Source of the DNA: an uncultured Clostridia bacterium
Lineage (GTDB): Bacteria > Bacillota > Clostridia > Oscillospirales > Acutalibacteraceae
DNA: 64,000 nucleotides
Assembly (NCBI GenBank): GCA_947630285.1
Contig: CANRHD010000001.1
Coordinates: forward strand, 62,001-126,000
Direction of reading: 5' to 3'
The first letter of the stretch is position 1, and every line of letters starts with the position of its first letter. Below, piece after piece: positions 1 through 64,000 of the stretch. Position numbers and translations under genes: made by a program. Below the pieces are notes generated by a model. That model was not told the DNA's origin. It made no database searches and worked only from the letters and a program-made list of their open reading frames with translations.

Positions 1-820
1 TTTTTATAAGCTCGGCCGCCTTTATTACGCCGATTGCGTTTTCAACCTGATGAGCGCCTGCAAGCGGTATGTAATATTCCCTGTTTTCAAACAGTATTTC
101 GGTGCCGGAAATATTTTCGCTTATTATTTTTACATTTTCATAATCGGCAATGCAGAGACGGGCGTTTTTTTCGTCTGCGCTCTTTTTTATCACCTCAAGC
201 GCCTCCAGCTCCTGTAGGGAGCTTGTAACAACTTTTGAATTTTCCTTGATTATACCGCATTTTTCAAACGCAATTTCCTCAACGGTACTGCCGAGTACAT
301 TTGTATGGTCAAGGTTAATCGAGGTTATAACGCCAACCTCAGGACAGGGAATAATATTTGTAGAGTCAAACCGTCCGCCCAATCCGACCTCCATAACCGC
401 ATAATCGCATTTTTCCCTTTTAAAATACTGGAGCGCCGCAGCGGTAACGGTTTCAAACTCGGTGGGCTCTAAGCCCTTTTGGTTTAAGCGCTCGACGGCG
501 GACCTTACCTCGCTTACCGTCTGTGCCAAAGCGTCCTTTGGAATGTTTTTGCCGTTTATTCTTATTCTTTCGCAAAAATCAAATACATACGGGGAGGTAA
601 AAAGCCCTGTTTTCATACCGGAGTCAATTAAAATTTCGGAGAGCATGGTCGAGGTTGTGCCCTTGCCGTTTGTTCCGGCAACATGGATAAACTTCATTGC
701 GTTTTGGGGATTTCCCAATTCGCCGAGCAGAGCTTTTATCCTGTCCAGCCCGGGCTTTATACCGAATTTCAAAAGCGAATGGATATATGCCACCGCCTGT
801 TTATAATCCGTAAAAATCAC
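1..820 (-). CDS. folC: Folylpolyglutamate synthase/dihydrofolate synthase (3' end outside window)
   Basis: Mur-ligase-type enzyme that adds glutamate to dihydropteroate and folates in the cytoplasm. Reading leftward, the N-terminal part shows the ATP-binding loop HVAGTNGKGTTS near residue 40, then LFTSPYV and the GLGGRFDSTN and INLDHTNVLG motifs of the FolC family. About 273 residues are present; the C-terminal third lies beyond position 1. I chose a GTG start at 820-818 because the following residues (IFTDYKQAVAYIHSL) match the usual FolC N-terminus. The Shine-Dalgarno sequence is weak, so the start is less certain than the identity. A sigma-A-like promoter lies at 866-894. Confidence 0.9.
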   Translation of the reverse strand, partial: MIFTDYKQAVAYIHSLLKFGIKPGLDRIKALLGELGNPQNAMKFIHVAGTNGKGTTSTMLSEILIDSGMKTGLFTSPYVFDFCERIRINGKNIPKDALAQTVSEVRSAVERLNQKGLEPTEFETVTAAALQYFKREKCDYAVMEVGLGGRFDSTNIIPCPEVGVITSINLDHTNVLGSTVEEIAFEKCGIIKENSKVVTSSLQELEALEVIKKSADEKNARLCIADYENVKIISENISGTEILFENREYYIPLAGAHQVENAIGVIKAAELIK

Positions 821-865
821 TCCACATTTTTTAAAGTCAAAAATCTTTCCCTGTTTCGTTAGGCT

Positions 866-894
866 ATTGTACCATATCGGATTGCATATTTAAA
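866..894 (-). promoter_or_regulatory. Putative sigma-A promoter for folC
   Basis: On the minus strand TTTAAA (894-889) and TACAAT (871-866) are 17 bp apart, about 45 bp before the folC start. This is a pattern match only. Confidence 0.5.
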
Positions 895-972
895 GTGTTT
901 TTAAGATGTTTTTATTTACTTTTTTCCGATTTTTTGTTAGACTGAAGTTATAAATTAAACGGAGGCGTAATT

Positions 973-2403
973 ATGGGCAAAAGCACACTTAGCAAAAAGC
1001 AGAAGCTCGGTTACTGTTCGGGAATAATAACCGAATCCCTGCTTTACAATATGTTTTATACATATTACCTTGTTTTTCTTACAGATGTAATTAAAATGGA
1101 TCCGCTTTTGGCAGGCACGGTCAGCTTTATCTCTATCATATGGGACGCTGTTACCGACCCCATAATCGGTTCGTTTGCGGACAGAAACGGCGCCGACAAG
1201 AGAAGATTTATGTCTAAGGCGGCATTTCCGCTCGGCATTTTGTTTGTTGCGGCGTTTATCAACATAGGCGTTAAATCATCTGTGTTGCAGTTTATTTACT
1301 ATACCGCCGTCGCAATGCTTTTCTGGCTTGCATATACAATCTACACCATACCGTATTATGCCGTGGTTGCGGAAATTACGGAGGACTATGACGAACGCAC
1401 CCAAATAAGAAGCACAAGCTCGCTTATAAACACGGTTGCTATTTTCCTCGGAAACGCTCTTCCTGCGGTTTTGCCTGCGCTGTTTGCCGGACTTGTAATT
1501 TCGGGGAACAAAATGGGCGACTCTGCCGGCTGGACAATTACGGCGGTTATAATGGCTGTGCTTTCAATAATTTTTGCGCTCATCACCGTAAAATCGCTCA
1601 AAAATATAAGGCTTCAAAAGGCGGAGGCAAAACCCGATTTAAACGATAAAAAGAGCATAAAGGAAATATTCTCCGAGTTTTTTGAAGTACTTAAAATCAA
1701 ACCGTTTAAATGGTTTGCTGTGTTTATAGTATTCTTCCTTATGGCGTCAAGTATGATACAGTCGTCGTTTGAATATATGATAAAAGACCTTGTCGGGGCA
1801 GACCCCGAAACATGGATGACTGTTGTAATTGTTGAGCTTGTCGTTGTAATGGCTCTGTTTATTCCGATTGTTACCAAGGTTTCCGAAAAGAAAGACAGGC
1901 GTTTTTCAAGCATAGTATTTATGAGCGTTATGAGCGTAGGACTTATTGTTTTGAGGATTATAGGCGTGCGCAGTATTCCTGCCGCTTTGGCAGTTACATT
2001 CTTTATGGGAATGGGTATGGCTAATTTCTGGACGGTATTTTACTCCATGGCTTACGACCTTGTAGAGGTTGATGAATTTGCTTACAATTCACGCCGTGAA
2101 AGCGTTATAACCGCCCTGCCGCAGTTTTTCCAAAAATTCGGAGCGGCCGTCGGCGTTTGGACCGTAAGCCTTATACTCAAAATAACCGGCTATGACGGCA
2201 ATCTTGAAATACAGAACGCCAAGACGGTAAACGGCATAGAAAACAATGTAACCGTGTTCCCTGCCGTATTCCTTATACTTTCGGTAATAGGCGCAGTTTT
2301 GTACCCGATAACAAAGGAAAAGTTCAACAGACTTTTGCAGGAGCTTGAAAAGAAGAGAAACGGCGAAAAGTACTCTGCGGAGGGCTTGGAAAAAATCGTG
2401 TAA
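973..2403 (+). CDS. GPH-family (MelB-like) sugar:cation symporter, MFS
   Basis: A 476-residue polytopic membrane protein of the glycoside-pentoside-hexuronide:cation symporter family. The N-terminus (LGYCSGIITESLLYNMFYTYYLVFLTD, residues about 12-38) and the WDAVTDPIIGSFADR segment near residue 58 are typical of GPH carriers. Hydrophobic stretches fit about 12 membrane segments, with a central basic loop near residue 215. The start has a GGAGGCG ribosome binding site 5 bases upstream. It stands alone, with a shared terminator after it. The substrate cannot be read from sequence; an oligosaccharide or glycoside is the family expectation. Confidence 0.85.
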   Translation: MGKSTLSKKQKLGYCSGIITESLLYNMFYTYYLVFLTDVIKMDPLLAGTVSFISIIWDAVTDPIIGSFADRNGADKRRFMSKAAFPLGILFVAAFINIGVKSSVLQFIYYTAVAMLFWLAYTIYTIPYYAVVAEITEDYDERTQIRSTSSLINTVAIFLGNALPAVLPALFAGLVISGNKMGDSAGWTITAVIMAVLSIIFALITVKSLKNIRLQKAEAKPDLNDKKSIKEIFSEFFEVLKIKPFKWFAVFIVFFLMASSMIQSSFEYMIKDLVGADPETWMTVVIVELVVVMALFIPIVTKVSEKKDRRFSSIVFMSVMSVGLIVLRIIGVRSIPAALAVTFFMGMGMANFWTVFYSMAYDLVEVDEFAYNSRRESVITALPQFFQKFGAAVGVWTVSLILKITGYDGNLEIQNAKTVNGIENNVTVFPAVFLILSVIGAVLYPITKEKFNRLLQELEKKRNGEKYSAEGLEKIV

Positions 2404-2426
2404 TATATTACAATGCTCAATATATA

Positions 2427-2460
2427 AAAAAGACCTTTGGTGAAAATCAAAGGTCTTTTT
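2427..2460. terminator. Bidirectional intrinsic terminator
   Basis: A 13-bp stem (2427-2439 with 2448-2460) containing GACCTTTG/CAAAGGTC has an A-run on one side and a T-run on the other. It can end both the transporter gene from the left and gltD from the right. Confidence 0.9.
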
Positions 2461-2487
2461 TATTCTTATCTCTGTTTTAAAAGTCTA

Positions 2488-3954
2488 TTATTCCATCAGG
2501 AAATCGTCAATTTCATCGGCACAGCTTCTGCCCTCCGCAATCGCCCAAACGACAAGCGACTGTCCTCTCCTTGCGTCGCCGCAGGCAAAGACCTTGGGGT
2601 TTTCGGTTTGGCACATTCCGTCCTTGGTGGCTATACAGCCCCTTTGATTTACAGCTATGTCAAATTCCCTGACAACATAGTCTTCACAGCCGACAAACCC
2701 TGCCGCTATGAGCAAAAGGTCGCACGGCAATGTTTCCTCGCTGTCCTTAATTTCCTCCATAACGGTTCTGCCGCTCTTTTTGTCGGTCTTTGCGTTGAGC
2801 ATTACTGTTTTTACGGCGGTGATTTTGTTGTTTTTATCCTTGATTATCTCTTTAACCGTCGTGGTATATTTCCTCGGGTCTGCGCCGAATACGGCAATGG
2901 CCTCCTGCTGACCGTAATCGGTTTTTAAAACCCTTGGCCATTGCGGCCATGGATTGTTTTCCGCCCTGCGTTCGGGGGGCTTCGGCATCATTTCAAGCTG
3001 TATTACCGAGGCACAGCCCTGTCTTATTGCGGTGGCAACGCAGTCGTTGCCCGTGTCTCCACCGCCGACGACGACAACATTTTTGCCCTTTGCGGTAACG
3101 CCCGGTCTGTCATTTTCACCTACCACCCATTTGGTTGAGTCGGTCAGATAATCAACGGCAAACATAACTCCGGCGGCGTCCCTGCCCTTTATTTGCAAAT
3201 CCCTGGGCTTTTTGGAGCCGCAACACACGGCTACTGCGTCAAAATCGTTTATTATATCACGGGCCTGAATATCCGCTCCGACATTGACATTGGTTTTAAA
3301 GACGATGCCCTCGTCCTTCATAAGCTTTATACGCCTTGCGACAATTTCCTTGTCGAGCTTCATATTGGGAATACCGTACATCAAAAGTCCGCCCGGTCTG
3401 TTTTCACGCTCAAAGACAGTAACGCTGTGTCCCCTCTGATTTAGCTTATCCGCAACGGCAAGCCCGGCAGGACCCGAACCTATAACGGCTATGCGCTTGC
3501 CGCTTCTTACATCGGGTATTCTCGGCACTACCCAGCCGTTTTTAAAGCCCTCTTCTATTATAGAAAGCTCGTTATCGTGAACGGTTACGGCGTCGCCGTT
3601 CATTGAACAGGTACAGGCCGCTTCACACAGCGCAGGGCAAACCCTGCCTGTAAATTCGGGGAAATTATTTGTCTTTAAAAGGCGGAAAAGAGCCTCTTTC
3701 CAATGCCCGTTATATATTTCATCGTTCCATTCGGGTATGAGATTATGAAGAGGGCAACCGCTTACCATACCGCCGAAATTTGCGCCCGATTGGCAGAACG
3801 GTACTCCGCAGTTCATACAGCGAGCCGCCTGTTGTATTCTTGCCGGTTTATCAAGCGGAGGATGAAATTCCGAATAATTTTTAATTCTTTCTTTTTCGCT
3901 CACGCAGGAGTTTGAAAGCCTGTCAAACTCCATAAATCCTGTTGATTTTCCCAT
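2488..3954 (-). CDS. gltD: Glutamate synthase (NADPH) small subunit
   Basis: Beta subunit of GOGAT, 488 residues, the usual length. It oxidises NAD(P)H on FAD and passes electrons to GltB. The N-terminal region has the two iron-sulfur cysteine groups (CMNCGVPFC...GCPLHN near residue 47 and CPALCEAACTC near residue 105). An FAD-binding GSGPAGLAVADKL follows near 158, then an NADPH-binding VVGGGDTGND near 296. The ATG has GGAGGTG 6 bases upstream. It follows gltB by 15 bp, so the two are surely cotranscribed, and it ends at the bidirectional terminator. Confidence 0.96.
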   Translation of the reverse strand: MGKSTGFMEFDRLSNSCVSEKERIKNYSEFHPPLDKPARIQQAARCMNCGVPFCQSGANFGGMVSGCPLHNLIPEWNDEIYNGHWKEALFRLLKTNNFPEFTGRVCPALCEAACTCSMNGDAVTVHDNELSIIEEGFKNGWVVPRIPDVRSGKRIAVIGSGPAGLAVADKLNQRGHSVTVFERENRPGGLLMYGIPNMKLDKEIVARRIKLMKDEGIVFKTNVNVGADIQARDIINDFDAVAVCCGSKKPRDLQIKGRDAAGVMFAVDYLTDSTKWVVGENDRPGVTAKGKNVVVVGGGDTGNDCVATAIRQGCASVIQLEMMPKPPERRAENNPWPQWPRVLKTDYGQQEAIAVFGADPRKYTTTVKEIIKDKNNKITAVKTVMLNAKTDKKSGRTVMEEIKDSEETLPCDLLLIAAGFVGCEDYVVREFDIAVNQRGCIATKDGMCQTENPKVFACGDARRGQSLVVWAIAEGRSCADEIDDFLME

Positions 3955-3969
3955 TATTCACACCTCCGT

Positions 3970-6900
3970 TCAAGCCTTTTTTATTTGATAAAAGGCCTGT
4001 AATACAGCGTCCTTGTGCGGTACGCCCTTTTCCTCAAACCTGCTTATGGCTACAAGCATCTTTTGATAATCCTTTGGAATTATACGCTTAAACAGCGGCA
4101 GATATTTTTCAAAATTGCTCATAATTTCCTTGCCGAGTGCAGAACCCGTTGCCTCAATATGCGCCTGTATAAGCGTTTTAAGCTCGGCAATATCGTGCGG
4201 CTCGGTTACTCCGGTAACATTTATCATCTCTTTATTGAGCTTTAAATACAGGTCGTGTTCATTGTCAAGCACATAGGCTATACCGCCGCTCATACCTGCG
4301 GCAAAGTTTTTGCCCGTTTTACCGAGTATGGCGACCGTTCCGCCCGTCATATACTCACAGCCGTGGTCTCCGCAGCCCTCGCAAACAGCAACTGCGCCAG
4401 AATTACGCACGCAAAATCTCTCGCCGGCTATGCCGTTTATGTACGCTTCGCCGCTTGTGGCGCCGTAGAGCGCAACATTGCCTATTATGATGTTATCCTT
4501 TGCCTCAAAGCCCGATTTTTCATCGGGTCTTACGGTTAGCTTGCCGCCCGACAGACCTTTTCCGAAATAGTCGTTGGCGTCGCCGCAGAGTTTGATTGTA
4601 AGTCCTTTGGGTATAAACGCCCCGAAGGACTGTCCGCCGCCGCCCGTACAATTAACCGTATAGCTGTCGTTTTCCAGGCTGTCGCCGAATTTTTTGGTTA
4701 TTACCGAGCCGAGTATAGTTCCGAAAGTACGGTTTGTACTTGAAACCTCGACCGATGCTTCATGCGGCTTTTTGCGCTTAAAATAAGGCTCAAATTCAGG
4801 TAAAAGCACCTTTTCATCAAGGGTTTTGTAAAGCTCAAAATCAAATTTGTCCTCTTCACGGTAATGCTCGGCAGGAAGCGTGCCCAATACGGGCGACATA
4901 TCAATGGTATCCGCCCTGTGGGTAATTCCGTGCGGCCTTACCATAAGCATTTCGGTATGGCCTACAAGCTCATCGACTGTACGCACGCCGAGTTTTGCCA
5001 TTATTTCACGGAGCTGTTGGGCGATAAACATCATAAAATTCATTACATATTCGGGCTTTCCGCAAAACCGACAGCGAAGCTCGGGGTTCTGCGTTGCAAT
5101 GCCGGCAGGACAGGTATCAAGATTGCAAACACGCATCATGACACAGCCCATGGCAACCAGCGGAGCCGTGGCAAAGCCGAATTCCTCCGCTCCCAAAAGG
5201 CAGGCTATCGCAACATCACGGCCGCTCATAAGCTTGCCGTCCGTTTCAAGGCGAACCCTTGTGCGAAGCCCGTTTTTAATAAGCGTTTGGTGCGCCTCAG
5301 CAAGCCCCAATTCCCAGGGAAGCCCTGCGTTGTGTATTGAGCTCTTGGGCGCCGCACCCGTGCCGCCGTCATAGCCTGAAATAAGAACTACGCCGGCACC
5401 GGCCTTGGCAACGCCTGCCGCAATTGTTCCTACGCCTGCCTCGGAGACAAGCTTTACCGATATTCTTGCGTCCCTGTTGGCGTTTTTAAGGTCGTAAATA
5501 AGCTGTGCCAAGTCCTCGATGGAATATATATCGTGGTGCGGAGGCGGTGAAATAAGCGATACGCCGGGCGTTGAATAGCGGTTTTCGGCTATCCAGGGAT
5601 AGACCTTTTCGCCGGGAAGGTGTCCGCCCTCTCCGGGCTTTGCACCCTGCGCCATTTTAATCTGTATTTCATCGGCGCTGCAAAGATAGGCGCTTGTTAC
5701 GCCGAAGCGCCCGGAGGCCACCTGCTTTATGGCGCTGTTTCGCTCTGTATTGAAGCGTTCCGGCTTTTCTCCGCCCTCGCCTGAGTTCGACTTGCCGCCG
5801 AGCCTGTTCATGGCTATCGCCATACAGGTGTGCGCCTCCTCGGAAATAGAGCCGTATGACATTGCGCCTGTTTTAAATCTTTTTACTATCTCGCTTGCAG
5901 GCTCAACCTCGTTTATGTCAATTCCGCCGTTTTTATCCCAGACAAAATCGAGCAAGCCCCTCAATGTATGCGGTTTGCGTTCGTTGTCAACACGGTCGGT
6001 GTATTCTTTAAAGCGTTCATAAGAGCCTGTTTGCGTCGCCTCACGCAGGGCAATTATGGTTTCAGGGTCGTACATATGGTCCTCTGCGTTTTTGCCCGAA
6101 CGCAGTTTATGCATACCTACGCTCTCAAGCGTTTTGTCAACGCCGAGTCCGAGAGGGTCAAACGCCTTGTTGTGGCGCCACTCCACGCCCTCGCCTATTT
6201 CGGGCAGGCCTATGCCCTCAACGGGGCTCACCGTATTTGTAAAATAGCGGTCTATTACATCTTTGCATATGCCGACAGCTTCAAAAATCTGAGCGGACTG
6301 GTATGACTGAAGCGTTGAAACGCCCATCTTCGAGGCGATTTTCACTATGCCGTGCAAAATTGCGCTGTTATAATCCTCTATTGCCGTATGGTAGTCCTTA
6401 TCAAGCCTGCCGCTTGCAATCAGGGAGGATATCGACTCCTGAGCAAGGTACGGGTTGATAGCCCTTGCGCCGTAACCGAGAAGCGTTGCAAAATGATGGA
6501 CATCTCTCGGCTCTGCGCTCTCCAAAATTATTGAAATTGCCGTGCGCTTTTTGGTGCGTATGAGATATTGCTCCATGGCGGATACCGCCAAAAGAGACGG
6601 AATTGCAATATGGTTCTCGTCTACTCCCCTATCCGACAAGATAATTATATTCGCCCCGTTTTTGTACGCCCTGTCGCAATCGACAAAAAGTCGGTCAAGA
6701 GCCTTTTCGAGCGAAGTGTTTTTATAGTAAAGCAGAGATACTGTTTTAACCTTAAAGCCCGGTTTATCCATATACTTGATTTTCATAAGGTCAACCGAGG
6801 TGAGTATGGGGTTATGTATTTGCAAAACGGCGCAGTTTTCGGGTTCTTGGGAGAGAAGGTTTCCGTCAGAGCCGACATATACGGTGGTATCGGTGACGAT

Positions 6901-8475
6901 TTCCTCCCTGAGAGCGTCAATAGGCGGATTTGTAACCTGAGCAAACAGCTGTTTGAAATAGTTAAACAGGGGCTGATGCTTTTCCGACAAAACCGCAAGG
7001 GGAATATCGCACCCCATAGACGCCGTGGCTTCAATTCCGTTTTTGGCCATGGGAAGTATGGCTTCGTTTAAATCCTCGTAAGTATATCCGAACACCTTAT
7101 AAAGGCGGTTGCGCTCTTCCTCGGTATATTCGGGCACTTTTTTGTTCGGAATGGGAAGCTCCGAAAGCGTTACAAGGTTGCTGTCAAGCCATTCGCCGTA
7201 AGGCTTTTGCGAGGCGTAATACTGTTTACACTCTTCATCGGAAACGACCTCGCCCCTGACCGTATCGACCAAAAGCATTTTTCCCGGGCGCAGGCGTGAT
7301 TTTTCGACTATATCCTCCGGCGGTATGTCAAGCACGCCGACCTCCGAGGAGAGAATAAGTCTGCGCTGTTTTGTTATATAGTAGCGTGCCGGTCTGAGTC
7401 CGTTCCTGTCAAGCACCGCTCCGACGCAGTCGCCGTCCGAAAACAGTATTGCGGCAGGACCGTCCCACGGCTCCATCATAGTGGCGTAATAGCGGTAAAG
7501 GTCCCTCTTTTCCCTGCTCATATTAGGGTCGTTTTTCCAAGGCTCGGGTATGGTTATCATAACCGCAAGCGGCAGGGGCATTCCGTTCATTGTTAAAAAC
7601 TCAAGGGCGTTGTCAAGCATGGCGGAATCCGAACCCGAGGCGTTTATTACAGGCAGGATTTTATCCATATCGTCCTCCATACATACGGACTGCATGGTTT
7701 CCTCCCTTGCCAACATTCTGTCGGCGTTTCCCCTTATTGTGTTGATCTCGCCGTTGTGCAAAATCAAACGGTTCGGGTGCGCTCTTTCCCAGCTCGGCAT
7801 TGTATTGGTTGAGAACCTCGAGTGTACCATGGCTATTGCGCTCTCGTAGGCTTCGTCCTGCAAATCAAGATAAAAGCGGCGGAGCTGGCCTACAAGGAAC
7901 ATACCCTTATAGACTATTGTTCTCGAAGAAAACGAACACACATAGGTATTGTCGTTACTCTGTTCAAACACACGGCGTATTACATACAGCTTACGGTCAA
8001 AATCAAGCCCCTTTTTCAAGCCTGCCGGTCTTCTGACAAAGCACTGAGCGATATAGGGCATTGAGCTTTTTGCCTTTTCGCCCAAAATGGAGCTGTCAAT
8101 GGGAACATCACGCCAGGATATGAACTCTACGCCCTCTTTTGCGCATATTACCTCAAACATCTTCATTGCCTGGCGGCGGTGGAGGGAATTTTGGGGGAAG
8201 AAAAACATTCCCACGCCGTAGTCACGGGCGTCTCCCAAATTTAAAGCAAGACGGGAGAAAAAGTTATGCGAAATCTGAAGCAATATGCCTACGCCGTCTC
8301 CGGTTTCTCCGGCGGCGTCCTTACCTGCCCTGTGCTCCAATTTTTCAACTATCGACAATGCGTCGTCAACTATGCCGTGAGAAGCCTTGCCGTCTATGCT
8401 GACTACCGCTCCTATTCCGCATGCGTCATGCTCAAAAGCCTCGTTGTATAAAGTTTTTTTCTGCTGCTTTGCCAT
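3970..8475 (-). CDS. gltB: Glutamate synthase (NADPH) large subunit
   Basis: Alpha subunit of GOGAT, 1501 residues. It hydrolyses glutamine and transfers the ammonia to 2-oxoglutarate. The Ntn glutaminase nucleophile is Cys19 in HDACGIG, so an 18-residue propeptide must be removed. The central FMN/synthase domain has KPGEGGHLPG and SGYDGGTGAAP, followed by the 3Fe-4S motif CNLDTCPAGIATQ. The C-terminal repeat domain carries the GXXGXXXG motifs (GGGGQSFGAF). I chose ATG 8475, preceded by AAAGGA; an upstream in-frame ATG at 8586 lies inside a strong hairpin and would add 37 unrelated residues. It lies between amt and gltD in one leftward cluster. Confidence 0.96.
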   Translation of the reverse strand: MAKQQKKTLYNEAFEHDACGIGAVVSIDGKASHGIVDDALSIVEKLEHRAGKDAAGETGDGVGILLQISHNFFSRLALNLGDARDYGVGMFFFPQNSLHRRQAMKMFEVICAKEGVEFISWRDVPIDSSILGEKAKSSMPYIAQCFVRRPAGLKKGLDFDRKLYVIRRVFEQSNDNTYVCSFSSRTIVYKGMFLVGQLRRFYLDLQDEAYESAIAMVHSRFSTNTMPSWERAHPNRLILHNGEINTIRGNADRMLAREETMQSVCMEDDMDKILPVINASGSDSAMLDNALEFLTMNGMPLPLAVMITIPEPWKNDPNMSREKRDLYRYYATMMEPWDGPAAILFSDGDCVGAVLDRNGLRPARYYITKQRRLILSSEVGVLDIPPEDIVEKSRLRPGKMLLVDTVRGEVVSDEECKQYYASQKPYGEWLDSNLVTLSELPIPNKKVPEYTEEERNRLYKVFGYTYEDLNEAILPMAKNGIEATASMGCDIPLAVLSEKHQPLFNYFKQLFAQVTNPPIDALREEIVTDTTVYVGSDGNLLSQEPENCAVLQIHNPILTSVDLMKIKYMDKPGFKVKTVSLLYYKNTSLEKALDRLFVDCDRAYKNGANIIILSDRGVDENHIAIPSLLAVSAMEQYLIRTKKRTAISIILESAEPRDVHHFATLLGYGARAINPYLAQESISSLIASGRLDKDYHTAIEDYNSAILHGIVKIASKMGVSTLQSYQSAQIFEAVGICKDVIDRYFTNTVSPVEGIGLPEIGEGVEWRHNKAFDPLGLGVDKTLESVGMHKLRSGKNAEDHMYDPETIIALREATQTGSYERFKEYTDRVDNERKPHTLRGLLDFVWDKNGGIDINEVEPASEIVKRFKTGAMSYGSISEEAHTCMAIAMNRLGGKSNSGEGGEKPERFNTERNSAIKQVASGRFGVTSAYLCSADEIQIKMAQGAKPGEGGHLPGEKVYPWIAENRYSTPGVSLISPPPHHDIYSIEDLAQLIYDLKNANRDARISVKLVSEAGVGTIAAGVAKAGAGVVLISGYDGGTGAAPKSSIHNAGLPWELGLAEAHQTLIKNGLRTRVRLETDGKLMSGRDVAIACLLGAEEFGFATAPLVAMGCVMMRVCNLDTCPAGIATQNPELRCRFCGKPEYVMNFMMFIAQQLREIMAKLGVRTVDELVGHTEMLMVRPHGITHRADTIDMSPVLGTLPAEHYREEDKFDFELYKTLDEKVLLPEFEPYFKRKKPHEASVEVSSTNRTFGTILGSVITKKFGDSLENDSYTVNCTGGGGQSFGAFIPKGLTIKLCGDANDYFGKGLSGGKLTVRPDEKSGFEAKDNIIIGNVALYGATSGEAYINGIAGERFCVRNSGAVAVCEGCGDHGCEYMTGGTVAILGKTGKNFAAGMSGGIAYVLDNEHDLYLKLNKEMINVTGVTEPHDIAELKTLIQAHIEATGSALGKEIMSNFEKYLPLFKRIIPKDYQKMLVAISRFEEKGVPHKDAVLQAFYQIKKA

Positions 8476-8549
8476 ATTAAAAAAATCCTTTCTTTTCCTT
8501 ATGGTGAGGGAAAGCCTGAAATATTGGTTTAGCTGTAATATTACATAAT

Positions 8550-8591
8550 CCCTATCGGAATTTCCGAAAAAATCGGAAGCTTCCAATAGGG
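8550..8591 (-). promoter_or_regulatory. Large hairpin in the amt-gltB spacer
   Basis: On the minus strand CCCTATTGGAA (8591-8581) pairs with TTCCGATAGGG (8560-8550), 11 bp with one G-U. Inside is a second perfect stem, TTCCGA/TCGGAA, around a T-rich loop. No T-run follows, so it is not a normal terminator. It sits 75-115 nt before the gltB start and could be a leader structure, a processing site, or a DNA operator. The rest of the 181-bp spacer is AT-rich, and I see no clear sigma-A promoter in it. Confidence 0.6.
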
Positions 8592-8656
8592 TTATGCAAT
8601 TTATAAAATTAAGAGGAAAACAAAATTAATATCTGCGATAAGATTAGGCGGTTATG

Positions 8657-10444
8657 CTATTCTACATCCTGAAGCGCATCATAGCCCTCTTCGCCTGTAC
8701 GGATTTTTACAACATTTTCAACATCGTAAACAAATATCTTACCGTCTCCGATATGTCCGGTGTAAAGCACCTGCTTTGCAACCGCAATAACCTTTGATAC
8801 GGGAACTGCGCTTACCACTATGTCAACCTGTACTTTCGGAAGAAGTGACGCTTCAATCTCAACTCCCCTGTAATATTCGGGCTTGCCCTTTTGTATGCCG
8901 CAGCCGAGTACATGGGAAACCGTCATACCCGTTATTCCGATATTTACCATGGAGTTTTTCAGCGCCTCAAGTCGGGATTCCTTACAAATTATTTCAATCT
9001 TTGTAAACTTGTGTCCCGTAGCATTTTCCGCCGCTACCTTGGGCATTTCCTTAACCTCAACCGCCTCTGCAACGGGAATGTCGCCCGTTACGACTACAGG
9101 CTCGTCGCCCTCGTCTATGTACTCGGGAAGCATTGCAAAGCCTGCATATGCGGAGGGTAAGCCGTGCTCGGTTGAGTCAAGTCCGGTAATTTCCTCTTCC
9201 CTTGAAACCCTGAGTCCGAAAATCTTTTTGATTATAAGGAAAGCTATGGTGATGGTTACGGCAGTCCAGGCGGCAACGCTCGCAAAGCCCAAAAGCTGTA
9301 CGCCCAAAAGCTTAAATCCGCCGCCGTAGAAAAGTCCTTCGCCCATTATCTGGTTGGCTCCGAAATTTACTCCGTCGCCGTATCCCCTTGCAAATGCAGG
9401 AGCGGTATCCGTGGCAAAAAGGCCTACCGCCAAGGTTCCCCAAATACCGTTAAGGCAATGGACGGCAACGGCGCCTACCGGGTCGTCTATATGGAGCTTA
9501 TGGTCAAGCAGCCATACGCCGAATACAACAAGCAGGCCGGAAACCGCACCTATCATAGTTGCGCCGAAAGCGTCTACCACATCACAGCCTGCCGTTACGC
9601 CGACAAGGCCTGCAAGCGAAGCGTTAAGGCACATGGAAACATCGGGTTTTCCGTATTTTATCCAAGTGAAAATCATACATACAACGGTTGCAACCGACGG
9701 GGCAACGGTCGTTGTGAGGAAAATTGAACCGAGCTCCTCCAAGCTTGTTGCGGCCGCACCGTTAAAGCCGTACCAGCCGAGCCAAAGTATGAATACGCCC
9801 AAAGCTCCGAATGTGATATTGTGTCCGGGGAAAGCGTTTACCTTTGTGACCTTTCCCTGCTTATCGTATTTGAATTTACCTATACGGGGACCTAAGAGCT
9901 TAGCGCCTATCAAAGCGGAAATACCGCCTACCATATGAATGGCGCATGAGCCTGCAAAATCGTGGAAGCCTAACTGCGAAAGCCAGCCGCCGCCCCAAAT
10001 CCAGTGAGCCTCTATGGGATAGATAAGTGCGGAAATAACGCCGGAATACACGCAGTAAGAAATAAATTTTGTACGCTCTGCCATTGCTCCCGAAACTATC
10101 GTTGCGGTGGTGGCGCAGAATACAAGGTTAAATACGAAGTTTGAAAAATCAAAATTCTCATACGCCGTAAAGATGTCAAATCCGGGTTTACCTATAAATC
10201 CGAAAAGGTCCTCGCCCAGCAAAAGCCCAAAGCCTATCAAAATGAAAACTACCGTACCTATGCAAAAGTCCATAAGGTTTTTCATTATGATGTTGCCTGT
10301 GTTTTTTGCCCTGGTGAAGCCGGCCTCAACCATTGCAAAGCCGGCCTGCATCCAGAATACCAGCGCAGCGCCTATAAGGAACCAGACGCTGAACACCTCG
10401 GAGCCCACCAATTCAGATACAACATTTGAAATTTCTTGTGTCAT
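8657..10444 (-). CDS. amt: Ammonium transporter fused to a C-terminal PII (GlnB/GlnK) domain
   Basis: A 595-residue fusion. Residues 1 to about 410 are an Amt/Mep channel: FWMQAGFAMVEAGFTRAKN, and the twin pore histidines in GSCAIHMVGG and AVHCLNGIWG. After a linker of about 60 residues, 478-595 form a complete PII domain with a T-loop (GKPEYYRGVEIEASLLPK). Its Tyr525 aligns with the uridylylated Tyr51 of enterobacterial PII, and a GDGKIFVYDVENVVKIRTGE tail follows. PII normally plugs Amt when nitrogen is plentiful, so the fusion should be a self-gated channel (inference). ATG 10444 has AAAGGA 10 bases upstream. It precedes gltBD and has a 310-nt structured leader. Confidence 0.95.
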   Translation of the reverse strand: MTQEISNVVSELVGSEVFSVWFLIGAALVFWMQAGFAMVEAGFTRAKNTGNIIMKNLMDFCIGTVVFILIGFGLLLGEDLFGFIGKPGFDIFTAYENFDFSNFVFNLVFCATTATIVSGAMAERTKFISYCVYSGVISALIYPIEAHWIWGGGWLSQLGFHDFAGSCAIHMVGGISALIGAKLLGPRIGKFKYDKQGKVTKVNAFPGHNITFGALGVFILWLGWYGFNGAAATSLEELGSIFLTTTVAPSVATVVCMIFTWIKYGKPDVSMCLNASLAGLVGVTAGCDVVDAFGATMIGAVSGLLVVFGVWLLDHKLHIDDPVGAVAVHCLNGIWGTLAVGLFATDTAPAFARGYGDGVNFGANQIMGEGLFYGGGFKLLGVQLLGFASVAAWTAVTITIAFLIIKKIFGLRVSREEEITGLDSTEHGLPSAYAGFAMLPEYIDEGDEPVVVTGDIPVAEAVEVKEMPKVAAENATGHKFTKIEIICKESRLEALKNSMVNIGITGMTVSHVLGCGIQKGKPEYYRGVEIEASLLPKVQVDIVVSAVPVSKVIAVAKQVLYTGHIGDGKIFVYDVENVVKIRTGEEGYDALQDVE

Positions 10445-10633
10445 TATGTATCGTCCTTTCAATATTTATTATGTCGAAAAAACAACCTCGGGCTAAATAC
10501 AGTTCCGAATTTTGCGGTGTCCGGAGCGCTTAAAAGGAACGCATCTGAGCTTAAAAGAAAATATCCTTACTCGGTTAAAGCTTGGATTTTTGCTTTTTCG
10601 GCCGAATGTCAAATTAAATTTTCCGATGAAAAT

Positions 10634-10748
10634 AAAAAAAGCGACAAGAACACATTGTAAATTCCCAACGGCGCCCTTGTCGAAATTTTCAATTATATAA
10701 AAGAAACAGCCACAGATGAACAAATCATCTGCGGCCCCTTTGTCGCTT
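10634..10748 (-). promoter_or_regulatory. Putative transcription attenuator in the amt leader
   Basis: In the minus-strand leader, segment A (AAGCGACAA, 10748-10740) and segment B (CGACAAG, 10682-10676) are both complementary to segment C (CTTGTCGC, 10648-10641), which is followed by seven T (10640-10634). B:C makes a terminator-like hairpin; A:C is a 9-bp alternative that would also enclose a separate stable hairpin at 10735-10709 (CAGATGA/TCATCTG). Mutually exclusive pairings before a nitrogen gene suggest regulated read-through. I do not recognise a named riboswitch. Clostridial nitrogen leaders are often controlled by ANTAR antiterminators, but the expected hexaloop pair is not clear here. 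Confidence 0.55.
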
Positions 10749-10760
10749 CTTATGTGATGT

Positions 10761-10789
10761 ATTTTAGCACGATAATAATTATTTGTCAA
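10761..10789 (-). promoter_or_regulatory. Sigma-A promoter of amt
   Basis: TTGACA (10789-10784), a 17-bp spacer and TAAAAT (10766-10761), near consensus. Transcription should start near 10754, giving a leader of about 310 nt before the amt ATG. Confidence 0.85.
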
Positions 10790-10890
10790 TTCTTATAAAA
10801 AAGAAAATTAATCTTTGTGCAATTTTAATATGAGGTGCAGCTGTCTTTGAAAAATTCTATAAAAATTACACAAGTAATTTATGCAATATT

Positions 10891-11799
10891 TCAGTCGGGA
10901 ACCGCCAAATCAAGCGCAGACTCGACAATTTCTGCGGTAAAATGATCCGTATATATGATTTCACCGTCAAGCGAATATGCAAAATTGCTCTGATGAGCGG
11001 TTACCTCAATTTTTTTTGCCTGCCTGTAAACGAGAAAATCAAACTTATCCATATTGTCAAGATGAGTGCCTTTCATATACATGGGAATAAGCACGGGAAC
11101 CTTTATTGCCGGCAGGGGCTTTGCAATGCAGACCTCGATTAAAGCGTCGTTTGTTTTCGCCCTGGGAGCGCATTTAAAAGAACCGCCTACATACTGGCCG
11201 TTGGCAAGCGTACAAAAGGTTATAACGCCGTCGGGCGTTAGATTTTCGCCGTCGGCAACTATAGTGCATTTTGTTTTCATTGCGGTAAACAGGGCCTTTA
11301 TTACACCCTTGGCATACGAGCTTTTTTTGCCGTGGCCGTTCTTTGCCCTGTCGATATTTACCGTTTCCGCAACCTTGGTATCGAAACCGAAGTTTGTAAC
11401 ATTGTCGCAGTACCTGTCGCCCACCTTAATTAAGTCGAGCTTTTGCGTAGGGGCGCTGATGAGCGCAGGAATATTTAAGAATTTTTCAACCGATCCGAAG
11501 CTTTTTACAAGGTCGTTACCGCTTCCGCAAGGGTAGCAGGTTACGCTTACCTTATCATAGCCCACAGCTCCGTTAAAGACCTCATTAATGGTTCCGTCCC
11601 CTCCGCAGGCGATAAAACGCATTTCCTCGCCCGTATGCTCACTGCAAACCTTTTTAACAAAAGCTGTGGCGTCCTTTACGCACTTTGTTATATAAATCTC
11701 GCAGTCGGATTTAACAGGCAGTTTTTCAATTTCGGCAGAAATCTGTTTTTGCATTTTTCCGCCCCCGGCTAAGGGATTGACAATAAAATAATACTTCAT
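10891..11799 (-). CDS. Diacylglycerol/lipid kinase family protein (YegS/BmrU type)
   Basis: A 302-residue member of the DAGK catalytic-domain family, which phosphorylates diacylglycerol or a related lipid at the membrane. The N-terminal FIVNPLAGGGK phosphate-binding segment and the nucleotide-binding ACGGDGTINEV (near residue 68), then PCGSGNDLVKSFG, are diagnostic. A conserved ADGENLTPDG region and C-terminal beta-sandwich residues follow. The ATG at 11799 has GGAG 8 bases upstream; a GTG three codons earlier lies too close to it. It stands alone. A weak hairpin after the stop (10863-10880) may be its terminator. The exact lipid substrate is unknown. Confidence 0.9.
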   Translation of the reverse strand: MKYYFIVNPLAGGGKMQKQISAEIEKLPVKSDCEIYITKCVKDATAFVKKVCSEHTGEEMRFIACGGDGTINEVFNGAVGYDKVSVTCYPCGSGNDLVKSFGSVEKFLNIPALISAPTQKLDLIKVGDRYCDNVTNFGFDTKVAETVNIDRAKNGHGKKSSYAKGVIKALFTAMKTKCTIVADGENLTPDGVITFCTLANGQYVGGSFKCAPRAKTNDALIEVCIAKPLPAIKVPVLIPMYMKGTHLDNMDKFDFLVYRQAKKIEVTAHQSNFAYSLDGEIIYTDHFTAEIVESALDLAVPD

Positions 11800-11932
11800 A
11801 TCTTTCACTCCACGGTTTTTGTTTAATAAACCTCTTTAATTTTATAATTAAAACCCGATATTGTCAATTAATAAAATTTGTATGCTGTAAAGAGGGTAAA
11901 AAATATAAATTTATATAAATAATTAAAAACAC

Positions 11933-11961
11933 TTGATTTTATTTTAAAATTATATTATAAT
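11933..11961 (+). promoter_or_regulatory. Promoter of tRNA-Pro
   Basis: TTGATT (11933-11938), 17 bp, TATAAT (11956-11961), 26 bp before the mature tRNA. The surrounding 11810-11987 is AT-rich and otherwise empty. Confidence 0.75.
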
Positions 11962-11987
11962 AACCGAGCAAAAAAGAAAAAATCTTT

Positions 11988-12064
11988 CGGGGCGTGGCGA
12001 AGTTTGGTATCGCGCTTGGTTCGGGACCAAGAGGCCGCTGGTTCAAGTCCAGTCGCTCCGACCA
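11988..12064 (+). tRNA. tRNA-Pro (CGG anticodon)
   Basis: A 77-nt cloverleaf with CCA encoded. The acceptor CGGGGCG pairs with CGCTCCG, the anticodon stem CTTGG/CCAAG encloses the loop TTCGGGA (anticodon CGG), and the T arm holds TTCAAGT. Its last 45 bases are the left attachment site of the integrated element, so the 3' half present now is probably supplied by the element, and the original 3' half lies at 16118-16162. Confidence 0.96.
12020..12064 (+). repeat. attL: 45-bp direct repeat within tRNA-Pro
   Basis: Identical to 16118-16162, starting in the anticodon loop (TTCGGGACC) and ending with the CCA. Flanking bases differ on both sides, so these are the exact limits of identity. Confidence 0.95.
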
Positions 12065-12072
12065 CTCATAAG

Positions 12073-12119
12073 CCTTGATATTTCAACGATTTTGAAATAT
12101 TGAGGTTTTTATTTTTTTA
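12073..12119 (+). terminator. Element-borne terminator just after tRNA-Pro
   Basis: CCTTGATATTTCAA pairs with TTGAAATATTGAGG (two G-U pairs) around a 5-nt loop, followed by a T-rich run. It begins 8 nt after the tRNA and appears to replace the native terminator displaced to 16165-16201. Confidence 0.75.
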
Positions 12120-12132
12120 TAAAAACAAGCGT

Positions 12133-12154
12133 TTTTCTAACACTTTTCTAACAC
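12133..12154. repeat. Left candidate integrase arm sites (two tandem TTTTCTAACAC)
   Basis: Two adjacent copies of the 11-mer TTTTCTAACAC, identical to 15956-15977 near the other end of the element and in the same orientation. Paired short repeats just inside both att sites are the usual layout of arm-type binding sites of Tn916/lambda-type integrases. Confidence 0.65.
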
Positions 12155-12156
12155 AA

Positions 12157-13305
12157 TTAGAAAGCAAAGGAATTTGACATTGAATTTGCAATTTTATTCT
12201 TTCTCTCAATATCCAAATGAGCGTAGATATTAGCTGTTGTCTGAATGTCAGCGTGTCCGAGCCACTCTTGTATATCTTTTAATTGAAAACCGTTAGCAAC
12301 GAGTAAGCTCGCACAACTATGTCGCAAATCGTGAAAGCGTATTTTTCGCAATCCGTAATGATTGAGAATTCTGCCAAATTTACGGCTGACATAATCCGGT
12401 GTGTACGGTTTGCCGTTATCCCACTTGAATATATAATCGTTTTTAATATATTCATTACCGCAAAGCTTTTGATTTATAATTTCTTTTTCCTTTAACTGCT
12501 TTAATATGGACTTCACTTCATCCGTAATTGGATATGAACGATAGCTTGACTCTGTTTTTGTTTTATCCTTTTCAACAACATCAGAGAAACGGACAACAGT
12601 ATGCTTGATTGTTATCAAACCTCGCTCGAAATCAACGCTATCCCATTTCAGACCGAGCACTTCACTCCGTCTTAATCCAAATAAAACAGTAAAAAAAATC
12701 AAAGGATATAATTGCTCATTCTTAATCAATTCAAACATATTTTGCAATTCGGAATAAGTATAAAAATTTGCGTTATGCTTTTGAATTTTCGGCAGCGAAA
12801 TATACTGATACGGTGTAGATGTAAGCAAATCACTTTTAACAGCTTCTTTCAATGTCTGCTGAATGATAATCATATGTGTATGCAGGGATTTAGCAGACAG
12901 ACCACCTTGACCACGAATTCGACCTCTAACGGATTTTATGTTTACATATTCTTGAATATCTTTTCTTGACAATTCGCATAGTTTTATACCTTTATCAATA
13001 AAATAAGGGTATATGTGAGCGTTGACAATATTTCGATAACCTTGATATGTTATTTTATCAAGTCGAATTTTTGATACTTCAAGCCAATTTAAAACATAAT
13101 CGGCAAACAGAACATCAGATTTTATGAGATTGTCAGCTAATTCCAATTCGGCAATTTTATCATACAAAAATTTTTCAGCTTTCTTTTTATTGCCTTTAAT
13201 TTCAAATCCCGTACAAATCCATTTTTGCTTACGCTTTCCGTTTTTATCAGTTTGATTTATAACGGCATAATATTTGCCGTTTTTAACTTGTAGGCTTCCC
13301 GTCAT
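12157..13305 (-). CDS. int: Tyrosine recombinase/integrase of the element
   Basis: A 382-residue site-specific recombinase. The N-terminal 50 residues form an arm-binding-type domain (VKNGKYYAVINQTDKNGKRK), followed by a SAM-like core-binding domain (about 65-165) and the catalytic domain. Catalytic residues seen: Arg in FGLRRSEVLGLKW, His-Arg in FHDLRHSCASLL, the second His in LGHADIQTT and the tyrosine in NIYAHLD. ATG 13305 has GGAG 7 bases upstream; the longer reading frame from 13344 has no good site. It ends 92 bp from attL, the usual position for a tRNA-targeting integrase. It should insert and excise the element at tRNA-Pro. Confidence 0.95.
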   Translation of the reverse strand: MTGSLQVKNGKYYAVINQTDKNGKRKQKWICTGFEIKGNKKKAEKFLYDKIAELELADNLIKSDVLFADYVLNWLEVSKIRLDKITYQGYRNIVNAHIYPYFIDKGIKLCELSRKDIQEYVNIKSVRGRIRGQGGLSAKSLHTHMIIIQQTLKEAVKSDLLTSTPYQYISLPKIQKHNANFYTYSELQNMFELIKNEQLYPLIFFTVLFGLRRSEVLGLKWDSVDFERGLITIKHTVVRFSDVVEKDKTKTESSYRSYPITDEVKSILKQLKEKEIINQKLCGNEYIKNDYIFKWDNGKPYTPDYVSRKFGRILNHYGLRKIRFHDLRHSCASLLVANGFQLKDIQEWLGHADIQTTANIYAHLDIERKNKIANSMSNSFAF

Positions 13306-13369
13306 AAATAACTCCTTTCCTTTGGAAAGACTACTGTTATACACAAAATTATAACAGAGAATTTGCGAA

Positions 13370-13546
13370 TTATCTACATTGATTTATATAATCAATAAGA
13401 CAGATTTTCGGTATCAAATACTTTTTACCGATTTTTAACGATTTAACAACCCCACTTTTAAGTAAACCATAAAGCGTGTTTTTTCCAATATGCAAAGCGT
13501 TACACGCTTCTTGAACGCTTAAAACATCACGAAAGCTGTCAAACAT
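13370..13546 (-). CDS. xis: Small helix-turn-helix protein, probable excisionase
   Basis: 58 residues with a MerR/Xis-type winged HTH: LSVQEACNALHIGKNTLYGLL, then VVKSLKIGKKYLIPKICLIDYI. This pattern is shared by Tn916-type excisionases and phage-type 'helix-turn-helix domain' proteins. ATG 13546 has GAGGTG 6 bases upstream. It lies between rep (stop 13557, a gap of 10 bp) and int in the same direction, so int, xis and rep are probably one transcript. Its role as directionality factor is inferred from size, fold and position. Confidence 0.8.
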   Translation of the reverse strand: MFDSFRDVLSVQEACNALHIGKNTLYGLLKSGVVKSLKIGKKYLIPKICLIDYINQCR

Positions 13547-13556
13547 ACAAAGCACC

Positions 13557-14531
13557 TCACAATATATAATCCTGCGGATTATGTGAAATCTTTGTTATTT
13601 TAGGCTCAACACCGATATAAAAGTCATCATCCGAAACAAATTCGGTAACCCGATTTATACGGCGAATAAAAGCATTCCATTGTAGAGGTTTTTCCTCTTG
13701 AATGTTTTTATATTGCATTTCCAAAGGTATATTACTGATTATAACAACCTTTGTATAACAAGCAGTTTTATCGTTATATCTTGACGGCAAGTAACAAGGA
13801 TAACAGTCAGTATATTGCAGTAAATCATTTAAAGGAATACCGCCGTAAAATTCGTCAAGGCACAAAACATCTTGACCTTTATAATTACTGAATGGTCTTT
13901 CTTTTGGATAATTAGTAATTTTACAGACATTTTCATATCCGTATTTATCCATTACAGACCGAGTTTTTCCCGTTCCTGTTTTTCCGTAGATGTATTCGAC
14001 ATCAACATTACGCCGCGCATTTTTATATTTTTCATTCAAAAATTCATTTCTGCAACTATCTAAATGAGTTATCTTTGATAAATAACTCGGATGAGCTTCA
14101 ATGATTTCTGCATTAGAACAACCATTGACAAGCATATTCAAAACATCAGCCGATACAGTTTCATTTTTTGTTTGAGTTTCAATAGGCATTTCACCGTGTT
14201 CCTCAAATGTATCAGGTAATGAAGTTATGCTTTTGTCAGCGTGCCGACCTTCTTTTCGAATATAATTCCGATTATCTTGTGATGTACCTTTACAGGCTTC
14301 AATGTGAGCATATGGGAACAATTTTTTAACTCGGGTAAATCCAACTGCGTTTTCACAAACGAAATATAAATGAAAATGCGGAGTATTCTCTTTTGCTCCG
14401 AATTCAAATTCAAAGCAATAATACTGCCATTTTAACTCTTTCATTGTTTCGTTTATCATATCAGCAGTTAATCCGTAATTATCGGGATTATTCTGTGTAA
14501 TCTGATATTTACGAGAACGACTAACAGGCAT
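13557..14531 (-). CDS. rep: CRESS-type replication initiator (HUH endonuclease + SF3 helicase)
   Basis: 324 residues with the full domain plan of Rep proteins of eukaryotic circular ssDNA viruses. The HUH nuclease has motif I YQITQNNP (9-16), motif II PHFHLYF (His52, His54) and motif III NYIRKEG (Tyr90, the expected nicking residue, and Lys93). The superfamily-3 helicase has Walker A YGKTGTGKT (182-190), Walker B VLCLDEF (222-228), and motif C VVIISN with sensor Asn267. Arg290/291 (FIRRINR) are candidate arginine fingers. ATG 14531 has AGGAGG 6 bases upstream. Expected role: nick and join DNA at the origin upstream and unwind it for rolling-circle replication. Homologous Reps are known from some bacterial plasmids and integrated elements, so the family is not new, but the combination here is striking. 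Confidence 0.93.
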   Translation of the reverse strand: MPVSRSRKYQITQNNPDNYGLTADMINETMKELKWQYYCFEFEFGAKENTPHFHLYFVCENAVGFTRVKKLFPYAHIEACKGTSQDNRNYIRKEGRHADKSITSLPDTFEEHGEMPIETQTKNETVSADVLNMLVNGCSNAEIIEAHPSYLSKITHLDSCRNEFLNEKYKNARRNVDVEYIYGKTGTGKTRSVMDKYGYENVCKITNYPKERPFSNYKGQDVLCLDEFYGGIPLNDLLQYTDCYPCYLPSRYNDKTACYTKVVIISNIPLEMQYKNIQEEKPLQWNAFIRRINRVTEFVSDDDFYIGVEPKITKISHNPQDYIL

Positions 14532-14580
14532 CTGTTCCTCCTTTCTGCATAGAATATGCAACAACAATTAAAATTTTCAT
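14521..14580 (-). CDS. 19-codon ORF overlapping the rep start (leader/coupling peptide)
   Basis: Begins ATGAAAATTTTAATT with a strong AAAGGAGG site 8 bases upstream and encodes MKILIVVAYSMQKGGTDAC. Its TAG stop (14523-14521) lies inside the first codons of rep, 8 nt past the rep ATG and in another frame. The placement suggests translational coupling controlling Rep synthesis, as seen for leader peptides of rolling-circle plasmids. No homology can be judged at this size. Confidence 0.55.
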   Translation of the reverse strand: MKILIVVAYSMQKGGTDAC

Positions 14581-14630
14581 AATATATACCTCCTTTCAAT
14601 AATTTTTTTCATATATGGAATATACTATGA

Positions 14631-14683
14631 AATAACACAAATAACACAATTACACAAAAGGGTAATACTAACCTTTTGTGTTA
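14631..14683. other. Putative rolling-circle origin: nonanucleotide hairpin plus iterons
   Basis: A perfect 10-bp inverted repeat, ACACAAAAGG (14652-14661) with CCTTTTGTGT (14672-14681), encloses a 10-nt loop. On the rep-sense (minus) strand the loop reads TTAGTATTAC, holding TAGTATTAC, the origin nonanucleotide of circoviruses and nanoviruses (TAATATTAC in geminiviruses). By analogy nicking would be between the T and A of ...ATT/AC. Iterons TAACACAA occur in tandem at 14633-14640 and 14642-14649, with an inverted copy at 14676-14683 running into the stem. It lies 100 bp upstream of rep, on the same strand sense as in the viruses. Confidence 0.85.
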
Positions 14684-14718
14684 CACCGTTGCGGTGCTAC
14701 CGCACACCGCAACGGTGT
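14683..14718. repeat. 14-bp perfect inverted repeat beside the origin
   Basis: ACACCGTTGCGGTG (14683-14696) and CACCGCAACGGTGT (14705-14718) with an 8-nt spacer. It is much more GC-rich than the rest of the element. No T-run follows on either strand. It may be an operator between the divergent rep and repressor genes, or a second part of the replication origin. Confidence 0.7.
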
Positions 14719-14816
14719 TTAACAACCGCAAAGCAAAACAGATTTGTAAACTGTAATTTACAACATTGTGATTATAGACATATACTATCACTTAAAAACT
14801 TTTTTGTCAATAGGTA

Positions 14817-14845
14817 TTTACAAAATTGTTTTGATATGCTATATT
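14817..14845 (+). promoter_or_regulatory. Promoter of the element repressor gene
   Basis: TTTACA (14817-14822), 17 bp, TATATT (14840-14845), 26 bp before the ATG at 14871, which has AAAGGGG 6 bases upstream. Confidence 0.7.
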
Positions 14846-14870
14846 TATTAAAAAGCGAAAGGGGAAAATT

Positions 14871-15644
14871 ATGCCTTATACTCAACTATTAAATCAACTC
14901 ATTGACGAAAGCAAACTGTCCGCAAAGCAAATTGCAGAAAAATGCAAGGAATTCGGTGTTAATATAACTCCGTCATACATAAGCACTTTAAGAAACGATA
15001 AAAATAACCGCACACCGTCAGATGATGTTTCTGTTGCTATCGCTAAAGCCTGTAATGCAGAAAAGGGATATGAAAACATTTTAGTTGTTGAAGCGTATCT
15101 CGATATTGCACCAAAAGAGATAATAAAACTAATTGAAATGTTGAAAGATGTTTTTACAAATTCTATAATTGGAGCATTTGAAAATAGGATTACAACACAA
15201 CAAATGAAAGAAATTCGAAAACAGTTTGACAATATGCCAATGGCAAAGTTTTTAATTGCATATACATCAGAGAAAGCTATAAGCAGTATAAAAAAGCAGC
15301 CAGGAACGCTTAACATTGTAAGTAAAGATTTTTACAAAGATACTAATATAACCGTTACACAAGAGATAAAACCCGTAGGCTTTTCTATATCGGACAATGG
15401 TATGTACCCTATTATTTCAAAAGGTGATATGGTTAATGTTGAAATACGGGAATACAAAACGGGCGATATTGTTCTGATAAAGAAAAAGGATAAAAAAGCT
15501 AATTTGCTTGCTCGAAAAATTGTTGTCGGTAACAAAAAGCAAATTACACTAATACCGATAAACAATGATTTTCCAACTGAAACAGTAAGCGTTGACGATA
15601 TAATCGTTTTGGGAGTTATAACTCAATTCATACGGCAAATATAA
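14871..15644 (+). CDS. Phage-type repressor: XRE HTH plus LexA/CI-like C-terminal domain
   Basis: 257 residues. Residues 1-65 form a lambda-repressor-like HTH (LSAKQIAEKCKEFGVNITPSYISTLRND). Residues about 165-257 match the beta-rich S24/LexA-type domain (ISDNGMYPIISKGDMVNVE, TGDIVLIKKK, LARKIVVG). In self-cleaving relatives the segment before the methionine is Asp-Ser-Met; here it is Asn-Gly-Met, so the catalytic serine appears absent, although a lysine (ARKIV) remains. It faces away from rep, int and xis across the origin, as expected of a regulator of the leftward genes (inference). Confidence 0.85.
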   Translation: MPYTQLLNQLIDESKLSAKQIAEKCKEFGVNITPSYISTLRNDKNNRTPSDDVSVAIAKACNAEKGYENILVVEAYLDIAPKEIIKLIEMLKDVFTNSIIGAFENRITTQQMKEIRKQFDNMPMAKFLIAYTSEKAISSIKKQPGTLNIVSKDFYKDTNITVTQEIKPVGFSISDNGMYPIISKGDMVNVEIREYKTGDIVLIKKKDKKANLLARKIVVGNKKQITLIPINNDFPTETVSVDDIIVLGVITQFIRQI

Positions 15645-15691
15645 TCACTGCGTGCATTTTCACTTTACCGTAACCGTTAGTTTAACCGAAC

Positions 15692-15757
15692 AAGGCATTT
15701 GCTAAATAAGGGCGAGTTCGTTCGTGCCGATAGTCAGCAAGTGCCTTTTTACTTTTT
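15692..15757 (+). ncRNA. Possible small structured RNA ending in a terminator
   Basis: AAGGCA-T-TTGCT (15692-15703) pairs with AGCAA-G-TGCCTT (15736-15747), followed by T-rich sequence. An inner GGCGAG...TTCGTGCC hairpin lies at 15711-15728. A TATAAT (15640-15645) overlapping the repressor stop could be its -10, but no good -35 is visible. Confidence 0.35.
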
Positions 15758-15797
15758 AAACAATGAGCAAGTCAGATAAACAAGGCGGAAAAGGTAA

Positions 15798-15825
15798 GCC
15801 CTCTTATGAGGGCGTTTTATTTTAT
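15798..15825 (+). terminator. Intrinsic terminator inside the element
   Basis: GCCCTC-TTAT-GAGGGC (15798-15813) followed by GTTTTATTTT. It would stop rightward transcripts from the repressor promoter. Confidence 0.75.
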
Positions 15826-15904
15826 CTGCTGAATAAAGGGGGCAAATCTCTGCCACGCTTGAACTCTTCAGCACCCTTTACCCGTTTTAGTTACTGCCAC
15901 GCAT

Positions 15905-15932
15905 AAAGAAAAACCGCAGATTTTTTCTGCGG
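15905..15932 (-). terminator. Hairpin with T-run on the minus strand
   Basis: CCGCAGA (15914-15920) pairs with TCTGCGG (15926-15932); on the minus strand it is followed by TTTTTCTTT. It may insulate the element from leftward host transcription. Confidence 0.6.
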
Positions 15933-15955
15933 TCATCTTGTATAACAGTAGTCTT

Positions 15956-15977
15956 TTTTCTAACACTTTTCTAACAC
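15956..15977. repeat. Right candidate integrase arm sites
   Basis: Two tandem TTTTCTAACAC copies identical to 12133-12154, followed by a partial third (TTTTCC). 140 bp inside attR. Confidence 0.65.
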
Positions 15978-16117
15978 TTTTCCAAAAAAATTGATTTTTT
16001 ATAGCTTTTGATTTTACTTGATATTTTGCTTTTCATTGTCAAAAAACCTTGATATATCAAGGAAAACGCAACTTTTTATAAAGTGTGATAAATCACTATA
16101 AAACTTATTGTGAAAAA

Positions 16118-16162
16118 TTCGGGACCAAGAGGCCGCTGGTTCAAGTCCAGTCGCTCCGACCA
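16118..16162 (+). repeat. attR: displaced 3' part of tRNA-Pro
   Basis: 45 bp identical to the 3' end of tRNA-Pro. It lacks a D arm and 5' acceptor, so it is an attachment site and not a second tRNA. Confidence 0.95.
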
Positions 16163-16164
16163 TC

Positions 16165-16201
16165 GCCGCCGCAGGCTGTATATCGCTTGCGGCGGTTTTT
16201 T
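16165..16201 (+). terminator. Original tRNA-Pro terminator, displaced by the insertion
   Basis: CCGCCGCA (16166-16173) pairs with TGCGGCGG (16188-16195), followed by TTTTTT. It sits 4 nt after attR, exactly where a terminator would follow the uninterrupted tRNA gene. Confidence 0.85.
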
Positions 16202-16212
16202 ATACCTTCGGT

Positions 16213-16248
16213 AAAAAATCGGCAAGGCAATAAGCGCCTCGCCGATTT
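16213..16248 (-). terminator. Terminator of the subtilase/dockerin gene
   Basis: AAATCGGC-A-AGGC pairs with GCCT-C-GCCGATTT (one mismatch); on the minus strand a T-run follows. It lies about 80 bp beyond the stop at 16330. Confidence 0.75.
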
Positions 16249-16261
16249 TACTTTTTCACTC

Positions 16262-16319
16262 TTAATTTTCACTTTTCTCTAAAAGCACGGTTAATTTTCG
16301 CTCTTCTCTAAAAGCACGG
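16262..16319. repeat. Tandem 29-bp repeat, two copies
   Basis: 16262-16290 and 16291-16319 begin TTAATTTTC and end CTCTAAAAGCACGG; they differ at two bases. Just downstream of the 16330 stop codon. No function is evident. Confidence 0.8.
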
Positions 16320-16329
16320 TAAAACGGTC

Positions 16330-19300
16330 TTAACGGCTTCCGACAATCATCTGTAAAATCATTTTTGCGTCAATTAAAGAAATGCGCTTATCCTGATTTA
16401 CATCTGCCGCCTTTGCATTGACGCCGCTAAGGGTTCTCAGGTAGGAGAGATGCTGTAATACCCATTTCGCATCGACAACGGAAATTTTTCCGTCGCAGTT
16501 TACATCGCCTATTATAAAGCTTCTCTCGAGAGCGTCAATGGCGTCGAGCAACGCTTTTGCCTGCTTATCGACAAAATCCTGCTTTGTAATGTCGAGCCCG
16601 TATTCCAAGGATTTTAAAACGGCGTTGAGGTTATCTACGCTCTCCTTGGTGTAAACCGACAAATCGTCGGGCACTTTTTTCAGCGCAGAGTCAAGCCTTG
16701 TATAATCGGCGGTTTTGTACTCAAGAGCGTCAATGGCGTCAAGTATCGCCTTAGTCTGCTTATCGACTTCGCTCTGCTCGGTTATATTCTTGCCGTTTAC
16801 ATCGACTGCGAGCGCCAGATTAAGATCGGACAGGTCTTTATAAAGCGAGCGGTCTATTGAGTTGGCCTTGGTGACCGCCAAAAGGTAATCGGTATAGTCG
16901 GCGTCCTTATATACAAGTCCGTCAATGGCGTCAAGTATCGCCTGCGCCTGATCGTCAACCGTTTTCTGCTTTGTAATGTCAAGTCCTTTGACATCGGCCG
17001 AAAGGGCTTCGTTGAGCTCCTCGGGATTTTTGTAAAGGGTCAGGTCAAGCTCGTTTGCCTTTGCCACGGCCTCAATATAAGCCTTATAGTCGGCCGATTT
17101 GTATTTAAGCATTTCTATTGCGCTCAAAATGGCGTTTGCCTGTGCGTCAACAACGCTCTGCTCAATTATTTTTTTGCCGCTCACATCGACCGAAAGCGCC
17201 GCCTCAAGAGCTGTCAGGTCTTCATACAGACCCGATTGAACAGCCTCCTGCGCCTTTTTAACCGCAAGATTATAATTTGTATAGTCTGCCGGCTTGTATT
17301 CAAGAGATTTTATAGCCTCCCCTACCGCTTCGGCATATCCGTCAACAATATCCTGACTATCGGCCTCAAGGTCGTATTTTACGGAATTTAACGCCTCTTT
17401 AAGCTTGGCGACGCTTTCCTCGGTATAAACGGACAGATCCTTGGGGACGCTGTCTATCAAAGCATCGAGAGCCGTATAATCTGCATAGGCGTCCGGCCCC
17501 TTAGCCACGCCGGTCCTTATTTTAACAGGCTCTTTTCCCGTATCCGTGCTTGTGACAACGCAGTAATAATAGGGATAAGAGTATTTGCCGGGATTTAAGG
17601 TCTTTCCCGTTTCGCCGCCTATGGCGGTTCCCGTTGTATTGTTCGGCTCGGTATTTCCGTACCACTGATAGGTTCTGTTGAAGCCGATTATATCCGCAAC
17701 AAAGTCCCCGTTCTTTGGGTTATATTTCATCGGTAAATCCGTTATAAGCGCAGTATCCTGGGTAATTTCCTTTACCTCAAGCCCGTTTTTAAGCGCCCAA
17801 TTATACGCTACCGTACCCTCGGTTGCATAAATCACCGTGTTTTTGGGAACGGCCGCAGTTATCCTTGTGACGGTTGAAGGGAGTAAAACTCCGCTGTTGT
17901 CGGGCAAAACGGAAACGGTTACGGCCTTGTCGAGGATAAGGTAATTAATCTTCATCAAATCGCTTTGGTCGGAAGATTTTTTTGTACTCTCAACGCCCTG
18001 AAATTCAAGCTCTTTTAATGAACTGCAACCGTTAAAGGCGTTGAGCGGTAAGGTTTGAAGCTTTGGCAAATAAACATCTGTAAGAGAACTACAGTTATTA
18101 AACGCCTTTGAGCCTATTTTTTCGAGGTTGGGCATTGAAATGCTTTTAAGAGCGGTGCAGTTGTTGAATGTACTCAAGCCCATATCCACAACATTTTCGG
18201 CGTCGAAATAAATCAGTGAAGTACAGCCCGAAAAAGTACTGCCGCTGCTGTCCAAATTGGAATAATCTATGTATTTCAGGTTCGGGAAGCTTGCCGAGCG
18301 CAGGGATTTACAGCCCGAAAACGAAGCCTTACCCATTATTCTGACTTCGTCCGCCTCTATTTTGGTAAGCTCCGAATCGCCGTAAAACGCATATTCCTGT
18401 ATTGTGGTGACGCCGGGTATCTTGGCCGTTTTTAAGCTTGTGCAGTTTTGAAAAGCGTAACTGCCCAGCGAAGTTACATTCGGTGCGTCAAAAACAACAA
18501 TTTTTGTGTTCTTAAACGCTCCTGTGTCCACCTGAGTAAGCTTGTCGGAAACTATGCTGTAGAAGCCCGAAGCACTTGAAAACGCCTCATGTCCTATAGA
18601 CTGAATATTGCTGAAATCAAAGAATTTAAGGCTGTCGCAATTCTGGAAAGCCCTTTGACCTATTACCTTTAGGCTGTCGCACTCTATCGTCTGAAGATTT
18701 GAACAGTTCATAAACGAACTGCCCGTTACGCCCACGCCGTTTGCCCTGACATAATCGAGATTGGCGCAGTCCGAAAAAGCCGCATCGTCTATCATCTCCA
18801 CGGAATCGGGTATAATGACGCTCTTCATTTGCTTTTTGGCAAAGGCGCCGTAGCCTATTGATTTAACCTCTATTCCCTGTACGGTACGGGGTACAACGAC
18901 ATCTTCCTCGTCGGCGATGTAGCTTGTAATTTCGCCGGCGGTCGTAATTTTGTATTTTGAATCGTCGTCGGGAAATTCCCTTACATATTCCGCCGTGGCG
19001 TCCTTGCTTATTTTCATACCGTCCTTGTACGCCCAGGCGGTAATCGAAGTATCGTACTGTATTGAAATGGGGCTGTTGTACTGGCGGTTATAATAGTCGG
19101 GCATATTTGAAGTGTGATAGTAAATTGTAGCGTCCGGATCGTTGCTTTGGAGACTTACCTTAAAGTTTTCGGTAAATCCGCCGCTTTCCCTGCTGAAAAC
19201 GGGTGAAGAAGCCGTCTCTATATCCCGTGTAATATACTCCATATAAAGACAGCCGACCTTGCCCGACTCGACTATGGAATTCTTAGTCTTAAAGCCGAAC

Positions 19301-20550
19301 GGAACGGTGTATTCCTGAAGCTTTGCCCTGATTTCATCAACGCTTATGCCTGCGTTGTCAAGCATTACATAGGTAACCGCCGCCGCAACAAACGGCGAGG
19401 ACTGGGAGGTACCCGAAAGCTCTTTGTATGTGTTTCCCAAATACGAGCTTTTAATGCTTACGCCGGGAGCGGCAATGTCACATTCTCCGCCGTAGTTTGA
19501 AAAGCCGGGAACGCCTACCATATTTTCGCCGCAGGACATAACGGTTATGCACTCGGGGAAACAGGCCGGCGAATAGTAAAACTTGGAAATATCCGCAAAG
19601 TCATTGCCTGCTGAAACTACAACGGGGATATTCTTTTCGTAAGCCTTTTTTACCGCATCGTGCATAAGCTCCGACTTGGTTCTTCCGCCGAGGCTCATAT
19701 TAATTACATCTACGCCGTCCTCAACGGCCTGCTCGATACCGAGAGTTATCTCCAGGTCTGTTCCCTCGCACTCCTCGTTGAGTACCTTATAGGGCTTTAT
19801 TTTTACATTGTCAAGAGTGTTGGAGGCAACTATTCCGGCAACATGCGTACCGTGTCCGTTATCGTCCTCACTGCTGTCTCCGCCGACGGAATTAAAATCG
19901 TTTTCTATCAGCCTGCCCTTTAAAAGCTCATGGTCGGAGTCTGCGCCGGAGTCAATGACAGCCACGGTAATTTCCTTGTCATATACGATGTTATTTTCAT
20001 TAAGATAATTCTGCAAAGCGGTAATTCCCACGGTTTCGGTTACGCCTGCCATAGAATTTTCCGCAGAAGAAGCCGCCGCCGAGACGCTGTCGGCCTCAAC
20101 CGAGCCTGCGTAAACCATACTGTCCTTTTCCGCATATTCTACGCAGTCCAACGAATTGTAATATTCAACAGCCCTGTCGGCCTCCTGCTCCGATGAAAAC
20201 TGAAATACATGCAGATTGTCATAGCCCTCTGCCGTTTTTACCGCACCGAGAGAGTCAACGGCTTTTTTTGATTTTACTATAACCCTTGCCTTAGCCGCAT
20301 TTCTGTGGTTTATAATCTCCTGTTCTTCGCTCGGTTCTTCGCCGTCCTCTGTTTGAGGTTCAAGCTTCATCAGGGAAAACGCCCGGAGCTTCTGCTCTTT
20401 TGAGTAAATCAAATCCATAACATCCTGAGTAAACGCCTCAAGCTCGGATTGACCGACAGACGGTATTTCAGCCGCAAGCACAGAAAAGCACGGAGAAATC
20501 ATCAGTATTATTAAAACAAACGATAATAACACGGATAATAATTTCTTCAT
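16330..20550 (-). CDS. Secreted subtilisin-like protease with LRR, FIVAR repeats and dockerin
   Basis: 1406 residues. Domains in order: signal peptide (1 to about 26), inhibitor-I9-like propeptide (about 85-147), S8 peptidase with Asp200 (AVIDSG), His233 (DDNGHGTHVAG) and Ser382 (SGTSQSSP). Then come a chitobiase-C-like domain (about 435-520), a long BspA-type LRR_5 array (about 535-900), an Ig-like region, five or six FIVAR-type three-helix repeats (about 1035-1345), and a C-terminal type-I dockerin with two calcium loops (DVNCDGKISVVDAKWVL and DVNQDKRISLIDAKMIL). The dockerin implies attachment to a cohesin scaffold on the cell surface or a cellulosome-like complex. GGAGG lies 10 bases before the ATG. 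It is monocistronic, with a promoter at 20651-20679. Confidence 0.93.
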   Translation of the reverse strand: MKKLLSVLLSFVLIILMISPCFSVLAAEIPSVGQSELEAFTQDVMDLIYSKEQKLRAFSLMKLEPQTEDGEEPSEEQEIINHRNAAKARVIVKSKKAVDSLGAVKTAEGYDNLHVFQFSSEQEADRAVEYYNSLDCVEYAEKDSMVYAGSVEADSVSAAASSAENSMAGVTETVGITALQNYLNENNIVYDKEITVAVIDSGADSDHELLKGRLIENDFNSVGGDSSEDDNGHGTHVAGIVASNTLDNVKIKPYKVLNEECEGTDLEITLGIEQAVEDGVDVINMSLGGRTKSELMHDAVKKAYEKNIPVVVSAGNDFADISKFYYSPACFPECITVMSCGENMVGVPGFSNYGGECDIAAPGVSIKSSYLGNTYKELSGTSQSSPFVAAAVTYVMLDNAGISVDEIRAKLQEYTVPFGFKTKNSIVESGKVGCLYMEYITRDIETASSPVFSRESGGFTENFKVSLQSNDPDATIYYHTSNMPDYYNRQYNSPISIQYDTSITAWAYKDGMKISKDATAEYVREFPDDDSKYKITTAGEITSYIADEEDVVVPRTVQGIEVKSIGYGAFAKKQMKSVIIPDSVEMIDDAAFSDCANLDYVRANGVGVTGSSFMNCSNLQTIECDSLKVIGQRAFQNCDSLKFFDFSNIQSIGHEAFSSASGFYSIVSDKLTQVDTGAFKNTKIVVFDAPNVTSLGSYAFQNCTSLKTAKIPGVTTIQEYAFYGDSELTKIEADEVRIMGKASFSGCKSLRSASFPNLKYIDYSNLDSSGSTFSGCTSLIYFDAENVVDMGLSTFNNCTALKSISMPNLEKIGSKAFNNCSSLTDVYLPKLQTLPLNAFNGCSSLKELEFQGVESTKKSSDQSDLMKINYLILDKAVTVSVLPDNSGVLLPSTVTRITAAVPKNTVIYATEGTVAYNWALKNGLEVKEITQDTALITDLPMKYNPKNGDFVADIIGFNRTYQWYGNTEPNNTTGTAIGGETGKTLNPGKYSYPYYYCVVTSTDTGKEPVKIRTGVAKGPDAYADYTALDALIDSVPKDLSVYTEESVAKLKEALNSVKYDLEADSQDIVDGYAEAVGEAIKSLEYKPADYTNYNLAVKKAQEAVQSGLYEDLTALEAALSVDVSGKKIIEQSVVDAQANAILSAIEMLKYKSADYKAYIEAVAKANELDLTLYKNPEELNEALSADVKGLDITKQKTVDDQAQAILDAIDGLVYKDADYTDYLLAVTKANSIDRSLYKDLSDLNLALAVDVNGKNITEQSEVDKQTKAILDAIDALEYKTADYTRLDSALKKVPDDLSVYTKESVDNLNAVLKSLEYGLDITKQDFVDKQAKALLDAIDALERSFIIGDVNCDGKISVVDAKWVLQHLSYLRTLSGVNAKAADVNQDKRISLIDAKMILQMIVGSR

Positions 20551-20650
20551 ACCTTAATTGCCTCCTTAAATTTATATACTACATCAAAATTCGGCTTTTT
20601 AAAAATAAGATATAATCCGCCGATTTTTAATAATAATTTATTTATCTTTT

Positions 20651-20679
20651 ATTATAACTTTAAATTATGAATTTTTCAA
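20651..20679 (-). promoter_or_regulatory. Promoter of the subtilase/dockerin gene
   Basis: TTGAAA (20679-20674), 17 bp, TATAAT (20656-20651) on the minus strand. The leader of about 95 nt contains a TCGGC/GCCGA inverted repeat (20590-20625). Confidence 0.7.
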
Positions 20680-20712
20680 GCTGTAATTATGAACGGTTTA
20701 CAGCTTCGCAAA

Positions 20713-21378
20713 TTATATAAATTCTGTCATATCGGAAAGCATCATTTTCCTTTTGATTATGTCCGTGCTTTCTATTTCTCCGGGTATGCTTTTTGAAACG
20801 CAGTCAATAACAAGCGACGGATTGACATTACTCCTTACGCCTGCCGTAAGTACAATGTTAAGCGTCACACAGCCGTCGGAGCTTTTAAGCGAAAAGGATT
20901 TTATGTTTTCTTTTATATTAATCTGCTTTAACACCTTTTTTTTGCCCTGCTTCGACTTCTTTTCCGCAAGTATTTCGTCCTGCGAAAGAATTTTGACTAT
21001 TTCCCGTTCCGCCGCCTGTGCATCTTTAACGGTAAAAACAATATCAAATTCGGCAAACTCTATTTTGTCGGCCTTGTTTACCGGTTCGCCGACGGCTGTT
21101 ACGCTGATGCCGCCGGGCAGTGTGCCGTTTAGTTTTTTCTTAATTTCGTCAAAGGGCATACCGTCGTTTATTTTAATATCAACGGATTCGCAATAGCTTT
21201 CCGTACCGAGGGAAAGAGGAAGAGAAAAGGTCAAAAACGGGTGCGGATTATACCCCTCGGTATAGCAAATATCTATATCGGCACGCTTTATCGCCCTTGA
21301 AAAACAGCGCATTAAATCAAGGTGGGAAATATACTTTGCGTCGCCCGTCTTTTCAAAGAAAATTCTAACACTTTGCAT
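20713..21378 (-). CDS. DUF2344 (TIGR03936) radical-SAM-linked protein
   Basis: 221 residues, matching the DUF2344 family: VRIFFEKTGDAKYISHLDLMRCFSRAIKRADIDICYTEGYNPHP at the N-terminus is the family signature. Function is unknown. It almost always accompanies the TIGR03960-type radical SAM protein, sometimes fused to it, and is suspected of tRNA/ribosome-related chemistry. ATG 21378 lies inside the 3' end of the upstream gene (14-bp overlap) with GGGGG upstream, so the two are translationally coupled. Confidence 0.88.
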   Translation of the reverse strand: MQSVRIFFEKTGDAKYISHLDLMRCFSRAIKRADIDICYTEGYNPHPFLTFSLPLSLGTESYCESVDIKINDGMPFDEIKKKLNGTLPGGISVTAVGEPVNKADKIEFAEFDIVFTVKDAQAAEREIVKILSQDEILAEKKSKQGKKKVLKQINIKENIKSFSLKSSDGCVTLNIVLTAGVRSNVNPSLVIDCVSKSIPGEIESTDIIKRKMMLSDMTEFI

Positions 21379-23209
21379 CGCATTTTCCCCCGTTGAGTTT
21401 TGCCGCACCGCATGCGGAACATTTTTCACGGCAATTCGGAGTAGTTTCGTTTTTGTACGCTTTCAGGTTTTCCTCCTCCAGGAATTTGCGCCTTATGCCG
21501 TAATCGAACATATCCCACGGTAAAATTTCGTCAAAGCTTCTTTTGCGGTTTGCGTAAAAGCCCGGATCTATTCCGCACTCTGAAAAAGCCTCGCTCCATT
21601 TTGAAAAATCAAAGAACTCGTCCCAGCTGTCGAATTTACAGCCCTTTCTCCATGCGCTTTCGATGACGGAGCAGAGCTTCCTGTCGCCCCTTGCAAGCAC
21701 GCCCTCAAGAAGGCTTGTGGGGGTTTCGTGATATGATACCTGAATTTTATGCGTTTTAACGCTTTGAAGCAAATGCTTCTGCTTTTGGCCGAGCATTTCG
21801 CCCGTGTCCTGCGCCTCCCACTGAAAGGGGGTAAACGGTTTCGGTACAAAGGAAGCAACGCTTATATTTACGGTTACGCCCTTGCCCTTGGGTCTGTCGG
21901 GATTTTTATAATAAGTGTTTACGACCTCCTGTGCAAGGTTGGCAATTCCCTCGATGTCGTCGAGCGTTTCGGTGGGCAGACCCATCATAAAATAGAGCTT
22001 AACTGCCGTCCAACCGCCCTTAAAGGCCTTTTCCGCCGTCCTTATGACCTCATCTTCAGTTACATTTTTGTTTATGGCGTCACGCAGCCTTTGCGTACCT
22101 GCCTCGGGAGCAAAGGTAAGACCGCTTCGGCGCACCTTTTGAAGCTCTTGCATAAGCTCGTCCGAAAAATTATCAACCCTGAGCGACGGGAGGGAAACAT
22201 TGATTTTCCTTTCAAGCGCCCAGCCGAACATTTTAGGGATAAGCTTGTCTATTTCCGAATAATCGCTTGTGCTCAAAGAGCAGAGAGAAATTTCATCATA
22301 GCCCGTCGAGTCGCAGAGCGCCTTTGTCTGTGCGTTTATAACATCGCTTGACTTTTCCCTTATCGGTCTGTAAATAAAGCCGGCCTGGCAAAAACGACAG
22401 CCCCTGATACAGCCCCTGAATATTTCGGAAACCACCCTGTCGTGAACGATGTCGATAAAGGGAACTACGAACTTGTCCGGATAATAAACGCTGTTCATAT
22501 CGCTTATTATTCGCTTTTTAACGGTTTTAGGGGCGTTGTCCCTGTTTTTTACTTCCTTTATCGTACCGTCCCCGTTATAGCTTACATCATAAAGCGACGG
22601 CACATAAACGCCCTGAATTTCAGCCGCCTCTTTTAAAAACTCCTCTTTTGACGAGCCTGCCTGTTTGTGCTTTAGAAAAAGGTCTATAAGCTCGTTTGTC
22701 AGCTCCTCGCCCTCGCCGAGCATAAATAAATCTATAAATGCCGAAAGAGGCTCGGGATTGCAGGCGCACGGCCCCCCTGCGACTACAAGAGGGGTAAGAC
22801 CGTGCCTGTCGGCGCTTCTGACGGGCAGTCCTGCAAGGTCAAGCATATTAAGTATATTTGTGTAGCTCAATTCGTACTGTAAGGTAAAGCCTATCATATC
22901 AAAGTCCCTGATATTGTCTCCGCTTTCAAGGCCGTACAAAAGCACATCGTTTTCACGCATCAAGCGCTCCATATCCTCCCACGGGGCAAAGACACGCTCG
23001 CACCACGAATCCTCCCTCTCGTTTACGAGGGAATACAAAATTTTCATTCCGAGGTGCGACATTCCTATCTCATAATTATCGGGAAAACAAAAGGCGTACC
23101 TGAATTTTACCTTTGACGGGTCCTTTACAACGCTGTTTACCTCGCCGCCTATGTATCGGGCAGGCTTCTGAACAAATTTTAAAAGCTTTTCCTGCTGTTT
23201 TTTTATCAT
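21365..23209 (-). CDS. TIGR03960-family radical SAM protein
   Basis: 614 residues. An N-terminal cobalamin-binding-like region (FPDNYEIGMSHLGMKILYSLVN; GGPCACNPEPLS; FMLGEGEE) precedes the radical SAM core with the cluster motif CIRGCRFCQAGF (CxxxCxxC). A conserved C-terminal part ends in a cysteine-rich tail (CREKCSACGAAKLNGGKC). The family is widespread in Firmicutes, usually next to DUF2344 and near rplU-rpmA; here the ribosomal genes are not adjacent. The reaction is not known. The ATG has GAGGT 7 bases upstream. Confidence 0.9.
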   Translation of the reverse strand: MIKKQQEKLLKFVQKPARYIGGEVNSVVKDPSKVKFRYAFCFPDNYEIGMSHLGMKILYSLVNEREDSWCERVFAPWEDMERLMRENDVLLYGLESGDNIRDFDMIGFTLQYELSYTNILNMLDLAGLPVRSADRHGLTPLVVAGGPCACNPEPLSAFIDLFMLGEGEELTNELIDLFLKHKQAGSSKEEFLKEAAEIQGVYVPSLYDVSYNGDGTIKEVKNRDNAPKTVKKRIISDMNSVYYPDKFVVPFIDIVHDRVVSEIFRGCIRGCRFCQAGFIYRPIREKSSDVINAQTKALCDSTGYDEISLCSLSTSDYSEIDKLIPKMFGWALERKINVSLPSLRVDNFSDELMQELQKVRRSGLTFAPEAGTQRLRDAINKNVTEDEVIRTAEKAFKGGWTAVKLYFMMGLPTETLDDIEGIANLAQEVVNTYYKNPDRPKGKGVTVNISVASFVPKPFTPFQWEAQDTGEMLGQKQKHLLQSVKTHKIQVSYHETPTSLLEGVLARGDRKLCSVIESAWRKGCKFDSWDEFFDFSKWSEAFSECGIDPGFYANRKRSFDEILPWDMFDYGIRRKFLEEENLKAYKNETTPNCREKCSACGAAKLNGGKCDAKC

Positions 23210-23281
23210 AAATTTACCTCAAAAAACTATAGCTTTTTTAATAATACAACAAATACCGATAAAAAGCAAATATTTGTGCAG

Positions 23282-23881
23282 TCAGGCCTTTGTAAAAAGC
23301 AACACCGTCAGATAGACGCAAATTGCAAGGAAGCTGAAATTATACCCCGTAGATATGAGTACATAAAAGCCGAAGCCCATCATAATTACAAGCGTAAAGA
23401 ACGAAACCGCCCTCAAAATTTTTTCGCTTTTGTCCTGTGAAAAATTCTGCTTTAACACAGCCTCCAGCGCTCTGCCCCCGTCGAGGCCGAACACGGGCAT
23501 TATATTAAAAGCGGATATAATCAAATTGACAGCAACGATTTTAAGCGTGTATTCGTTTTTGCATTTTAAATAAAACAAAACGCCGACGGCGGCGGCCGTT
23601 AAATTTGCCAGCGGACCCGAAACCGCAGTAAAAAATTCCTTATGATAATTTTGAGTAATGTCGCCCTTTCTCACTATCGTCATGCCGAAAAGCCCGAACG
23701 ATATGCGTTCAGGCTTTTCTCTGCACAATATTATTGCCGCCAAATGCCCTATCTCGTGGACAAGCGAAAAAATTATTGCAAGCTTTATACTGTCGTTTAT
23801 GTTAAAGACGAGCAGAAACGCTGCGCTTGCGGTAAAAAGGAAGCCGATTTCAACCCTGACGCCGAAAACGCTGAAGCTCAT
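23282..23881 (-). CDS. spoIVFB: Site-2 protease, SpoIVFB-like (M50)
   Basis: 199 residues, an integral membrane metalloprotease. Zinc ligands are in HEIGH (HExxH, near residue 43) and the third ligand lies in NIMPVFGLDGGRAL (LDGG motif, near residue 127). Five to six hydrophobic segments are visible. In Bacillus the SpoIVFB protease cleaves pro-sigma-K in the mother cell. The assignment rests on M50 motifs plus the neighbours: a 4-bp overlap with an M23 membrane protein (SpoIVFA-like) upstream and a divergent bofA. It lacks CBS domains, as does the B. subtilis protein only in part, so SpoIVFB is a family-level call. Confidence 0.8.
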   Translation of the reverse strand: MSFSVFGVRVEIGFLFTASAAFLLVFNINDSIKLAIIFSLVHEIGHLAAIILCREKPERISFGLFGMTIVRKGDITQNYHKEFFTAVSGPLANLTAAAVGVLFYLKCKNEYTLKIVAVNLIISAFNIMPVFGLDGGRALEAVLKQNFSQDKSEKILRAVSFFTLVIMMGFGFYVLISTGYNFSFLAICVYLTVLLFTKA

Positions 23882-24663
23882 GAAGCTTCAAGTACCCATT
23901 CGGGGTTGTAGTGAATGGAATTGATTACAATTTCAAAGTGCAGATGCGGCCCCGTAGCCTGCCCCGTAGAACCGACCTCGGCTATGACATCGCCTGCCTT
24001 TACCCTGTCGCCCTTTTTGACCAAGAGCTTTGCGCAATGGCAGTAAACCGTTGTAATGTTGCCCGATTTTAAAAATATATAATTTCCCCTTGCCTGGGAG
24101 CTTGTCGCCCTGTCCACAACGCCGTCAAAGGCGGCTTTTATGGGCGTTCCCTCGGGGGAAGCTATGTCAAGCCCGGAATGAAAGCCGTACTTTTTCGTTA
24201 CGGGATTTTTTCTGTAACCGAAGTTTGATGTGATCCTCGTTGACTCAACGGGCCTTACAATCTCAGTGCTCAAAAACACGGGGGAAAAAGAGGCGTCCTC
24301 TTTCGGATGCAGTAAATCCTCTCCGCCGGCACCGTCTAAGTTTTCCGCATCGCCGGCGCTTGCTTCGCCGTTTGCGGACGCTCTCGGCCTTGAGAGAAAA
24401 TTAAGCACGGATTTCGCTCCGTCCGCAAGCTCCTTTGCGGTCATATCATTTTGCATAATGCCGATATAAAAGCTTCTTATCTGTTTGAAGCTGTCGTTCT
24501 GTTTTTTGTAAAAGGCAAAAAGCACAAGAAATATCAGCAGAAAAACGACAAACTGGACAATTATAACGGGAGTTATAAAATCAACGGGCTTTATATCCCC
24601 GTCTTCGCCGCCGTGCCTTGAACGCCTGTAATTTCTTTCGTATTCTCTTGTTTCGTATTCCAT
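23878..24663 (-). CDS. Membrane-anchored M23/LytM peptidase, SpoIVFA-like
   Basis: 261 residues: a basic cytoplasmic N-terminus, one membrane segment (about 28-51, PVIIVQFVVFLLIFLVLFAF), a low-complexity linker, and a C-terminal M23 domain (about 140-258). The LytM zinc motifs look intact: GFHSGLDIA (HxxxD) and HLHFE (HxH). Its stop overlaps the next start by 4 bp (ATGA). The position before an M50 protease matches spoIVFA-spoIVFB, where SpoIVFA anchors and inhibits the protease. SpoIIQ or a general wall endopeptidase is the alternative. Confidence 0.78.
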   Translation of the reverse strand: MEYETREYERNYRRSRHGGEDGDIKPVDFITPVIIVQFVVFLLIFLVLFAFYKKQNDSFKQIRSFYIGIMQNDMTAKELADGAKSVLNFLSRPRASANGEASAGDAENLDGAGGEDLLHPKEDASFSPVFLSTEIVRPVESTRITSNFGYRKNPVTKKYGFHSGLDIASPEGTPIKAAFDGVVDRATSSQARGNYIFLKSGNITTVYCHCAKLLVKKGDRVKAGDVIAEVGSTGQATGPHLHFEIVINSIHYNPEWVLEAS

Positions 24664-24760
24664 ACAATCACCCGATTAAGGATATGAAACAAAATTTAAG
24701 AAAATTACTGTAATAATTTTAAATTTCAACATCATATAATTTTCCCGAAGGAGGAATGTT

Positions 24761-25015
24761 ATGTCCACGGCTGTTTATTGCCTGTTTTTGGTTGCAGGGC
24801 TTGCTGTTCTTATTTCGATGCTTAAAACCAAAAGATTTTTTTCCGCTCTTATTTTTTCTGCGCTTCAGGGGATTATCGCCCTGTTCGCCGCTAATTTTAT
24901 AGGAGATTTTGCCGGTATGAGCATAAGCATAAATCCGCATACGCTCGTGTTATGCGCCGCAGGCGGTATTCCGGCGGTAATATTTTTGCTGTCATTGGGA
25001 GTACTTTTCAAATAA
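24761..25015 (+). CDS. bofA: Pro-sigma-K processing inhibitor BofA family protein
   Basis: 84 residues, with two or three hydrophobic segments and the BofA C-terminal signature INPHTLVLCAAGGIPAVIFLLSLGVLF. The ATG has AAGGAGG 7 bases upstream. BofA inhibits SpoIVFB until the forespore signal arrives. Here it is divergent from the SpoIVFA/FB-like pair across a 97-bp AT-rich gap, which supports that assignment. Downstream lies the promoter of tRNA-Val. Confidence 0.82.
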   Translation: MSTAVYCLFLVAGLAVLISMLKTKRFFSALIFSALQGIIALFAANFIGDFAGMSISINPHTLVLCAAGGIPAVIFLLSLGVLFK

Positions 25016-25021
25016 TTCCGG

Positions 25022-25050
25022 TTGATTTTTTTAAAAACATATAGTATAAT
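25022..25050 (+). promoter_or_regulatory. Promoter of tRNA-Val
   Basis: TTGATT (25022-25027), 17 bp, TATAAT (25045-25050), 29 bp before the tRNA. Confidence 0.8.
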
Positions 25051-25079
25051 GGACAGGCAACATAAAAATATGGTCTTTA

Positions 25080-25155
25080 GGAATCATAGCTCAGCTGGCA
25101 GAGCATCCGCTTGACGTGCGGAAGGTCATAGGTTCGAGCCCTATTGGTTCCACCA
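25080..25155 (+). tRNA. tRNA-Val (GAC anticodon)
   Basis: 76 nt with CCA encoded. The acceptor GGAATCA pairs with TGGTTCC, the anticodon stem TCCGC/GCGGA has loop TTGACGT (anticodon GAC), and the T loop is TTCGAGC. Confidence 0.96.
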
Positions 25156-25159
25156 AAAT

Positions 25160-25188
25160 CGGCAAGGCGCAGGCTCTTGCCGGTTTTT
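25160..25188 (+). terminator. Terminator of tRNA-Val
   Basis: CGGCAAG (25160-25166) pairs with CTTGCCG (25176-25182), followed by GTTTTTA. Confidence 0.88.
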
Positions 25189-25280
25189 ACTTATTCGGTC
25201 CGCATTTTTTAAGATATTTTTGCTTTTTGTAAGTAAAATTAAATAAATTATTAAAAATTTTTTAATATTGATTTTTCTTA

Positions 25281-25309
25281 TTGACCGATTAAATAAAATA
25301 AAGTAAAAT
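25281..25309 (+). promoter_or_regulatory. Promoter of the gene at 25366
   Basis: TTGACC (25281-25286), 17 bp, TAAAAT (25304-25309), in a very AT-rich spacer. Confidence 0.65.
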
Positions 25310-25365
25310 AAATACATATTAATTTAACTATCTTCTTTTTTATATAAATAAATTGGTGATTAAAA

Positions 25366-26037
25366 ATGAAAAAAATATTTGCTTTTGAAGTATTTGATAT
25401 AATACCCTGCCCCGAGGGGATTATTTTTTCGCAGAAACAGCTTTATAACGGTACAAGCTATAAGGTTAGTTTTTTTATGTATAACAATCAGACGGGAAAA
25501 ACCGTTCCCGTAACCAAAGATGTGTATCTCGCATATAAATTTGGCGAGAATTTTGAGACTATTGCGGAGTCTATCGGCGACTATGTTTCGTGCGAGGCAA
25601 CGATTTTTAAGAACGGGAGCGTCGGCATAGTTTATCCGTCGGGCGAAACGGGTCTTTTTGACAAAAGAGGCAGAAACATCTGGACGGGCGACCTGCTTTA
25701 CCGCGACTGCCCGATAAGCAGTATTGTTGCCGACGGCACGCAGTTTTGGACCGCCATACCCCTGCAAAACTCGATTATAAGCTATTCCGTTGTTCACAAA
25801 AAGTTTAATATGAGAATAGGCTCCGAGAACTCTCCTACATTTTCGGAACCTGTCTTTGTAAGCATTTACGGGAACGATATTTTTGTCTGCAACGCAGGCT
25901 CAAACAAAATCCGCACCGTAAGCCTCGGAAACTATATCGCAAACGACTACAAGCAGTTTTCCGAGCCTGTTTACAAATACATTCGTTCCGCAGGAAAGGA
26001 ATATGTCGTTTTGACTTCGGGTGTTTATGAGCTTTAA
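25366..26037 (+). CDS. Hypothetical protein, 223 residues
   Basis: I do not recognise a family. There is no signal peptide or membrane segment. The sequence is rich in aromatic and beta-prone stretches with repeated short units (FDKRGRNIWTGDLLY, TQFWTAIPLQNSIISYSV, FVSIYGNDIFVCNAGSNKIRTV) suggestive of a beta-propeller-like fold in the cytoplasm; this is a guess from pattern only. The start has a weak GGTG site, but a good promoter lies upstream and a strong terminator downstream, so it is probably a real single gene. Base composition is like its neighbours. Confidence 0.75.
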   Translation: MKKIFAFEVFDIIPCPEGIIFSQKQLYNGTSYKVSFFMYNNQTGKTVPVTKDVYLAYKFGENFETIAESIGDYVSCEATIFKNGSVGIVYPSGETGLFDKRGRNIWTGDLLYRDCPISSIVADGTQFWTAIPLQNSIISYSVVHKKFNMRIGSENSPTFSEPVFVSIYGNDIFVCNAGSNKIRTVSLGNYIANDYKQFSEPVYKYIRSAGKEYVVLTSGVYEL

Positions 26038-26069
26038 GCGCTTGCTTAAAAAAATTTTATAAAAGCAAA

Positions 26070-26101
26070 GGGTGAAGGTTTAAGCCTCCACCCTGTTTTT
26101 T
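26070..26101. terminator. Bidirectional terminator
   Basis: GGGTG-A-AGG (26070-26078) pairs with CCT-C-CACCC (26085-26093), followed by TGTTTTTTA. It lies between convergent genes. Confidence 0.8.
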
Positions 26102-26900
26102 ATTCCCATATAATTTCAAGCTTATCGATATTAAGTCCGTTGTTTGTCGGATACCAGCTTTTGCCGAGCCGGACGCTTTCCTTGGCGCACTTCATATTTA
26201 TTTTAAGGAGCTTTGAGCAGTTGTAAAAAGCGTATTCCCCTATTTCCTCTAAGCCCTTGGGGAGCGTTATTTCTTTCAGTTCGGAGCAGTAGCCGAATGC
26301 GTCCTTGCCTATATATTCGAGCGAGTCGGGGATTGAAATATCCGTAAGCGAGGAACAGCGGAAAAACGCTTTTTCCTCAATGGTTTTTAATTTTGAAGGA
26401 AGCGTCAGGCTTTTAAGACCGGAGCATTTGTAAAAGCATTTTGTCCGCAGGGTTTTTACGCTGTCGGGGATTACGAAGCTCTCCCCTTTTGCGGCAGGAT
26501 AAAACAACAGGGTTTTCATATCCTTTGTGTAAAGGACGCCGTCTACACAGCAGAAATTTTTGTTTTCCTCGCTTACCTCAAACGCTTTCAGGCTCTGATT
26601 GTTTTCAAACGCCCATACGCCTATGTTTTCTACATTTTTACCGATTTTTATAACCTCGACGCTCTCAAGGTTACAGCCTGCAAAATCCGCAATATCCGTG
26701 ACGGGCGAGCCCTCGTATTCGTCGGGTATGACTACGGTTTTGATTGTAGTGTTGTTGGGAAGCTCCGTAACGGTCGCATTTGAATTTTCGACCTTATATT
26801 TTATTTTTGTGTTTTCCGCCGGAAGCTGACCGTTACAGCCCGAAAACAGCACGGCGACGGCGAATAAAATGCAAACGGCGGAAATTATTTTCCGTTTCAT
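26100..26900 (-). CDS. LRR (BspA-type) lipoprotein
   Basis: 266 residues. The N-terminus MKRKIISAVCILFAVAVLFSGC is a lipoprotein signal with the lipid-attached Cys at residue 22. The rest is BspA-like leucine-rich repeats (units such as IPDSVKTLRTKCFYKCSGL, LPSKLKTIEEKAFFRCSSL, IPDSLEYIGKDAFGYCSEL). It is an extracytoplasmic binding or adhesion protein of unknown ligand. Its start overlaps the stop of the transporter gene upstream by 4 bp, so it is coupled to it. That is unusual for a BspA protein, and it may act as a surface component of that uptake system (inference). Confidence 0.88.
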   Translation of the reverse strand: MKRKIISAVCILFAVAVLFSGCNGQLPAENTKIKYKVENSNATVTELPNNTTIKTVVIPDEYEGSPVTDIADFAGCNLESVEVIKIGKNVENIGVWAFENNQSLKAFEVSEENKNFCCVDGVLYTKDMKTLLFYPAAKGESFVIPDSVKTLRTKCFYKCSGLKSLTLPSKLKTIEEKAFFRCSSLTDISIPDSLEYIGKDAFGYCSELKEITLPKGLEEIGEYAFYNCSKLLKINMKCAKESVRLGKSWYPTNNGLNIDKLEIIWE

Positions 26901-28579
26901 ATCTCGCTCACCTCCTGCATTTGCGCCTCGCCTTTCTCAAACTCCTCAAGGCGAACCTTTAAGTCCTCAACGCATTTATCATATTTCTCCCTTGTAAGGT
27001 CGTAGAATAAATACGGTATGGTTACAAGCACAAGCGATATAATCGTTGTCCAGGTGTAAATCGAAAATACCTTGGTGAGTATTGCCGAGTCGTAAAGCAC
27101 ATCCCAGTCCGAGGTGAAGCCGACGAGCTTCAGCATATACGGAACTATGTAGCTTATCGCCATGGAAACCGGATTTAAAAACCAGGTGAAAATTCCCGAC
27201 ATGGAGTCGGCTCTTTCGTTGTATTTCCACTGGTGGTAAGTCTGAACATCTGCGCCGAAGCCGGAGCCTACGCCGTCTACTATGGGCTGTATTGTGTTTC
27301 TCAGGGTAAGGGAAATCAGGAACACAAATATGTTTCCGAGCTTTACCGCCAGGACTATTCCCAGGGTCATCAATATAGTAACTCCCCGTGAAACCAAAAG
27401 TATGCTTCTTTTTTCAAAGCGTTTTGTAAGTATGGGGCAGAGAATGTTTCCCAAAGTCATACCCACAACGACTATATTGGCCGCCACGCCGGAAAACCAT
27501 TCCATTCTGAGCGAATAAATAAACCACCAGCCCAAAAGGTTGCCTATCAGCCACTGATACTGGCCGAGGACATTTGAAATATTGATAATCCAAAAATATT
27601 TGTTTTTAAGCACATTTTTTGCGCCCTTAAAGAATGTGACCTTGGCACGCTTTTCTATGGGAGCTTCGATAACCCTCTCCTTGCACTTTACGACGGCAAG
27701 GGAAAGGAATGCGCCCGTAAACGCAAAAATCGGCACAAACACCCTGTAGGTTTTAAGGTTGAGGTAACCGCCCGTAACATGTATGAGCATGGGCAGGAAC
27801 ATATTGATAATCGACGGGAAAAATCCCGTAATTATCGGAGCTATCGAATAGAACCTCTGCCTTTCCTGCGAATTGGGCGTCATAAAGGTTACCATACCGC
27901 CGACATTTATCCAGTTTTGATAGAAATAGTTTAAAAGAGAAAATGTAAAGTTTAAAATTATCAGCCTTTTTGTGTAGCTCATTTCAAGCAGCGGCAAATA
28001 CGGAATAACCGACATTATGACGGCGGAGGGTATTCCGCATATTACAAGGAAAGGTTTAATCCTGCCGTACTTTGCGCTGAACGCCCTTCTTATACCCCAG
28101 GTAATGTAATTTGTAATGCCGGCAATAAGCAAATTGTTGCCGACAAGCTGAGGGAAGCCCTTAATTATGAACTCAAACCTTGCCGACGGTATAAAGTAGC
28201 AGCATATGCCTATGATAATTTCCGCAGAATACGCTATATGGGCAAATACTTTCATCTTGGGGGTTAATCTGCCGTGGTTTTCAAAAATAAGAACGCCTAT
28301 GGGATTAAAGAATATAAGAATATACCCTATAACCGTACCCATCATTCCTATAATGGTAAAATCAAGATTTGAAATGCCCATTATGGAGCCGGTAAAATAT
28401 GTGGCGGAGAAAGTCATTATTGCGGCAAAGGTCATAAAAATATATGTTCCGCCCTGCATTGCCGTGTATGCCACAAACTCGCTGAGGGATACATACTCTC
28501 CCTTGGCCGGATTTTTCCAATGCTCTTTGACATAGCCCGGAGCGGCCTTAACCGTAGACTTAATACTTTTTATATCCAT
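26897..28579 (-). CDS. MFS transporter, GPH-like
   Basis: 560 residues with about 12 hydrophobic segments. Segments such as ISNLDFTIIGMMGTVIGYILIFFNPIGVLI and FSAKYGRIKPFLVICGIPSA resemble GPH/MFS_2 carriers, and the protein carries a charged C-terminal tail (LTREKYDKCVEDLKVRLEEFEKG). Two ATGs are possible (28582, 28579); I prefer 28579 because GGGGGG lies 6 bases before it. A longer frame from 28705 runs through the operator palindrome and is rejected. It is followed by an overlapping LRR lipoprotein gene. Substrate unknown. Confidence 0.82.
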   Translation of the reverse strand: MDIKSIKSTVKAAPGYVKEHWKNPAKGEYVSLSEFVAYTAMQGGTYIFMTFAAIMTFSATYFTGSIMGISNLDFTIIGMMGTVIGYILIFFNPIGVLIFENHGRLTPKMKVFAHIAYSAEIIIGICCYFIPSARFEFIIKGFPQLVGNNLLIAGITNYITWGIRRAFSAKYGRIKPFLVICGIPSAVIMSVIPYLPLLEMSYTKRLIILNFTFSLLNYFYQNWINVGGMVTFMTPNSQERQRFYSIAPIITGFFPSIINMFLPMLIHVTGGYLNLKTYRVFVPIFAFTGAFLSLAVVKCKERVIEAPIEKRAKVTFFKGAKNVLKNKYFWIINISNVLGQYQWLIGNLLGWWFIYSLRMEWFSGVAANIVVVGMTLGNILCPILTKRFEKRSILLVSRGVTILMTLGIVLAVKLGNIFVFLISLTLRNTIQPIVDGVGSGFGADVQTYHQWKYNERADSMSGIFTWFLNPVSMAISYIVPYMLKLVGFTSDWDVLYDSAILTKVFSIYTWTTIISLVLVTIPYLFYDLTREKYDKCVEDLKVRLEEFEKGEAQMQEVSEI

Positions 28580-28596
28580 CATTTTCCCCCCTGTTT

Positions 28597-28623
28597 TAAT
28601 GATACAAATTAATTGTATCATTA
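28597..28623 (-). promoter_or_regulatory. Palindromic operator before the GPH-like transporter
   Basis: Perfect 11-bp arms TAATGATACAA/TTGTATCATTA with a 5-bp centre, 18 bp before the start codon at 28579. No T-run follows. It is likely a repressor site, with the regulator not in this window. A weak promoter (TTTGCC-16-TATATT) may lie just upstream. Confidence 0.65.
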
Positions 28624-28698
28624 CAGGCCGAAATATACAATAAAAATAAGCAAGGCAAAATACACAAATTTTTTGCCTATAAAATGTAGAAATATCCA

Positions 28699-28727
28699 TT
28701 GACATTTTGGTTATTTTATTGTAAATT
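28699..28727 (+). promoter_or_regulatory. Promoter of the gene at 28787
   Basis: TTGACA (28699-28704), 17 bp, TAAATT (28722-28727), 60 bp before the ATG. Confidence 0.75.
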
Positions 28728-28786
28728 ATAAGAGTATTATTTTGTGTTATTATATATTAATGCAAAACTGAAAGGGGACCACATAA

Positions 28787-29803
28787 ATGTCTAAAAAAGA
28801 AAAAATTCCGTCAACACCGGAAACCAGGGCAAAAGAACTTGCCGACAAGCAGGAAGTCAGAAAAGCTTTTAAAAAGACTTTCTTCCCTGCACTTGCAATT
28901 TGTCTTTGTCTGTTATTGATTTATTCTGTAAGCTACATAGCTTTCTTCAAACCGGTTGATGTTACCGAGGAGAGTAATATTCCGGTTGTAAATAACAACG
29001 CAAGCGTGAACACCGGCAGCTCCGTTGCAGGTTCGGACGCCGCCAACACCCCGGCAGGTACGGGCGACACCGGCAGCACGGGAGGCGCCGCTTCGGGCAC
29101 TTCCGGCGGTTCTGCTTCACAGGGCGGCTCAACAGGCGGTTCAGCGGCCGCTATTTCCGCTTCAAGCTCTACTGCCGATGTTGTAAACTATTTCAACACC
29201 GTAATCAACAAGGTTAAGCCGAACGCCAAGAAGATTACTCTTGTAAAAGAGCTTAATAAGGAAGCCGGCGGCATCGAGGGCAACCTCCCCGGTACGCTCA
29301 CAAGCATTGCAAACTCGCTTATCGCAAGCAACATGGGCGAAAAGGATCTCAGCACTCTTGACCCGGGCGCTGTAAACGCTACAACGGTTGAGCAGAAAAA
29401 CGCCATGTTCCCTGTTGAAAACGAATCCTGGTCAAGTAAGCTTACTGCCGATGATGTTGAAAAGGCAGAGGTTCAGGAAAACGGCGGCAAATATGTTATT
29501 ACCCTTCACATCAAGGCTGACGAGCCCAGCGCAGATACCGCTCACGGCGTAGGCCACAATGGTAAGATTTTCTCGGTTGTTATGCCTTCGATAGTTACTG
29601 ATAACGCAGGCCCTGCCTCTTCGCTTATCAAGAATGTTAAGACAGGTCACAAGGACGGTATTGTAAAAATCACCGTTGACAAAGCTACAGGCAATGTTAC
29701 AGACGCTTTCTATTCATATGTTTGGACGCTTTCTTTGAGCGCTTTGGGCGCCGACCTTTCTATCCCCTTCGGTCTTGAAAAAACATTTACAATAGCTTGG
29801 TAA
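28787..29803 (+). CDS. Membrane-anchored hypothetical protein with Gly/Ser-rich linker
   Basis: 338 residues; no known family recognised. A charged cytoplasmic N-terminus (1-31) is followed by one membrane segment (FFPALAICLCLLLIYSVSYIAFF, about 32-54). A low-complexity Gly/Ser/Thr/Ala linker (about 72-130) and a folded extracytoplasmic domain (about 130-338, starting STADVVNYFNTVINKVKPNAKKITLVKE) follow. A strong promoter, an AAAGGGG site and an intrinsic terminator make it a well-bounded single gene. Codon use looks optimised (many GGC, AAC, CTT, GTT), suggesting good expression. It could be a surface or envelope protein. Confidence 0.8.
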   Translation: MSKKEKIPSTPETRAKELADKQEVRKAFKKTFFPALAICLCLLLIYSVSYIAFFKPVDVTEESNIPVVNNNASVNTGSSVAGSDAANTPAGTGDTGSTGGAASGTSGGSASQGGSTGGSAAAISASSSTADVVNYFNTVINKVKPNAKKITLVKELNKEAGGIEGNLPGTLTSIANSLIASNMGEKDLSTLDPGAVNATTVEQKNAMFPVENESWSSKLTADDVEKAEVQENGGKYVITLHIKADEPSADTAHGVGHNGKIFSVVMPSIVTDNAGPASSLIKNVKTGHKDGIVKITVDKATGNVTDAFYSYVWTLSLSALGADLSIPFGLEKTFTIAW

Positions 29804-29831
29804 TATTTTGCAATAAATTTTTTATGAAAAG

Positions 29832-29860
29832 AGCCTCAAACGAGGCTTTTTTCTTTTTTT
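29832..29860 (+). terminator. Terminator of the gene at 28787
   Basis: AGCCTC (29832-29837) pairs with GAGGCT (29842-29847), followed by a long T-rich run. Confidence 0.9.
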
Positions 29861-29885
29861 GTTGATTTTGCCGTGCGTTAATTTA

Positions 29886-29913
29886 TTGACAATAGGAATA
29901 AGTATGTTATAAT
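29886..29913 (+). promoter_or_regulatory. Promoter of the epimerase/zinc-ribbon gene
   Basis: TTGACA (29886-29891), 16 bp, TATAAT (29908-29913), both exact consensus. Confidence 0.85.
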
Positions 29914-29946
29914 ATTTTTGACTAAAATAAAATGAGGTGGAAGTAT

Positions 29947-31512
29947 ATGGCAGACAAAAAAACCGTTATGCTTACAGGCGGATCGGGCAATATGGGTTTT
30001 GCCGGATTTAATGAGCTGTATGCAAAAAAAGACAAGTTCAACATCACTCTTCTTTTAAGGAACAGTGAGAAGAACAGAGAAAAGTTCAAGGCATATCTTA
30101 ACGACCCGTCGGTACGCATAGTTTGGGGTGATTTAACCAAATACGAAGATGTACTCAACGCTGTAAACGGCGCTGACTATGTTCTTCATGTAGGGGGAAT
30201 GGTATCGCCTGCCGCTGACTGGAAGCCCTACAGAACGCAAAAGACAAATATCGGCGCCGCCGAAAACATTTGTAAAGCCGTTCTTGCCCAGCCCGACCCC
30301 GACGCAGTTAAAGTTTGCTACATAGGCACCGTTGCCGAAACCGGCGACAGAAACTATCCCATTCATTGGGGCCGTTGCGGAGACCCCTTAAAGGTTTCGA
30401 TTTATGACCATTATGCCGTTTCAAAATGCCGTGCCGAGGCAGTTTTTGTTGAAAGCGGTATCAAAAACTGGGTTGTAATGCGCCAGTCAGGTATCCTCTA
30501 CCCCAATATTCTTAAAAATATGGATCCTATTATGTTCCATGTACCGATCAACGGCGTTCTTGAATGGTGTACCGTTGAGGACTCCGGCCGTCTCCTTGCA
30601 AATCTTTGCGACGAGGACTCAAAGGGCAACCTCGGCGGCGACTTCTGGAACCATTTCTTCAATATAGGTTCAGGTCAGGAATACAGAATTTCAAACTATG
30701 AATTTGAAGTGCTTCTTCTCGGCACTCTCGGCCTTGCCGGTCCCGAAAAGCTCTTTGACCCCAACTGGTTCATCACAAAGAACTTCCACGGTCAGTTCTA
30801 TGCGGACGGCGACAAGCTTGAGGAGTTCCTTCACTTCCGTGAAAATCTCCCGGTTAAGGATTACTTTAACCGCCTTGCAGATCAGGTTGAGTTCTACTTT
30901 AAAATTCCGAGATACCTCCCCAAAAATTTGGTTGCGGCCTGCGCTAAGCCGTTTATGAAAAAAATTGCGTCCACCCCCGATTTCGGAACGCTTGACTGGG
31001 TTGCAAAGGACAACAAGGTTCGTATGAGCGCTTACTACGGCTCAAAGGCCGAGTGGGAAAAAATTCCTGCAAAGTGGGAAGACTTTGAAATTATCAACTT
31101 TGAAAAGGAAAGCTCTGCCGCCGAGAAATTTAAGCTTGACCACGGCTATGACGAGTCAAAGCCCGAATCCGAGCTTGACATCGAGGATATGAAGCAGGCG
31201 GCGAAGTTCAGAGGCGGAGAATGTCTTTCAGAGAGTATGACTAAGGGCGATATGGCGACAAAGCTTAAATGGAAGTGCGGCCACTGCGGCGCTGAATTTG
31301 AAGCGAGCCCTGCGCTTATTCTTCTCGGCGGCCATTGGTGCCCCGAGTGCTACATTCCCCATAAGGCATGGGATTACGACTCAATCGCAAAGACAAATCC
31401 GTTCTTCGCACAGGTTTGGTATCCCAACCATACCAAGGAAGAAAATAACCGTTATGAATTTGACGAGCTGTTCCATATTGACGGTAAGCCCTGGGACGAA
31501 ATTAAGAGATAA
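29947..31512 (+). CDS. NAD-dependent epimerase/dehydratase with C-terminal zinc-ribbon domain
   Basis: 521 residues. Residues 1 to about 300 are an extended SDR: the TGGSGNMGFAGF nucleotide-binding loop, an acidic WGDLTK, and an active-site Tyr-x-x-x-Lys in YDHYAVSK, near the expected spacing. A linker of about 100 residues follows. Residues about 415-521 hold a treble-clef/zinc-ribbon unit: KWKCGHCGAEFEASP with HWCPECY. I do not know a named family with this pairing. The substrate is unknown, probably a nucleotide-sugar or lipid-linked sugar. ATG 29947 has AGGTGG 7 bases upstream. It is the only gene between a consensus promoter and the terminator at 31528. Confidence 0.85.
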   Translation: MADKKTVMLTGGSGNMGFAGFNELYAKKDKFNITLLLRNSEKNREKFKAYLNDPSVRIVWGDLTKYEDVLNAVNGADYVLHVGGMVSPAADWKPYRTQKTNIGAAENICKAVLAQPDPDAVKVCYIGTVAETGDRNYPIHWGRCGDPLKVSIYDHYAVSKCRAEAVFVESGIKNWVVMRQSGILYPNILKNMDPIMFHVPINGVLEWCTVEDSGRLLANLCDEDSKGNLGGDFWNHFFNIGSGQEYRISNYEFEVLLLGTLGLAGPEKLFDPNWFITKNFHGQFYADGDKLEEFLHFRENLPVKDYFNRLADQVEFYFKIPRYLPKNLVAACAKPFMKKIASTPDFGTLDWVAKDNKVRMSAYYGSKAEWEKIPAKWEDFEIINFEKESSAAEKFKLDHGYDESKPESELDIEDMKQAAKFRGGECLSESMTKGDMATKLKWKCGHCGAEFEASPALILLGGHWCPECYIPHKAWDYDSIAKTNPFFAQVWYPNHTKEENNRYEFDELFHIDGKPWDEIKR

Positions 31513-31527
31513 CAGCGGCAAGCTTTT

Positions 31528-31818
31528 AAGGGTGGGAATTTTCCCGCCCTTTTGTTTTGAAAAAATGTGTGTCGGCATATTTATAAAAGTAATAAAATTA
31601 TGGGAACCCCCGGCGAGGGTTCCCCACCGAAAAACAGTCCACCGGACTGTTTTTCGCCCCTCCTGCGCTTTTTTGAGTATAAGTGTTTCGCAGTCTGCGG
31701 ACTGCGACGGGGGCTTTGCCCCTCGACCCCACCGTCCTTTTGTAAAAGGCGGCCGAAAACTTTTAATATTGCAAAGCGATTTATTGGCAGGTGGGAATTT
31801 TCCCGCCCTTTATTTTTG
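31528..31818. repeat. Hairpin-rich intergenic repeat flanked by duplicated terminators
   Basis: The stretch starts with a terminator hairpin AAGGG-T-GGGAA/TTCCC-G-CCCTT (31528-31550 plus T-run) and ends with a near-copy. GGTGGGAATTTTCCCGCCC occurs at 31531 and 31790, 22 identical bases in all, 259 bp apart. Between them are several hairpins: GGGAACCC/GGGTTCCC, GAAAAACAGTCC/GGACTGTTTTTC, GCAGTC/GACTGC and GGGGC-TTTG-CCCC. No ORF is convincing. The GC content and palindromes look like an interspersed intergenic repeat or a MITE-like insert that duplicated the terminator. Confidence 0.65.
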
Positions 31819-31899
31819 CTTTTTTGTTGAATTTTTTTGTGTGAAATGTTAAAATAATTGTATAAATTGTAAAAGTAACCGTCAAAAGAGGAAGCAATT

Positions 31900-32745
31900 T
31901 TGAAACTGAAAAACAAAACGGCGGTGTGTTCTGCCGCTTTTGCCGTAAATCTTATATTGTTTTTTGTAAAAATCTACATAGCTTTATCCTCAAACAGCAT
32001 AAGCATATATGTGGATTCCTTAAATTCGCTTGCGGACTCTCTTATTTGCTTTATCGCAATAATCGGCTTTAAGGCCGCCTGCGTTAAGTCAAACGAAAAT
32101 TACCCGTTCGGTTTGGGGAAAATCGAAACGCTTATTAATTTTATCCTTTCGCTTGTTATTCTGTTTACGGGCTGTGCTTTTATCTATTCCTCTCTGCAAA
32201 GGCTTATGTACCCCGTCCCCGTTTGGTTTTCCGCCAAATATGCGGCGGTAATTGCCGTTACGGCCGTAATTAAGCTGTTTATGGCCTCGGCGTACAGAAA
32301 AAGCTATAAAAGCAATTCCTCCCCCGTGATGAAAAGCCTTTGTACCGACAGCGTACTTGATTTTTTTGTATCGGCCTGTATAGTTGTTTCGTTTACGCTG
32401 ACTTCGGTACTCGGCTATGCGGTTGACTCTGTTATGGGCATTGCCGCTTCCGTAATTATTATTGTAAGCGGAGTTAAAACCCTTGTTGCCTCCTGCGGAG
32501 AAATCATAGGCAAAAAGGACTCTCGGCTCACGGATAAGGCGAGGGAAATTTTAATTTCAAACAGCCTTGTAACAGAGGTTTTGAAATCAGAGGCGCACAT
32601 TTACGGCGATTATGCCGTTATTAATGCGGAAATAAGGGCGAATGTCAGCAGTGCGGACGAGGTATTTTCGCTGACGGACAGTTTAAAATCGGAAATCAAA
32701 AATCGGCTCAACGCCGAACTATTTATAAATTTTGGGGGTAATTGA
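31900..32745 (+). CDS. Cation diffusion facilitator family protein, divergent metal sites
   Basis: 281 residues with six hydrophobic segments and a C-terminal cytoplasmic domain in the CDF plan. The usual metal-site motifs are altered: SIYVDSLNSLADS instead of the common A-D-A-x-H-S-x-x-D, YPFGLGKIETL where most members have FGHGR/K, and LCTDSVLDFF in TM5 where HxxxD is usual. It may move another cation or have lost transport. It starts with TTG (31900), with AGAGGA 9 bases upstream. The next gene begins 1 bp after its stop, so the pair is an operon. Confidence 0.8.
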   Translation: MKLKNKTAVCSAAFAVNLILFFVKIYIALSSNSISIYVDSLNSLADSLICFIAIIGFKAACVKSNENYPFGLGKIETLINFILSLVILFTGCAFIYSSLQRLMYPVPVWFSAKYAAVIAVTAVIKLFMASAYRKSYKSNSSPVMKSLCTDSVLDFFVSACIVVSFTLTSVLGYAVDSVMGIAASVIIIVSGVKTLVASCGEIIGKKDSRLTDKAREILISNSLVTEVLKSEAHIYGDYAVINAEIRANVSSADEVFSLTDSLKSEIKNRLNAELFINFGGN

Positions 32746-32746
32746 T

Positions 32747-34051
32747 ATGAAAAAAGGAAAAAGCGCAGAGGCAAAAACACAGAGCAAGCACTTAAAGAGA
32801 TTTAAGAAATTTTTGCTTATCTTCGTAACCGTAATTTTAATTTATGCGGTTGTCAGCACCTGCCTTACTCTGATAGGGCTAAACGCCAACCGAAATAAGG
32901 CAAAATCATTCAGCGCCGTAAATTTTGACAGCCGTCCCGTGTATAAAAACTACGATAACGGCTGTTGGAACATAATAAGCGATGATGAGATAAAGGTATT
33001 ACAGCTTACAGATGTGCATATCGGCGGAGGTTATATGTCCGTAAGCAAGGACTCCATGGCGCTTAATGCGGTTGCCGCCATGGTTACTGCGGAAAAGCCC
33101 GATCTTGTCATTGTTACCGGCGATATATCCTACCCCGTTCCGTTTCAGGCAGGAACGCTTAACAACAAATCTTCCGCAACTCTGTTTGCCGATTTAATGG
33201 AGTCGCTCGGCGTTTATTGGACAGCCTGCTACGGCAACCATGACACGGAGCTTTACAGCTATTACGACCGTGACCAGCTTACCGAGGTCTATTCAAGCGG
33301 CGACTATCCGCACTGTCTTCTCCAGGCAGGTCCCGAAGGCGTTGACGGAAGCGGCAATCAGGTTATAAATATTGTAAATTCCGACAATGTTATAACAAGA
33401 ACGCTTATTCTTTTTGACTCCCATTCTTATGTTGACGGCGACTTTTTCGGCATTGCATGGAAGTACGATAACATTCACGACAATCAAATAGAATGGTACA
33501 GGGAAACAATCAAAGAGCTTTCAAAGCAAAACGAAGAGACCATAGCCAAGCTTGACGCCGAGAAAGCCCGACAGTATGAAGAGCTTAAAACAGTTAAATC
33601 TTCGGCGTTTATGCACATTCCGCTGACCGAATACAGGGACGCCTGGAACGAATATGTTGACAACGGTTATAACGACACGGAAAATGTTAAATATAATTAC
33701 GGTACCGTGGGCGAAAGCGGCAAGCAAATATACTGCGGTATAGGCGATGACAGCCTGTTTGAGACTATGCTTGAGCTAAAATCAACAGATTCCGTTTTCT
33801 GCGGCCACGACCACCTCAACAATTTCTCGCTTACATACAAGGGCATTAATTTAAACTACGGCATGAGCATAGACTATCTTGCATACAGCGGTATCTCAAA
33901 ATTGGGCGCACAGCGAGGCTGCGGCGTGCTTAATATTTCGCAGGACGGCGAGCTTGTTTCCAATAACCAAAACTATTATCAGGACAAATACCTTTCGCAA
34001 TATGCAAAGGAACAGGTAACAATGCAGGTACTTAACGAAAATGTTAAATGA
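32747..34051 (+). CDS. Membrane-anchored calcineurin-like metallophosphoesterase
   Basis: 434 residues. A basic N-terminus is followed by one membrane anchor (about 22-46, [24 protein letters not shown]) and an extracytoplasmic phosphoesterase domain. Metal-binding blocks in order: [11 protein letters not shown] (DxH), VIVTGDIS (GD), CYGNHDTE (GNHD), FMHIPL (H) and CGHDHLNN (GHxH). All ligands are present, so it should be active on an outer phosphoester. ATG 32747 follows the CDF stop by 1 bp with GGGGGT upstream; it ends 13 bp before the next gene. The substrate is unknown. Confidence 0.9.
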
Positions 34052-34064
34052 GGTTGAGCCGATT

Positions 34065-35366
34065 ATGAGAATTACGGATATTATCAGAAAAAAGCGGGAC
34101 GGCTTTGCCTTATCTAAGGAAGAAATAGAGTTTTTTATAAACGGCTGTGTGAATAATGAAATAGCGGATTATCAGACTTCCGCCCTGCTTATGGCAATAT
34201 ACTTTAACGATATGGACGAGAGGGAAACCGTTGACCTTACCATGGCGATGTTAAACTCCGGCGATAAGGTGGATTTATCCCAAATTGACGGCGTTAAGGT
34301 AGATAAACATTCAACCGGAGGCGTAGGCGACAAAACCACGCTCGTTGCGGCTCCCATTGCGGCGGCGTGCGGAGTTAAAATCGCCAAAATGTCCGGCAGA
34401 GGTCTCGGGCACACCGGCGGCACCGTCGATAAGCTTGAGTCCATACCGAATTTGAGGACGGATATAAACGGCAAAGAATTTTTCGATATAGTCAACAGAA
34501 CGGGAATTTGCGTAACGGGTCAATCCGGCAACCTCTGCCCTGCCGACAAAATACTGTATGGGTTGAGAGATGTAACTCAAACGGTTGATAAAATTTGCCT
34601 TATTGCTTCAAGTATAATGTCAAAAAAGCTTGCCTGCGGAAGCGACAGGATACTTTTAGATGTTAAAACCGGAAGCGGAGCTTTTATGAAGGATTTTAAC
34701 GACGCCAAACGCCTTGCCGAGCTTATGGTTAAAATCGGAAACAGCTCCGGCAAAAAGACCAAGGCTCTTATAACCGATATGGATATTCCTTTAGGCAACG
34801 CCATAGGAAATTCCCTTGAGGTTATTGAGGCCGTTGACACGCTCTGCGGAAACGGACCCGAAGACCTGGAGCAGGTTTGCGTTGAGCTTGCCGCAAATAT
34901 GATATTTTTGGCGGAGGGCGCAGACCTTGAAAATTGCAGGAGCAGGGCCGTGCAGGCAATAGAGAACGGCTCAGCGCTCGAAAAACTTGCCCAAATGGTT
35001 GAAGCCCAGGGCGGAGACAAGAATTATGTTTACGATACAAAACGCTTCAAAAGAGCCGATTTTGTGCGTCAGGTGAAGTCCCCTGCCGACGGCTATATAG
35101 TTAAGCTTGACGCCGAAAGATGCGGCACAGCGTCGGTTCACCTCGGAGCAGGCAGAGAAAAGAAGGAAGATAAAATTGACTTTGCCGCAGGCATCTTCTT
35201 AAACAGGAAAACCGGCGACAGGGTCTCAAAAGGCGACACAATAGCTACGCTTTACAGCGAGCATAAGGAATATCTTGACTCTGCGGAAAAGGAACTGCTC
35301 TCCTCCTTTAGCTTTGGCGACGCTCCCCCAAAGGCCAAACCGCATATACTCGCAAGCGTTGAATGA
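34065..35366 (+). CDS. pdp: Pyrimidine-nucleoside phosphorylase
   Basis: 433 residues, family length. It splits uridine, thymidine or deoxyuridine with phosphate to give the base and ribose-1-phosphate, a cytoplasmic salvage step. Signature segments: [20 protein letters not shown] and [20 protein letters not shown] (phosphate and substrate sites) and [20 protein letters not shown]-terminal alpha/beta domain carries SPADGYI. ATG 34065 was chosen from homology; the ribosome site (GAGG) is weak and more distant than usual, consistent with coupling to the upstream gene. Confidence 0.94.
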
Positions 35367-35436
35367 TAAGTTAAATGGCAAGTTAGATGATAAGTTAAAT
35401 TTTAGCTAAATAACACAAACCGATATTCAAACAGAA

Positions 35437-35482
35437 ACACCCCTTGGGCCTCCTGCAAAGGAAGCATAAGGGGTGTGTTTAT
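35437..35482 (+). terminator. Terminator after the CDF-phosphoesterase-pdp genes
   Basis: ACACCCCTT (35437-35445) pairs with AAGGGGTGT (35468-35476), with an inner TCCT/AGGA stem; GTTTAT follows. The preceding 35367-35436 contains two GATAAGTTAAAT copies (35385 region) and nothing else. Confidence 0.7.
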
Positions 35483-35528
35483 GTAGAAAACCTCTGTTTT
35501 ATTTATAGAGCCGAGACTGTTAGAAATT

Positions 35529-37541
35529 TTAAACTCTCAGCCAAACACGCATCTCCTGTTCGCCTCGGTTGCCCCAGGCAAAGTAAGGGACAAGCTGTAG
35601 GGTGCAGTCCTTTTCCTCGGGCTCGCTGTATTGATAATAAAGCTCCCAGGATTTTTGGGAGAGCTTTTTGGCGTCGGCCGTGAGGCATACCATGGGAACG
35701 CCGCAAATATTATTTTCCCGTGCGGTTATTTTGCCTCTAAGATTTAAGCGGTACAGCCAGAGCTCGCTTCCCTCGGCGCAGTAGATAAAGGGGCCTCGCT
35801 GTACGGCAGCTTTGCCGAGACATTCCCTTACCTTAGGATTGGCGGTCAATATACGGGTAGGCATGGAAAAATTCAAATTAACCTCGCTGCAGCCCTCCCA
35901 TAAGCCCGATATATACATATATCCGTCAACGGTTTCACACGCTTTACCGTCGGGCAGAGAAATTTCAAGCTTATCGGGTTGGGTCCACTCGGGAATCCTG
36001 ACCGCCAATTTTGCACGGACAGCGTTCGGGGCAGATATACGAATTTTCAGCCTGCCGCCCCAGGGCATATCCGTCTCAACGCTGACATTAAGCGAAGCCT
36101 CCCCTATCTGCTTGGTAATCTCGCACCCCATAAACAAATTAAGCCAAAGGGTATCCTCGTCCTCCGTCACCGCATATTGAGCGAGGGACTCTATGAGCCG
36201 AGCCAAATTCGGAGGACAGCAGGCACAGCCGAACCACTTTTGCCTGACATTTTTCACATGGGAAAGCCGTTCGTCCTTATGGCACGCCTGCGGAACGACT
36301 TCAAGGGGATTTACATAGAGAAAGCTTTTGCCGTCCTGCGACATACCCGAAAGAACGCAGTTATAAAGCGCTCTTTCCATAATATCCGCATATTCTCCGC
36401 AGGGCGAGACGCCGAGCATACTCCGTGCAAAGAAAACCAGACCCACGGCGGCGCAGGTTTCGGCATAAGCCGAATCGTTTGGCAGGTCAAACGGATACGA
36501 AAAGGCTTCGCCGATGCAGGTGCCGCCTATCCCTCCTGTAACATACATTTTTTCACGGGTAACGCTTTGCCAAAGTCTGCGGCAGGCGTCTTTAAGCGAG
36601 CTGTCCCCTGTAAGCTCGCCGACGCTTGCCATTGAAGAATACAAATACACCGCCCTTACGGCGTGACCCACAGCCTCCGTTTGCTCACGCACCGGAATAT
36701 GAGACTGCGAGTAGGCGTTATGGTCGGGATTTTTATCGGGACGGTAGGGCTTGCCGAGTCGCTCGGCCTCATGCCGCCTTTCTCCGTCAAAGTAATTCGG
36801 GGATTGCCCTCGCCTGTCAATGAACAGCTTTGCAAGCTCAAGGTACTTTTTCTCACCTGTAACTCCGTAGAGCCTTGCAAGCGCCATCTCTGCAATTTCA
36901 TGGCCGGGATAGCCCGGAACATCGCCGTCGGGCCCCATTCTTTCATAAATATAATCGGCATAACGCCGTGCAACGCCGAGAAGAACGCCCTTTCCCGTAG
37001 AGTCGTAATAGGCGCAGGCGGCTTCAATAAGATGCCCGAGACAATACAGCTCGTGATTGGACTGAAGATTTGTCAGCGCCGCATCCATACCGTAAAGTAT
37101 GTAATATGTGTCCATATAACCGCTTGGGTGCTGGGCAGATTTAATAAGCTCAATGGCGCTGTCCGCCAAGGCCTCCAATTCGGCGTCGGGGAAATCTGCA
37201 AGCGAATATGCAACGGCCTCCAGCCATTTATAGAGGTCGGTATCCTGAAACAAAAAGCCGTAAAACTTGTCGCTGTCGGGTTCCTGCCCCTCCTGCGGCC
37301 AAATATCAAAGCCCGGATAGGAAAACACGGGCTCCTCAAAGGCATCGCCCAATTCTCTGCGCTTTTCGTTAAGTCTTGCCGCCGCACGGAAATTGTGTAT
37401 GCAATAGCTCTTGGGCGCACCCTCAATATTATCGTTGAGCGCCTCCCACTGGTACGGAAGCATCTGTGTGCGTACCGACTGCCGGATACGGCTCCAAAAT
37501 GCGTCCGTTATTTTTACCCTTTTAATGTCGATAGGTTTCAT
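35529..37541 (-). CDS. GH127 beta-L-arabinofuranosidase-type glycoside hydrolase
   Basis: 670 residues of the GH127 (DUF1680) family, which removes beta-L-arabinofuranosyl units, for instance from hydroxyproline-linked oligosaccharides. The zinc/catalytic set of the family is complete: acid/base candidate Glu345 (GTCIGEAF), Glu361 and Cys363 (YAETCAAVG), and Cys441-Cys442 (GCACCPPN). There is no signal peptide, so it is cytoplasmic and acts on imported oligosaccharides. I chose ATG 37541 (MKPIDIKRVKITDAFW) with GAGAGG upstream; the longer frame from 37778 overlaps pyrI and lacks support. It is monocistronic, facing the same way as the pyr operon but after that operon's terminator. Confidence 0.93.
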   Translation of the reverse strand: MKPIDIKRVKITDAFWSRIRQSVRTQMLPYQWEALNDNIEGAPKSYCIHNFRAAARLNEKRRELGDAFEEPVFSYPGFDIWPQEGQEPDSDKFYGFLFQDTDLYKWLEAVAYSLADFPDAELEALADSAIELIKSAQHPSGYMDTYYILYGMDAALTNLQSNHELYCLGHLIEAACAYYDSTGKGVLLGVARRYADYIYERMGPDGDVPGYPGHEIAEMALARLYGVTGEKKYLELAKLFIDRRGQSPNYFDGERRHEAERLGKPYRPDKNPDHNAYSQSHIPVREQTEAVGHAVRAVYLYSSMASVGELTGDSSLKDACRRLWQSVTREKMYVTGGIGGTCIGEAFSYPFDLPNDSAYAETCAAVGLVFFARSMLGVSPCGEYADIMERALYNCVLSGMSQDGKSFLYVNPLEVVPQACHKDERLSHVKNVRQKWFGCACCPPNLARLIESLAQYAVTEDEDTLWLNLFMGCEITKQIGEASLNVSVETDMPWGGRLKIRISAPNAVRAKLAVRIPEWTQPDKLEISLPDGKACETVDGYMYISGLWEGCSEVNLNFSMPTRILTANPKVRECLGKAAVQRGPFIYCAEGSELWLYRLNLRGKITARENNICGVPMVCLTADAKKLSQKSWELYYQYSEPEEKDCTLQLVPYFAWGNRGEQEMRVWLRV

Positions 37542-37642
37542 ATTATACCTCTCAAGCGTTATATGGTTTGTACGGTGCAATTTACCGCACCGCTGTATCG
37601 GTACTCGGATTATACAACATTCAGCCTGCAATGGCAAGCCCG

Positions 37643-37672
37643 AAAAAAAGGCCGTCCCGACAGACAGCCCTT
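37643..37672 (-). terminator. Terminator of the pyr operon
   Basis: On the minus strand AGGGCTGTC pairs with GACGGCCTT (two wobble pairs), followed by TTTTT, 18 bp beyond the pyrI stop. Confidence 0.7.
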
Positions 37673-37689
37673 TAATTTTTATTTTAATT

Positions 37690-38106
37690 TTAATTTGCCT
37701 TTGTTTCGCAGTAAATACAGCGGTATTCCTTGCTTTTCTTGTCCGACAGCCTGAATATATGGTCAAGCTCCTGCTCACAGGAGGTTATGCACCTTGGATT
37801 TTTGCACTTTACAACATTAACAAGCGTATCGGGCATATCTATGGACAGCTTCTCACAGAGTATGCCGTCCTTTATTATGTTTACCGTTGCGCCGGGGTCA
37901 ACATAGCCTATCACATCAAGATTGACATTAATATCCGCATCAATTTTAATGATGTCCTTTTTCCCCATTTTCCTGCTCTGAACATTTTTTATCAACGCTA
38001 CGGAAACATCAAGCAAATCAAGCCCCAAAAGCTTATAGAGCCTCATTCCGCAACCTGCCTCGATATGGTCTATAACAACGCCGTTTTGAATTGAATCTAT
38101 GTTCAT
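37690..38106 (-). CDS. pyrI: Aspartate carbamoyltransferase regulatory subunit
   Basis: 138 residues. The N-terminal allosteric domain ([18 protein letters not shown]) binds nucleotides. The C-terminal zinc domain carries [12 protein letters not shown]... with YRCIYC, giving four ligand cysteines. It binds PyrB and makes ATCase responsive to end products. Start overlaps the pyrB stop by 4 bp (ATGA). It is slightly shorter than the enterobacterial protein (about 153). Confidence 0.94.
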
Positions 38107-39026
38107 ATTGTGCCCGCCTCCCTTAAAAGCTTTAGGATAAGCGCCATTCTCATATATTTGCCGTTTAACACCTGTTTGAAATAACAGGCTCTTTCATCGT
38201 CGTCTATCGAAACGCTTATTTCGTTTACCCTCGGCAGCGGATGCATAATCGAAAGCTCCCTTTTGGCGTTGTGAAGCTTGTCGGGAGTCAAAATATAGCT
38301 GTCCTTGAGCCTTAAATAGTCTTCCTCGTTAAAAAATCTCTCACGCTGTACTCTTGTCATATAGAGTATATCAAGCTCCGGCATAACGCTTTCAAGCTCC
38401 GTAGTCTGAACATAGGGAATGTTTCTCGACTTTATGGAGTCCCTTTTAACATAGCCTGGAAGCTTCAGCTCCTCGGGTGAAATAAGCACATATTTTATTC
38501 CCTTATACCTCGAAAGCGCATTGATAAGCGAATGTACCGTTCTGCCGAATTTAAGGTCGCCGCAAAGCCCGACCGTCAGGTTGTCGAAGCCGCCCTTTTC
38601 ACGGTAAATCGTCAATAAATCGGCAAGCGTCTGCGTGGGGTGACAATGTCCGCCGTCGCCTGCGTTTATAACGGGAATTGTAGCCGCCTTTGCCGCAACA
38701 TAAGCCGCACCCTCCTTTGGGTGGCGCATCGCTATAATATCGGCGTAACAGCTTACCGTTTTAGCCGTATCCGCTACGCTTTCGCCCTTTGCGGCGGACG
38801 ATGAGCCTGCGTCGGTCATGGAAATTACATGGCCGCCAAGCTCGTACATTGCGGCTTCAAAGCTCATTCTTGTCCTTGTTGACGGTTCAAAAAACAGCGT
38901 TGCAAGCTTTTTTCCGCGGCAGACCTCGGCGTATTTTTGCGGATTTTCGATAATGTCCGTTGCCGTTTTAATAAGCTCGTCGAGTTCCTCCGTTGTGAGG
39001 TCTACTATGTCTATGACGCTTCTCAT
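38103..39026 (-). CDS. pyrB: Aspartate carbamoyltransferase catalytic subunit
   Basis: 307 residues. It joins carbamoyl phosphate and aspartate to carbamoyl-aspartate. It has [15 protein letters not shown] (carbamoyl-phosphate loop), [15 protein letters not shown] and [11 protein letters not shown] (active site). It overlaps pyrE upstream and pyrI downstream by 4 bp each, so translation is coupled. The presence of pyrI points to a class B-type c6r6 enzyme. Confidence 0.96.
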
Positions 39027-39667
39027 TTTTGCGCTCCTATCCAGCTTTCGTCAGAGGGATTGTTTCTGAAAGCTATCAGCTTTTCAATATCCGAGCTTTC
39101 GATATAGCCCTCCTGTGCCGCAACCTCGGCAATACAGTCAAAATCGGTAAGCGAATAATTTTTGACATTGGCCTGCTCAAGTCTTTCTATGCCCTTTTGC
39201 ATACCGTAGGTAAAAATCGAAACTATGCCGATAACATCTGCGCCCGCTTCACGAAGAACGCTTACCACTTCGAGAACACTGCCGCCCGTTGAAATAAGAT
39301 CCTCGACAACAACGGTCTTTTGACCCTTTTCAAGTCTGCCCTCAATTTGATTTTTTCTTCCGTGGTCCTTTGCGCCCGAGCGAACATAGCCCATGGGCAT
39401 ATCAAGCAGGTGCGCCGTAATTGCGGCATGCGCTATTCCTGCGGTAGATGTCCCCATAAGCACCTGAGCGTCGGGATAATGCTCCTTGATAAGAGAGGCA
39501 AGCCCGTTTTCAACATCTGTTCTTACCTGCGGCGCAGTGAGCGTCAGCCTGTTGTCGCAGTAAACAGGGCTTTTAATTCCGCTTGCCCAGGTAAAAGGCT
39601 CCTGCGGACGGAAAAAAACCGCCTTGATTTTCAGCAAATCCTTTGCTATAAGCTTGTTAAGTTCCAT
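39023..39667 (-). CDS. pyrE: Orotate phosphoribosyltransferase
   Basis: 214 residues. It converts orotate and PRPP to OMP. The PRPP-binding motif [13 protein letters not shown] lies near residue 117, with an N-terminal [16 protein letters not shown] and a flexible loop [12 protein letters not shown]. The gene lies 17 bp after pyrF and overlaps pyrB by 4 bp. Confidence 0.95.
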
Positions 39668-39684
39668 AAAAATCTCTCCTTTTA

Positions 39685-40383
39685 TCAGTCAACAAATTCT
39701 TCAACGCATCTCAAATATGCTTTTACGGGGTCGTCCGCCGCAGTTATGGGTCTGCCGACTACGATATAATCGGAACCGATCTCCTTTGCCTGGGCAGGGG
39801 TCATAACCCTTTTCTGATCGCCTATATCCCCGTCCGCAAACCTTACGCCCGGGGTTACGGTTATAAAATCATCTCCGCAAACGCCGTGAACCTTTTTCGA
39901 TTCGAGGGGCGAGCATACAACGCCGTCAAGCCCCGCTTTTTTGGCGTTTTGAGCATAGTGCATAACCACCTTGTCGATAGGCTCTTTTATAAGCAAATCG
40001 TTTTCCATTGCCTGCTGGTCGGTAGAGGTGAGCTGGGTCACGGCTATAAGCAGGGGTCTTGTGCCGTCCTCCCTTGTAAGCCCCTCAAGCGCCGCTTTCA
40101 TCATAGCTACAGTGCCGCCGGCGTGAAGATTGCATATATCAACATCAAGTCTTGACAGCACGGCCATAGACTTTTTTACGGTATTGGGTATGTCGTGAAG
40201 CTTTAAATCAAGAAAAATCTTGTGTCCCCTTTTCTTTATCTCCCTTACAATGTCGGGACCCTCGGAGTAGAAAAGCTCCATACCGATTTTTACAAACGGC
40301 TTGCGGTCGGTAAACAGATCCAAAAACTCATAAGTTTTCTGTGCGCTCGAAAAATCGCATGCTACGATTACATCTCTGCCCAT
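39685..40383 (-). CDS. pyrF: Orotidine 5'-phosphate decarboxylase
   Basis: 232 residues, TIM-barrel enzyme making UMP from OMP. The catalytic Asp-x-Lys-x-x-Asp cluster is in FLDLKLHDIPNTV, and the phosphate-binding end is SDYIVVGRPITAADDP. It shares one base with the pyrD stop. Confidence 0.95.
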   Translation of the reverse strand: MGRDVIVACDFSSAQKTYEFLDLFTDRKPFVKIGMELFYSEGPDIVREIKKRGHKIFLDLKLHDIPNTVKKSMAVLSRLDVDICNLHAGGTVAMMKAALEGLTREDGTRPLLIAVTQLTSTDQQAMENDLLIKEPIDKVVMHYAQNAKKAGLDGVVCSPLESKKVHGVCGDDFITVTPGVRFADGDIGDQKRVMTPAQAKEIGSDYIVVGRPITAADDPVKAYLRCVEEFVD

Positions 40384-41294
40384 TACTTAATCACTCCTAT
40401 TATATCAGCAATATTATTTATTTTATACCTATCCAAGGCGTTTGGCAAATCATTTATTATGTCCCGGCAGGCATAGGGGTTTATAAGGTTTGCGGCGCCT
40501 ATCTCGACGGCCGTTGCGCCTGCCATCATCATTTCTATTACATCGTCCGCACAGGTAATTCCCCCCATACCTACGACAGGGATATTTACCGCATTTGCAA
40601 CCTGATAAACCATTCTGACAGCTATGGGAAATATCGCAGGGCCTGAAAATCCGCCCATTTTATTTTTAATTACGGGCGTTCTTGTTTTCAAATCAATTCT
40701 CATACCCATAAGAGTGTTTATAAGGCTTATTGCGTCTGCGCCTGCCTGTTCGCAGGCCTTTGCTATTGAAACTATATCCGTTACATTGGGCGAGAGCTTA
40801 ACTATAACGGGCTTTTTGGTTACGGCCTTGACGGCGCTTGTAACCTCTGCCGCCGCCGACGGCTGTGTGCCGAAGCTCATACCGCCCGAATGAACATTGG
40901 GACAGCTGACATTTACTTCTATAAAGCCCACCTGCTCCTGCCTGTCAAGAAGCTCGCAGGTATAGGCGTAATCGCTTACCGAAAAGCCGCTGACATTGGC
41001 CATTACGGGCTTGTGGAAGCACTTTTTAAGCTTGGGGAGCTCACGGCTGATAACCTCGTCAACGCCCGGATTTTGAAGCCCCACGGAATTTATCATTCCT
41101 GCCGTACACTCCGCAATTCTCGGAGTCGGGTTGCCGAAGCGAGGCTCTTTTGTAGTGCCTTTAAACGAAAATGTGCCCAGGCAGTTAATATCGTAAAGCT
41201 CTGCGAATTCGTAGCCGAAGCCGAATGTTCCCGAGGCCGGTATTACGGGATTTTCAAGCTCTGTACCGCATAGATTTACACTCAATCTTCCCAT
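40383..41294 (-). CDS. pyrD: Dihydroorotate dehydrogenase B, catalytic subunit
   Basis: 303 residues. FMN enzyme oxidising dihydroorotate to orotate; class 1B because pyrK is adjacent and the catalytic base is Cys (VNVSCPNVHSGG). FMN-phosphate motif is VGMGGITCADD. ATG 41294 has AAGGAGG 6 bases upstream and lies inside the 3' end of pyrK (13-bp overlap). Electrons pass to PyrK and on to NAD+. Confidence 0.96.
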   Translation of the reverse strand: MGRLSVNLCGTELENPVIPASGTFGFGYEFAELYDINCLGTFSFKGTTKEPRFGNPTPRIAECTAGMINSVGLQNPGVDEVISRELPKLKKCFHKPVMANVSGFSVSDYAYTCELLDRQEQVGFIEVNVSCPNVHSGGMSFGTQPSAAAEVTSAVKAVTKKPVIVKLSPNVTDIVSIAKACEQAGADAISLINTLMGMRIDLKTRTPVIKNKMGGFSGPAIFPIAVRMVYQVANAVNIPVVGMGGITCADDVIEMMMAGATAVEIGAANLINPYACRDIINDLPNALDRYKINNIADIIGVIK

Positions 41295-42016
41295 AATATT
41301 TCCTCCTTTTTCAAAACGGGGCCGTCCTTGCAAATTCTCTTATACCCCGTTACCGTTTTGCAGCTGCAACCCATACATGCGCCGAAGCCGCAGCCCATTC
41401 TTTCCTCAAAGCTGAACTGCCCGGAGGTCTTGCTGTGCTTATATACGGCCTTTAACATAGGTTCGGGACCGCAACAGTAAAAATACGAATAATTTTCGGG
41501 CATGGCGTCTGTTACGAAGCCCTTAATACCGTAACTGCCGTCAACGGTGGTTACCTTGGTATCACAGCCCAGAGCGGCAAATTCCCTTTCGTAAAAGACC
41601 TCCGACTCGGTATTAAACCCGAGAATTACGGCGACCTTTTTGCCTGATTTTATAAGCCGCTTCGCAAGCAGGTACATGGGCGGTACGCCCACTCCGCCGC
41701 CCAAAAGCAACGGACTGCCGCCGCAAAGCTCCAAATCATAGCCGTTTCCGAGCCCCGTCAGCACATCTAAAACCGTGCCGACGCCCATTTTGCTCATAAC
41801 CTCGGTACCCTTGCCGACTACCTTATAAATTAAGGTAAGAGCGTCGCCCTCAATGTCGCAAACCGAAATCGGACGCCTTAGATAAAAATTGTCTATTTTA
41901 ATGTTTACGAATTGACCTGCCGAGGTTATTTCGGACAAATCGCCCTCCAGCTTCATCTGAAAAACATTTTCCGTAAGTGCGGTATTTTCTTTAACGGTAA
42001 GTAAAACCTGTTTCAT
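41282..42016 (-). CDS. pyrK: Dihydroorotate dehydrogenase B, electron-transfer subunit
   Basis: 244 residues. Ferredoxin-reductase-like FAD domain (FYLRRPISVCDIEGD), NAD-binding GGGVGVPPMYLLAKRL, and a C-terminal 2Fe-2S motif CGFGACMGCSC with a fourth Cys in RICKDGPV. It links PyrD to NAD+. It lies 27 bp after carB. Confidence 0.95.
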   Translation of the reverse strand: MKQVLLTVKENTALTENVFQMKLEGDLSEITSAGQFVNIKIDNFYLRRPISVCDIEGDALTLIYKVVGKGTEVMSKMGVGTVLDVLTGLGNGYDLELCGGSPLLLGGGVGVPPMYLLAKRLIKSGKKVAVILGFNTESEVFYEREFAALGCDTKVTTVDGSYGIKGFVTDAMPENYSYFYCCGPEPMLKAVYKHSKTSGQFSFEERMGCGFGACMGCSCKTVTGYKRICKDGPVLKKEEILWED

Positions 42017-42043
42017 TTTTCACCTCCGAAGACCCGAAAAAAT

Positions 42044-45000
42044 TTATGCGTCAATGGTGGATATGGTAAGCGTTGTCTCCTCAAGAACATCAAGCAAAAC
42101 CCTGACCGTGTCAAGAGAAGTGAATATTGTTACATTGTTTTCCGTTGCCGTGCGGCGGATTTCAACACCGTCCTCATAATGCACGCCGGAAAGTATCGCC
42201 CTGGTATTGATTACATAGCTTACATAGCCGGAGCGTATGGAGTCGAGAATTTCCTCGCTCCCCTCGCTTATTTTTCCTCTCACCCTTGTGCGTATGCCGT
42301 TTTCCCTTAACACCGCCGCCGTGCCGCTTGTGGCCTCGATATTAAAGCCCATATTATAAAATCTTTTGATAAGCGGAATTGCCTCTTGCTTGTCCTCATC
42401 GGCAAGCGTTACAAGCACGGTGCCGTAGTTTTGCAGATTCATTCCCGATGCGGTAAGAGCCTTAAACATTGCGCGGTGAAGCTTGTCGTCATAGCCTATC
42501 GCCTCTCCCGTTGACTTCATCTCGGGCGAGAGATAAGCGTCAAGCCCCTTGATTTTATTGAATGAGAATACGGGGACTTTTACATAATATCTGTCCTTTT
42601 CATGCGGATAAAGCTCAAACAAGCCCTGTTCTTTGAGCGATTTTCCGAGTATCACCTCGGTGGCTATGTCCGCAAGGGAATATCCCGTAGCCTTTGAAAG
42701 GAACGGTACGGTTCTTGAAGAACGGGGATTTACCTCGATGATATAAACATTGTCGTCGGGGTCAACTATGAACTGGATATTGTAAAGCCCTATTATGCCT
42801 ATGCCGAGGCCGAGCTTTTTGGCGTACTGCAAAATTATTCCCTTGACCCTATCGGAAATTGAGAAGGTGGGATAAACGCTTATAGAGTCACCCGAATGTA
42901 TGCCCGTTCTCTCGACAAGCTCCATAATTCCGGGTACAAAAACATCTCTGCCGTCGCAGATAGCGTCAACCTCGACCTCCTTACCCTGTATGTATTTATC
43001 GACAAGTACGGGCTTGTCAACATCAATCTCAACCGCTGTTTTAAGGTACTGCTTTAAATGCTCGTCCTTTGAAACTATCTGCATGGCTCTGCCGCCGAGC
43101 ACAAACGACGGGCGGACAAGCACGGGATAGCCTATTTCGTTAGCCGCCTTTAAGCCGTCCTCGATATTTGTCACGGCCTGACCCTTGGGCTGGGGTATAT
43201 TGAGATCCTTGAGTATTTTTTCAAAGCTGTCACGGTTTTCCGCCTTTTCGATAGCTTCGCAGTCCGTGCCTATAATTTTAACTCCCCTGTCCATAAGAGG
43301 CTGGGCAAGGTTTATGGCGGTCTGGCCGCCGAGAGAGGCTATAACGCCCTCGGGCTGTTCAAAATCTACAATCGCCATAACATCTTCCGGAGTGAGCGGT
43401 TCAAAATAAAGCTTATCGGCAGTTGTGTAGTCCGTGGAAACCGTTTCGGGATTGTTGTTTATAATAATCGCCTCATAGCCCGCCCGTTTAATGGTCTGAA
43501 CGGCGTGAACCGTTGAGTAGTCAAACTCGACGCCCTGCCCGATACGGATAGGCCCTGCGCCCAAAACTATGATTTTCTTTTTGTCGCTGAGTCTTGAAGC
43601 GTTTTCGCCCGTGTACGAGGAGTAAAGATAAGCTATGTATTTGCCCGTATGAAGAGTATCTACCATTTTAAATACAGGCGTTATTTTGTTTGCCTTTCTT
43701 AAAGCGTAGACCTCTGTTTCCTTTACATTCCAAACGCTTGAAATGTATTTGTCGGAAAAGCCCATTATTTTAGCCTGCTTTAAGACCTCAGCCGAGTTTA
43801 CATTTTCCTTTATCGTCTTTTCCATATCTACTATTTTCTTGTACGATTCAAGGAAAAGCTCGGTAATCATGGTTACTTCGTGTATTTTTTCTATGTCGGC
43901 GCCCCTGCGCAGAAGCTCAAACACGGCGTAAATGTTGTCGTCCTTAAACTCCCTGATATAATCAAACAATTCACCGTCAGAGAAGCTGTCGAATTTAGCG
44001 AGCCTGAAATGGCAAACTCCCGTTTCAAGAGAGCGCACGGATTTAAGCATACATTCCTCAAGCGTAGAGCCTATGCCCATTACCTCGCCTGTAGCTTTCA
44101 TCTGCGTGCCAAGAGTGTTGGGAGCGTCCGAGAACTTGTCAAACGGGAAACGGGGGAACTTTGCAACTATGTAGTCAAGGCTCGGTTCTATTGCCGCCGT
44201 GCCGCCTGCTACGGGTATTTCCTCCAGCGCCATACCCATCGCAATTTTTGCGGTAACCCTTGCTATGGGATAGCCGCTTGCCTTAGACGCAAGCGCCGAG
44301 GAACGGGAAACTCTCGGATTTACCTCGATAAGGAAATACTCGCTCGAATTGGGATTGAGCGCAAACTGAACATTACAGCCGCCCTCTATTTTAAGCTCCC
44401 GTATAATTTTGATTGCGCTGTCGTTTAACATTTTCAGGTCGTGATCGTTGAGCGAAAGTATAGGCGCTACAACTATGGAGTCGCCGGTATGAACGCCTAC
44501 GGGGTCGATATTTTCCATACCGCAAATCGTAATGGCGTGGTCGTTTGAGTCACGCATAACTTCAAATTCGATTTCCTTATATCCCTTGACGCTTTTCTCG
44601 ATGAGCACCTGATGCACGGGAGAGAGCTTAAAACCGTTCATACCGATTTCTATAAGCTCTTCCTCGTTATTTGCAAAGCCGCCGCCCGTTCCCCCGAGAG
44701 TGAATGCCGGACGCAGTACGACGGGATAGCCTATTTTCTTTGCCGCCTGCTTTGCCTGTTCAAGGTCGTAGGTAATTTCCGAAGGTATAACAGGTTCGCC
44801 TATTGATTCGCACATTTCCTTGAAAAGCTCTCTGTCCTCCGCCCTTTCGATGCTTGTGCTCGAAGTGCCTAAAAGCTTTGTACCGCACTCTTTTAGTATG
44901 CCTTTCTTTTCAAGCTGCATTGCGAGGTTAAGACCCGTCTGGCCGCCTATGCCGGGAACTATGGCGTCCGGACGCTCATAGCGCAGTATTTTTGCTATAT

Positions 45001-45217
45001 ATTCAAGGGTGAGCGGCTCCATATACACCTTGTCTGCAATAGAAGTATCTGTCATTATCGTGGCAGGATTTGAATTGCAGAGTATAACCTCATAACCCTC
45101 CTCCTTTAATGCGAGGCAGGCCTGGGTGCCGGCATAGTCAAATTCCGCCGCCTGACCTATAACTATCGGCCCGGAGCCGATAATAAGTACCTTTTTCACA
45201 TCTGTTCTTTTTGCCAT
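42044..45217 (-). CDS. carB: Carbamoyl-phosphate synthase large subunit
   Basis: 1057 residues, full length. It makes carbamoyl phosphate from bicarbonate, ATP and ammonia delivered by CarA. Two homologous ATP-grasp halves are visible (KVLIIGSGPIVIGQAAEFDYAG near residue 8; KIIVLGAGPIRIGQGVEFDYST near 548), with a C-terminal MGS-like allosteric domain (NMGFNIEATSGTAAVLRENG). ATG 45217 has GGAGG 7 bases upstream. The partner carA is not next to it or anywhere in this window. Confidence 0.96.
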   Translation of the reverse strand: MAKRTDVKKVLIIGSGPIVIGQAAEFDYAGTQACLALKEEGYEVILCNSNPATIMTDTSIADKVYMEPLTLEYIAKILRYERPDAIVPGIGGQTGLNLAMQLEKKGILKECGTKLLGTSSTSIERAEDRELFKEMCESIGEPVIPSEITYDLEQAKQAAKKIGYPVVLRPAFTLGGTGGGFANNEEELIEIGMNGFKLSPVHQVLIEKSVKGYKEIEFEVMRDSNDHAITICGMENIDPVGVHTGDSIVVAPILSLNDHDLKMLNDSAIKIIRELKIEGGCNVQFALNPNSSEYFLIEVNPRVSRSSALASKASGYPIARVTAKIAMGMALEEIPVAGGTAAIEPSLDYIVAKFPRFPFDKFSDAPNTLGTQMKATGEVMGIGSTLEECMLKSVRSLETGVCHFRLAKFDSFSDGELFDYIREFKDDNIYAVFELLRRGADIEKIHEVTMITELFLESYKKIVDMEKTIKENVNSAEVLKQAKIMGFSDKYISSVWNVKETEVYALRKANKITPVFKMVDTLHTGKYIAYLYSSYTGENASRLSDKKKIIVLGAGPIRIGQGVEFDYSTVHAVQTIKRAGYEAIIINNNPETVSTDYTTADKLYFEPLTPEDVMAIVDFEQPEGVIASLGGQTAINLAQPLMDRGVKIIGTDCEAIEKAENRDSFEKILKDLNIPQPKGQAVTNIEDGLKAANEIGYPVLVRPSFVLGGRAMQIVSKDEHLKQYLKTAVEIDVDKPVLVDKYIQGKEVEVDAICDGRDVFVPGIMELVERTGIHSGDSISVYPTFSISDRVKGIILQYAKKLGLGIGIIGLYNIQFIVDPDDNVYIIEVNPRSSRTVPFLSKATGYSLADIATEVILGKSLKEQGLFELYPHEKDRYYVKVPVFSFNKIKGLDAYLSPEMKSTGEAIGYDDKLHRAMFKALTASGMNLQNYGTVLVTLADEDKQEAIPLIKRFYNMGFNIEATSGTAAVLRENGIRTRVRGKISEGSEEILDSIRSGYVSYVINTRAILSGVHYEDGVEIRRTATENNVTIFTSLDTVRVLLDVLEETTLTISTIDA

Positions 45218-45237
45218 TGTTTTTTCCTCCGTATAAA

Positions 45238-46443
45238 TTATAAACTGTAAGCCGTTTTTCCGCCGCATACCGTCAAAACGCATTTTCCGTAAACCTCTGT
45301 GTTTTCAAAGGGCGTGGCTCTGCCCATAGACAAAAACTCTTTCGGGTCGATAAGCTGTTTACCGTTTAAATCCCAAACGGTATAATCGCCGTTTTCAAGC
45401 GGTATATTAAACCTCTTTCTCGGATTGACCGCCATAAGCTCGATGAGCTTTTCAAGTGAAATTATATCTTTCTTTACAAGGTGGGTATATAAAAGCTGAA
45501 AAGCCGTTTCAATCCCGACTATGCCGAAGGGACTCTTTTCAAGCCCCCTTGATTTTTCCTCTGCGCTGTGAGGGGCATGGTCGGTGGCAATCATATCTAT
45601 AGTGCCGTCCTTAATTCCCTCAAGTAACGCCTGCCTGTCCTCCTCGCAGCGCAACGGCGGATTCATTTTGAATTTGCCGTCCTCTTCAAGGCAGCTGTCG
45701 GTTAAAATCAGATAGTGCGGAGCAGTTTCGCAGGTGACATCAACGCCCTGCGCCTTGGCCTGCCTGATAAGCTCCACGCTCTGCTTACAGGATACATGGC
45801 ATATGTGATAGGCACAGCCGGTTTCCTTTGCAAGCTTTAAATCCCGTTGTATGGGCCTCCATTCGCTTTCGGAGCAAATGCCCCTGTGACCGTGCCGTTT
45901 TGCATATTCGCCCGAATTAATATAGCCGCCGAAAAGCAGGGAGTTATCCTCGCAGTGAGCCGCTATAATTTTTCCCAGAGATTTTGCCTTCAGCATAGCC
46001 TCCCTCATAATTTCCGAAGACTGCACGCCCCTGCCGTCGTCGGAAAAGGCTATTGAGTTTTGAGCCGTATCCTCCATATCGGAGAGCCTTTCACCCATTT
46101 GCCCCACGGTTATGGAAGCGTAGGGATAGACATTGATAACTGCGTCCCTTTTAATTATTTCAAGCTGTTTGTTCAAATTTTCGGTGCAGTCGGGAACGGG
46201 GTTTAAATTCGGCATGGTGCAAACTGCGGTATAGCCGCCGTGCGCCGCCGCAAGCGAGCCCGATTTTATCGTTTCCTTATAAGAAAAACCCGGCTGACGA
46301 AAATGCACATGCACATCGCAAAAGCCGGGAAAAACAACATATTCCGAAAAATGGGAAACAGGCAACAGCTCCGTGTCAACACGGGGTGAAAAAGACGGGT
46401 AAGCATTTGTTTTGAATACCGTGAGTTTAATTTTTTGCGCCAT
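45238..46443 (-). CDS. pyrC: Dihydroorotase (class I)
   Basis: 401 residues. Cyclises carbamoyl-aspartate to dihydroorotate. Metal motifs: FCDVHVHFRQPG, a FSDDGRGVQ segment, AAHCEDN, HICHVSC and ATDHAPHS. First gene of the leftward pyr operon; ATG 46443 has GGAGAGGG just upstream. The PyrR-type leader precedes it. Confidence 0.95.
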   Translation of the reverse strand: MAQKIKLTVFKTNAYPSFSPRVDTELLPVSHFSEYVVFPGFCDVHVHFRQPGFSYKETIKSGSLAAAHGGYTAVCTMPNLNPVPDCTENLNKQLEIIKRDAVINVYPYASITVGQMGERLSDMEDTAQNSIAFSDDGRGVQSSEIMREAMLKAKSLGKIIAAHCEDNSLLFGGYINSGEYAKRHGHRGICSESEWRPIQRDLKLAKETGCAYHICHVSCKQSVELIRQAKAQGVDVTCETAPHYLILTDSCLEEDGKFKMNPPLRCEEDRQALLEGIKDGTIDMIATDHAPHSAEEKSRGLEKSPFGIVGIETAFQLLYTHLVKKDIISLEKLIELMAVNPRKRFNIPLENGDYTVWDLNGKQLIDPKEFLSMGRATPFENTEVYGKCVLTVCGGKTAYSL

Positions 46444-46455
46444 TTTGCCCTCTCC

Positions 46456-46489
46456 TAAAAAATAAAGCCCTGTCAAAACGACAAGACTT
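46456..46489 (-). terminator. Attenuator terminator of the pyr operon
   Basis: AAGTCTTGTC pairs with GACAGGGCTT (10 bp with G-U) around a 5-nt loop, followed by TATTTTTTA, ending 13 bp before pyrC. Placed after a PyrR-type hairpin, it should act as a regulated terminator. Confidence 0.85.
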
Positions 46490-46544
46490 TAAGTCAAATT
46501 TACAGTGCGGAACACGCACCCGATTGTAGTTTTAAACATCTTGC

Positions 46545-46560
46545 CGATCTCTCTGTATCG
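46545..46560 (-). promoter_or_regulatory. PyrR-binding hairpin
   Basis: CGAT-ACAGAGAG-ATCG on the minus strand: a short stem presenting the CAGAGAG loop of the PyrR recognition consensus. UMP-bound PyrR would stabilise this anti-antiterminator and let the downstream terminator form. A further hairpin GTGCG/CGCAC lies at 46505-46519. Confidence 0.75.
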
Positions 46561-46582
46561 CCTTAAAGATTTGATTTTTATT

Positions 46583-46611
46583 ATTTTATCACAGCTCATT
46601 TACCTTGTCAA
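46583..46611 (-). promoter_or_regulatory. Promoter of the pyr operon
   Basis: TTGACA (46611-46606), 17 bp, TAAAAT (46588-46583). Gives a leader of about 135 nt before pyrC. Confidence 0.85.
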
Positions 46612-46637
46612 CAAGAAAATGATTTTTCGGCAATTTA

Positions 46638-47621
46638 TTAAAGAGTGGCCGCAATTACCGCCTTAATCGTGTGCATACGGTTTTCCGCCTCGTCAAAAAC
46701 TATGGACCGGCCGCCCTCAAAGACCTCGTCGGTGACCTCCATACAGTCAATGCCGAACTTTTCGTAAATTTCCCTGCCGGTGGAGGTTTTTAAATCGTGA
46801 AACGCAGGCAGGCAGTGCATAAAGCAGCATTGTTCTCCTGCCATATCCATAACTGCTCTGTCCACACGGTACCTCGATAAATCGTCAATTCTCTCTTTCC
46901 ATACGCTTTCGGGTTCACCCATTGAAACCCAAACATCGGTATATATTACATCTGCTCCGACAACGGCCTTTTCGGGCTCTTGCGTAAACTCGATAACCGC
47001 CCCGGTTTGCTTTGCGATATTTATGCAGCCATCAACAAGCTTTTTGTCGGGGAAATATTTTTCGGGGGCGCAGGCGACAAAGTGCATACCCATTTTTGCA
47101 CAGCCGACCATAAGGGAATTACCCATATTGTACCTTGCGTCGCCCATATAAACGAGCTTGATGCCCTTAAGGCGTCCGAAATGCTCCTTAACGGTAAGAA
47201 AATCCGCTAAAATCTGCGTCGGGTGAAACTCATTGGTAAGTCCGTTCCAGACCCGAACGCCCGAATACTTTGCCAAATTCTCAACAATTTCCTGCTCAAA
47301 GCCGCGGTACTCGATGCCGTCAAACATTCTGCCGAGTACCCTTGCGGTGTCGGCTATGCTCTCCTTTTTGCCTATCTGCGAGCTTTTCGGGTCAAGATAA
47401 ACGGGGTGAATACCGAGGTCTGCCGCCGCAACCTCAAACGCACAGCGGGTTCTTGTGCTGGTTTTTTCAAATATCAGCGCAATGTTTTTTCCCTCGCACA
47501 ATCTGTGCGCCGTGCCCTGCTTCTTTTTCTGCTTTAAATCTGCTGCAAGCTCAAGCAAATAATTTATTTCTTCGGGTGTAAAATCAAGTAATTTTAAAAA
47601 ATTTCTGCCTTTAAGATCCAT
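46638..47621 (-). CDS. argF: Ornithine carbamoyltransferase
   Basis: 327 residues. Makes citrulline from ornithine and carbamoyl phosphate. Has [30 protein letters not shown] and [10 protein letters not shown], typical of OTCase rather than ATCase. Last gene of argCJBDF. No clear terminator separates it from the pyr promoter. Confidence 0.95.
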
Positions 47622-47633
47622 CTTATTCCCCTC

Positions 47634-48794
47634 TTATATCAAAGCTTCTTTTATTACCCCAACCGCCTTTTCCAGATCGCTCATTTTTATATTGAGCGCA
47701 GGCAAAAGCCTTAGCTTATCCTTGGCGGTGAGGCAGAGAACGCCGTTTTCAATACACTTTTCAACTACCTCGGAAACAGGCTTTACCGTCTTTATGCCTA
47801 TCATAAGTCCCATACCGCTGACGCTCTCTGCGCCGGGGGCGTTTTCAAGCTCGTTAAAGATGTATTTTCCCTTTTCCTTTACCTCGTTTAAAAGCTTTTC
47901 GTCTATTCTCTCAAGTATGCTCAAGGCGGCGTTACAGCTTATGGGATTTCCGCCGAATGTTGAGCCGTGGTCGCCGAAGCCGAGTACGCCCTCGACCTTT
48001 TCGCCGAGCAGAGCCGCCCCGAGAGGAAGTCCGCCTGCAAGCCCCTTTGCGGTTGTGACAATATCGGGCTTAATTCCATAGTTCATATAGGAGTACAGCT
48101 CGCCGGTTCTGCCGTTTCCCGTCTGAACCTCGTCAATAATCAAAACTATGTCGTTTTCTGCGGCGTAATTATAAACGGACTTAACAAAATCGGCGTCGAG
48201 CGCAACGACTCCGCCCTCGCCCTGAATACATTCGAGCATTATGCCGGCCGTTTTATTCTGACCGCAGACTGCCTTGAGAGCCTCAAAATCGTTCGCCTTG
48301 GTGTGAACAAAGCCGGGCGTAAGCGGTGTAAAAAGCTCGTGATAATGCTCCTGACCCGTTGCCGCCAAAGTAGTCAGGGTTCTGCCGTGAAAGCTGTTTT
48401 CAAGCGTTACTACGGTTGAATATTCCCTGCCCTTTTTCTGCTGTGAATATTTCCTTGCGGCCTTTATTGCGCACTCGTTCGCCTCCGCCCCGGAGTTTGA
48501 GAAGAAAACCTTTTTCATTCCCGTTTTTTCGCAGAGCATTTTTGCAAGCAGAGCGCAGGGCTCGGTGTAATAAAGGTTCGACATATGCTGAAGCTTTGAA
48601 GCCTGCTCTACCACGGCTTTAAGCCAAACATCGTCGCACAGGCCGAAAGAGGTAACTCCTATGCCCGAACCCATATCAATATACTCTTTGCCGCTGTCGT
48701 CCATGACAACCGAACCCTTTCCCGAAACTATTTCAATGGGAAAGCGGTTATAAGTATTTGCAACATACTGTTTATCTATGTCCTTAACGCTCAT
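47634..48794 (-). CDS. argD: Acetylornithine aminotransferase
   Basis: 386 residues, class III PLP aminotransferase. Has FFSNSGAEANECAIKAAR, VLIIDEVQTGNGRTG and TTAKGLAGGLPLGA with the PLP lysine. Converts N-acetylglutamate semialdehyde to N-acetylornithine. Start overlaps the argB stop by 4 bp; argF follows after 12 bp. Confidence 0.94.
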   Translation of the reverse strand: MSVKDIDKQYVANTYNRFPIEIVSGKGSVVMDDSGKEYIDMGSGIGVTSFGLCDDVWLKAVVEQASKLQHMSNLYYTEPCALLAKMLCEKTGMKKVFFSNSGAEANECAIKAARKYSQQKKGREYSTVVTLENSFHGRTLTTLAATGQEHYHELFTPLTPGFVHTKANDFEALKAVCGQNKTAGIMLECIQGEGGVVALDADFVKSVYNYAAENDIVLIIDEVQTGNGRTGELYSYMNYGIKPDIVTTAKGLAGGLPLGAALLGEKVEGVLGFGDHGSTFGGNPISCNAALSILERIDEKLLNEVKEKGKYIFNELENAPGAESVSGMGLMIGIKTVKPVSEVVEKCIENGVLCLTAKDKLRLLPALNIKMSDLEKAVGVIKEALI

Positions 48795-49660
48795 TTTTTT
48801 ACTCCCGTAACCATAGTGCCGGCGCCCTCGTCCGTAAGTAATTCCATAAGGATAGAATGAGGTACTCTGCCGTCCATAATAATGACATTTTTAACGCCCC
48901 TGTTGATGGCTTCTACGCAACATTCAACCTTGGGTATCATACCGCCGGAAATTATGCCCTCGTCATAGAGCTTTTCGGCCTGATTTATTGTAATTTCGGG
49001 TATCAGAGAGCTCTCGTCGTCTTTGTCCCTCAATATGCCGGCAATATCCGTCATCATAATAAGCCTTTCCGCACCGAGCGCACCTGCTATGCGTGCGGAA
49101 GCCGTGTCGCCGTTTATATTGTAGGTATTGCCCTGTCTGTCGCAGCCCACGGTGGAAATTACGGGTATATATCCGTTTTCAAGCAAATCCTCAACCGGTT
49201 TAATATTGATTTTTGTAATCTCGCCCACATAGCCGAGCTTTTCGTTCTTTATCCTGGCCTCTATAAGTCTTCCGTCCATACCCGAAAGCCCTATAGCCTT
49301 GCCGCCCTTCATCTCAAGCAGGTTTACAAGCGTTTTATTCACCTTGCCGGCAAGAACCATCTGCACTATGTCAACGGTCTCCTTATCCGTAACCCTTAAA
49401 CCGTCAACAAACTCGGCCTTTTTGCCGAGCCTGCCCATTAAATCGTTTATTTCGGGTCCGCCGCCGTGCACAAGCACAACCTTAACGCCTATGAGCCATA
49501 AAAGCACTATGTCCTCCATAACCTGCTGTTTAAGCTGTTCGTTTACCATAGCGTTTCCGCCGTACTTTATGACTACCGTTTTGCCCGTATAGCGTTTTAT
49601 ATAGGGAAGCGCCTGCGTAAGAACCTCGGCACGCTCCATATTTGAAAAATCATTCTGCAT
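48791..49660 (-). CDS. argB: Acetylglutamate kinase
   Basis: 289 residues, amino-acid-kinase fold. Has VVIKYGGNAMV, VLVHGGGPEIN and YNINGDTASARIAGAL. The N-terminal extension (MQNDFSNMERAEVLTQALPYI) is the type found in hexameric, arginine-inhibited enzymes, so feedback inhibition by arginine is plausible. ATG 49660 has GAGGTG 6 bases upstream. Confidence 0.95.
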   Translation of the reverse strand: MQNDFSNMERAEVLTQALPYIKRYTGKTVVIKYGGNAMVNEQLKQQVMEDIVLLWLIGVKVVLVHGGGPEINDLMGRLGKKAEFVDGLRVTDKETVDIVQMVLAGKVNKTLVNLLEMKGGKAIGLSGMDGRLIEARIKNEKLGYVGEITKINIKPVEDLLENGYIPVISTVGCDRQGNTYNINGDTASARIAGALGAERLIMMTDIAGILRDKDDESSLIPEITINQAEKLYDEGIISGGMIPKVECCVEAINRGVKNVIIMDGRVPHSILMELLTDEGAGTMVTGVKK

Positions 49661-49670
49661 TTTAATCACC

Positions 49671-50885
49671 TCAAGTACGGTAATCACCGTTGATTTTTAC
49701 ATAATCATATGTCAAATCGCAGCCCCATGCCGTTGAACAGGCCTCCCCACCGTTGAGGTCTACAAGTATTTCGATTTCCTTTTCAAGCAAAATCTCCTTG
49801 GCCTTTTCCTCGGAAAAATCAACTCCCGAGCCGTTTTTGCAGACGGATATTTCGCCCTTTGGGCTTTTGAAGCTGACATCAATTTTATTTATGTCAACAT
49901 CGGCCTTGCTGTAGCCTATCGCACACAGCACCCTGCCCCAGTTTGCGTCCGCACCGAACATTGCCGCCTTTAAAAGCGACGAACAGATAACGCTTTTTGC
50001 GACAAGCTTCGCAGTTTCCTTATCCTTTGCGCCGCTGACCTTACATTCAAGCAGTTTTGTCGCTCCCTCGCCGTCGCCGGCTATCATTCTGCAAAGCGAA
50101 ACGGTAACGGTATTAAGCGCTTTCATAAACACCTTAAAATCTTCGTTTTCCTCGGTAATTTCGGCGTTTTCCGCCATACCGTTTGCAAGCACGGTAACCA
50201 TATCGTTTGTAGAGGTGTCGCCGTCAACGCTTACCATATTGAAAGTGTTTTTAATATCGCAGGACAGAGCCTTTTGAAGCATTGCGCCTGAAACGGCGGT
50301 GTCCGTAGTTATAAACACAAGCATTGTCGCCATATCGGGATGAATCATACCGCTTCCCTTTGCGATGCCGCCTATTCTGCAGGTCTTGCCTCCGAGACTA
50401 AACTCCACCGCAACTTCCTTTTTTACGGTATCGGTCGTCATAATGCCCTGCGCCGCATCGCCGCTTGCGTCATAGGAGAGCCTGCGTACAAGCTCGGGTA
50501 TGCCGTTTTTGATAGGCTCTATATTAAGGGGCTGTCCTATAACTCCCGTAGAGGCGACAACAACATCTGACGGGCGTATTCCGAGCGCCCGGGCGCACAG
50601 CTCGCTCATTTCCCGTGCAATTTCAATGCCGTTTGCATTGCAGGTATTGGCGTTACCGCTGTTGCAGATAATTGCCTGGGCCCTGCCGTCCGAGATATGC
50701 TCCCTGGTGACTATGAGGGGTGCGCCCTTAACAAGATTGGTAGTATATACGGCGCACGCCGAAGCAGGAACATCGCTGACTATCAGCGACAGATCCTTTT
50801 TTGTTCTGTTATTTCTTATTCCGCAGTGTATGCCCGAAGCCCTGAAGCCCTTTGCGGCGCACACTCCGCCCTTAACTGTATTCAT
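49671..50885 (-). CDS. argJ: Glutamate N-acetyltransferase / ornithine acetyltransferase
   Basis: 404 residues, Ntn-type proenzyme. Self-cleavage should occur before Thr in HPDMATMLVFITTD (KGSGMIHP upstream). TTDTVKKEV and the SGNANTC oxyanion region fit ArgJ. It recycles the acetyl group from N-acetylornithine to glutamate, so no separate argE is needed. Whether it also uses acetyl-CoA cannot be seen. ATG 50885 has GAGAGGA upstream, 10 bp after argC. Confidence 0.95.
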   Translation of the reverse strand: MNTVKGGVCAAKGFRASGIHCGIRNNRTKKDLSLIVSDVPASACAVYTTNLVKGAPLIVTREHISDGRAQAIICNSGNANTCNANGIEIAREMSELCARALGIRPSDVVVASTGVIGQPLNIEPIKNGIPELVRRLSYDASGDAAQGIMTTDTVKKEVAVEFSLGGKTCRIGGIAKGSGMIHPDMATMLVFITTDTAVSGAMLQKALSCDIKNTFNMVSVDGDTSTNDMVTVLANGMAENAEITEENEDFKVFMKALNTVTVSLCRMIAGDGEGATKLLECKVSGAKDKETAKLVAKSVICSSLLKAAMFGADANWGRVLCAIGYSKADVDINKIDVSFKSPKGEISVCKNGSGVDFSEEKAKEILLEKEIEILVDLNGGEACSTAWGCDLTYDYVKINGDYRT

Positions 50886-50895
50886 AAATCCTCTC

Positions 50896-51819
50896 CTATA
50901 TCTCAAGTCCTGTTTTCTCGTCTATTCCCAACAGGATATTCATATTCTGTATTGCCGCTCCGGAAGCGCCCTTTCCGAGATTGTCAAAGCGTGAAACAAG
51001 CAGAATCCTGTCTGCATTGCCGAAAACGGAAATTTCCATACTGTCCCTGCCGCTGAGACTGCCTGCGGATATAAAGCCGCTTTCATCGCCGCCGTCAACA
51101 AACTTTAAAACGCCGTCCCTGTAAACCTCTTTGTAGGTTCTTTTTATATCCTCTTCGCCCGCTTTTAAATCGGATTTAAAAAGCATAACCGTAACTTCCA
51201 TACCCGAATAAAACGGGGCTACTACGGGACAAAAAACGGGGGCGTTTGAAAGAGAGCAAACTTTCATCATTTCCGGCAAATGCTTATGGTTTTGACCCAG
51301 AGCGTACTGCCTGGGGGCGTTTAACAGGGCGTCCCTGCTCTCCCCCTCGTATTCGGCTATCATTTTTTTGCCGCCTCCCGAATAACCGGTAAGGGAAAAA
51401 GCGGTAAGCTTTGCTTCCCTGTCGATTATTCCGTTTTCGACAAGCGGAGCGACAAGGGCGATAAAGCCGCTTGCATGACAGCCGGGATTTGCAATTCTTT
51501 TTGAATTTCTGATTTTTTCCCTGTATCCGCTAAGCTCCGGAAAGCCGTAAGCCCAGCCCTCCGCCGTTCTGTGAGCGGTGGAAGTATCTATTATAGCAGT
51601 ATTGCCGTTATTAATCAAGCCCACAGCCTCAACAGCGGCGCTGTCGGGCAGGCACAAAAAGGAAATGTCACTTTCATTCAGGGCCGAAGCCCTTGCTTTT
51701 GTATTCTTTCGCAATTCCTCCGGCAGAGAAATAAGCTCTATATCCTCTCTCTTTTCAAGCCGTTCATATATACGAAGCCCTGTTGTTCCTGCGCTTCCGT
51801 CTATAAATATTTTTGTCAT
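50896..51819 (-). CDS. argC: N-acetyl-gamma-glutamyl-phosphate reductase (type 2)
   Basis: 307 residues. NADPH-binding DGSAGTTGLRIYERL at the N-terminus and the catalytic cysteine in IANPGCHASGF. The short form with GSAGTTG is the type-2 ArgC class, less common in Firmicutes than the 340-residue type 1. First gene of the arginine operon, with a promoter at 51853-51881. Confidence 0.93.
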   Translation of the reverse strand: MTKIFIDGSAGTTGLRIYERLEKREDIELISLPEELRKNTKARASALNESDISFLCLPDSAAVEAVGLINNGNTAIIDTSTAHRTAEGWAYGFPELSGYREKIRNSKRIANPGCHASGFIALVAPLVENGIIDREAKLTAFSLTGYSGGGKKMIAEYEGESRDALLNAPRQYALGQNHKHLPEMMKVCSLSNAPVFCPVVAPFYSGMEVTVMLFKSDLKAGEEDIKRTYKEVYRDGVLKFVDGGDESGFISAGSLSGRDSMEISVFGNADRILLVSRFDNLGKGASGAAIQNMNILLGIDEKTGLEI

Positions 51820-51852
51820 TAAAATATTTCTCCATTGTATTTTTATGCAGGT

Positions 51853-51881
51853 ATTATATAAAAAAATCCGTGTAAAGTCAA
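51853..51881 (-). promoter_or_regulatory. Promoter of the arginine operon
   Basis: TTGACT (51881-51876), 17 bp, TATAAT (51858-51853), 34 bp before argC. Confidence 0.8.
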
Positions 51882-51887
51882 TAATTA

Positions 51888-51905
51888 TATGAAATAATAT
51901 TCAAG
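51888..51905. promoter_or_regulatory. ARG-box-like site (ArgR operator)
   Basis: TATGAAATAATATTCAAG matches the Gram-positive ARG box (CATGAATAAAAATKCAAK) at 14 of 18 positions by my alignment and lies directly upstream of the -35 box. Confidence 0.55.
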
Positions 51906-51982
51906 AAAAATACATTTTTATACACAATATTCATAAATGCCGTGTATATTATGAAGGATTATGGATATTTTAACAAAAGCGC

Positions 51983-52011
51983 AAAAAATGCACACCGAAA
52001 ACAGTGTGCAT
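51983..52011 (-). terminator. Terminator of spo0A
   Basis: ATGCACACTG pairs with CGGTGTGCAT around TTTT on the minus strand, followed by TTTTTG. Confidence 0.85.
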
Positions 52012-52033
52012 TAATTTTAAAATTTAAAAGGAT

Positions 52034-52807
52034 TTAACCGATTTTCATGCTCAGCTTCAGTTTATCGCTTATCATGGCAATAAACTCGGAATTGGTCGGC
52101 TTTCCTCTTGTGCTTTGGATAGTATATCCGAAATACGAATTGAGCACATCGACATCGCCCCTGTCCCAGGCAACCTCAATGGCGTGGCGTATTGCCCTCT
52201 CCACCCTTGAGGGAGTTGTTGAAAAGGTCTTGGCAACGGTCGGATAGAGAAGTTTTGTCACCGAATTCATCATTTCGCTGTCGGAAATTGAAAGGATTAT
52301 CGCCTCTCTTAAATACTGATAGCCCTTAATATGCGCCGGAACGCCGATTTGGTGCATAATATCGCTTACGATAACCTGTAAATCGGACTCCGATTTCAGT
52401 AAGCCCGTTCCCCTTGGAGAGCTTTCCTTGCCCCAGCCGGTCATTTGGATTATCCTCTCTGCCATCATGGAAGTGTCGAAAGGCTTTAAAAAATAGTAAT
52501 CTGCGCCGTTTTCCAAAATTTCCTGCTCAAAGCGCTGATTGCTTACGCCCGAAACTACCATAACGAGCATATCGTCGAACTTTTTGTCCTTTTTGATTTT
52601 CTTCAAAACAGCAAGCGCATCGAGATTAACCATAAAGGCGTCCATAACCACGACATCTGCCTTATCTTTTTCAAGGAAATTCAAGAGCTGCGCCCCGTCT
52701 TTTGATATTAGAATAACCTCAAAGCCGTAGGAGCTTAAAATATTCTGACAGTTCCGTCCGAACTCGTTGCCCTCCGACGCCAAAACTACTCTGATTTTTC
52801 TTTCCAT
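52034..52807 (-). CDS. spo0A: Sporulation master regulator Spo0A
   Basis: 257 residues. Receiver domain (1 to about 120) with the phosphoacceptor Asp56 in VVMDAF and Lys in FLKPFD. The C-terminal DNA-binding domain is highly conserved: HQIGVPAHIKGYQYLREAI, VAKTFSTTPSRVERAIRHAIEVAW, GKPTNSEFIAMI. The acidic pair expected near residues 10-11 is replaced (VVLASEGNEF), so the metal pocket looks weakened. ATG 52807 has GGAGGT 6 bases upstream. It follows spoIVB, the usual order in spore formers, with a terminator between them. Confidence 0.96.
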   Translation of the reverse strand: MERKIRVVLASEGNEFGRNCQNILSSYGFEVILISKDGAQLLNFLEKDKADVVVMDAFMVNLDALAVLKKIKKDKKFDDMLVMVVSGVSNQRFEQEILENGADYYFLKPFDTSMMAERIIQMTGWGKESSPRGTGLLKSESDLQVIVSDIMHQIGVPAHIKGYQYLREAIILSISDSEMMNSVTKLLYPTVAKTFSTTPSRVERAIRHAIEVAWDRGDVDVLNSYFGYTIQSTRGKPTNSEFIAMISDKLKLSMKIG

Positions 52808-52908
52808 ATTATTACCTCCGTTTTTTATTTCTGTCATATTTTAACATAATTGTAATAATTTGGCAATAGATAAATTAAAAATTTTGAAAAAATTTGAATA
52901 AAAAGAAA

Positions 52909-52942
52909 TGCACAGAGAAAAAGTTGAGTTTTTCTCTGTGCA
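52909..52942 (-). terminator. Terminator of spoIVB
   Basis: TGCACAGAGAAAAA pairs with TTTTTCTCTGTGCA (14 bp) around a 6-nt loop; TTTCTTTTT follows on the minus strand. Confidence 0.88.
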
Positions 52943-52947
52943 CCCTT

Positions 52948-54198
52948 TTAGGAAGCTTTATCAGTTACGACTTCTTGTGTTCTCTGCGATACCTTGAGCA
53001 TATTTTCCGCAAAAATCGCATAACCCTGCAAGGGGTTATTCAAAAAAACATGGGTCACTGCGCCCACAAGCATACCGTTCTGAATTATCGGACTGCCGCT
53101 CATTCCCTGCACTATACCGCCGGTCTTTTCGATAAGCCGGGGGTCTGTAATCTCGATAACCATATTCTTTTCATCTTCATTCGTACTTTTCAAAACCTTC
53201 ACTATACGAGCGTCATAATACTTTGGGCCATCCGAATCAACGGTAGATATTATCTTTACATCTCCTGTTGTGACCTCATGCCTTGTCGCCACGGGAATTT
53301 CCTTTTTCTTAGGCACGGTATAAAGCGTGCCGTACAAACCGCTGTCGCAGTTTACCTTAAGCTCGCCTATATTGCTTTCTTCAAAAACACCGCACAGCTC
53401 ACCGGCGCTGTTTTCACTGCTTTTATAACAACCGTTTATTTCCGCACCGACTGCCTTTCCCGATTGCAGGGGCATAATTTTTCCCGTATCTACATCGCAA
53501 ACAGCGTGCCCCAAAGAGCCGAAAACCTTTGTGCTCCTGTCATAGTAGGTTATTGTTCCGACCCCTGCGGCGCTGTCCCTGACCCAAAGCCCGGCCTTGT
53601 TTTTAAGGTCGGTCTGAGATTTTTGGAGGGTAAGCTCGGTTTCATACGGCCTCCCGTTTCTTGAAGCCTTTACCCTGATTTTTTTATCTCCGGTCTTTTC
53701 AAAAAACGCCGTAAGCTGTGATACGGTATTAATTTTTACGCCGTTAAGCTCCTTTAGTATATCGCCTGTTTCAATTCCTGCTTCCTTACCCGGATTTCTG
53801 TTTCCCGACGCTGTCAGCACATCGTCCATTCCGACTACAAGCACACCGTCCGTGTAAAGCTTGATGCCGAAGATGTCTCCTCCCGGGACCACATACTGTC
53901 TTTTTGAAACAGTCACATAAGAAGATTTTACGGGAATCGTTTCGAGCAGAGAGATATTCACCGTAAAATGCTTTTCCTCAGCGCTGTCGTCCAAAGCGGA
54001 GGCGTTATTTGTAAACACCTGCTTTGAAGAGGCGTCGTCAGGGACGCTTGCGCTGTAAAATAAGCCGGGTGAAAAATCCTGAGAATTTACAAGGTAAATT
54101 TCGTCGGGAATTTCTCTGAGCCCGATGTAAACGAATCCGAAAATAACAGAGGTTATCATAAGCCCAATAAAGCTTACTACTTTGAAAAATCTTTTCAT
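52948..54198 (-). CDS. spoIVB: SpoIVB signalling serine protease (S55)
   Basis: 416 residues: one N-terminal membrane segment (about 7-27), a PDZ domain (about 120-195, NPGKEAGIETGDILKELNGVKI), and the S55 peptidase. Catalytic residues: His in FGSLGHAVCD, Asp in EITDPRL, Ser in GGIVQGMSGSPII. Secreted by the forespore into the intermembrane space, it cleaves SpoIVFA to release the SpoIVFB protease. Since SpoIVFA/FB-like genes are also in this window (23.3-24.7 kb), the whole signal path is represented. ATG 54198 has GGAGGAG upstream. Confidence 0.96.
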   Translation of the reverse strand: MKRFFKVVSFIGLMITSVIFGFVYIGLREIPDEIYLVNSQDFSPGLFYSASVPDDASSKQVFTNNASALDDSAEEKHFTVNISLLETIPVKSSYVTVSKRQYVVPGGDIFGIKLYTDGVLVVGMDDVLTASGNRNPGKEAGIETGDILKELNGVKINTVSQLTAFFEKTGDKKIRVKASRNGRPYETELTLQKSQTDLKNKAGLWVRDSAAGVGTITYYDRSTKVFGSLGHAVCDVDTGKIMPLQSGKAVGAEINGCYKSSENSAGELCGVFEESNIGELKVNCDSGLYGTLYTVPKKKEIPVATRHEVTTGDVKIISTVDSDGPKYYDARIVKVLKSTNEDEKNMVIEITDPRLIEKTGGIVQGMSGSPIIQNGMLVGAVTHVFLNNPLQGYAIFAENMLKVSQRTQEVVTDKAS

Positions 54199-54262
54199 TT
54201 TCTCCTCCGTTGCGGCTCTTGCCGCAATATTAATTTGTGATATATTCAAAAAAATATGTGAG

Positions 54263-54301
54263 GAAAAAAAAAGACTTTTCGGCACAAAATGCGCCGAAAA
54301 G
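54263..54301 (-). terminator. Terminator of aroK
   Basis: CTTTTCGGC pairs with GCCGAAAAG around a 9-nt loop, then a long T-run on the minus strand. Confidence 0.9.
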
Positions 54302-54306
54302 CTTTT

Positions 54307-54813
54307 TCAAATTTTTTCATTTTTTAAAAGTTCGATTATTTTCTCAACCGTTTTTTCAACGCTCTCGCCGTCGCAGTTTAATATATGATCCGCATACTTG
54401 CGGTACAGCGGCAAACGGCTGTTGTATATATCCGTTATTTTCTCGTTTTTGCCTGCGGCTATTCCCCGTGTTTTTATGTTGTTTATTCTCGCCTCCAAAA
54501 TATCGGGAGAAACATCGAGAAAAATTACGACCGAATTCTTTTTAAGATGCTCCATTGCGTTTTGGCGGAAAACTGCGCTTCCCCCGGTGGAGATAACGCT
54601 TTTTGAATACTCCCTTGAAAGTATGGCTTCGCTCTCCCTGTCAAGGAAATTTTCAAGGCCGTCAAGGTCAATAATATCCTGTAAAAGCCTGTTTTCACGC
54701 TGTTGGACTATCAAATCCGTATCCACGAAGTCCATACCGAGGGTCTTTGCAAGTATAACGCCGGCCGTGCTTTTGCCGCAGCCGGGCATACCTATCAGAA
54801 CAATGTTATTCAT
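54307..54813 (-). CDS. aroK: Shikimate kinase
   Basis: 168 residues. P-loop GMPGCGKSTAG at residue 8, DTD (shikimate binding) near 33, SVISTGGSAV near 76 and the lid arginine in NIKTRGIAAGK. It phosphorylates shikimate in aromatic amino-acid synthesis. Its ATG shares one base with the pfkA stop (TGATG), so it is coupled to pfkA. Confidence 0.93.
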   Translation of the reverse strand: MNNIVLIGMPGCGKSTAGVILAKTLGMDFVDTDLIVQQRENRLLQDIIDLDGLENFLDRESEAILSREYSKSVISTGGSAVFRQNAMEHLKKNSVVIFLDVSPDILEARINNIKTRGIAAGKNEKITDIYNSRLPLYRKYADHILNCDGESVEKTVEKIIELLKNEKI

Positions 54814-55775
54814 CAGATTGAAATTTCATGAGCCAATTTGTAAAGCCCCTCGTCAATGTGCTTGGTCATATTGAGAGCTTCAAAAATATCGTAGTCAACA
54901 ATATCGTCCTTTTTAATTGCGACAACACGGTTGCCTATGCCCTTTTCAAGAAGCTCGACCGCCTTACAGCCCATAAGACTTCCGGCAACCCTGTCCCGAA
55001 CGGTGGGAGAGCCGCCCCTCTGAACATGGCCGAGTATAGTGGCACGGCTTTCAATGCCGGTTACCTCCTCGATTTTCTTTGCCATCTCGCTTACGCCGCC
55101 GATACCCTCAGCGACTATGATAATAAAATGTCTTTTGCCCGTCTTTTGTGTTTTCTTCATTCTGTCTATGACATCACGCTCAAAATCAAACTCAATTTCG
55201 GGAATGAGTATAGTAGTAGCTCCGCAGGCAATACCGGCATTAAGGGCTATGTAACCTGCCCTCCTGCCCATAACCTCAACGACGGAGCAACGGTCATGAG
55301 ATTCCGTGGTGTCACGCAGACGGTCAACCATCTGCATAACCGTATTCATGGAAGTGTCAAAGCCTATTGTGTAGTCACAGCAGGCAATATCATTGTCGAT
55401 AGTGCCGGGTATTCCTACGCAGGGAATACCTCTCAACGACAAATCCCTTGCGCCCCTGAAGGAGCCGTCGCCGCCTATTACAACAAGGCCCTCAAGGCCC
55501 ATTTCCTTACACACATTGATAGCTTTCTGCATACCCTCCTCCGTCTTAAACTCGGGACTTCTTGCAGAATAAAGTATTGTGCCGCCTCTGTTAATTATAT
55601 TTGAAACGGAGCGGAGATTCATCTCATACATATCCCCGTACATAAGCCCGTTATAACCGCGCCTTATTCCCATAACGCGCATACCCTTTTTACAGCCTGC
55701 ACGAACAACTGCTCTGACGGCCGCATTCATACCCGGTGCGTCGCCGCCGCTTGTCAATACGCCGATTGCTTTCAT
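54813..55775 (-). CDS. pfkA: ATP-dependent 6-phosphofructokinase
   Basis: 320 residues, the standard length of bacterial PfkA. Has VLTSGGDAPGMNAAVRA, VVIGGDGSFRGA (the Gly of GGDGS indicates ATP rather than pyrophosphate use), GTIDNDI and EVMGRRAGYIAL. ATG 55775 has GAGGTG 6 bases upstream; a GTG three codons earlier is rejected. A promoter candidate lies at 55820-55847. Confidence 0.95.
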   Translation of the reverse strand: MKAIGVLTSGGDAPGMNAAVRAVVRAGCKKGMRVMGIRRGYNGLMYGDMYEMNLRSVSNIINRGGTILYSARSPEFKTEEGMQKAINVCKEMGLEGLVVIGGDGSFRGARDLSLRGIPCVGIPGTIDNDIACCDYTIGFDTSMNTVMQMVDRLRDTTESHDRCSVVEVMGRRAGYIALNAGIACGATTILIPEIEFDFERDVIDRMKKTQKTGKRHFIIIVAEGIGGVSEMAKKIEEVTGIESRATILGHVQRGGSPTVRDRVAGSLMGCKAVELLEKGIGNRVVAIKKDDIVDYDIFEALNMTKHIDEGLYKLAHEISI

Positions 55776-55819
55776 TTTTATCACCTCAAATTATTGCTAC
55801 GCAGAATTTTTTTAAATAT

Positions 55820-55847
55820 ATAATACACTAAAAGAAAAAATAGTCAA
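55820..55847 (-). promoter_or_regulatory. Putative promoter of pfkA-aroK
   Basis: TTGACT (55847-55842), 16 bp, TATTAT (55825-55820) on the minus strand, in the dnaE-pfkA gap. Confidence 0.6.
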
Positions 55848-55878
55848 GTAAAAAAGGACTTTTTATTTCTTTATAAGT

Positions 55879-58800
55879 TTACTGAAGTACGGCGTTTTCG
55901 TCACCGAGAAGCCTTTTCAGCTCTTTTACAGCTTCGCTTTCACCGTTTATTTTAAACTGTGTGGGAACATATTTTTTTTCGTCGGCAAAGAAGAAATAAA
56001 CGGGTAAAGCGCCGTTTTCGTTTTTTAAAATGCCCCTGCACTTTTCCGCTCTGTCGTCGCTTCGGCAATTAAGCCTCAAAAACAGCCCCCGTCTTTTTGC
56101 CTTACTGCCCATACTCGGACATTCGCTGAAATAATCCGCCGCTATCTTTGCGTCCTCGTCCTCACGCAGGGAAAGCCTGCCGTTTACGACCAATACCTTG
56201 CCCGTCTGTAAAAAGGCCTTTGACGCCTCATAAACCTTCGGGAAAACTATAACCTCGATGCCGGAGCTTACATCTTCCACCCCGACAAACGCCATGGTTG
56301 CGTCGTTTTTGGTTATTTTCTTTTTAACGGAGGTTATAATTCCGAGTATTTTTACATATGAACCGTCTTTATAAAGGCTTGTTTCGTCGTTCTGCGATTC
56401 TATTAAATCAATTACCCTCACAGCATTAATGCTTTCGGAAACCTTTGCGTACTCCGCCATGGGGTGGCCGGAAATATAGAGGCCGGTAGTCTCCTTTTCA
56501 AGAGAAAGCTTTTCAAGCAGAGGGAACTCCTCGGTGCGCTGTATTTCGGGCTCGTCGGACTGTGCTTCGGCTATGCCGCCCAAATCGGACAAGGCTATCT
56601 GACCGTCAATATTTTTTCTCTTTTTGTTTTCAAGAGAAGCGACTATGGAATTTAAGTTTAAAAGCATTTCCCTGCGGTTAAGCCCGAAGCAGTCCAAAGC
56701 GCCGCTCTTTATTAAGCTCTCGACCGCTCTTTTATTAAATTCCCTGGAATAAGTCCTTTTGCAGAAATTGTAAAACGATGTGTATTTTCCGTTTATACAG
56801 CGCTCCTTGTAAATTGAGTCAATAAAGTTATAGCCCAAAGATTTAACCGCAAGCAGTCCGAACCTGATTTTTCCGCAGTCGGTTGTAAACTCCGCCCTCG
56901 AATAATTAATCTCCGGCTTTAAAACCTCTATTCCCATGGCGTTGCACTCGGAAATATAAAGGGCAACCTTGTCGGAATCGTCTATAACGCTTGTCAGAAG
57001 CGCCGCCATAAATTCAGCCGGATAATGGCATTTGAGATAAGCGGTTCTGTAAGCTACAACGGCGTATGCCGCCGAATGTGATTTGTTAAAGGCGTATGAA
57101 GCGAAAGATGTCATATCGTCAAAAATGCTGTTCGCCGTCTTTTCGTCGATATTGTTGCCCTTACAGCCCTCAACAAAGGTGGTGCGCTCCTTTTCCATAA
57201 CATCGTGCTTTTTCTTTGACATGGCACGACGCACTATATCCGCCCTGCCGAAAGAGTAGCCAGCAAGCCAGCGGAAAATCTGCATAACCTGCTCCTGATA
57301 TACCATACAGCCGTTTGTAACATCTAAAATCGGCCGCAGAGCCTCTGTTTTATATTTTATAAGCTCGGGATTGTGCCTGTTACTTATATAGGCGTCTATA
57401 GAGTCCATAGGCCCGGGGCGGTAAAGCGAAATAACGGCTATAATATCCTCCAGGCTCTCGGGCTTTAAGCGTACAAGCACCCTGCGCAGCCCTGCCGATT
57501 CGCATTGGAACACGCCGTAGGTCTGCCCGTTTTTAAAAAGCTCGTAGGTTTCGGCGTCGTCGAGCGGTATTTTCTCAATATCAAAGCTTCTGTCCTTTTC
57601 CCTTACCGCCTTAACGCAGTCGTCAATTACCGTAAGAGTCCGCAGGCCGAGAAAATCCATTTTAAGCAGGCCGAGTTCCTCTATATCGGTCATGGTGTAT
57701 TGAGTTACTACGGCCTCGTCATTTCTTGCAAGGGGAACATACTCGTCAACCGGTCTGTCGGTAATTACAACGCCTGCCGCATGTGTGGAGGCGTGCCTCG
57801 GCATACCTTCGACCGCCCTCGCCAAATCAATGAGCTCCCTTATTTTTTCGTCGCTTTCATACATTTTTCTGAAATCGGCGTCCCTGCCGAGAACCTTATC
57901 TATAGTAATATTCAACTCACGAGGTATCTGCTTTGCCACTGCGTCAACGGTATTATAGGGAAGCCCCAGCACCCTGCCGACATCTCTGACGGACGCCCTT
58001 GCCGCCATGGTGCCGAAGGTGACTATCTGCGCCACATGGTCGGCGCCGTATTTTTTTATAACATAATCTATTACTTCTTCACGCCTGACATAGCAAAAAT
58101 CCACATCGATATCGGGCATACTTACCCTTTCGGGGTTTAAAAAGCGCTCAAAAAGCAAATTGTATTTCATCGGGTCTATGCCCGTTATACCCATACAGTA
58201 TGCGGCGATACTGCCTGCGCCCGAACCCCTGCCGGGGCCTACGGGGATACCGTTTTTCTTTGCAAAATCTATAAAGTCCGCAACTATGAGAAAATAATCG
58301 ACATATCCCATATTTTTGATTACGGACAGCTCGTAGTCAAGGCGCTCAACATATTCGCTTTTGCAGTCCCTGCCGTAATTTTTGTAAAGGCCCTCAAAGC
58401 ATTTTTCCCTGAAATACTCAAAATGATCCTGCCCGTTTGCAACCTCAAAGTGCGGAAGCTTGGTGTTGTGAAACTCAAACTCCAAATTGCACATATCCGC
58501 AATTTTGGCGGTGTTCTCAACAGCTTCGGGGCAATCGGGAAAAAGCTCCGACATTTCGGCTTCGCTCTTTAAATAGAAATCGTCCGTGCCGAATTCCATA
58601 CCCGTTTCTTCGTCTATGGTATGGTTAGTCTGAATACATATGAGAACCTTTTGGGTTTTGGCGTCCTCTTTTTTTACATAGTGAACATCGTTTGTGGCGG
58701 CAAGGGGTATTCCCGTTTCGTCGGAAAGCCGTTTTAACCTCGGCAAAATCTCAAGCTGCTGCTTAATATGGTGGTTTTGTATTTCAATATAATAATTCCC

Positions 58801-59301
58801 CTGCCCGAAAACAGAGTTGTACCACAGGGCGGTTTGCTTTGCTCCCTCGTAATCGTTTATTGCAAGCTTCCTCGGAATTTCGCCTGCAAGACAGCCGGAG
58901 AGAGCAATAAGCCCCTCATGGTGCTTTTCCAAAAGCTCCTTATCCACCCTCGGTTTTGAATAAAAGCCCGTAATCCAGGACTCCGAAACCATTTTTATAA
59001 GGTTTTTGTAGCCCGTTTCGTTTTTGCAAAGCAGAACCAGATGGTGCCGTTCGTTATCTATGGAATGAACCTTGTCGAAACGGCTTCTCGGCGCAACATA
59101 CACCTCACAGCCTATAATGGGCTTAATGCCGTTTTTCTTTGCCTCTTTGTAAAATTTCACGGCTCCGAACATATTGCCGTGGTCGGTAATTGCAACAGCG
59201 GTCTGCCCGTTCTTTTTTGCGGCGTCAAACAACGGCCCGAAACGGCAGGCGCCGTCAAGCAGGCTGTATTGAGTATGCAAATGTAAATGGACAAACGGCA
59301 T
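55879..59301 (-). CDS. dnaE: DNA polymerase III alpha subunit (DnaE type)
   Basis: 1140 residues. N-terminal PHP domain (FVHLHLHTQYSLLDGA), the polymerase domain with the catalytic aspartates in MPDIDVDFCY near residue 400 and PGRGSGAGSIAAYCMGIT before it, a helix-hairpin-helix region, and an OB-fold (VKILGIITSVKKKITKNDATMAFVGVED). Length and lack of an inserted exonuclease domain separate it from PolC. ATG has GAGGT 7 bases upstream. It lies 17 bp after lysA. Confidence 0.96.
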   Translation of the reverse strand: MPFVHLHLHTQYSLLDGACRFGPLFDAAKKNGQTAVAITDHGNMFGAVKFYKEAKKNGIKPIIGCEVYVAPRSRFDKVHSIDNERHHLVLLCKNETGYKNLIKMVSESWITGFYSKPRVDKELLEKHHEGLIALSGCLAGEIPRKLAINDYEGAKQTALWYNSVFGQGNYYIEIQNHHIKQQLEILPRLKRLSDETGIPLAATNDVHYVKKEDAKTQKVLICIQTNHTIDEETGMEFGTDDFYLKSEAEMSELFPDCPEAVENTAKIADMCNLEFEFHNTKLPHFEVANGQDHFEYFREKCFEGLYKNYGRDCKSEYVERLDYELSVIKNMGYVDYFLIVADFIDFAKKNGIPVGPGRGSGAGSIAAYCMGITGIDPMKYNLLFERFLNPERVSMPDIDVDFCYVRREEVIDYVIKKYGADHVAQIVTFGTMAARASVRDVGRVLGLPYNTVDAVAKQIPRELNITIDKVLGRDADFRKMYESDEKIRELIDLARAVEGMPRHASTHAAGVVITDRPVDEYVPLARNDEAVVTQYTMTDIEELGLLKMDFLGLRTLTVIDDCVKAVREKDRSFDIEKIPLDDAETYELFKNGQTYGVFQCESAGLRRVLVRLKPESLEDIIAVISLYRPGPMDSIDAYISNRHNPELIKYKTEALRPILDVTNGCMVYQEQVMQIFRWLAGYSFGRADIVRRAMSKKKHDVMEKERTTFVEGCKGNNIDEKTANSIFDDMTSFASYAFNKSHSAAYAVVAYRTAYLKCHYPAEFMAALLTSVIDDSDKVALYISECNAMGIEVLKPEINYSRAEFTTDCGKIRFGLLAVKSLGYNFIDSIYKERCINGKYTSFYNFCKRTYSREFNKRAVESLIKSGALDCFGLNRREMLLNLNSIVASLENKKRKNIDGQIALSDLGGIAEAQSDEPEIQRTEEFPLLEKLSLEKETTGLYISGHPMAEYAKVSESINAVRVIDLIESQNDETSLYKDGSYVKILGIITSVKKKITKNDATMAFVGVEDVSSGIEVIVFPKVYEASKAFLQTGKVLVVNGRLSLREDEDAKIAADYFSECPSMGSKAKRRGLFLRLNCRSDDRAEKCRGILKNENGALPVYFFFADEKKYVPTQFKINGESEAVKELKRLLGDENAVLQ

Positions 59302-59318
59302 ATTGTTACCTCTTGTGA

Positions 59319-60590
59319 TTACTGCGTTACTTTTTTATAAAAATCAAAGCAGTCGAATGTTGCAAAATAGTCCTTTGGAGTTTCCGCCCTTCTTATCATT
59401 TCAAAGCTTCCGTCGGTTTTAAGGAGTATTTCCGCCGATTTCAGCTTTCCGTTATAATTATACCCCATTGCAAAGCCGTGAGCGCCTGTGTCGTGAATAT
59501 ACAGCAAATCGCCCATTTCAATTTCGGGTAAAGCTCTGTCTACGGCGAATTTATCGTTATTTTCGCAAAGCGAACCCGTTACATCGTAAATCTTTACGGG
59601 TTCGGCGTTTTCCTTACCCAAAACGGTTATGTGGTGGTATGCCCCGTACATTGCCGGGCGCATAAGATTTACCGCACAGGCGTCAACGCCTATATACTGC
59701 TTGTGGGTGTCCTTTCTGTTTATCGCCCTTGTAACAAGAGCGCCGTAAGGACCGGTCATATATCTTCCCAGCTCCGTATATATCGAGATGTCGCCCATAC
59801 CGTTTGCCGCAAGCACCCCGTCATATACCTCTTTAACGCCCTGTGAAATTTTAAAAATATCGTTTTCGCTCTGGCCGGGACGGTAGGGAATACCAATTCC
59901 GCCGGAAAGATTAATAAATTTAATATCCGCTCCCGTCTCTTTTTTCAGCTTAACGGCAACCTCGAAAAGAGTTTTTGCAAGCGTGGGATAGTACTCGTTT
60001 GTAACGGTGTTGCTTGCCAAAAAAGCGTGTATGCCGAACTGTTTTACGCCCTTTGATTTAAGTATTTTAAAGGCTTCAAAAAGCTGCGGAGTGGTCATAC
60101 CGTATTTTGCGTCGCCGGGGTTGTCCATAATGCTGTTGGCAATTTTAAAATATCCGCCGGGATTGTAACGGCAGGAAATCTTTTCGGGCAGTTTGCCGAG
60201 CGTTTTTTCAAGTATATCTATATGGGTAATATCGTCAAGATTTATTATTGCACCCAAATCGTTCGCATATTTAAACTCCTGCGCAGGAGTATCGTTTGAC
60301 GAAAACATTATATCATCGCCGTGAGCGCCTATGGCATTAGAAAGCATAAGCTCCGTCAATGACGAACAGTCGCAGCCGCAGCCGTATTCACGCAGAATGT
60401 TTATAAGAAAGGGGTTGGGCGTTGCCTTTACCGCAAAATATTCCCTGAAGCCCTTGTTCCACGAAAACGCCTTATAAAGATTTTCGCAGTTACGGCGTAT
60501 GCCCTTTTCATCGTAAAGATGGAAAGGCGTAGGATAAACGCCTGCTATTTCCTCTGCTTTTTCTTTTGTTACAAAAGGTATTTTTTCCAT
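59319..60590 (-). CDS. lysA: Diaminopimelate decarboxylase
   Basis: 423 residues, fold-type III PLP enzyme. PLP lysine in EYFAVKATPNP near residue 53, glycine-rich phosphate site NLSGGIGIPYRPGQ, and the active-site cysteine in TGSLCENNDKF. It makes lysine from meso-DAP. The ATG follows the engB stop directly (TAAATG). Related carboxynorspermidine decarboxylases are less likely given the C-terminal motifs. Confidence 0.9.
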   Translation of the reverse strand: MEKIPFVTKEKAEEIAGVYPTPFHLYDEKGIRRNCENLYKAFSWNKGFREYFAVKATPNPFLINILREYGCGCDCSSLTELMLSNAIGAHGDDIMFSSNDTPAQEFKYANDLGAIINLDDITHIDILEKTLGKLPEKISCRYNPGGYFKIANSIMDNPGDAKYGMTTPQLFEAFKILKSKGVKQFGIHAFLASNTVTNEYYPTLAKTLFEVAVKLKKETGADIKFINLSGGIGIPYRPGQSENDIFKISQGVKEVYDGVLAANGMGDISIYTELGRYMTGPYGALVTRAINRKDTHKQYIGVDACAVNLMRPAMYGAYHHITVLGKENAEPVKIYDVTGSLCENNDKFAVDRALPEIEMGDLLYIHDTGAHGFAMGYNYNGKLKSAEILLKTDGSFEMIRRAETPKDYFATFDCFDFYKKVTQ

Positions 60591-61181
60591 TTATTTTGCC
60601 TCCAAACGAGATTGAATTATTGCTCTGATTTTATCAACATTTTCTCCCGTTTGAGAAGAGAACGGGATTATATTTTCTGCGCTTACAAAATTTAATTCTT
60701 CCCTTGACTTTTCAAGCCTCTGCCTGTATTCGCCCCTGTTGAGCTTATCGCTTTTTGTCATTACGACGATATAATCTATGCCCGTGCTTTCAAGAAAGTC
60801 AAGCATCATAATGTCGTCGTCCGTTGCAGGGCGGCGCATATCTATAAGCTGTACCGCAAGCTTAATATTGCGCCCGGAATTAAAGTACTGTTCCATCATC
60901 TTTGCCCAGCGGATTTTCTCGCTTTTTGCCACCTTTGCGTAGCCGTAGCCGGGCAGATCCACAATTTTCACACCGTCCCCGAGCCCGTAAAAGTTTATTG
61001 TAACTGTTTTCCCCGGAACGGAGCTTACTCTGGCAAGATTTTTTCTGTTGAATATTTTGTTTATAAGCGATGATTTACCCACATTTGAACGCCCGGAAAA
61101 AACGATTTCGGGGAATTGCGACGGGGGAAGCTGTTCAAAAGTGCCGTACGCTTTTTCAAACACGGCGTTTGAAAAGTCCAT
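60591..61181 (-). CDS. engB: Ribosome biogenesis GTP-binding protein EngB/YsxC
   Basis: 196 residues. GTPase motifs: G1 SGRSNVGKSSLI, G2 within PGKTVTINFY, G3 DLPGYGYA, G4 TKSDKL, G5 SSQTGE. It acts in large-subunit assembly. ATG 61181 has AAGGTG 6 bases upstream. It lies 50 bp after lon, a pairing common in Firmicutes. Confidence 0.95.
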   Translation of the reverse strand: MDFSNAVFEKAYGTFEQLPPSQFPEIVFSGRSNVGKSSLINKIFNRKNLARVSSVPGKTVTINFYGLGDGVKIVDLPGYGYAKVAKSEKIRWAKMMEQYFNSGRNIKLAVQLIDMRRPATDDDIMMLDFLESTGIDYIVVMTKSDKLNRGEYRQRLEKSREELNFVSAENIIPFSSQTGENVDKIRAIIQSRLEAK

Positions 61182-61231
61182 AAAACTCACCTTTTTACCT
61201 ATTCGGTCAAAAATTTAACTGCTAAATTCAA

Positions 61232-63646
61232 TTAATTTCCGTTCCAAGCCTCCGTCATACGGCTACTGTCTGCGGCAACGGGAATTTCAAGCTTCTTTGC
61301 GCCCTTTTCGGGTTCGTTTAAAGCAAGCCGAAGAACCTCGTTTACATTGGAGACGGGGATAAAGTTCAGGGCGTCGGTTACAACCCTGTCAAAGGTCTTG
61401 ATGTCTGCGGAATTTTCCTCGGGAATGATAACCGTTTTAATTCCCGATTTGTAAGCCGCCATTGATTTTTCTTTAAGACCGCCTATCGCAAGCACCCTGC
61501 CCGTGAGAGTTACCTCGCCTGTCATGGCGACGCCCGACTTAACGCTCAGACCCGACAGAGCCGAAACTATGGCGGTCGTTATTCCTATTCCGGCAGAGGG
61601 GCCGTCTTTAGGCACAGCGCCCTCGGGGAAATGGATATGTAAATCCCTGGTTTTGTAAAAATCCGTTTCTATTGAGTATTCGGACGCAATGCTCCTGATA
61701 TAGCTGTAAGCGGTTTTGGCGGACTCCTTCATAACATCGCCCAGAGAGCCGGTAAGCTCAAGCTTGCCGCTCCCCTCGACGCTCAAAGCCTCGATTTGCA
61801 AAATCTCGCCGCCTGCGGAAGTCCACGCAAGGCCGTTTACAACGCCTACACGGTCCGTCTTTTCAAGCCCGTCATTTTTGAATTTTCTCGGCCCCAAAAG
61901 CTGTTCTATATCCGACTGTTTAACCGTAATTTTACCGTCAAAGCCCTCTGCAAACCTGACGGCGCATTTGCGTATTACCTTTGCTACGGTTCTTTCAAGT
62001 ATTCTTACGCCGGCCTCTTTGGTGTATCCGTCGATTATAAGCCTGAGGGCGTCGTCACGGATTTTAAGCTGCGACGCCTTGAGCCCGTACTCTTTTATCT
62101 GCTTGGGAACGAGATGCTTTTTGGCTATGTTGAATTTTTCATCAAAGGTATAGCTGAATAATTCTATTATTTCCATTCTGTCACGCAAAGGCGCAGGAAT
62201 ATTTTCCAAGTCGTTTGCGGTGGTTACAAACAACACCTTGCTAAGGTCAAAGGGAATGTCGATATAATGGTCCCTGAACGAATTGTTCTGCTCGGGGTCA
62301 AGCGCCTCCAGCAGAGCCGAAGACGGGTCGCCCTTATAATCGCTTGAAAGCTTATCCACCTCGTCAAGCAAAATAAGCGGATTTGCGCTTTTTGCCCTTT
62401 TGAGCGCATCAATGATGTTGCCTGGCATTGCGCCTATATATGTTTTTCTGTGACCTCTTATTTCAGCTTCGTCCTTTACTCCGCCCAGAGAGATACGCAC
62501 ATATTTTCTGCCCATGGCACGGGCAAGCGACCTTGCAATAGATGTTTTGCCCACTCCGGGAGGCCCTGCAAGGCAGATTATCTGCCCCTTAATATCGGGA
62601 GCAAGCTTACGCACGGCAAGCATCTCTATAATTCTCTGCTTAACCTCTTTGAGGCCGTAGTGATCCTTTTCAAGTATATTAGACGCCTTTTTGATATTGA
62701 TATTTTCCTTTGTATATGTGTTCCATGGCAGGGCGAGAACCTCGTCAAGATAATTCCTGATAACGGAGCTTTCGGGGCTTGACTGCTGCATTTTCATCAG
62801 CCTGTCGCACTCTGTTAAAAGCTTTTCCTCGTCCTCCTTGGCAAAGCCTGTTTTTAAAATCATTTTGCGGTATTTATCCGCCTCAGCCTCAGGGGAGTCC
62901 CCGTCGTTGAGCTCTGTGGAAATCGCCTTTAACTGCTCACGCAAATAGTATTCTCTCTGATTATCGTCTATCTGGTCCTGAACCTTGTCGTTAAGCTCCG
63001 CCTCCATGGCAAGGACATCGGTTTCCTTTGCGAGTATAACGCAGAGCTTTTCTATCCTTTTCATACAGTTGAGCTCTTCAAGAACGGACTGCTTTAATTT
63101 GTACTCAAGCGGAATATTTGCGGTTATGTAATCGGAGAGCTCGCCGGGGTCGTCCTTTACCGACACCGCCAAAACAATATCCGGCGCAATTTTGGGCGCA
63201 AAGCGGCAGTAATCCTCAAAAAGACTCTTAACGCTTCTGACAGACGCTTCTGCCTTTAATGCCTCGGAGGGCTTGGGAAGAACCTCGCCCACCTGCGCCG
63301 CAGTTGCGGTAAAGAAGGGATTTACGCCCGTTATGCCGCAAAGCCTTGCTCTGTATTTGCCCTCGACAACTACCCTGAGGCTGTCGCCCGACGGCATTCT
63401 GACAATTTGCTTTATCTCGCAAACCGTGCCTATATCGTAAAGCGTTTTTGTATTGATGATTTCCTCCTGTATATCCCTCTGTGCGACAAGGAATACGCTC
63501 TTCTTTGAAACCATGGCGGCCTTGACCGCCGCAATGGATTTTTGCCTGCTGACATCAAAATGCACCGTAGCCCCGGGGAAAACCACAAGCCCCCTCAACG
63601 CAACCATAGGTACGGCGATTATGTCGCTGTTGTTAAAAAACTCCAT
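61232..63646 (-). CDS. lon: Lon protease (LonA)
   Basis: 804 residues. N-terminal substrate domain (VPMVALRGLVVFPGATVHFDVSR), AAA+ module with Walker A GPPGVGKTSIAR and Walker B LILLDEVDK, and C-terminal peptidase with the Ser of PKDGPSAGIG and a Lys in the GGLKEKSMAA region. It degrades damaged and regulatory proteins. AAGGAG lies 8 bases before the ATG. No HrcA/CIRCE site is seen upstream. Confidence 0.97.
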   Translation of the reverse strand: MEFFNNSDIIAVPMVALRGLVVFPGATVHFDVSRQKSIAAVKAAMVSKKSVFLVAQRDIQEEIINTKTLYDIGTVCEIKQIVRMPSGDSLRVVVEGKYRARLCGITGVNPFFTATAAQVGEVLPKPSEALKAEASVRSVKSLFEDYCRFAPKIAPDIVLAVSVKDDPGELSDYITANIPLEYKLKQSVLEELNCMKRIEKLCVILAKETDVLAMEAELNDKVQDQIDDNQREYYLREQLKAISTELNDGDSPEAEADKYRKMILKTGFAKEDEEKLLTECDRLMKMQQSSPESSVIRNYLDEVLALPWNTYTKENINIKKASNILEKDHYGLKEVKQRIIEMLAVRKLAPDIKGQIICLAGPPGVGKTSIARSLARAMGRKYVRISLGGVKDEAEIRGHRKTYIGAMPGNIIDALKRAKSANPLILLDEVDKLSSDYKGDPSSALLEALDPEQNNSFRDHYIDIPFDLSKVLFVTTANDLENIPAPLRDRMEIIELFSYTFDEKFNIAKKHLVPKQIKEYGLKASQLKIRDDALRLIIDGYTKEAGVRILERTVAKVIRKCAVRFAEGFDGKITVKQSDIEQLLGPRKFKNDGLEKTDRVGVVNGLAWTSAGGEILQIEALSVEGSGKLELTGSLGDVMKESAKTAYSYIRSIASEYSIETDFYKTRDLHIHFPEGAVPKDGPSAGIGITTAIVSALSGLSVKSGVAMTGEVTLTGRVLAIGGLKEKSMAAYKSGIKTVIIPEENSADIKTFDRVVTDALNFIPVSNVNEVLRLALNEPEKGAKKLEIPVAADSSRMTEAWNGN

Positions 63647-63708
63647 ATATACAACTCCTTATGACTGTAAAAATCAACAGATAATAACATAAATCAGTTT
63701 GAAGATTA

Positions 63709-63737
63709 ATTATATAATAATATTCGACTTACTGCAA
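63709..63737 (-). promoter_or_regulatory. Promoter of lon
   Basis: TTGCAG (63737-63732), 17 bp, TATAAT (63714-63709), 63 bp before the lon ATG. Confidence 0.75.
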
Positions 63738-63848
63738 TACATTTTTAACAATTTAAAACTAATTTCAGTATTTTATTTAATATTAACACATAAAAATTTT
63801 AATAATATAATCAAAATTAACAATATATTTTTAAGGCCTGATTTTATC

Positions 63849-63994
63849 TTGCAAATTACGGAATAATGTGCTACAATCGTACAGAATTTTATAATGGGAT
63901 AGATTTGGATTTTCTTTTCAAACTGTTTTTTTCTGCCCCCTTTTTCGGCGAAATAAGGCGGCTTTTCACAGCTTGAAAATCCGACGCTTCTATC
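63849..63994 (+). other. Edge region: rightward promoter and imperfect inverted repeat
   Basis: TTGCAA (63849-63854), 17 bp, TACAAT (63872-63877) face the right edge. Just after, GATAGA (63898) pairs with TCTATC (63989) and GGATTTTC (63907) with GAAAATCC (63975), a long interrupted stem. It could be a structured RNA cut by the window. On the minus strand a 36-codon frame from the edge ends at 63891, so the end of a gene cannot be excluded. Confidence 0.35.
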
Positions 63995-64000
63995 TTAAAA

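What the first reader, a model, noticed from the sequence alone, without database searches (positions are those of the whole stretch)
12020..16162. Bacterial integrative element built on a CRESS-DNA-virus-type replication module
Seen: perfect 45-bp tRNA-Pro repeats bound int, a xis-like gene, a Rep with HUH motifs (NNP; HFH; YIRKE) and SF3 helicase motifs (Walker A/B, motif C Asn), and a divergent repressor. Known: this Rep architecture defines eukaryotic circular ssDNA viruses; related Reps exist in some bacterial plasmids and integrated copies. Inference: this is a complete 4.1-kb integrate/excise/replicate unit and a living relative of the plasmids from which such viruses may descend.
Basis: partly seen in the sequence, partly recalled or inferred. 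Interest (0 to 1): 0.95.

Follow-up and report, generated by a model that had tools for sequence, protein, structure and literature searches.

The report
Bacterial integrated plasmid with viral origin
A 4.1-kb DNA element inserted in a tRNA gene of a bacterial chromosome carries an integrase, a replication protein related to those of circular DNA viruses of animals and plants, and the same nine-base start motif on a hairpin, so it is likely a mobile plasmid whose copying system shares an ancestor with those viruses.

Summary
A 4,098-bp element sits in tRNA-Pro(CGG) between perfect 45-bp repeats and encodes a tyrosine integrase, an excisionase-like protein, a HUH+SF3 Rep and a divergent S24-type regulator. 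The kind is known: integrated pCRESS1-3/p4M-like plasmids (PMC6668415, 2019). Upstream of rep, on its strand, a 10-bp hairpin displays TAGTATTAC, the circovirus nonanucleotide, followed by tandem TTGTGTTAT repeats, a layout like porcine circovirus origins. The motif on a hairpin of at least 6 bp recurs in 80 of 91 non-redundant loci; 59 permuted cores average 0.19 loci, maximum 3. Stems vary but stay Watson-Crick. In p4M the loop reads TAGTGTTAC. Some filamentous phages share Rep and origin. One relative is a circular 3,634-bp contig with an attP; another same-genus element has a different HUH Rep and no such hairpin. Rfam RF03070 'ssNA-helicase' is very probably this DNA origin. Nicking and excision are untested. 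A new member of a known kind; my searches found no printed report of the shared origin.

The parts
11988..12064 (+). tRNA-Pro (anticodon CGG), intact; integration target
   Evidence: ARAGORN; Rfam RF00005 61.9 bits
12020..12064 (+). attL: 45-bp direct repeat forming the 3' part of tRNA-Pro
   Evidence: 100% identical to 16118-16162
12134..12154 (+). Predicted integrase arm-type sites, two TTTCTAACAC repeats (12134, 12145)
   Evidence: The only copies in the 64-kb window are at 12134, 12145, 15957 and 15968; the role is inferred
12157..13305 (-). Tyrosine integrase, 382 aa (ORF runs to 13344)
   Evidence: PF00589 1.5e-28, PF14659 1e-10; phrog_1 3.3e-70
13370..13546 (-). Excisionase-like helix-turn-helix protein (ORF runs to 13555)
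   Evidence: TIGR01764 39.5 bits, cut-off 28.8; PF12728 2.2e-12
13557..14531 (-). CRESS-type Rep, 324 aa: HUH nuclease (T12, H52/H54, Y90/K93) and SF3 helicase (GKTGTGKT, D226-E227, N267)
14632..14649 (-). Two tandem TTGTGTTAT repeats directly 3' of the origin hairpin: predicted Rep-binding iterons
   Evidence: sequence; repeats after the stem in relatives exceed shuffles; binding is inferred
14652..14681 (-). Predicted double-strand origin: 10-bp stem ACACAAAAGG/CCTTTTGTGT with loop TTAGTATTAC; nonanucleotide TAGTATTAC at 14662-14670; predicted nick between 14664 (T7) and 14663 (A8)
   Evidence: DNA fold z -6.5 for 14600-14760, which also holds the second hairpin; conserved in 80 of 91 loci; single TAGTATTAC in the window
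14683..14718 (.). Second perfect hairpin (14-bp stem) next to the origin; role unknown, possibly an operator or transcription terminator
   Evidence: 18 of 23 members of the clade, the window counted, have no stem of 8 bp or more at this place
14871..15644 (+). Divergent HTH + S24-type regulator (likely repressor), 257 aa
   Evidence: PF00717 9.4e-9; HTH_3 0.0033, under its cut-off; phrog_4 2.7e-9
15957..15977 (+). Predicted integrase arm-type sites, right end (15957, 15968)
   Evidence: role inferred
16118..16162 (+). attR: second 45-bp repeat

Best explanation
This is a 4.1-kb plasmid-like element of the pCRESS1-3 (p4M-like) kind integrated in a tRNA-Pro gene, and it is predicted to excise as a circle and copy itself by rolling circle from a hairpin origin bearing TAGTATTAC, the nonanucleotide of circoviruses. 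Inferred cycle: Int, helped by the Xis-like protein, recombines attL with attR into a 4,098-bp circle and restores the tRNA locus. Rep binds the tandem repeats beside the hairpin and melts it. Its HUH site with Tyr90 nicks TAGTATT/AC, and its SF3 helicase unwinds the strand while host polymerase extends the 3' end. Rep then rejoins the displaced strand, and the circle re-enters a tRNA-Pro 3' end. The divergent S24-type regulator likely keeps the rep-xis-int genes silent. Shown by sequence: the att repeats, the genes, the motifs, the hairpin and its conservation and covariation. Inferred: nicking, excision, repression and transfer.
For: Perfect tRNA att repeats and open genes. In 15 of 96 related loci repeats that include a tRNA 3' end (Arg, Pro, Leu, Thr, Ser, Met, Trp, Lys) bracket rep at 2.7-4.4 kb. 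L004 has a 141-bp exact terminal repeat, giving a 3,634-bp circle with rep, origin, xis, int and a tRNA-Pro 3'-end attP. In the nearest genome 217 bp next to tRNA-Pro are 97% identical to the element while the flanks are 80-89%: recent transfer, then deletion. Origin: 80 of 91 non-redundant loci (59 permuted cores: mean 0.19, maximum 3; opposite strand 0); 79 of 81 HAGTATTAC occurrences carry a stem of at least 6 bp against 27 of 1,395 permuted ones. Hold-out: 14 more loci; rep found in 13, of which 12 have 1,000 nt upstream; 10 of 12 have the motif, 8 of 12 with a stem of at least 6 bp. Same-genus element G020 has the same int/xis/S24 genes but a REP_ORF2-G2P Rep and no such hairpin. Rep relatives.
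Against: No experiment and no reads. No clean empty site with these flanks was found. PF02407 is just under its cut-off for this Rep. Of the 91 loci, 11 failed the strict origin test; in L088 and L095 no such origin was found; in the hold-out L208 and L212 show none. In 48 of the 79 loci tested no tandem repeat of 6 nt or more was found after the stem. The circular contig is from a relative in the same 6-row Rep clade (98/89), not from this copy, and a tandem array could give the same terminal repeat. Rep was not placed in a tree with reference pCRESS1-9 and viral sequences.
Confidence: 0.86

Rival explanations
1. The element is a satellite or stripped-down derivative of filamentous phages (Inoviridae): it makes ssDNA with the shared Rep and origin and is packaged by a helper inovirus.
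For: The same Rep family and the same origin motif occur in loci with a Zot-like gene within 5 kb (23 of 91 loci), including named inoviruses L097 and L098; hold-out inoviruses L216 and L217 have the hairpin too. The element has no recognised structural genes.
Against: No Zot match in the whole host genome. The window lies in a 23-row clade (99/99) made of 21 int-xis-rep loci and two in which neither int nor Zot was found near rep; the 22 Zot rows lie elsewhere in the tree. No packaging signal is known.
Confidence: 0.12
2. The hairpin is a structured RNA (Rfam RF03070, 'ssNA-helicase') that regulates rep, not a DNA origin.
For: RF03070 matches 14633-14681 at 31.1 bits, below its gathering score of 41.5; it passes gathering in 3 of 20 loci, at the same hairpins (L043, L061, L097).
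Against: The loop is the viral nick site. In the best register over the first nine stem positions of 81 occurrences there are 707 Watson-Crick, 4 G-T and 18 other pairs (the register was picked for most Watson-Crick pairs, which favours them). Tandem repeats follow in many loci, as in PCV. The hairpin is absent where rep is replaced by another HUH Rep (one case).
Confidence: 0.04
3. A dead relic: the element is fixed and no longer excises or replicates.
For: One copy, no reads; a relative in G001 is reduced to a 217-bp remnant.
Against: All four ORFs are open, both att repeats are identical and the origin hairpin is intact. The best homologue (93% identity over 96% of Rep) stands for 7 contigs.
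Confidence: 0.1
4. The shared nonanucleotide is convergence dictated by the HUH active site, not common descent of the origin with viruses.
For: A short motif; CRESS virus Reps bind the nick site with a T(-4):A(+1) base pair (PMC9973303, passages seen), which limits possible sites.
Against: Stem, loop, strand and 3' tandem repeats match as a set. The Rep tree in PMC6668415 (passages seen) puts pCRESS1-3 as sister to circo-, nano- and smacoviruses. The p4M hairpin differs by one letter.
Confidence: 0.3

Closest known systems
Integrated pCRESS1-3 plasmids (p4M-like cluster), Kazlauskas et al. 2019, PMC6668415 (abstract, Results part 2 of 3 and passages seen)
   Same: HUH+SF3 Rep with motif III unlike YLxH; site-specific chromosomal integration; no viral structural genes.
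   Different: Nothing fundamental. The words nonanucleotide and stem-loop do not occur in its main text; its supplement was not readable here.
Bifidobacterium pseudocatenulatum plasmid p4M (NC_003527)
   Same: Homologous Rep (26.9% identity over 67%); hairpin upstream of rep with loop TAGTGTTAC.
   Different: Free 4,488-bp plasmid with no annotated integrase; one letter of the nonanucleotide differs.
Circoviridae / porcine circovirus origin and Rep (PMC2690592 and PMC5656780, passages seen)
   Same: Nonanucleotide (T/n)A(G/t)TATTAC at a stem-loop apex, 10-nt stem, tandem repeats 3' of the stem, Rep on the same strand; PCV2 Rep is the best solved relative by sequence.
   Different: No capsid gene here; integrates with a tyrosine integrase; bacterial host.
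Inoviridae with CRESS-type Rep (bajarodino viruses 2, 13, 30, 56, 74)
   Same: Rep of the same family and TAGTATTAC near rep (for virus 13 only a 4-bp exact stem).
   Different: 5.7-10.2 kb genomes with other phage genes; Zot is annotated in four of the five stretches seen (not in the part of virus 30 taken).
Rfam RF03070 ssNA-helicase
   Same: Covers the origin hairpin plus following bases.
   Different: Filed as an sRNA family; this window and 17 of 20 related loci are under its gathering score.

Membership tests
pCRESS1-3 / p4M-like integrated plasmid | Rep with HUH nuclease plus SF3 helicase | tested here: met
   Conserved motifs in 24 aligned Reps; PCV2 full-length Rep matched over both domains; fold search
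pCRESS1-3 / p4M-like integrated plasmid | Motif III not YLxH (separates it from pCRESS4-8) | tested here: met
   YIRKE; Y and K invariant in A1; criterion from PMC6668415
pCRESS1-3 / p4M-like integrated plasmid | Site-specific integration, direct repeats at the borders | tested here: met
   45-bp tRNA-Pro repeats
pCRESS1-3 / p4M-like integrated plasmid | No viral structural proteins | tested here: met
   Only the four named genes have family matches; ten other ORFs of 47-139 aa gave none in PHROGs or Pfam at E 0.01
pCRESS1-3 / p4M-like integrated plasmid | Falls inside clade pCRESS1, 2 or 3 with reference sequences | not tested
   Only p4M was at hand as a named reference; it lies on a very long branch (4.03)
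CRESS-DNA virus (Cressdnaviricota) | Nonanucleotide stem-loop origin | tested here: met
   wording for Circoviridae from PMC5656780
CRESS-DNA virus (Cressdnaviricota) | Capsid gene | tested here: not met
   No further ORF with a family match in 4.1 kb; a capsid unlike any model would be missed
Inoviridae | Zot/pI-like assembly gene | tested here: not met
   None in the whole genome
Integrative element with tyrosine integrase | Excises to a circle with attP | tested here: inconclusive
   Circular contig with attP in relative L004; not testable for this copy
Rfam RF03070 ssNA-helicase | Gathering score 41.5 bits | tested here: not met
   Window 31.1 bits; 3 of 20 related loci pass

The most novel reading that the evidence does not exclude
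Rep and origin travelled together from bacterial elements to viruses: the complete origin of circoviruses and nanoviruses (nonanucleotide, hairpin, adjacent tandem Rep sites) already exists in a living family of bacterial integrative plasmids and filamentous phages, so the plasmid-to-virus transition was acquisition of a capsid gene by an otherwise unchanged replicon.
Probability: 0.6. Interest if true: 0.82.

Novelty: new member of a known kind. Interest (0 to 1): 0.66.

Why it matters
In the papers I saw, the bacterial ancestry of circo-, nano- and smacovirus replication rests on Rep proteins. A shared DNA origin, whose stems and neighbouring repeats change while the nick site stays, is independent evidence and can be tested with one nicking assay. 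It also gives a simple signature for finding these elements and inoviruses, probably explains Rfam RF03070 as a DNA origin, and shows plasmids and filamentous phages drawing on the same virus-like replicon.

Tried and rejected
Clean empty site: searched 39 same-genus genomes with the 45-bp att (8 have it, own included). Five (G034, G023, G029, G022, G028) hold a single full match in a tRNA-Pro, and no relative of the window's int, xis, rep or S24 protein was found in the stretches taken, but their flanks differ from the window's; four of the five (not G029) also have one or two partial att-like copies of 16-38 nt some 160-350 bp downstream. G036 begins at the tRNA and shows an element-like stretch about 285 bp on. 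G001 keeps a 217-bp remnant. So occupancy varies, but the junction test was not clean.

The idea that the second hairpin (14683-14718) is a conserved origin part was dropped: 18 of 23 clade members, the window counted, have none there. A distant DNA search of plasmids gave three short matches of 2% of the query; the first viral-contig scan with a single sequence gave one locus. An integrase search of 200 family genomes (39 with a match at E 1e-70, own included) was not followed up.

Element-length contigs: among the 120 proteins listed of 599, I counted 67 from source 'lgn' alone; 40 of those 67 have a longest contig of 3.2-4.4 kb, 20 shorter, 7 longer. This suggests free circles or occupancy differences, but those contigs could not be read.

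Literature: no report of the nonanucleotide in pCRESS elements was seen in the listings of searches, nor in passages of PMC6668415, PMC8780604, PMC10378824 (it looked for the motif in SPHINX/BMMF circles and did not find it), PMC2702318 and PMC3164639. Supplements could not be read, and the paper I recall as describing ssNA-helicase (10.1093/nar/gkx699) is not held (one unrelated listing).
Full report
What is there. Between exact 45-bp repeats at 12020-12064 and 16118-16162, the first being the 3' part of an intact tRNA-Pro(CGG), lies an AT-rich element of 4,098 bp. It holds, on the minus strand and in one direction, rep (13557-14531), an excisionase-like HTH gene (13370-13546) and a tyrosine integrase gene (12157-13305), and divergently an HTH/S24-type regulator (14871-15644). 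The start codons are my choice, from ribosome-binding sites seen. Ten other ORFs of 47-139 aa gave no match in PHROGs or Pfam at E 0.01. Two TTTCTAACAC repeats lie inside each end and nowhere else in the window; I infer integrase arm sites.

Rep. Pfam gives RNA_helicase above cut-off and Viral_Rep just below it. In 24 aligned Reps the HUH pair, the motif III tyrosine and lysine, and the Walker A residues are invariant, and Walker B and motif C nearly so. A single-sequence search of solved structures finds PCV2 Rep at 6.4e-13; a profile finds PCV2 Rep 1.3e-22, redondovirus Rep 7.4e-14, and duck circovirus and nanovirus nuclease domains (virus names). The model (mean pLDDT 88.6, pTM 0.61) matches redondovirus and PCV2 Rep first in the PDB, with parvovirus, calicivirus, picornavirus and MCM proteins further down; the named rows among the best 50 of the viral library are Reps. 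Motif III is YIRKE, not YLxH, so by the criteria of PMC6668415 it belongs with pCRESS1-3, and its only match in the plasmid collection is p4M, which names that cluster. That paper already reports that 97.5% of Reps outside pCRESS7 and 9 are in site-specifically integrated elements. The element itself is therefore a new member of a known kind.

The intergenic DNA 5' of rep folds as two adjacent hairpins; as DNA the region has z = -6.5 against shuffles. The rep-proximal one is a 10-bp perfect stem with loop TTAGTATTAC at 14652-14681, on the rep strand. TAGTATTAC occurs once in 64 kb (0.21 expected), so alone it would mean little; the comparison carries the weight. From 97 loci with rep (window; the best 80 of 221 confirmed genome-contig loci; viral contigs; same-genus and same-family genomes; p4M; two inoviruses) I kept 91 under 97% Rep identity. 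In 80 of 91 a NANTATTAC sits in the loop of a stem of at least 6 bp within 1,000 nt upstream of motif I: 60 TAG-, 12 AAG-, 7 CAG- and one TATTATTAC; 59 permuted cores give a mean of 0.19 loci and at most 3; the opposite strand gives none. A slightly different upstream window gave 79 of 91. Of the 11 misses, L074 and L094 have the hairpin when the whole locus is scanned, L059 has an imperfect one, L025 and L040 have one elsewhere in the locus, L023 has the motif without a stem, L012 and p4M (L096) have hairpins with GAGTGTTAC and TAGTGTTAC, L084 has only 33 nt upstream, and in L088 and L095 none was found. Not conditioning on pairing, 79 of 81 HAGTATTAC occurrences have a stem of at least 6 bp, against 27 of 1,395 for permuted 8-mers. 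All four Watson-Crick pair types occur at each of the nine inner stem positions. Best-register counts over those positions are 707 Watson-Crick, 4 G-T and 18 other. The register was picked for most Watson-Crick pairs, but G-T is rarer than other mismatches, which speaks for DNA pairing.

Hold-out. Fourteen further loci were then fetched. Rep was found in 13 (not L214); 12 have 1,000 nt upstream (L206 has 158), with Rep identities of 37-78% to the first set. Ten of 12 carry NAGTATTAC and 8 of 12 with a stem of at least 6 bp; L211 and L215 have shorter exact stems; L208 and L212 have none.

Likeness to circoviruses. [quoted passage not shown] For PCV the stem is 10 nt, and hexamers downstream of it (CGGCAG) bind Rep. 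Here two TTGTGTTAT copies follow the stem at 14632-14649. Among 79 loci, 31 have a direct repeat of at least 6 nt, spacing 7-12, in the 30 nt after the stem, against 3.1 in mononucleotide shuffles; the repeated unit differs between loci (for example GTAACA, GTCGCA). That these repeats bind Rep is inferred, and 48 of 79 loci do not show them by this test.

Rfam. RF03070 'ssNA-helicase' overlaps this hairpin in the window below its gathering score and passes it in 3 of 20 loci, each time on the same hairpin. I take it to be part of this origin family, filed as RNA. I recall, but have not read here, that its authors considered single-stranded DNA.

Mobility. In 15 of 96 related loci, repeats that include a tRNA 3' end bracket rep at 2.7-4.4 kb: tRNA-Arg, Pro, Leu, Thr, Ser, Met, Trp and Lys. 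The 17-nt repeat at tRNA-Trp (L031) and the 2.7-kb spacing of L003 are the less sure ones; five more loci have such repeats at 7.7-12.5 kb, which need not bound these elements. Many of the others have their tRNA or second copy outside the stretch held. L004, a 3,775-bp contig, has a 141-bp exact terminal repeat, so a 3,634-bp circle with rep, origin, xis, int, a 140-aa ORF that looks like an HTH regulator by eye, and a tRNA-Pro 3' end as attP; its record label 'Alphaproteobacteria' is probably a binning error. In G001, the nearest genome, the first 217 bp of the element next to tRNA-Pro are 97.2% identical while the flanks are 79.9-88.5%, which implies recent transfer followed by deletion.

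A natural control. G020, same genus, has int, xis and the S24-type gene (66-68% DNA identity in parts), with 46-bp tRNA-like repeats about 3.85 kb apart, but a REP_ORF2-G2P Rep and no NAGTATTAC. The hairpin goes with the CRESS-type rep, not with the integration genes. This is one case.

Relation to phages. Of 91 loci, 31 are int-xis-rep, 23 have a Zot-like gene within 5 kb of rep, 13 have an integrase without the xis gene and 24 have neither. In a tree of 87 rows the window lies in a 23-row clade (99/99) with 21 int-xis-rep rows and two in which neither int nor Zot was found near rep; the 22 Zot rows lie elsewhere. No Zot match exists in the host genome, so a resident helper is not seen.

Spread. 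Rep matches occur in 7 of 98 relatives and in 12 of 391 genomes of the class, own genome included in both. By record titles the best 80 loci are mostly uncultured Clostridia. Two same-genus genomes appear to be deposited Eubacteriales/Clostridia MAGs, judging by equal contig lengths.

What is not shown. Nicking, binding, excision, repression and transfer are inferred. The place of this Rep among pCRESS1, 2 and 3 and relative to viruses was not tested. Common descent of the origin with viruses is my preferred reading, but convergence on a shared nick site is not excluded.

Noticed in passing
L160 (G020:C3:138500-146500): Element with the same int, xis and S24-type gene but with rep replaced by a REP_ORF2-G2P HUH Rep; 46-bp tRNA-like repeats about 3.85 kb apart.
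   Followed up: partly
window 14633-14681: Rfam RF03070 'ssNA-helicase' overlaps the origin hairpin; it also hits inovirus L097 at its origin. It is probably a DNA origin filed as RNA.
   Followed up: partly
window 14683-14718: A 14-bp perfect hairpin next to the origin, not conserved in most of the clade.
   Followed up: partly
window 14871-15644: The S24-type regulator reads DNGM and ARK where, from recall, LexA-like proteins have the catalytic Ser and Lys, so it may not self-cleave; G020's copy reads DDGM and ARK.
   Followed up: no
G001 (L173, from 4086): A 217-bp remnant of a near-identical element beside tRNA-Pro, followed by DNA not found in the window.
   Followed up: yes
L167, L168, L170, L171 (G034, G023, G022, G028): Downstream of tRNA-Pro(CGG) lie further partial copies (16-38 nt) of its 3' end about 160-350 bp on, perhaps scars of other insertions.
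   Followed up: no
L004, L015, L042, L051: Contigs labelled Alphaproteobacteria, Phascolarctobacterium, Muribaculaceae and Treponema carry these elements; probably binning errors of small mobile DNA, possibly wider hosts.
   Followed up: no
window 16330-20550: Beside the element, a 1,406-aa protein with subtilase, BspA-type leucine-rich repeat and dockerin domains.
   Followed up: no
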